Positions 1 through 18,476 of a stretch of DNA of 18,476 nucleotides are shown one piece after another (within the stretch, counting starts at the first letter, position 1; the number at the start of each line of letters is the position of its first letter). The notes below the pieces were generated by a model. It made no database searches, was not told the DNA's origin, and saw only the letters and a list, made by a program, of their open reading frames with translations. The position numbers and the translations under genes are program-made. The stretch is from an uncultured Lachnospiraceae bacterium (GTDB lineage Bacteria > Bacillota_A > Clostridia > Lachnospirales > Lachnospiraceae): assembly GCA_947302185.1 (NCBI GenBank), contig CAMYVI010000016.1:1-18476 (forward strand), given 5' to 3'.

Positions 1-679
1 TGTTCCTGACCTTGGAGCTCTTTCCCACAGGAAAGACCGTCAGCGTCTCTCCCTTTGTAATGCTTCCCGATAAAAGTGTGCCGGTGACGATCGTGCCGAA
101 TCCGGGAATAGAAAATACCCTGTCGATCGGAAGGCGGGGAATGCTGTTGATGTCTTTGGCTTCCACCTTGTCGCGTACCATCTCAAGAATTATTGCCTTA
201 AGCTCCTCGAGTCCCTCTCCGGTGACGGATGAGACCCGCACGCAAGGGGCGTTCTCCATAATTGTGCCGCTCAGCTCTTCTCTTGCGTCCATCTCGACCA
301 TATCGGCCCACTCTTCGTCCACAAGATCGCACTTATTAAGTACAAGGATGCTCTTCTCGATGCCGAGCAGCTCCAGAATATCAAGATGCTCCCGGGTCTG
401 AGGCATAATTCCCTCGTCAGCGGCCACGACCATGAGGACCAGGTCCATACCGACAACGCCGGCCACCATATTGTTAATGAACTTTTCATGGCCCGGCACG
501 TCGATGATACCGCAGCGCGTTCCGTCATTCAGATCGAACCAGGTAAATCCCAGATCGATGGTGATGCCTCGCTGCTGTTCCTCTTTAAGTCTATCTGTAT
601 TACGCCCGGTCAGGGCTTTTATCAGCGTTGTTTTGCCGTGGTCAATATGGCCTGCCGTTCCGATAATAATGTGTTTCAT
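1..679 (-). CDS. selB: Selenocysteine-specific elongation factor SelB (N-terminal part; gene runs off the left edge)
   Basis: SelB is the GTPase that carries Sec-tRNA to the ribosome at UGA codons followed by a SECIS hairpin. The reading frame from the ATG at 679 stays open to the window edge (226 codons). It begins MKHIIIGTAGHIDHGKTT and shows the translational GTPase motifs: the P-loop GHIDHGKT at residues 10-17, DVPGHE at 60-65 and NKCD at 115-118. The stretch RGITIDLGF (37-45) is typical of SelB and separates it from EF-Tu. Domain II begins near residue 185 (RLPIDRVFSIPGFGTIVTGT). The C-terminal winged helices that bind SECIS RNA lie outside the window. A GGGAGGA ribosome site sits about 6 nt before the ATG. 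The gene starts 33 nt after selA ends, so the two are co-transcribed as the last visible genes of the betaine reductase operon. The family call is secure. Confidence 0.96.
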   Translation of the reverse strand, partial: MKHIIIGTAGHIDHGKTTLIKALTGRNTDRLKEEQQRGITIDLGFTWFDLNDGTRCGIIDVPGHEKFINNMVAGVVGMDLVLMVVAADEGIMPQTREHLDILELLGIEKSILVLNKCDLVDEEWADMVEMDAREELSGTIMENAPCVRVSSVTGEGLEELKAIILEMVRDKVEAKDINSIPRLPIDRVFSIPGFGTIVTGTLLSGSITKGETLTVFPVGKSSKVRN

Positions 680-712
680 CCGGATTCCTCCCTGTCAATA
701 GCGCGATGCGGT

Positions 713-2119
713 TCAGTTTCCGCCTGCGAGAATATCTGCCAGCACCCGGGCAATGGTGTCAAACTCTTCATCCGGGACAGTTCTCACATCCATTTTTACA
801 CAGTCCTCAGCAGTCCTCACGATAATCGGATGAGCGGATTTCCGCATGGCTTCCTCAAGCCTTCCGGCACTCATGCCGAGGGGGTGGACCGATACGGCGG
901 CACCTTCAAGAAGCTCCGACGGGAGAGATCCTCCGCCGACCTGAGAATAAATCTTCTCTACAGTGACTTCCGCGGCGACATTCTCTCTCATGATCATCTC
1001 GGCCAACTTCTCTGCCCGGGGCATGAGGGTCTCTTCCGTCTCCCTGATCATTCTGAGTACAGGAACATTCTCACAAGCCTTCTCCTCATTGAGATACTCC
1101 ATGAGCACAAGTTCCAGCACTGTCACTGTAAATTTATCGACGCGGATCGCTCTCGTGAGCTGATTCTTTTTCATCCTGTCGATATATTTCTTTTTTCCGA
1201 TAATAATTCCGGCCTGAGGTCCTCCGAGAAGCTTATCTCCGCTAAAGCACACCACATCGACTCCGCCGGCTATGGACTCCTGAACAGTAGGCTCATGAGT
1301 AAGACCGTATTTCTCGAGATCGACGAGAACACCGCTGCCGAGGTCCTCAATAAGGGGCAGGTCATGCTCGTCCGCCAGCTTTCTGAGCTCCGCAAGCGGT
1401 ACGCTCTCCGTAAAGCCGGTGATCCTGTAATTGCTGGTGTGGACCTTCATGAGAGCCTTTGTCTCTTCCGTGATCGCCTCTTCATAGTCCGAATAATGTG
1501 TCTTGTTGGTCGTCCCGACCTCAACAAGCCGGGCTCCGCTCTGTTTCATCACGTCCGGAATCCGGAATTTTCCGCCGATCTCGACCAGCTCTCCGCGCGA
1601 AACAACAGCCTCCCCTCCGGTCGCTATCGTGCTCAGCACGAGCAGAACGGCCGCGGCGTTATTGTTGACGACCATTGCGGCTTCCGCTCCGGTCAGTCTG
1701 CAAATGAGTTTCTCAAAATGAGCATACCGCTCTCCCCTTCTTCCCGCCTCCAGATTGTACTCCAGGTTGGAATAGCCGCTGACTATGTCAGCGAGAAGTT
1801 CGGCATGCCGACGACTGATCGGCGCTCTCCCGAGATTAGTGTGCAGAATTGTGCCGGTCGCGTTTATGACCTTTCGCACATTGGGAATGAACAGGGCTTC
1901 TGTCTCTTTCTGAATCGCCTGAGGCAGCTGACAGATTTCTCTCTCAATGTTTTCGCTGTCATCGGTATTTCGGATCAGTTCCCGCAGTCGATCCATCTCT
2001 TTATGGATCATGTCCATGACAATTCCGTGGCCGTATTTCCCGGCCAGCATCTCAACCGTCTCGTTTTCCAAAAGAACGTCCACCTTCGGGATCATCCTGT
2101 AAAGTCTGTTGCGATCCAT
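713..2119 (-). CDS. selA: L-seryl-tRNA(Sec) selenium transferase SelA
   Basis: SelA is a PLP enzyme that converts Ser-tRNA(Sec) to Sec-tRNA(Sec) using selenophosphate from SelD. The product is 468 residues, close to the usual SelA length of about 460-470. It has the family N-terminal domain with INATGTILHTNLGRAP (residues 85-100). The PLP-binding lysine is predicted at K296 in FSGDKLLGGPQAG. VGTTNKTHYSDYEEAI (201-216) also fits SelA. The ATG at 2119 was chosen because GGAGGA lies about 7 nt upstream; another ATG a few bases earlier is out of frame. It follows grdD after a 181-nt GC-rich hairpin spacer and precedes selB by 33 nt. Placing selA and selB downstream of selenoprotein genes puts Sec synthesis and decoding under the same promoter as the main Sec consumer. 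Confidence 0.97.
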   Translation of the reverse strand: MDRNRLYRMIPKVDVLLENETVEMLAGKYGHGIVMDMIHKEMDRLRELIRNTDDSENIEREICQLPQAIQKETEALFIPNVRKVINATGTILHTNLGRAPISRRHAELLADIVSGYSNLEYNLEAGRRGERYAHFEKLICRLTGAEAAMVVNNNAAAVLLVLSTIATGGEAVVSRGELVEIGGKFRIPDVMKQSGARLVEVGTTNKTHYSDYEEAITEETKALMKVHTSNYRITGFTESVPLAELRKLADEHDLPLIEDLGSGVLVDLEKYGLTHEPTVQESIAGGVDVVCFSGDKLLGGPQAGIIIGKKKYIDRMKKNQLTRAIRVDKFTVTVLELVLMEYLNEEKACENVPVLRMIRETEETLMPRAEKLAEMIMRENVAAEVTVEKIYSQVGGGSLPSELLEGAAVSVHPLGMSAGRLEEAMRKSAHPIIVRTAEDCVKMDVRTVPDEEFDTIARVLADILAGGN

Positions 2120-2300
2120 GTCATGTCCTCCGATACTAGGCGGCTTCCCTGCAGGGGCGGGCAGCCCCTGCCGGAATATGTATCCGCGTTCACCGGCTGC
2201 ATTTGCAACACAGCCGGGACCGGGATACTAACCGCGATTTAAATGTCTGATATAACCCACCGCCTTTGCGGCGGGAATCTTCTCCCACTGAGAAGCAAAA
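2120..2300 (-). other. GC-rich spacer with three hairpins between grdD and selA
   Basis: This 181-nt spacer has no convincing ORF but contains three inverted repeats in a row. Stem 1 pairs 2260-2264 with 2270-2274 (CCGCC/GGCGG). Stem 2 pairs 2193-2199 with 2211-2217 (CCGGCTG/CAGCCGG, 11-nt loop). Stem 3 pairs 2151-2158 with 2164-2171 (GCAGGGGC/GCCCCTGC, 5-nt loop) and can be extended by about two pairs past one mismatch. None is followed by a U tract in the direction of transcription, so they are not classical intrinsic terminators. They may slow or process the mRNA so that selA-selB is made at a lower level than the grd genes; that is inference. Confidence 0.55.
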
Positions 2301-3458
2301 TCAGCTGACGTAGCCAGCCTTCTTGAGAATCTCGACTGCCTTTTCCTTGTTTGCCTCGGAAATACGGACGATCGGGCCAGTGCAGCCCATGCCGCTCTCG
2401 GCGTAGATATTCTCTTTCCAAAGAGCCTGTACAGCATCCTCAAGGTCCATGACCTCGATGCCCGGGATCTGAGCTGTGACGATTTCCGCCGGCGGAGCTT
2501 TAACTTCCTCTTTCGGAGCCCCGGCTTTCTCCTGGGCAGCCTTGAGGTCCGCGCGAATAGCGTCAAGACCTGCAGCCTTTGCAGCCGCGAACTCAGCCTT
2601 TGCGATCTCGAACACTTTTCCCTTGATAAGCTGGCCCGCAAAGCGCATTGCGTTCGCGATGACCGGAGCGCCAGACGCGCGGGATACGATCATGATCAGC
2701 TTGTCATAGTTCTCGCCGATACCCGGGCCATAGCCGAAGCCTGAAGCTTCAAAGCTGCCGCCTGTGGTGTAGGAGGAGAGCATCTTGGTAATGACGTTGC
2801 CTGTCAGAGAGTCCATGACCATGATATCCGGTGTGCCGCGAAGCACGTCGTTTCCTCTCATGACACAGCCGCCGTCCGCACGGCTGGATTCCGCGAATTT
2901 AATCGGATAGCCGCCGTCCTGAAGCTTCTTGAGAGCCTTCTCTGCCTGTCTCGCGCCGTCAACATTCAGAATACCGACTGTCGGCTCCGCGATGCCGCAT
3001 GCCTTAGCGGTAATGATGCCGTAGATCGCGTTCAGGATCATGCCCTCGATACGGTCTGTACTGGATGTTCCTGTTGTGTTTGCGATGAACATCTCTTTTC
3101 CGAGAGCCGGAGTAATGCAGCGTCCGACTGTGGATACACCGATCGGGAACGGATAATGCATGGTGACCGCGCCGTCAATAGCACCGCTGTCCAAGAGGTC
3201 ATCCATCTTGTCATGTCCGTCTTCATCGTCCGTGGCCTTGACAGTTGTGACGCCCTCGGCTTCGAGGCTGCCGATATAATAGACATCGACGCCGCTCTTA
3301 GCCGCATCCAGAGCTGCCGCCATAGCATTTTCTTCACCGTGCTCGCTTCCCATGCCTGTCAGAGCGATTTTGGGTTTTTTTCCGAAACTGCCGGTCTCGA
3401 GACCTTCAGCCATCTCCAGAAAGGTCTCGGCGATTACTTTTTCAATTGTATTTGCCAT
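2301..3458 (-). CDS. grdD: Glycine/sarcosine/betaine reductase component C, subunit GrdD (alpha)
   Basis: Component C (GrdC+GrdD) takes the acetyl group derived from the carboxymethyl-selenoether on GrdA and releases it as acetyl phosphate, the energy-conserving step. The product is 385 residues, as expected for GrdD. It starts MANTIEKVIAETFLEMAEG. It ends with a segment containing ESGMGCTGPIVRIS, in which the cysteine is residue 359. From memory, Cys359 of Eubacterium acidaminophilum GrdD is the reported catalytic thiol, so the numbering matches. The middle part resembles the phosphate acetyltransferase/PlsX-like family (GTPDIMVMDSLTGNV). The frame is open 15 codons further upstream, but the ATG at 3458 has GAAAGGTG about 7 nt before it and matches family N-termini. 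It starts 22 nt after grdC ends. Confidence 0.95.
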   Translation of the reverse strand: MANTIEKVIAETFLEMAEGLETGSFGKKPKIALTGMGSEHGEENAMAAALDAAKSGVDVYYIGSLEAEGVTTVKATDDEDGHDKMDDLLDSGAIDGAVTMHYPFPIGVSTVGRCITPALGKEMFIANTTGTSSTDRIEGMILNAIYGIITAKACGIAEPTVGILNVDGARQAEKALKKLQDGGYPIKFAESSRADGGCVMRGNDVLRGTPDIMVMDSLTGNVITKMLSSYTTGGSFEASGFGYGPGIGENYDKLIMIVSRASGAPVIANAMRFAGQLIKGKVFEIAKAEFAAAKAAGLDAIRADLKAAQEKAGAPKEEVKAPPAEIVTAQIPGIEVMDLEDAVQALWKENIYAESGMGCTGPIVRISEANKEKAVEILKKAGYVS

Positions 3459-3480
3459 ATTGTGCACCTTTCTTTCTGAT

Positions 3481-5025
3481 TTATGCTTCCTCTGCCTCTG
3501 CAAGAAGAGAAGCTGCGAACTGCTTCATTGCCTTAGCGATCATGCCCTTGACCTCTTCTTCGGAAACGCCGCCCTTATCCTTAGCGCCTTCATTGGCCTG
3601 AATAACGAAGGAGACGCCATCGAACAGGTTGGTCATTCTGCCAAGGAACAGGGAGCCCTTGCCGATGATCATAGCCTTCTTGATCTTTCCTGCCAGAATG
3701 TCTTCTCTTGCAAATCCGATATACGGAACACCTGACGGGATATGGCCCTGTGTCGGAGCAAAGCCTGTGAGGCCGTGCTCTTCGACAAAGCTTGCGAGTT
3801 CTTTGCGGGAGATCTCACCCTTCTTGACAGCGAGGGCGCCGATCATCTTGTAGTTAGCAAGCGGGACATCGCCTGCGCCGGCCGGCTTTGTGATATCCGG
3901 GTTCTGCATTTCCGGTGAGTACTTGTCGATATCGGTCATCTTCATGCCGTTTCTCTCAAGCGGATCCGCAACAAGGCTGCCGATAACGTTCTGCGGTGCA
4001 GCGCCTGTGCCTACTGTATGGCGTCCGAGGATGTCAAGATTGACTTCCGGATTGACACCGTCGTTTTCTGTGAGAATGATGCAGAAGCCTGCAAGGCAGT
4101 CCTCGAGCATCGGAAGACCCTTCTTAACATGGTCCTTGCCGTTCATACCGAGCTTCGGAACGCAGCCGCCGCCGATGACTGCAACAGTCTTGAAAGCGCC
4201 TGCCTTTACAAGGGAAGCAGCCTCGATCATTGCGTGAGACGGACCTGCGCAGAAACCGCGAGCATCGGAGCCTGTAGCGTTATTGAGACCTGCGATCTCA
4301 GCAGCTGCCTTTGCGAAGTTGCCGCCGCCGCGCTGGTTGACATCGCCGCAAGCTTCCTCAGAGCAGTCGATGACGTACTCGATCTCGCCTGCGTCAACGC
4401 CTGCAGCCTTAAGTCCGTGAAGGATGGAAAGCACGCTGGTCGCCTTGTTGGTAAGGTTCTCAAGCATTACCTCTGCGGAGAGGTTGACATCGATGTCATG
4501 AGCTCTCTTGCAGCAGCCTGCGAGTTCATCTTTGTAATAAATCGGATCTGCCTCACCGGACTCGACGAGTGCCTTGATCTCAGCAATGTCCTTGCCCTCA
4601 GCAACTCTTGCCATGATGTCTTCTGTGATGAGCGGATCTGCAGCGAGCTCAGCCTTGTGAGCAGCTACGAACTCTTTGTCCATATGGAATACTTCAAAGA
4701 CGTCGCATGCCTGTGTCAGCAGATAGAATTCTGCCTCGGGCATAATCTCACCGAACTTGCCGTAGCGGTCCGCGCCTTCCATAGACTTGTCATAATATGG
4801 GAATTCCACCTTGGCGAGCTGATCCGGTGTAGCATTGCCGATATAGACCTGATTCGGCCAATAGTCCACGACCTGCTCGAACGGGCGGACATGATTTCTC
4901 ATCTCTTTAAGGTATTCAGATTCGGGATTGACTACGATCTCTGTAGTCTGGGTAGATCCGTTGTGAAGCATTAAATCCGGAGTATGTGCAAGAACGTATC
5001 CCGCACCCTTGATTACACTATTCAT
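3481..5025 (-). CDS. grdC: Glycine/sarcosine/betaine reductase component C, subunit GrdC (beta)
   Basis: GrdC is the beta-ketoacyl-synthase-III-like subunit of component C and is thought to handle the acyl intermediate with GrdD. The product is 514 residues from the ATG at 5025 (MNSVIKGAGYVLAHTPDL), in line with the roughly 510-residue family. Visible family stretches are VRPFEQVVDYWPNQVYIGN near residue 46 and, in the second half, a FabH-like region with GFCAGPSHAMIEAASLVKAG and GGGCVPKLGMNGKDH. An in-frame ATG 4 codons earlier (5037) has no well-spaced ribosome site, whereas GGTGGG precedes the chosen one. A 234-nt structured gap separates it from grdA, so it may also have its own promoter. 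Confidence 0.95.
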   Translation of the reverse strand: MNSVIKGAGYVLAHTPDLMLHNGSTQTTEIVVNPESEYLKEMRNHVRPFEQVVDYWPNQVYIGNATPDQLAKVEFPYYDKSMEGADRYGKFGEIMPEAEFYLLTQACDVFEVFHMDKEFVAAHKAELAADPLITEDIMARVAEGKDIAEIKALVESGEADPIYYKDELAGCCKRAHDIDVNLSAEVMLENLTNKATSVLSILHGLKAAGVDAGEIEYVIDCSEEACGDVNQRGGGNFAKAAAEIAGLNNATGSDARGFCAGPSHAMIEAASLVKAGAFKTVAVIGGGCVPKLGMNGKDHVKKGLPMLEDCLAGFCIILTENDGVNPEVNLDILGRHTVGTGAAPQNVIGSLVADPLERNGMKMTDIDKYSPEMQNPDITKPAGAGDVPLANYKMIGALAVKKGEISRKELASFVEEHGLTGFAPTQGHIPSGVPYIGFAREDILAGKIKKAMIIGKGSLFLGRMTNLFDGVSFVIQANEGAKDKGGVSEEEVKGMIAKAMKQFAASLLAEAEEA

Positions 5026-5113
5026 ATTTCCCACCATTCCGAAGCGATAATATTGTCATCGCATGAGATCCCTGTATTTTCAGGCGGACATCTGTCCCGT
5101 CTTCTCCTGCGAC

Positions 5114-5148
5114 CCCGGATAATGTGACGCTCCTTCACGATATCCGGG
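5114..5148 (-). other. Two-tier stem-loop in the grdC leader
   Basis: An 8-bp perfect outer stem (CCCGGATA at 5114-5121 with TATCCGGG at 5141-5148) encloses a 2x2 internal loop, then a 4-bp inner stem (GTGA/TCAC), then a 7-nt loop. If the upstream promoter is used, this hairpin would form the extreme 5' end of the transcript. It matches no riboswitch I recognise. Confidence 0.5.
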
Positions 5149-5154
5149 TATATT

Positions 5155-5183
5155 TTTATGCAATAAGGGCGAGGTCAAGTCAA
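5155..5183 (-). promoter_or_regulatory. Candidate internal promoter upstream of grdC
   Basis: Reading the minus strand, TTGACT (5178-5183) is separated by 17 nt from CATAAA (5155-5160), followed by an A/T-rich run. The -35 box matches 5 of 6 sigma-A consensus positions. The -10 box is weaker. The -35 lies inside the loop of the preceding 10-bp hairpin. The start site would be near 5148, at the first base of the 5114-5148 hairpin. Confidence 0.35.
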
Positions 5184-5259
5184 CGCCTTTACCTCGCCCT
5201 GTGTTATGTCAGTAAATATCAGCTGCCGGCATCACATAATTACAGAAAATCACCGATAA

Positions 5260-5733
5260 TTACAGATACTTGCAGTATTCATCTCTGATACTAGACATTT
5301 CATCAATGATGTCGTCAACATCGAGGACCATCTCCATCATGCTGATCTGATCATCATAAACAGCCGGGTCGAACTCGTCTTTTACTTCGGGCTCGCACAC
5401 ATGATATACCGTGAGTCCAAGCTGGACCCCTGTCAATGGACCTGCGAAAGTCGGATCGCCTGCTGTAACAGTCTCTGCAGCAAGACCTGCTGCTTCGCCT
5501 TCAGCTGCGCCAAGAATAACTACAACGTTCTCAGCACCATACTTCTCAGCAAACTCTTTAACTCTCTTCTGATTCTCCAGGTCCATCGCACCCGCGCTCG
5601 TTCAAACGAAGCACTCGGTAGATGCGAACACCACTTCGCCGCCGGCGGTCTCAACACAGGCACTGATAGCAGGGCCCGGAATACCGTCACGGTCTCCGAT
5701 GATAACTACTTTTTTATCCTTTAAAATAGCCAT
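5260..5733 (-). CDS. grdA: Glycine/sarcosine/betaine reductase selenoprotein A, with in-frame UGA read as Sec44
   Basis: GrdA is the small shared selenoprotein whose selenocysteine accepts the carboxymethyl group from the substrate-specific component and passes it to GrdC/GrdD. A naive ORF starts only at 5586, but the frame upstream is a perfect GrdA N-terminus: [20 protein letters not shown], then residues 40-44 ECFV followed by UGA (5602-5604), then [11 protein letters not shown]. This gives 157 residues with Sec44 in the diagnostic CFVU motif, the normal family length. AAGGAGGAG lies 4-5 nt before the ATG at 5733, the strongest ribosome site in the operon. It lies 95 nt after trxA. Annotating this as a 108-residue ORF starting at MDLENQ would be wrong. 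Confidence 0.97.
5602..5604 (-). other. Recoded UGA (Sec44) of grdA
   Basis: The UGA sits between Val43 and Thr45 in the GrdA active-site motif CFVU. Reading frame, protein length and homology on both sides all require read-through. The best nearby fold is weak: CGC-GGGU-GCG starting about 5 nt after the UGA. Its GGU loop is closer to the UGA than in the other two selenoprotein genes of this window. Confidence 0.95.
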
Positions 5734-5828
5734 CTTCTCCTCCTTTCCTGTTTTGGAATATTCGGTTAACAACTTCTATTTCGCAAGCTGCTCCGAAAGA
5801 AATCAGGCAGCCTTACGAGCTTATTAAA

Positions 5829-6155
5829 TTATGCCAGCGCGACGTACTTCTCGACCATCTTTGCGATGTTCTCTTCTGTAGCGTCATCCTTTACCAGCTC
5901 TTCGACCTTTGCGCCGTCCTTGTAGATTGCCATGACCGGAAGGCCAAGGACCTTCTGAGCGATCGCTACGCGGCGAGCCTTGGATGTGTTCAGAGCGCAG
6001 AACTTAAGCTTGTCGGCATACTTGTCCGCTGTTGCGTGTACGAACGGCATGAGTGCCATGCAGGGAGCGCATCCGTCACCATAGAAATCTACGAATACGT
6101 ATCCTTCTGCCTGCAGAACTTCAGCTTCAAAAGTTTTCTTATCAACTTCTAACAT
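5829..6155 (-). CDS. trxA: Thioredoxin of the glycine/betaine reductase system
   Basis: This 108-residue single-domain thioredoxin should reduce the mixed selenide-sulfide or oxidised form of GrdA. The active site is GDGCAPC with C29 and C32. The usual tryptophan before the first cysteine is replaced by glycine, and the inner dipeptide is Ala-Pro instead of Gly-Pro. The cis-proline is P73 in GLPVMAIYKDG. Similar Gly-Cys-X-Pro-Cys sites are known in thioredoxins from Stickland clostridia. AGGAGGT lies about 8 nt before the ATG. It is placed between trxB (52 nt upstream) and grdA (95 nt downstream), which marks it as the dedicated electron donor of this operon. Confidence 0.93.
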   Translation of the reverse strand: MLEVDKKTFEAEVLQAEGYVFVDFYGDGCAPCMALMPFVHATADKYADKLKFCALNTSKARRVAIAQKVLGLPVMAIYKDGAKVEELVKDDATEENIAKMVEKYVALA

Positions 6156-6207
6156 TATATATACCTCCTGAGCAGGTCCTTTTCAGACCTGCATTATACA
6201 AAAATAC

Positions 6208-7170
6208 TTATGCCCACTTCTCAGCGTTTTCGTTAATATACTTCTCTGCCTGTGTTGCTGCAATAGCACCGTCAGCAGCAGCCGTTACGACCTGGCGAAG
6301 GCTCTTTACGCGAACATCGCCTGCGGCAAAGACACCGGGAATATTTGTGCACATGTCATCATCTGTCGGAATGTAGCCGGCCTTGTTCAGCTCGATGCCG
6401 CTTCCTTCCAGAACCGCGGTATTCGGAACACGTCCGATGAATCCGAAGACACCGAACATACCGTCATCCGGATCGCACTCATACTCTCTGAGTTCTCCGG
6501 TCTTGGTATCCTTAACAGTCATCTTCTGGAGAATGTCATCGCCGTCAAGCTTTACGACAACAGAATTCCACATGAAGTGGAGGTTCGGAACCTTGAAAGC
6601 TCTCTCCTGAATGGACTTTGCAGCGCGAAGCTCATCTCTTCTGTGAATGACCGTGACGTCACGGGCAAACTTTGTCAGATAAATAGCCTCCTCAACAGCC
6701 GCATCACCGCCGCCTACGACGTAGACTTCGAAATCTTCGAAGAAGTTCGCGTCGCATGTCGCGCAGTAGGAAACGCCCTTGCCAAGGAATTCCTTCTCGC
6801 CTTCACAGCCGATCGGTCTCGGGAACGCGCCTGTAGCAATGATCAGCGTCTTGCCCTCATAGGTGCCGTCCTTGCCGATCAGTCTCTTGACATCGCCGTC
6901 GACTTCGACTTTCTCGATGATATCGTGAACTCTTTCGCATCCGAACATTTCTGCCTGCTTTGTGAAGCGCTCGATCAGAGACGGTCCTGACTCCTCTGCA
7001 TCCACGATCTGGCCCGGATAATTTTCAATCTCGTTTGTGATAGCGATCTGGCCGCCGTCAACACCCTTCTCAACGATCAGGGTCGACAGTCTGGCACGTC
7101 CCGCATACAGTCCGGCAGCAAGTCCGCCGGGGCCTGCACCGAGGATGACTACATCATATAATTTGCCCAT
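6208..7170 (-). CDS. trxB: Thioredoxin reductase
   Basis: TrxB is a low-molecular-weight flavoprotein that transfers electrons from NADPH to thioredoxin. The product is 320 residues. It has the FAD-binding GAGPGG at 11-16, the redox pair CATC at C136-C139, the second nucleotide fold GGGDAAVEEA at 153-162, and HRRDELRA near 176-183, the basic pattern associated with NADPH use. The C-terminal FAD motif is GVFAAGDVR. An in-frame ATG 9 codons earlier exists, but the ATG at 7170 is preceded by GGAGGA at about 9 nt and gives a standard N-terminus (MGKLYDVVILG). It supplies electrons to TrxA encoded immediately downstream. Confidence 0.95.
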   Translation of the reverse strand: MGKLYDVVILGAGPGGLAAGLYAGRARLSTLIVEKGVDGGQIAITNEIENYPGQIVDAEESGPSLIERFTKQAEMFGCERVHDIIEKVEVDGDVKRLIGKDGTYEGKTLIIATGAFPRPIGCEGEKEFLGKGVSYCATCDANFFEDFEVYVVGGGDAAVEEAIYLTKFARDVTVIHRRDELRAAKSIQERAFKVPNLHFMWNSVVVKLDGDDILQKMTVKDTKTGELREYECDPDDGMFGVFGFIGRVPNTAVLEGSGIELNKAGYIPTDDDMCTNIPGVFAAGDVRVKSLRQVVTAAADGAIAATQAEKYINENAEKWA

Positions 7171-7236
7171 CTTTTTTTCCTCCAATACTCCCGGCATAAA
7201 TACTTTAGCCGGTTATGACGGCACAATCGCCGCTAT

Positions 7237-8724
7237 TTACACCTTTTCTTCCTTCAGCGCAATAACAAGGGATGCCATCTCAGCAAACATAATAAAGATG
7301 AACGGGAACGCAGCCGCAAGCGAAATCGTCTGAAGCGGTTTGAGTCCGCCTGCCAGCATCATGCCGATTGCCATGATCGACTGAATAACGCCCCAGATGA
7401 CCATCTTCTTCTTCGGCGGGTTCTGCTCACCATCAGATGTAAGCATTGACAAGACGAATGTACCCGAGTTCGCTGACGTGATGAAGAATGTGTTCAACAA
7501 AACAATAGCTACTATAGAGAAAATCTTCGTCAGCGGGTAATACTGTAATACCGTAAAGAGTCCTGTCTCCGGTGCTGCAGCGATCGCCGCAAGCTGCTCG
7601 TGTGTGAGAACACCCGTGTTAGCCAGGTGAAGTCCGAGGCATCCGAAAATCGAGAACCATACGATAGATGTAAGACCCGGGACCAGAGCAACGCCCATGA
7701 TGAACTCACGGATCGTTCTGCCCTTGGAGATTCGGGCGATGAAGACGCCGACAAACGGAGCCCACGCGATGAACCATGCCCAGTAGAAGATTCTCCAGTC
7801 AAAAGTCCAGCTGTTGTCACCGTATCCGTTTACAAGCAGTGAATCCTTGATGAAATCCTGCAGGTAGGATCCGATGCCTCCGATGAAGCCGTTGAGGATC
7901 TCCATCTTCGGTCCCAGTACAAAGCCCGCGATCATAAGACCGACGAACAGATACAGGTTGATGTCAGAGATAACTGCAATTCCCTTTTCGATACCGGCCG
8001 CTGCCGTCGAAATGTAGATGACAGAGATGATCAGGATAATGATGATCTGAATCATCAGGTTGGAAGGAATTCCCAGGACCATGTTAAGACCTGAGTTGAT
8101 CTGCATGACACCGAGTCCGAGGGATGTGACGACACCCGCAACTGTTGCAAATACAGCGAGAACGTCAACTATTGTGCCAAGCATACCTTTTGCCCTGTCT
8201 CCGATCAGCGGAACCAGTGTGGTGCTGATCATGGCGTTCTGTTTCTTTCGGAATCCAAAGTAGGCAAGTCCTAATCCCATTATAGCATAGTTAGCCCACG
8301 GAGATACGCCCCAGTGCATAAAAGCGGCTTTTAGCGCGAAATTCGCGGCTTCCGGAGTTTCCGGAGCAATGCCTGCAGCCGGTGAAACGTAGAAGGAAAT
8401 AGGTTCCGCTACGCCCCAGAATACCAGGCCGACACCCATGCCGCAGCCAAACAGCATGGCGAACCATGTCAAAGTGCTGTACTCAGGCTTCTCACCGTCC
8501 TCGCCCAGTGTGATATTTCCCCACTTGCTGGCAGCGATAAAAACCGCGAACACAACAAAGGCTATCATAGCAACAAGGTACAGCCACCCGAATTTCTGCG
8601 TGAAGAACGCGAACATGGCGTTGGCCGCAACGGTAAAAGCAGCGTTGAAGCCAACCGCCCAGACCGCAATGATCACGCAAATAATTAGTGAAACAATAAA
8701 AATTGTATTAAATTCTTTTTTCAT
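7237..8724 (-). CDS. BCCT-family transporter, probably Na+-coupled glycine betaine uptake
   Basis: This 495-residue membrane protein has about 12 hydrophobic segments and BCCT hallmarks. These are GMGVG at 95-99 (the GxGxG form typical of betaine carriers such as BetP, where choline carriers have Asp at the last position), HWGVSPWANY with W138, W143 and Y146 at the spacing of the BetP aromatic box, and the FYWAWFIAWAPFVGVFIAR block near 313-331. F413, T416 and S417 sit like the BetP Na2-site residues, pointing to sodium coupling. The C-terminus is very short (ends ALKEEKV), without the long tail linked to osmosensing, so a nutritional role is more likely than osmoprotection. GGAGAT precedes the ATG. 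It lies between grdH and trxB in the operon, so betaine for the reductase is the obvious cargo. OpuD/BetT naming is avoided because specificity is inferred. Confidence 0.9.
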   Translation of the reverse strand: MKKEFNTIFIVSLIICVIIAVWAVGFNAAFTVAANAMFAFFTQKFGWLYLVAMIAFVVFAVFIAASKWGNITLGEDGEKPEYSTLTWFAMLFGCGMGVGLVFWGVAEPISFYVSPAAGIAPETPEAANFALKAAFMHWGVSPWANYAIMGLGLAYFGFRKKQNAMISTTLVPLIGDRAKGMLGTIVDVLAVFATVAGVVTSLGLGVMQINSGLNMVLGIPSNLMIQIIIILIISVIYISTAAAGIEKGIAVISDINLYLFVGLMIAGFVLGPKMEILNGFIGGIGSYLQDFIKDSLLVNGYGDNSWTFDWRIFYWAWFIAWAPFVGVFIARISKGRTIREFIMGVALVPGLTSIVWFSIFGCLGLHLANTGVLTHEQLAAIAAAPETGLFTVLQYYPLTKIFSIVAIVLLNTFFITSANSGTFVLSMLTSDGEQNPPKKKMVIWGVIQSIMAIGMMLAGGLKPLQTISLAAAFPFIFIMFAEMASLVIALKEEKV

Positions 8725-8785
8725 CCGCTTATCTCCATTTGTCTGTTAACTAAGGACAACATGGAGCAGCGCGTATTCAAGATGC

Positions 8786-8823
8786 GGTCGCCAAAAAGAA
8801 TCCCGAATCTGATTTTGGCGACC
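8786..8823 (-). other. Strong hairpin between grdH and the BCCT gene
   Basis: An 11-bp perfect inverted repeat (GGTCGCCAAAA at 8786-8796 with TTTTGGCGACC at 8813-8823) encloses a 16-nt loop. No U run follows on the minus strand, so it is better seen as an mRNA-stabilising or processing structure than as a terminator. Confidence 0.6.
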
Positions 8824-8835
8824 ACATCACACAAA

Positions 8836-8851
8836 AATCAGATCTCTGATT
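8836..8851 (-). terminator. Weak terminator-like hairpin at the grdH stop
   Basis: AATCAG and CTGATT form a 6-bp stem around a 4-nt loop, overlapping the grdH stop codon and followed on the minus strand by TTTGTG. The stem is AT-rich, so only partial termination would be expected, perhaps making more GrdI/GrdH mRNA than downstream mRNA. Confidence 0.3.
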
Positions 8852-10154
8852 ATACCGGGAATACTGTCTGCTCCTCAACATCAGTAGCAAGTGCCTCCAG
8901 AGCAACTCTGACTCTGTGATAACGAAGCTTCCACTGATCTTCCTTGGATGTAGCAGGATCTCCCAACGGATACGGGATAGAGATTGTCGGAACGATTCGG
9001 TTCGCGCCAACCGTCTTGGAAACAGGAACGATATTGCACATATGAACGATCGGAATACCAGCACGCTCAATTTCTTTGACCATCGTTGCACCGCAACGTG
9101 TACAGGTCCCTCACGTACTTACCATTATGCATGCGTCGACATTGTCGGCCTGCAGTAATGGCAGAATTTCCTTAGCCATTCTCGAAGCTTCCTTCTCTGT
9201 CGTTCCTGTACCGACAGTTGCGTAGAAGTACTGATGAAGGCTTCCGAATACGCCTTCCTTCTCCATGGCGCGAAGAACGTCGATCGGCATGATGACGTTC
9301 GGGTCAGCATTTGCAGCGGCAGGATCGAATCCGGCGTGGATCGTCTTGAAGACGCCGCTCTCGAGTCTTTCCATACCTGTGATATCGTACTTGCCCCAGC
9401 GTGTAGCGGATGCGGACTGGATACGGTCCGGATTGTCCACCGGGACGATACCGCCTGTTGTGAGGAGGGCTACCTTTGCCTGCTTGAGGTCCTTGACCGG
9501 AGCTGCGATCGGGACGCGGTCAAGCTTCGGAACGATCAGCTCGGAGACGAACTCTTCGCCGGCGATACGTGCATGAAGCATTCTCATGAAACGTGTTGTG
9601 GCATCCTCTTCGATAAATACCTGATGACGACGTCCTGTCGGGAAGTAGCCTTCGTCAGCTGCCGGGCCGACTTCTTCGCCGGCAAGCATCTTGTTGGCGA
9701 CCTTGACGACTGCCGCGAGGTCTTTTCTCATCTTGGAAGCGATGTTGCCGCCCTTCATGATGATAATATCCTTGCGGAACATTTCCATACCCGGATTCTC
9801 CTGGTTCATGGATGTGATGACCGGAACACCGAACTTGTCTTTGACTGCCTTGCAGATCGTGCCGCACGCAACGCCGTAACGACCAGCGTTGAATGCCGGA
9901 CCTGCAATAAAGATATCGAATTCAAGATTTTCAAGGAATCCAAGAATCTGTGCTACAGCATCCTCGGTGTTGGATCCCATATAGTTGTCGCCGCAGATGA
10001 TTGTGTGTGTGACATCGCAATCCTTCAGCTGCGCATTGTACGCCATGGCCGGGCCGATCAATCCCTCATGGATGGACGGGCCTACGCCTGCAGTATCTTC
10101 GCCGCCGAGCTGGCCGAAGAACTGATTGACGTAAATAATCGCCTTTTTGCTCAT
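8850..10154 (-). CDS. grdH: Betaine reductase component B selenoprotein GrdH (GrdB/GrdF/GrdH family), in-frame UGA read as Sec348
   Basis: This is the selenoprotein subunit of the substrate-binding component B. It attacks the substrate and transfers the carboxymethyl group to GrdA. The frame from the ATG at 10154 (AAGGAGAA about 6 nt upstream) is open to a UGA at 9111-9113 and continues in frame to TAA at 8850, giving 434 residues. The junction reads MVST-U-GTCTRCGATMVKEI, the conserved UxxCxxC site (U348, C351, C354). FNAGRYGVACGTICKAV and TTGGIVPVDNP also fit the family. GrdB, GrdF and GrdH are very similar. GrdH (betaine) is chosen because the partner looks like GrdI and a betaine-type BCCT carrier follows. 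It starts 15 nt after grdI ends. Confidence 0.9.
9078..9108 (-). promoter_or_regulatory. SECIS-like hairpin after the grdH UGA
   Basis: On the minus strand a perfect 6-bp stem, CGTTGC/GCAACG (9093-9098 with 9084-9089), closes a three-base loop GGU (9090-9092). An outer 4-bp stem GACC/GGTC (9105-9108 with 9078-9081) adds a second tier. Exactly 18 nt lie between the UGA and the GGU. From memory this equals the UGA-to-GGU distance of the E. coli fdhF SECIS. The GGU loop is the SelB contact in that model. Confidence 0.75.
9111..9113 (-). other. Recoded UGA (Sec348) of grdH
   Basis: Homology continues without a break across this UGA: 347 residues of component B precede it and 86 follow, starting GTCTRCGATMVKEIERAG. 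Sec at this point of the UxxCxxC motif is the rule in the GrdB/F/H family. Confidence 0.96.
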
Positions 10155-10169
10155 GCTATTTCTCCTTTA

Positions 10170-11495
10170 TCAGAAATCTTTCATTGTCTTGTGTGACCAG
10201 CCTACAGTCATATCGCCGCAGAACAGGCCATTGTCTTCCATGATGATGGAGCCGTCGGGTCTTACAGAAGGTCCGAGGATCTCGTCGCCTTCCCAACCGC
10301 CGGAGTTACCGTCTCTGCCGAGAGCTTCAAGCTCGCCGAGGACGACCTTCATCGGAGGAAGTTCAATAAGTTCCGATACGTTGCCGGTAGAAACCATTGC
10401 ATGGATCTTCTCATCCAGAGTAACGAGCGGCTGAGAAGCGCCGTCACGGCCTGTGCACTCATTTGCAACACCGACGACCTTGATGCCTGCAGTCTCGAGG
10501 GCAGCGATAGCACCGACGTAGTCAGCATCCGGGTTGCCGTAGCCTTCTTCTGTGACCAGAGCGAAATCTGCGCCAAGTTCTGTAGCTGTCTGTACGATGA
10601 ACTGAATTGCGCGCTCTTTCTGATCCATAGCGACGTTCAGGTTAGCCATGATAACGCCAAGGAAGTTGTAGTCTTTTCCGTCCTCGTCCATAAGCGCACG
10701 GAGAATCGGATAGTTCTGGAAGTCATATGTCGACCACTTGGATGAGCACGGCATGAAGGATCCGGATACAAGAGCGCCGTCAAGGATTTCCTGCGGGCTC
10801 ATAAGTGTCGGGAGATACTTGTTCATATCCCAGCCGTAAACAAGGTCATTGTAGCCGAGAGCTTCCATCTGGGACTGCGGCTGAAGAACAGCAACGAGTG
10901 CCGGAAGCGCATTGACTTCTGCAGATCTCTTTGTGATCGGAGTTGTCTCATAGACATCCGTGTCTTCCGGAGTAAGCTCCTTTACGCACTGTCCGATGAA
11001 CTCAGCGAGCTTGTGACCTGCACGTCTCAGCGCGTCGTTCTTCTTCTGCTGCTCATAGCGCTCGAATTCCTCGTTCGTGTCAGCTACCAGTACGATATTG
11101 TTGAGGCCGCCGAAGTATGTGTGCTTCTGGCCCGGGCCGCTCATATCGATGAGGCCGTCCTGGAATCCGCCCCAGTGTCTTCCTACTACGAGGACACTGC
11201 AGTTCTTGAGTGCGTGGAGAACGCCGTTGCCGGACTGGCGCAGCGGACTTGTGTAGCCCGGGAAAAGTCCCTTGCCGTCAAGCCTTACACGCGGTTCGAT
11301 TGCTTCCTTGACCGGGCAAAGGCGTACTTCGTCGCCGGGCTTAACAATATAAAGCTCAGCCTCTGTGATGCGGTCGTCTTCTCTTACCATCGCAAGTGCT
11401 TCTTCTTTGTTGATGGTCAGAACACCGTCTTTGAAGGATAATTCATCTCCGAAAGCGATTTCATTTACATAAAAATTACCAATCTCGAGTTTCAA
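10170..11495 (-). CDS. grdI: Betaine reductase component B, subunit GrdI (GrdE/GrdG/GrdI family)
   Basis: This is the second subunit of substrate-specific component B, 441 residues from a TTG start at 11495 (read MKLEIGNFYVNEIAFGDEL). The TTG is chosen because AAGGAGGAGG ends 8 nt before it and family proteins start MKLE-G-F. The in-frame ATG 27 codons upstream has no ribosome site. The region around residues 244-263 reads SGSFMPCSSKWSTYDFQNYP. In glycine and sarcosine proteins (GrdE/GrdG) this place holds an Asn-Cys pair where the precursor is cleaved to form a pyruvoyl group; here it is Ser246-Phe247. A quaternary amine such as betaine cannot form a Schiff base, so an uncleaved subunit fits GrdI. 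C-terminal GRDGASQPLVTLDEK and WEGDEILGPSV also recall GrdI. It is the first gene of the operon. Confidence 0.85.
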   Translation of the reverse strand: MKLEIGNFYVNEIAFGDELSFKDGVLTINKEEALAMVREDDRITEAELYIVKPGDEVRLCPVKEAIEPRVRLDGKGLFPGYTSPLRQSGNGVLHALKNCSVLVVGRHWGGFQDGLIDMSGPGQKHTYFGGLNNIVLVADTNEEFERYEQQKKNDALRRAGHKLAEFIGQCVKELTPEDTDVYETTPITKRSAEVNALPALVAVLQPQSQMEALGYNDLVYGWDMNKYLPTLMSPQEILDGALVSGSFMPCSSKWSTYDFQNYPILRALMDEDGKDYNFLGVIMANLNVAMDQKERAIQFIVQTATELGADFALVTEEGYGNPDADYVGAIAALETAGIKVVGVANECTGRDGASQPLVTLDEKIHAMVSTGNVSELIELPPMKVVLGELEALGRDGNSGGWEGDEILGPSVRPDGSIIMEDNGLFCGDMTVGWSHKTMKDF

Positions 11496-11512
11496 GAAAT
11501 CATCCTCCTCCT

Positions 11513-11552
11513 TTCCATGTGCAAATTGTCTCTTTGTTGCGCGAACATGGAA
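11513..11552 (-). other. Leader hairpin next to the grdI ribosome binding site
   Basis: TTCCATG and CATGGAA (11546-11552 with 11513-11519) form a 7-bp stem, with an inner GCAA/TTGC stem (11537-11540 with 11521-11524). The 3' arm directly abuts the AAGGAGGAGG ribosome site (11503-11512), so folding could affect access of ribosomes to the TTG start. Confidence 0.45.
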
Positions 11553-11588
11553 CTTTTGACTAGTACATATCCACATATTCGCATAAAA

Positions 11589-11602
11589 ATAAGCGCGCTT
11601 TC
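11589..11602. promoter_or_regulatory. Candidate operator, grd promoter downstream site
   Basis: ATAAGCGCGCTTTC carries the full 10-bp palindromic core AAGCGCGCTT (11591-11600), with one flank degraded. Its centre lies 52 bp from the upstream site, about five helical turns, and about 11 nt past the predicted transcription start. This is where a repressor would block initiation or escape. Confidence 0.6.
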
Positions 11603-11612
11603 TTATAGTAAT

Positions 11613-11641
11613 AGTTTATAAGAACATGATAAGTAAGTCAA
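11613..11641 (-). promoter_or_regulatory. Promoter of the betaine reductase operon
   Basis: On the minus strand TTGACT (11636-11641, 5 of 6 consensus) is 17 nt from TAAACT (11613-11618). An alternative -10 TATAAA (11615-11620) leaves 15 nt. A start near 11606 would give a leader of about 110 nt before the grdI TTG. The -35 overlaps the end of the 16-bp palindrome at 11640-11655, and the second palindrome falls about 10 nt downstream of the start, so the promoter is bracketed by candidate operators. Confidence 0.65.
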
Positions 11642-11655
11642 TAAGCGCGCTTATT
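11640..11655. promoter_or_regulatory. Candidate operator, perfect 16-bp palindrome (grd promoter, upstream site)
   Basis: AATAAGCGCGCTTATT is a perfect palindrome touching the -35 box of the grdI promoter. Its core AAGCGCGCTT recurs at 11591-11600 and 14262-14271, and with one change at 14286-14295. Its size and symmetry suit a dimeric TetR-family protein, and a tetR-like gene lies 1.6 kb away. The link to that protein is inference. Confidence 0.65.
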
Positions 11656-11708
11656 TATATCAAAATACAATTAATAGACTATCTCTATAAATCGAATTTT
11701 GAGTACGG

Positions 11709-12254
11709 TTATAGTTTTTCAGTGCCGATGATCCACTCTTTTTTCAGCATCCAGACAGCCCCCTGCTGCCAGGTCTCATCCGGCAACGGTTCTGTAAAGA
11801 GAGCTTTCCAGCTGTCTCTGATCTGCTTCTTTACCAGGGGGTAAAAAGGCTTTGCGAAGACATCGGTCGTGTCGCCGGCCCCCTGCCGTCTCATATCCGA
11901 AAGTATCTTCTCCCGCTCCGCAGGATTTCCCAGGGGTTTAAGCGACAGGATCTCCTGCCAGTTCCTGAGGTCAAAAAGTACCATCTGATCCTCCGGGACT
12001 TCCAGCTCATATAAGAGGGCTCCCTCATGGCAGAACACGCGGCTTACGTCCCGGAAGACCCATATCGGGCTTTCCGCCTCGGCGGGTCTTGGCACGCGTT
12101 TTTCCATCTCCCGGGTCATGAACGAGTAGGCCTCAAGGAAGATCCATGCAGTCTCCCTGTATTTTTTTCTCAGATATTCCCGCTTTACATAGGAGACCCC
12201 GCAAAGATCCAATGTCTCCTGCACGACCGGCATCTGTACTGTCCACATTCTCAT
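11709..12254 (-). CDS. DUF3841-like protein, second of a tandem pair
   Basis: This is an uncharacterised protein of 181 residues starting MRMWTVQMPVVQETLDLCGV. This kind of N-terminus (WT-Q, then a leucine-rich helix and a short G-V-Y/S segment) is what I associate with DUF3841. It has no signal peptide or membrane segment, so it is probably cytosolic. It is clearly a diverged paralogue of the gene just upstream: shared features include the WT-Q start, K-EY--KK-, PIW, a LE-EVP segment, FYPL-K---SW-A-F and a terminal K-EW. The ATG at 12254 has GGAGGA 6 nt upstream and follows the previous stop by only 2 nt, so translation may be coupled. The longer frame to 12299 is rejected for lack of a ribosome site. 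Function is unknown. Confidence 0.75.
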   Translation of the reverse strand: MRMWTVQMPVVQETLDLCGVSYVKREYLRKKYRETAWIFLEAYSFMTREMEKRVPRPAEAESPIWVFRDVSRVFCHEGALLYELEVPEDQMVLFDLRNWQEILSLKPLGNPAEREKILSDMRRQGAGDTTDVFAKPFYPLVKKQIRDSWKALFTEPLPDETWQQGAVWMLKKEWIIGTEKL

Positions 12255-12256
12255 TT

Positions 12257-12862
12257 TTATTCCTCCGTATTTAAATAGTGACGGATTTTTCTGACCCACT
12301 CCTTACGGATCTCCCAGGCAGTCGCCACGAGACCCATCTCCGTATTTCCCGGCTTCAGAGTAAACGCGCGGCTCCAGCTCTGCTGCACCTCCCGCTTTAA
12401 AAGAGGATAGAAATTCCCTTTATTTGTAAGAAGCAGCTCATCATCGCTGCCGATACCGTAACGCCGGAGTTCGTTCGTATGACGGACACGGTCCGCCTCA
12501 TCAAGAGGCACATAAAAATAATTGACAATGTAGCCCCACGCGTCATAATTGCATAAAAGATACCTGTCAGCCGGGATCTCAACTTCCAGAATGACGGTGC
12601 CTTCCACCGGCTGCAGCATATTGTCCTCCGACATGCTGAGCCAGATCGGGTATTCTCCTGCAGTCTCTATATATTTCGAAGCTTCTTTCGTGTACCAGCG
12701 ATACAGTCTGAGATAAAACTCCGAGATCGTATCATTTTTCTTTTCTATATACTCTTTTTTTACCCGGTAGACGCCCGTCTTCTCCAGCTCCTCTTCAATC
12801 GCCGCGGCCTGCCTTGTCCAAAAAATCCGCGTTCCCGGTTCCGAAAATCCCATGCCGTTCAT
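12257..12862 (-). CDS. DUF3841-like protein, first of a tandem pair
   Basis: This is an uncharacterised 201-residue protein starting MNGMGFSEPGTRIFWTRQAA. Like its neighbour it shows the WT-Q beginning, GVYRVKKEYIEKK, a central PIWLS, ILEVEIPADRYLL, then FYPLLKREVQQSWSRAF and EIRKEWVRK at the end. This is the layout I associate with DUF3841. The start at 12862 has AAGGG about 8 nt upstream; the next ATG (residue 4) is possible. No enzyme motif or membrane segment is visible. The ribosome site lies only 24 bp from the left target duplication of the inserted element, so the insertion sits between this gene and whatever promoter lies further upstream. The pair separates the grd operon from the tetR-like gene. 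Confidence 0.75.
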   Translation of the reverse strand: MNGMGFSEPGTRIFWTRQAAAIEEELEKTGVYRVKKEYIEKKNDTISEFYLRLYRWYTKEASKYIETAGEYPIWLSMSEDNMLQPVEGTVILEVEIPADRYLLCNYDAWGYIVNYFYVPLDEADRVRHTNELRRYGIGSDDELLLTNKGNFYPLLKREVQQSWSRAFTLKPGNTEMGLVATAWEIRKEWVRKIRHYLNTEE

Positions 12863-12886
12863 AGTGTTTTCCCTTTCCGATTCAGT

Positions 12887-12894
12887 GTCCGATT
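12887..12894. repeat. Left 8-bp target site duplication of the MITE
   Basis: GTCCGATT directly abuts the left GTAA tip and is identical to 13093-13100 on the other side. Confidence 0.85.
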
Positions 12895-13092
12895 GTAATA
12901 GTTCAGACAGGCTGTTCGAGGTCTGAGATACGACGCAAACATCATCTTCATCGAAAAGCGCTGGTCACTACCCTGCGAGCCAAAAAGGCTAAAGCCTTTT
13001 GGTCTCTCGGTCGGACCAGCAATGCTTTTCTCACGAAGATGGATGCTTTGCGCCGTTAACGAACTATCATAACAGCCTGTCTGAACTGTTAC
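12895..13092. mobile_element. 198-bp foldback MITE with 22-bp terminal inverted repeats (IS66-like tips)
   Basis: The ends (12895-12916 and 13071-13092) are inverted repeats matching at 21 of 22 positions, with tips GTAA...TTAC. The element is flanked on both sides by a perfect 8-bp direct repeat GTCCGATT (12887-12894 and 13093-13100), a target duplication. The interior is itself an imperfect palindrome: GCTGGTC/GACCAGC at 12960-12966 and 13014-13020, and a central hairpin near 12977-13006. No transposase is encoded, so it is non-autonomous. GTAA tips and 8-bp duplications are the pattern I know from the IS66 family; that assignment is from memory. Confidence 0.85.
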
Positions 13093-13100
13093 GTCCGATT
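13093..13100. repeat. Right 8-bp target site duplication of the MITE
   Basis: GTCCGATT directly follows the right TTAC tip and is identical to 12887-12894. Perfect identity suggests a fairly recent insertion. Confidence 0.85.
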
Positions 13101-13286
13101 TAAAGATAAGTGCCTTAATTTTTTTCTCACTATTGCTTATCTCTATAAATCTATAGTAAGATAGGATATATAAAAATTTCACTGCATATTTGCCATTTAT
13201 TACATCTTTGTCATACTCTCTTTGATATCGCAGCCGTGCCGGGACGCAGCTTCCGTCCTCTTAGCCAACGATACAGGTAATGCCAT
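13101..13286. other. AT-rich control region between the MITE and tetR-like gene
   Basis: No ORF is supported here. It probably holds divergent promoters. On the plus strand TTGCCA (13189-13194) and CATACT at 16-nt spacing could serve the regulator. A 14-bp sequence TATCTCTATAAATC (13138-13151) is identical to 11680-11693, upstream of the grd promoter. A degenerate operator-like ATAAG-TGC-CTTA occurs at 13106-13117. No clear copy of the AAGCGCGCTT palindrome is present, so autoregulation through that motif is not supported. Confidence 0.4.
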
Positions 13287-13991
13287 ATGCTGAATAAAAA
13301 GAACCAGGATTTATTCCTGCGGAGAAAACGCGCCTTCGTGGATGCCGCATCGACTCTGATCGCTTCTCAGCCGTTTTCCTCCATCTCGATCCGCAAGATC
13401 GCGGAGACCGCAGGATTCCACAATTCAACAATTTATTCCTATTTTCAGGACTCCGACTGGCTGATTGCACTCGCTTCCGTGCGTTTTCTTCAGCCCTACA
13501 GTGATGCCCTGGTCGAAATAAGCCGACAGGACCTTAGCCCTTACGAATACTTTTATGCTATCTGGAACTGCTTCTGCCGCTACGCATTTTCCAGTCCGGC
13601 ACTTTACTACAACTTCTTCTTCGGCAAATATAAATATCAGCTCACAGAACTGCTGGATGAATACTATACTCTATTCCCGGACATTAAGAACGATCATTCT
13701 CCGCTCATTAACGCCATGTTCCAGGGGAACACCATGTATGACAGATGCCTGAGTATTCTGACCCCCCTCGTCAATGAGCCCGGAGCCCGCCTGACAGACG
13801 AGACCCTTGAGATGGCCAATTTCATCATCGTGAGCACGCTTGAGGAGTATCTGTCCAGCCAGATCCGCGAGGCCGGAACTCCCTCCGACGAATCTTATGC
13901 GGACATAACCATGGCCGGCGGAACTCTCGAAGATTACAGAAAACCGACAGCGGATTTCCTGAAAATGCTGCACTTTATCGTTGACAGCTGA
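13287..13991 (+). CDS. TetR/AcrR-family transcriptional regulator
   Basis: This 234-residue protein is the only plus-strand gene. The N-terminal helix-turn-helix is clear: residues 33-55 read ISIRKIAETAGFHNSTIYSYF, the TetR signature, preceded by the usual first helix (RRKRAFVDAASTLIASQPF). The C-terminal part is all-helical and matches no ligand class I can name. The ribosome site is weak (CAGGTAA about 9 nt upstream). It sits between the betaine reductase operon and the selenium cluster, both of which carry copies of an AAGCGCGCTT palindrome of operator type. It is therefore the best local candidate to bind those sites. The ligand could be betaine, a reductase product or a selenium signal; none is shown. 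It converges with selC across a shared terminator. Confidence 0.9.
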   Translation: MLNKKNQDLFLRRKRAFVDAASTLIASQPFSSISIRKIAETAGFHNSTIYSYFQDSDWLIALASVRFLQPYSDALVEISRQDLSPYEYFYAIWNCFCRYAFSSPALYYNFFFGKYKYQLTELLDEYYTLFPDIKNDHSPLINAMFQGNTMYDRCLSILTPLVNEPGARLTDETLEMANFIIVSTLEEYLSSQIREAGTPSDESYADITMAGGTLEDYRKPTADFLKMLHFIVDS

Positions 13992-14029
13992 TAACCTCAA
14001 AGCGGCTTTCCCCAATTATCGATATAACC

Positions 14030-14061
14030 AAAAAGAACTGCCATATGCGGCAGTTCTTTTT
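14030..14061. terminator. Bidirectional intrinsic terminator between tetR-like gene and selC
   Basis: GAACTGCC (14035-14042) and GGCAGTTC (14049-14056) form a perfect 8-bp stem with a 6-nt loop, flanked by an A5 run on one side and a T5 run on the other. It can end transcripts from both directions. It lies 39 nt after the regulator stop and 27 nt after the selC CCA end. Confidence 0.88.
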
Positions 14062-14087
14062 AACGTGCAAGTCTGCACAGATCATTC

Positions 14088-14184
14088 TGGCGAGAGCGTG
14101 TGGGAATCGAACCCACCCAGGACGTACACACGCCCAACACTGGTTTTGAAGACCAGGAGGCACACCAGTTACCTATCCACTCCC
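14088..14184 (-). tRNA. selC: tRNA-Sec (anticodon UCA)
   Basis: This 97-nt tRNA has all the marks of tRNA-Sec. It has an acceptor stem of 7-8 pairs (GGGAGTGG with ACGCTCTC, last pair G-A), a D stem AGGTA/TGCCT, and an anticodon stem CTGGT/ACCAG with loop CTTCAAA (anticodon UCA at 14147-14149). It also has a long variable arm closed by 6 pairs (GGGCGT/ACGTCC), a T arm GTGGG-TTCGATT-CCCAC, a G discriminator and an encoded CCA. It delivers selenocysteine to the UGA codons of grdA, grdH and selD. It has its own strong promoter and ends at an intrinsic terminator. Confidence 0.96.
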
Positions 14185-14223
14185 TTATTAACATTTTAAG
14201 TTCCGGAGAACTTCCGATATGAT

Positions 14224-14251
14224 ATTATCACGGCCGGAATTCATATGTCAA
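14224..14251 (-). promoter_or_regulatory. selC promoter
   Basis: On the minus strand a perfect -35 TTGACA (14246-14251) is 16 nt from GATAAT (14224-14229); the overlapping TAATAT gives 18 nt. A start near 14217 leaves a leader of about 33 nt before the mature tRNA. The leader contains a 6-bp inverted repeat (AAGTTC/GAACTT, 14198-14213). Confidence 0.75.
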
Positions 14252-14259
14252 CACAATCA

Positions 14260-14273
14260 ATAAGCGCGCTTAT
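14260..14273. promoter_or_regulatory. Candidate operator, selC proximal site
   Basis: ATAAGCGCGCTTAT is a perfect 14-bp palindrome identical to the centre of the grd promoter site at 11640-11655. It is centred about 49 bp upstream of the predicted selC start, outside the -35 box. This position suits activation, or blocking read-through from the upstream gene, better than simple occlusion. Confidence 0.65.
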
Positions 14274-14283
14274 AAAAAATCAC

Positions 14284-14297
14284 ATAAGCACGCTTGA
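14284..14297. promoter_or_regulatory. Candidate operator, selC distal degenerate site
   Basis: ATAAGCACGCTTGA keeps 9 of 10 positions of the AAGCGCGCTT core. Its centre is 24 bp from the proximal site, just over two helical turns, and only 4 bp separate it from the desulfurase stop codon. Confidence 0.45.
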
Positions 14298-14301
14298 ATC
14301 A

Positions 14302-15444
14302 CTAATCCTCTCCCCCGGCAAGTTCCCGGAGCGCATCAAGGGCAGTATCAACTTCATCCGCTGTGTTGAAGCTCGAGAAGCTGAATCGCACCGCTCCCTG
14401 ACTGACTGTTCCCAGCGCCCTGTGCATCATCGGCGCACAGTGGCCGCCAGGCCTTGTCGCGATCTCATACCCGAAGGCGAGCTCATCGCTGACCTCACCG
14501 GAATCATAATCTCTCAGGTTGAGCGTAACGATCGGGCACCTTTCCTCCGTATCGAAATCGCCGTAGATACGCACGCCGGGAATTTCTTTCGCGCCGTTAT
14601 AGAAACGGCGCATGAGCTCACGCTCCGCACTCCTTATGTCGTCGATCCCGGTCTCCATGATATACTCTACCGCCGCGTGAAGACCGGCAATTCCGTGTCC
14701 GTTCAGTGTGCCTGCTTCCAGTGCTGTAGGCATTTCCCTGGGATGCTCCCTGCTGTAGGTCTGCACGCCGCTGCCTCCGGAAAGGAGCGGACGGATCTCC
14801 ACCCCCTCGCGCACATAAAGACCGCCTGTCCCCTGAGGACCCAGAAGTCCTTTGTGACCGGTAAAGCACAGTACGTCTATATTCATCTCCTGAACGTCGA
14901 TCGGAATGACCCCCGCCGTTTGAGACGCGTCCACAATAAAGATGATGCCGGCCTTACGGGCTGCCGCGCCGATGCGGGCAATATCGACCATATTGCCCGT
15001 CAGATTCGATGCGTGCGTACAGACGATTCCCCTTGTGGAGCTGTCCACATATTTAAGGATGTCCTCCGGTCGGATCGCCCCCTTTTCATCGCACTCGGCA
15101 TACGTTACCCGCACGCCCTTTTTTTCAAGCTCATAGAGGGGACGAAGCACTGAGTTGTGCTCCAGCACCGTGGAGATAACATGGTCGCCCGGGGCAAAAA
15201 GACCCTTGATCGCGATATTCAGGCTCTCTGTGGAGTTGGCCGTGAACGCGATCCGCGTCGCTTTCTCCGCGTTGAAAAAATCCGCGAGCAGCTTTCGCGT
15301 GTCATAAATCGTTCTTGCCGCTCCGAGCGAAGCGCCGTGAGTTCCCCGCCCGGAGTTTCCCATATGCTGCATGGCCTGCGTTACCGCCTCTATGACACAG
15401 CGGGGTTTGACCATAGTAGTCGCGGCATTGTCAAAATAAATCAT
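14302..15444 (-). CDS. Class V aminotransferase: cysteine desulfurase / selenocysteine-lyase-like enzyme
   Basis: This 380-residue PLP enzyme should mobilise sulfur or selenium from cysteine or selenocysteine. MIYFDNAATT opens the protein. The PLP lysine is K198 in FTGHKGLLGPQGTGG, and the catalytic cysteine is C336 in RPGGHCAPMMH. The pattern fits the group of cysteine desulfurases found next to selD in Firmicutes, not IscS (no Fe-S scaffold nearby). The start ATG overlaps the stop of the SirA/TusA-like gene by 4 bp (ATGA), so the two are translationally coupled and probably work together, the enzyme passing persulfide or perselenide to the carrier cysteine. A role in supplying selenide to SelD is inferred from the neighbourhood. 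Confidence 0.9.
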   Translation of the reverse strand: MIYFDNAATTMVKPRCVIEAVTQAMQHMGNSGRGTHGASLGAARTIYDTRKLLADFFNAEKATRIAFTANSTESLNIAIKGLFAPGDHVISTVLEHNSVLRPLYELEKKGVRVTYAECDEKGAIRPEDILKYVDSSTRGIVCTHASNLTGNMVDIARIGAAARKAGIIFIVDASQTAGVIPIDVQEMNIDVLCFTGHKGLLGPQGTGGLYVREGVEIRPLLSGGSGVQTYSREHPREMPTALEAGTLNGHGIAGLHAAVEYIMETGIDDIRSAERELMRRFYNGAKEIPGVRIYGDFDTEERCPIVTLNLRDYDSGEVSDELAFGYEIATRPGGHCAPMMHRALGTVSQGAVRFSFSSFNTADEVDTALDALRELAGGED

Positions 15445-15644
15445 GATATAACTATCTCAAATTCCGAGCCGACTGCATTTGAAACAGCCTTCTTGCCTTT
15501 CGATTTTGCGAGTTTTTCGATGTTCGTCTTCTGATGCGGCTCACTCACCAGCACCTTGATGGGGCCTTTGGCCTTCTTTAATGCCTGATCTGTCAGCATC
15601 AGCGGTTCCGGGCAGGACAGCCCTCTTGCATCAACTATTTCCAT
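15441..15644 (-). CDS. SirA/TusA-like sulfur (selenium) carrier protein, single domain
   Basis: This 67-residue protein has the TusA/SirA fold signature MEIVDARGLSCPEPL, with the carrier cysteine C11 in the CPxP motif. TusA proteins relay persulfide sulfur from a desulfurase. In selenium loci the related YedF is thought to carry selenium. The usual selenium-locus YedF is about 200 residues with an added C-terminal domain; here only the SirA-like domain is present. AAGGAGAT lies about 6 nt before the ATG. It starts 18 nt after yedE and overlaps the desulfurase start by 4 bp. Confidence 0.9.
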   Translation of the reverse strand: MEIVDARGLSCPEPLMLTDQALKKAKGPIKVLVSEPHQKTNIEKLAKSKGKKAVSNAVGSEFEIVIS

Positions 15645-15662
15645 TGTGAATCTCCTTTATAA

Positions 15663-16757
15663 TCAGCTCTGTTTTCTTTTATTTGCAAATGCAATTATGA
15701 AGCAAATCACGATACATATAATGCATGCGACCTTGCCGTTCGGAGTGACCGCGCCGGCTACAAGCTCACCGGTCTCAGCGTTCATCGCTGTGCCGCTGGA
15801 CGCGAGGCCCAGGTTGTGGCACAGGGCCGCGCCGAAGAACATACCGAGCACAGTGACCGCGGAGTCAGAAGAACCCTGACCTGCAAGGATCAGCTGACGA
15901 AGCGGGCAGCCGCCGGCGAGGACTGCGGCAAAGCCTACAGTGTACATGCCGAGAACATTCCACAGAGAATTCGAATGCGCGATGATGCCCGGCGTGTTCA
16001 TAGCGAGAACGAACTTGCCCATTGCGATATTGTATACGAGCATGACAGCGAAGAGGCCGCCGAGCGGTATAAGCAGGTCGAAGTTTCTCATCAGGATAGC
16101 GTCACGGATGCCGCCGGCGAAGCACAGTCTCGACTTCTGGGCAAACATACCGAACAGAAGGCCGCCGATGAGAGACATGATAATCGGAGCATGGACGCTG
16201 CCCGGTCCGGATTCGCTGAACTTCAGCAGAGACGTACACACAAGCAGGATAAGAACGCCGGCCATCATGGCAGGCAGAACAAAACCGCTGCCCTGTTTTG
16301 TCTCATAGGCACGGCCGAGACTGAATCCGCTCTTCAGGGCAAATGCGCCTGTTCCGGCTCCGGCCGCAAATCCGATAAGGGCGATCCACGCATTGAGATC
16401 TCCGGCTGACATGCGGAGGACCATACGCAGCGGGCATCCGAGGAAAATCAGGGATCCGATCATAATGATAACACCGAGAATGAATCGGATCATCGGTGCG
16501 GATCCGCCGGATGAGCGGTACTCGCCCGTCAGAATAGAAATAATAAACGCACCCAGGACAAGTCCGATGATTTCAGGGCGGGCATACTGGACGACTGCCG
16601 CCTGATGGAAGCCGAGAGAGCCCGCCATATCACGGATAAAGCAAGCGATGCAAAATGCCATGTTGGCAGGGTTGCCCATGTAGGCGAGGACTGCCGCGAT
16701 AACGCCGCATCCGAGCCCCGCGATCAATAGTTTCATTTTTGAGTCCGATAGATTCAT
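15663..16757 (-). CDS. yedE: YedE-family putative selenium transporter
   Basis: This integral membrane protein of 364 residues (from the ATG at 16757) belongs to the YeeE/YedE family, whose selenium-linked branch is found beside selD and SirA-like genes. It has many hydrophobic segments and paired conserved cysteine motifs: NMAFCIACFIRD near residue 35, LGCPLRMVLRM near 110, KSRLCFAGGIRD near 210-220 and GGCPLRQLI near 285. These define two homologous halves with thiol or selenol relay sites. A GTG two codons upstream is possible, but AAGGTGG is spaced about 7 nt from the ATG. It is preceded by its own promoter and structured leader and followed by the carrier and desulfurase. The substrate (selenite, selenide or another species) is not evident. 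Confidence 0.88.
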   Translation of the reverse strand: MNLSDSKMKLLIAGLGCGVIAAVLAYMGNPANMAFCIACFIRDMAGSLGFHQAAVVQYARPEIIGLVLGAFIISILTGEYRSSGGSAPMIRFILGVIIMIGSLIFLGCPLRMVLRMSAGDLNAWIALIGFAAGAGTGAFALKSGFSLGRAYETKQGSGFVLPAMMAGVLILLVCTSLLKFSESGPGSVHAPIIMSLIGGLLFGMFAQKSRLCFAGGIRDAILMRNFDLLIPLGGLFAVMLVYNIAMGKFVLAMNTPGIIAHSNSLWNVLGMYTVGFAAVLAGGCPLRQLILAGQGSSDSAVTVLGMFFGAALCHNLGLASSGTAMNAETGELVAGAVTPNGKVACIICIVICFIIAFANKRKQS

Positions 16758-16970
16758 ACACACACCACCTTTTCAAATCTTTTTACAGATACTAAAAGCC
16801 AAAAGAATCTCTTTTGACTTTTCGCCCCACTCAGCGGAGGATTGTTATCCGCCACTGAAATTTATTATATAGTTGGTTCTCTGTGTGTGTCCAATCACCC
16901 CTCCTGATAAGGGGTCTCATTTATTGATTATTTAAATATATATTTGCAGATTTATAGAAAGTCAGTGTCA
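16758..16970 (-). other. yedE promoter region and structured leader
   Basis: No ORF is present in these 213 nt. After the DUF3343 stop come a 6-bp stem hairpin (16897-16902 with 16910-16915) and then a promoter (16864-16894). The predicted leader of about 100 nt folds into GCGGA/TCCGC around 16829-16855 and a perfect 7-bp hairpin CAAAAGA/TCTTTTG with a 3-nt loop near 16800-16816, followed by GCTTTTAG. The second hairpin followed by U-rich sequence could act as an attenuator. No known riboswitch is recognised. Confidence 0.5.
16864..16894 (-). promoter_or_regulatory. yedE promoter
   Basis: On the minus strand TTGGAC (16889-16894) is 17 nt from TATATA, which continues as TATATAAT (16864-16871). 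This is a good sigma-A type promoter. The predicted start is near 16857, about 100 nt before the yedE ATG. Confidence 0.6.
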
Positions 16971-17207
16971 TTATATCTGACAATGGAAGATTCCCTCCCG
17001 CTCGATCTGATTTGCATCAAGCAAGGCTGTAAGCTGCTCCTCCAAAGCCTCATCGGTGCACCAGGACATACCGCACCCCGCGGAAATTGTCCTCGGGACC
17101 GGGATCAGGCGGCCCGGAAGATCAGCACTTTTACACACTCTCTCAGTCGCCATAGCGTCCGCCGTCGTATGGAACGTGACGACCAGCTTCATTTCTTTTT
17201 TTCTCAT
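16971..17207 (-). CDS. DUF3343 small protein (putative Se/S carrier-like)
   Basis: This 78-residue protein reads MRKKEMKLVVTFHTTADAMA at the start and contains SAGCGMSWC at 42-50 with C45 and C50. This is the conserved pattern I associate with DUF3343, a family described as a putative Se/S carrier and often encoded beside selD. Its ATG overlaps the selD stop by 3 nt (ATGA at 17204-17207), so it is translated with selD. An alternative start at residue 6 (MKLVV) is possible. The two cysteines could hold a persulfide or selenide, but that is inferred from the neighbourhood. A promoter follows before yedE, so this gene may close the selD transcript. Confidence 0.85.
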   Translation of the reverse strand: MRKKEMKLVVTFHTTADAMATERVCKSADLPGRLIPVPRTISAGCGMSWCTDEALEEQLTALLDANQIEREGIFHCQI

Positions 17208-18268
17208 ACCATCACACCGTACTTTCCGGGGAGCAGACGGATATACTCATCCTCGTGCGGTACCGCTCTGCCGATCACTGCAGCGGTGGTACTCATATTG
17301 GCGCGCGCAAATTCATCCATGACCCGGTCAACACAGTCTGCGGGAACGGAGAACAGAAGTCCGCCTGATGACTGCGGGTCGTGGAGCAGGTCGATATAGA
17401 CCTCATCGATCCCGTCAGCGCGCATTCGGTTCATGGTCAGCTTGCGGTTCTTGTAGGCGCCGGCAGGGATCAGACCCATCATGGCGTAGTCTTTCGCTTC
17501 CTTTATATAAGGAATTGATTCCGGATAAAGTTCGAATGTGACATCGCTGGGCACCGCCATCTCGGCGCAGTGGCCGAGCAGTCCAAAGCCTGTGATATCC
17601 GTACACGCAGTCACAGGATACTCCCGGATGATTCTTCCCGCCTTGTCATTCAGCGTCGTCATGACCCGCACGGCATCCCGGTATGCTTCGGGTGATGCCA
17701 TCTCCGCTTTAAGGGCCGTATTCACGATTCCGCTTCCGATCTCCTTGGTCAGGATCAGAACATCCCCGGGCCTCGTGCCGCAGTTCCTGTACACCTTGTC
17801 CGGGTGAACAAAACCGGCGACGCACAGACCGTACTGCGGCTCATCGTTCTGGATCGTGTGTCCTCCGATGAGGAGCGCTCCGGCTTCCTTGACTTTGTCG
17901 GCACCGCCGGCCAGAATGTCTCCCAGCACCGACGGGTCCAGACAGTTCGGGAATCCGCATATGTTGAGAGCGATCTTCGGCAGTCCGCCCATCGCGTAGA
18001 CGTCGCTCAGAGAATTGGCGGCAGCGATCTGACCAAAGGTATAGGGATCATCCACCACCGGGGTGAAGAAATCCACTGTCTGGATCAGGGCAATATCATC
18101 TGTGATCTTGTAAACTGCTGCATCATCGGACGTTTCAATGCCGACGAGCAGGTTCTCGTCATAAAAACGGGGCAGCTTTCCCAGAACCTGGGAAAGGGTC
18201 TCGGGACCTATTTTGGCCGCTCACCCCGATGTCTTTGCAAGTGTAGTAAGTCTAACTTCTTTTGTCAT
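17204..18268 (-). CDS. selD: Selenide, water dikinase SelD, itself a selenoprotein (in-frame UGA read as Sec16)
   Basis: SelD makes selenophosphate from selenide and ATP, the selenium donor for SelA. The uninterrupted ORF begins only at 18076, but the frame upstream encodes the missing N-terminus: MTKEVRLTTLAKTSG, then UGA (18221-18223), then AAKIGPETLSQVLGKLP. Sec16 replaces the catalytic cysteine, and K19 corresponds to the essential lysine three residues on. D49 in GIETSDDAAVY is the metal/ATP aspartate. SDVYAMGG and GFGLLGHCAEM follow in the standard order. Total length is 354 residues, normal for SelD. AGGAGGT lies 7 nt before the ATG. Sec-containing SelD is known in several bacteria and makes the Sec pathway depend on its own product. 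Confidence 0.96.
18176..18196 (-). promoter_or_regulatory. SECIS-like hairpin after the selD UGA
   Basis: A perfect 9-bp stem CTTTCCCAG/CTGGGAAAG (18188-18196 with 18176-18184) closes the three-base loop GUU. If the last G-C pair opens, the apex contains GGUU. It starts 24 nt after the UGA and encodes residues 25-31. Position and strength fit a bacterial SECIS read by SelB, though the distance is longer than in grdH. Confidence 0.65.
18221..18223 (-). other. Recoded UGA (Sec16) of selD
   Basis: The UGA sits exactly at the catalytic Cys/Sec position of SelD (TSG-U-AAKIGPE). Family similarity is continuous on both sides, and a strong ribosome site and ATG lie 15 codons upstream. Confidence 0.95.
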
Positions 18269-18287
18269 AGCAATACCTCCTGTACAA

Positions 18288-18296
18288 AGTATACCA
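18288..18296 (-). promoter_or_regulatory. Extended -10 promoter of selD
   Basis: TGGTATACT on the minus strand (TATACT at 18288-18293) is a good extended -10. No clear -35 is found at the right distance. Transcription would start near 18281, leaving a leader of only about a dozen nucleotides that is mostly the ribosome site. Confidence 0.4.
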
Positions 18297-18369
18297 TCAT
18301 TCTCTTGCATATTTCCATTCAATAGACACGTGATTAATAACAAATCGCTGGGTGATTGCCACATTTATA

Positions 18370-18434
18370 GGGACGGTTCTTATTACGTGAAGCAGCTCAG
18401 GCAGGCTGTTATTTCACGCAAAAAGAACCGTCCC
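18370..18434. repeat. REP-like hairpin upstream of selD
   Basis: The arms GGGACGGTTCT (18370-18380) and AGAACCGTCCC (18424-18434) pair perfectly, and pairing continues inward to 18391/18413 with two mismatches (20 of 22). The loop region has a further CAGC/GCTG stem. GGGACGGTTC hairpins are a form I associate with REP-type repeats in Clostridia and other bacteria; that is from memory. The rest of the right edge to 18476 shows no gene. Confidence 0.55.
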
Positions 18435-18476
18435 CAAATCCCCTATAGCCCGGCATAAGCCAGATAGAGCAGCTTC

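What the first reader, a model, noticed from the sequence alone, without database searches (positions are those of the whole stretch)
11589..14297. One palindrome (AAGCGCGCTT core) shared by the betaine reductase promoter and the selC promoter, beside a TetR-type gene
Four copies occur in the window, all in intergenic control regions: a 16-bp perfect copy and a core copy bracketing the grdI promoter, and a 14-bp perfect copy plus a degenerate copy upstream of the selC promoter. None was noticed in coding sequence. The only regulator present lies between the two loci. This suggests a dedicated regulon that adjusts tRNA-Sec supply to betaine reductase expression, and the two promoters differ in geometry (bracketing versus upstream).
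Basis: partly seen in the sequence, partly recalled or inferred. Interest (0 to 1): 0.82.

Follow-up and report, generated by a model that had tools for sequence, protein, structure and literature searches.

The report
Betaine-reductase repressor operators also at selC
A short DNA palindrome in this gut bacterium is very probably the binding site of a local TetR-type repressor of the betaine-reducing enzyme, and in this lineage the same site also stands in front of the gene for the selenocysteine tRNA that the enzyme needs.

Summary
In detail: three exact AAGCGCGCTT copies (0.03 expected) and one degenerate copy, all intergenic. The regulator reading is well supported. Of 40 fetched loci of TetR relatives, 26 also carry grdI; 23 of these have the exact core before grdI, one has 1-mismatch copies, two have TAATCGCGATTA at both positions. 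In relatives the first operator usually sits between -35 and -10 and the second near +19, as for a repressor. In 397 family genomes, 13 of 14 with grdI also have the TetR. In distant Clostridia operator and recognition helix both differ. The selC part is real but lineage-specific: of 35 selC loci scanned (1.5 kb each side) in TetR-holding genomes, only sister genome G001 has the operator. In 20 of 35 selC loci and 17 of 28 grdI regions another element occurs, TATAGA-N5-TCTATA, probably the box of the selenium LysR regulator; the window has it at grdI, not at selC. Best reading: a betaine-reductase repressor whose operator has come to stand before selC in one lineage. Binding, ligand and any effect on selC are untested. 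I found no description of the operator, the box or the selC link in the papers searched.

The parts
11640..11655 (.). Operator O1 of grdI, AATAAGCGCGCTTATT, overlapping the -35 by 2 bp; predicted centre about -41
   Evidence: 28.3 bits
11588..11601 (.). Operator O2 of grdI, AATAAGCGCGCTTT, predicted centre about +11; 52 bp from O1
   Evidence: 20.7 bits
11613..11641 (-). grdI promoter TTGACT-17-TAAACT
   Evidence: 11585-11660 identical (76 of 76) in G001
11673..11689 (.). Dyad TATAGA-N5-TCTATT (1 mismatch, read on the minus strand), candidate LysR_Se box upstream of the grdI promoter
14260..14273 (.). Operator at selC, ATAAGCGCGCTTAT, predicted centre about -50
   Evidence: 26.8 bits; identical in G001
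14286..14295 (.). Degenerate copy AAGCACGCTT, predicted centre about -74
   Evidence: 10.1 bits here, 4.5 bits in G001
14222..14251 (-). selC promoter TTGACA with -10 GATAAT (spacer 16) or TAATAT (spacer 18)
14088..14184 (-). selC, tRNA-Sec (anticodon TCA)
13287..13991 (+). TetR-type regulator, 234 aa, the proposed DNA-binding protein
   Evidence: model pLDDT 89.5
10167..11576 (-). grdI, betaine reductase component B subunit; ORF as listed, but homologues start MKLEIGNFYV-like, which fits a TTG start near 11495
8850..10154 (-). grdH, betaine reductase selenoprotein B (in-frame UGA)
   Evidence: NF040795, 788.3 bits, cut-off 775
7237..8724 (-). BCCT-family transporter downstream of grdH
   Evidence: TIGR00842 480.6, cut-off 407.55; NF047988 609.6 against cut-off 650
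11709..12862 (-). Two DUF3841 genes between TetR and grdI
14302..15444 (-). Cysteine desulfurase / selenocysteine lyase-like gene (csd) ending just before the selC operators
   Evidence: TIGR01977 437.4, cut-off 377; SclA model NF040779 374.1 against 525, not met

Best explanation
The palindrome is the operator of the TetR-type protein encoded at 13287-13991. A dimer binds TAAGCGCGCTTA at two places around the grdI promoter and blocks RNA polymerase; an inducer, most likely glycine betaine or a related compound (inferred), releases it so that betaine reductase and its BCCT transporter are made. In the lineage of the window and G001 the same operator also lies just upstream of the selC promoter, so tRNA-Sec transcription should respond to the same signal, probably by interference with polymerase at the -35 side (inferred). 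grdI also carries a TATAGA-N5-TCTATA box, probably for the selenium LysR regulator, so it may read both substrate and selenium; 20 of 35 selC loci in TetR-holding relatives have that box, the window's selC does not. Shown: the sites, their specificity, conservation and geometry, and their joint occurrence and change with the TetR. Inferred: binding, ligand, repression, and any effect on selC.
For: Window: 3 exact copies, 0.03 expected; a matrix from other genomes (seeded by the core) picks the four sites first to fourth. TetR loci: 40 found; 26 carry a grdI of at least 70% identity in the same locus, of which 23 have an exact core before grdI, L081 has two 1-mismatch copies, and L070 and L074 have TAATCGCGATTA at both positions. 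Genome-wide 12-mer TAAGCGCGCTTA: 43 copies in 29 of 38 TetR genomes (reversed control 2), sorted by their coordinates as 30 grdI-promoter or TetR-adjacent, 4 trxA/trxB-grdA, 2 before TauE-like permeases, 1 between csd and a grdI-like (36%) gene, 6 other. In 145 relatives of G001, 15 have the 12-mer; of the other 41 of its genus none. Co-occurrence: 14 of 397 family genomes have grdI, 13 of these have the TetR (21 of 397), Fisher p 3.5e-18; class sample 8 of 10 grdI genomes with TetR (13 of 366), p 7.6e-12. G455, with grdI but no TetR, has no operator. Geometry: O1 centred at -22 in 20 of 32 grdI- or TetR-linked regions, O2 at +18 to +20 in 21 of 32, and -22 in the four off-locus trx promoters. 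Joint change: HNST helix with TAAGCGCGCTTA; NSAT helix with TAATC(A/G)(T/C)GATTA-like sites in distant Clostridia. selC operator identical in G001.
Against: No binding or expression data. The selC operator is found in only two sister genomes; 34 of 35 selC loci scanned lack it, and 3 further tRNA-Sec hits over cut-off, in G170 (two) and G146 (one), were not scanned. At selC the sites lie at about -50 and -74, outside the core promoter, so repression there is not obvious; the outer site decays in G001. In the window the grdI operators sit at -41 and +11, not the usual -22 and +19. The window's TetR promoter has no operator (best -4.4 bits). L070 and L074 have the variant operator but keep HNST, and no single helix residue explains them (A at residue 40 is shared with L064, which has the usual operator). 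G252 has a weak TetR homologue (29%) and grdI but no such operator; its helix differs. 9 of 38 TetR genomes have no 12-mer, among them G150 and G158. Genomes other than G001 and G080 hold 22 copies against 7 of the control, 5 of them in G138; these were not examined.
Confidence: 0.75

Rival explanations
1. The TetR binds the selC sites but selC transcription hardly responds; the operator is a neutral or recent acquisition and selC is in effect constitutive.
For: Operator at selC only in the window and G001, not in the other 34 of 35 selC loci scanned; sites upstream of a near-consensus promoter.
Against: 26.8-bit site only 8 bp from the -35; identical in both sister genomes, but the whole region is 93-96% identical, so this is weak evidence.
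Confidence: 0.25
2. At selC the TetR acts as an activator, since its sites lie at -50 and -74 like those of an activator.
For: Position upstream of the -35; spacing unlike that at grdI.
Against: At many grdI and trx promoters of relatives the operator sits in the -35/-10 spacer, the place of a repressor; TetR-type activators are uncommon (recalled).
Confidence: 0.12
3. The two copies before selC are an RNA hairpin (terminator of csd), not DNA sites.
For: They pair into a 13-bp stem; -21.2 kcal/mol, z -3.5 in the window.
Against: No T run after the stem (tail ATTGATTGTG); in G001 one base change breaks a stem pair while making the outer core a perfect 10-bp DNA palindrome (though a poorer operator, 4.5 bits), and the fold drops to -14.0, z -1.1 (the two 71-nt stretches folded are not in the same register). 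The same palindrome stands alone or with other spacing at other promoters.
Confidence: 0.07
4. Another regulator, not the neighbouring TetR, binds the palindrome.
For: No binding data; in G147 and G155 TetR and operators lie on different contigs; unexamined copies in genomes without a close TetR.
Against: Co-occurrence with grdI and the joint change of operator and recognition helix.
Confidence: 0.06

Closest known systems
TetR-family local repressors with palindromic operators (BetI of choline-betaine genes is the nearest by name; its biology is recalled)
   Same: TetR_N domain, adjacent gene, palindromic operator overlapping the promoter in relatives, quaternary-amine metabolism.
   Different: Not BetI: TIGR03384 31.7 bits against a cut-off of 201.3, matching only residues 13-102. 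Target is a reductive, selenium-dependent pathway and, in one lineage, a tRNA gene.
LysR_Se / HrsM, selenium-associated LysR regulator (Lin et al. 2015, PMC5322559; passages read)
   Same: Proposed there as regulator of Sec biosynthesis genes; here the dyad TATAGA-N5-TCTATA lies in promoters of clusters that encode it.
   Different: 'binding site' and 'palindrom' do not occur in that main text and the passages shown give no DNA site (supplements not seen). The dyad and its extension to betaine reductase are from this work.

Membership tests
TetR/AcrR family regulator | TetR_N DNA-binding domain over gathering score | tested here: met
   PF00440 29.1 bits, cut-off 24
TetR/AcrR family regulator | All-helical TetR fold | tested here: met
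   AlphaFold2 model pLDDT 89.5, 11 helices; best PDB matches are TetR-family regulators such as RamR, E 5.7e-5, with whole-length TM only about 0.4-0.55
TetR/AcrR family regulator | Palindromic operator in its own neighbourhood | tested here: met
   in the window not at its own promoter
TetR/AcrR family regulator | Binding to operator and release by ligand | not testable with these tools
   needs gel shift or footprint
BetI | Equivalog score | tested here: not met
   TIGR03384 31.7 of 201.3; NF001978 27.5 of 118
LysR box (proposed for LysR_Se) | Dyad containing T-N11-A, upstream of the promoter | tested here: met
   TATAGA-N5-TCTATA; at up to 1 mismatch spacer 5 in 17 of 28 grdI regions and 20 of 35 selC regions, other spacers at most 2 and 4; roughly 55-90 bp before the predicted grdI start by arithmetic. 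T-N11-A as LysR signature is recalled
LysR box (proposed for LysR_Se) | Present with the LysR gene | tested here: inconclusive
   NF040786 over cut-off in 36 of 39 genomes; dyad within 1.5 kb of selC in 18 of 23 with LysR of at least 380 bits, 3 of 11 below, Fisher p 0.0065, threshold chosen after seeing the data; L172, with the dyad but no LysR hit, left out
LysR box (proposed for LysR_Se) | Binding by LysR_Se | not testable with these tools
   needs gel shift
Betaine reductase | GrdH family score, with in-frame UGA | tested here: met
   NF040795 788.3, cut-off 775

The most novel reading that the evidence does not exclude
A substrate-specific repressor controls the gene for the selenocysteine tRNA itself: in this lineage selC carries the betaine-reductase operator instead of the selenium (LysR_Se) box seen at 20 of 35 selC loci of relatives, so the supply of the tRNA for the 21st amino acid follows one catabolic substrate. 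Placements of the same operator beside selD (L072) and before csd-selC (L125) would make this a repeated route.
Probability: 0.45. Interest if true: 0.78.

Novelty: new variant of a known kind. Interest (0 to 1): 0.64.

Why it matters
Betaine reductase converts glycine betaine to acetylphosphate and trimethylamine (PMC12155760, passages read), and I found no description of its transcriptional control in the searches made. An operator with clear geometry, a candidate regulator and a second, selenium-linked box give direct tests of how bacteria match tRNA-Sec supply to selenoprotein demand. The operator also makes betaine-reductase regulons findable by sequence alone.

Tried and rejected
Mismatch search of the 14-mer at 3 mismatches was mostly noise (86 forward against 72 control). 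Hairpin reading of the selC pair: considered and set low. Fold search gave generic TetR-family matches and no ligand clue. The C249 copy in G001 (L001) and the copies in L116, L117, L118 and L124 lie in ORFs and were taken as chance. L123 (before a proton pyrophosphatase gene) and L086 (before a PrsW-like gene) are left open. In 145 relatives of G001, TetR matches above 40% identity were found only in G001, G047 and G080; weaker ones in 52 more. Closer TetR homologues at 57-76% identity (P0002-P0012) have no DNA I could reach here, so whether they share the selC operator is unknown. The 12-mer copies in relatives without a close TetR were not examined. I first noted (notebook) that A at residue 40 goes with the variant operator of L070 and L074; L064 breaks this, so I dropped it. 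DUF3841: 0 papers hold the name. Papers: listings, of which several were capped (20 of 53, 25 of 42, 25 of 143, 15 of 202 shown); PMC5322559, PMC9312934 and PMC12155760 seen as passages, no whole text and no supplements. The statement that something was not found rests in a library of open-licence papers.
Full report
What is there. The window carries, on the minus strand, selD, yedE, yedF, csd and selC, then a plus-strand TetR-type gene, two DUF3841 genes on the minus strand, and grdI, grdH, a BCCT transporter, trxB, trxA, grdA and grdC/D (the names selD, yedE, yedF, trxA/B and grdA/C/D come from my reading of the ORFs, not from a family scan). The palindrome AAGCGCGCTT occurs exactly at 11591, 11643 and 14262, with one mismatch at 14286. 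Three exact copies against 0.03 expected; at two mismatches there is no excess (12 against 10.6).

Specificity. In the nearest held genome G001 (64% complete) the 10-mer is found 4 times, three at this locus and one in an ORF, and the 14-mer only twice, both here. In 38 genomes that hold a relative of the TetR, the 12-mer TAAGCGCGCTTA occurs 43 times, in 29 of 38 genomes; the reversed control pattern occurs twice (sum). Placed by their coordinates, 30 lie in grdI promoters or next to the TetR, 4 before trxA or trxB of the grdA cluster (G147, G155, G163, G171), 2 before TauE-like permeases (G176, G179), 1 between csd and a grdI-like gene (G182), and 6 elsewhere, 4 of those in ORFs. Among 145 relatives of G001, 15 have the 12-mer, none of the other 41 of its genus. 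Against this: without G001 and G080, the other 143 hold 22 copies against 7 of the control, 5 in G138 alone; I did not look at these.

The regulator. 40 TetR loci were fetched. 26 of 40 also carry grdI at 70% identity or more; 23 of 26 have the exact core before it, L081 has two 1-mismatch copies, L070 and L074 have TAATCGCGATTA at both places. The other 14 loci carry no close grdI; 6 of them have an exact core, one (L050) inside an ORF. In a sample of 397 family genomes grdI is in 14, the TetR (E up to 1e-20) in 21, both in 13 (p 3.5e-18). Of the 14 grdI upstream regions 11 have a canonical or near site (G378 only AAGCATGCTT, 14 bits) and G047 the TAATCGCGATTA variant; G455 (no TetR) and G252 (29% TetR) have none. 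In 366 class genomes 8 of 10 with grdI have the TetR (E up to 1e-15, 13 genomes; p 7.6e-12). In the 7 of these 8 other than G001 the TetR is only 24-34% identical, its recognition helix reads NSAT instead of HNST, and the grdI upstream regions carry TAATCATGATTA-like palindromes: clear in L280, L281, L285 and L287, degenerate in L283, L284 and L286; none in L282 and L211, whose genomes gave no TetR. In L285 and L287, and as degenerate copies in L283, they come in pairs 36 bp apart. Operator and helix thus differ together between the two groups, which ties this TetR to this palindrome; but this is few independent events, and L070 and L074 keep HNST with the variant operator.

Geometry. Taking the start as 6 bp past the -10, O1 is centred at -22, inside a 17-bp spacer, in 20 of 32 grdI- or TetR-linked regions and in the four off-locus trx promoters (L114, L120-L122); O2 lies at +18 to +20 in 21 of 32. 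L054 and L083, on the trxB side, have a single site at +18. This is repressor geometry. In the window and G001 the pair is at -41 and +11, and the stretch 11585-11660 is identical in the two (76 of 76). At selC the sites are at about -50 and -74.

selC. tRNA-Sec was found over cut-off in 35 of 39 TetR-holding genomes. I scanned 1.5 kb either side of the best locus in each of the 35; only G001 has the operator (26.8 bits, 82 bp from the selC 5' end). L172 could be read for only 20 bp upstream, and three further hits over cut-off (two in G170, one in G146) were not scanned. Other placements near Sec genes: L072, between the TetR and selD; L125, between a grdI-like gene and csd, with selC 1.6 kb on. 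So the selC operator is not chance, but it is a feature of one lineage as far as I can see.

A second element. In the grdI regions a dyad TATAGA-N5-TCTATA occurs at up to 1 mismatch in 17 of 28, at most 2 with any other spacer from 0 to 12; base shuffles of the regions gave 0.12 on average. It is mostly upstream of the promoter, in some downstream. The same dyad lies between 700 bp upstream and about 350 bp downstream of the selC 5' end in 20 of 35, at most 4 for other spacers, and before csd, selD operons and prdC in many of the clusters fetched. Genome-wide the exact dyad is only about twice the control (75 against 39 in 39 genomes), so single copies mean little. These clusters encode the selenium-associated LysR regulator NF040786 (412 bits in L232, cut-off 250), present over cut-off in 36 of 39 genomes, G001 included, next to an ORF that I read as selB. 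The dyad contains the T-N11-A of LysR boxes (recalled). In the window it stands before grdI (11673-11689; the two base changes between window and G001 lie in its N5 spacer), and no copy at up to 2 mismatches is near selC, the nearest being at 13131.

Mechanism. Most likely the TetR represses grdI by blocking polymerase and is released by betaine or a related compound; the LysR_Se may add selenium status. In this lineage selC has lost, or never had, the selenium box and has the TetR operator. The effect on selC is inferred.

Known or new. LysR_Se was proposed in 2015; the passages read give no DNA site. I found no paper describing a TetR regulator of betaine reductase or a transcription factor for bacterial selC in the listings; the library holds open-licence papers only and several listings were capped.

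Noticed in passing
window 11673-11689; L232-L243, L246, L247: Dyad TATAGA-N5-TCTATA shared by grdI, selC, csd, selD and prdC promoters in many Lachnospiraceae: candidate DNA box of the selenium LysR regulator.
   Followed up: partly
window 11709-12862: Pair of DUF3841 genes between TetR and grdI; similar pairs sit in or beside the betaine reductase or TetR locus in nine other loci (L045, L051, L052, L061, L062, L067, L074, L077, L078). Function unknown, 0 papers found.
   Followed up: no
L119:8007, L119:9272, L097:1501: Operators before TauE/SafE-like permease genes in two genomes; possible further regulon member.
   Followed up: partly
L123:8319-8336: Operator-like palindrome between an activase-like ORF beside a csd-like gene and a Se/S carrier gene (PF11823), and a proton pyrophosphatase gene.
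   Followed up: no
L057:9924, L060:9929, L062:3109, L065:9936: One-sided variant AATCGCGCTT 57-69 bp before the TetR match: possible autoregulation in these four Oscillospiraceae loci, not in the window.
   Followed up: no
L136 (G138) and L126 (G098): Five and three copies of TAAGCGCGCTTA in two genomes of the same order in which one search listed no match to the window's TetR; unexplained.
   Followed up: no
window 10167-11576: grdI start is probably a TTG near 11495 rather than the upstream ATG, by comparison with relatives.
   Followed up: no
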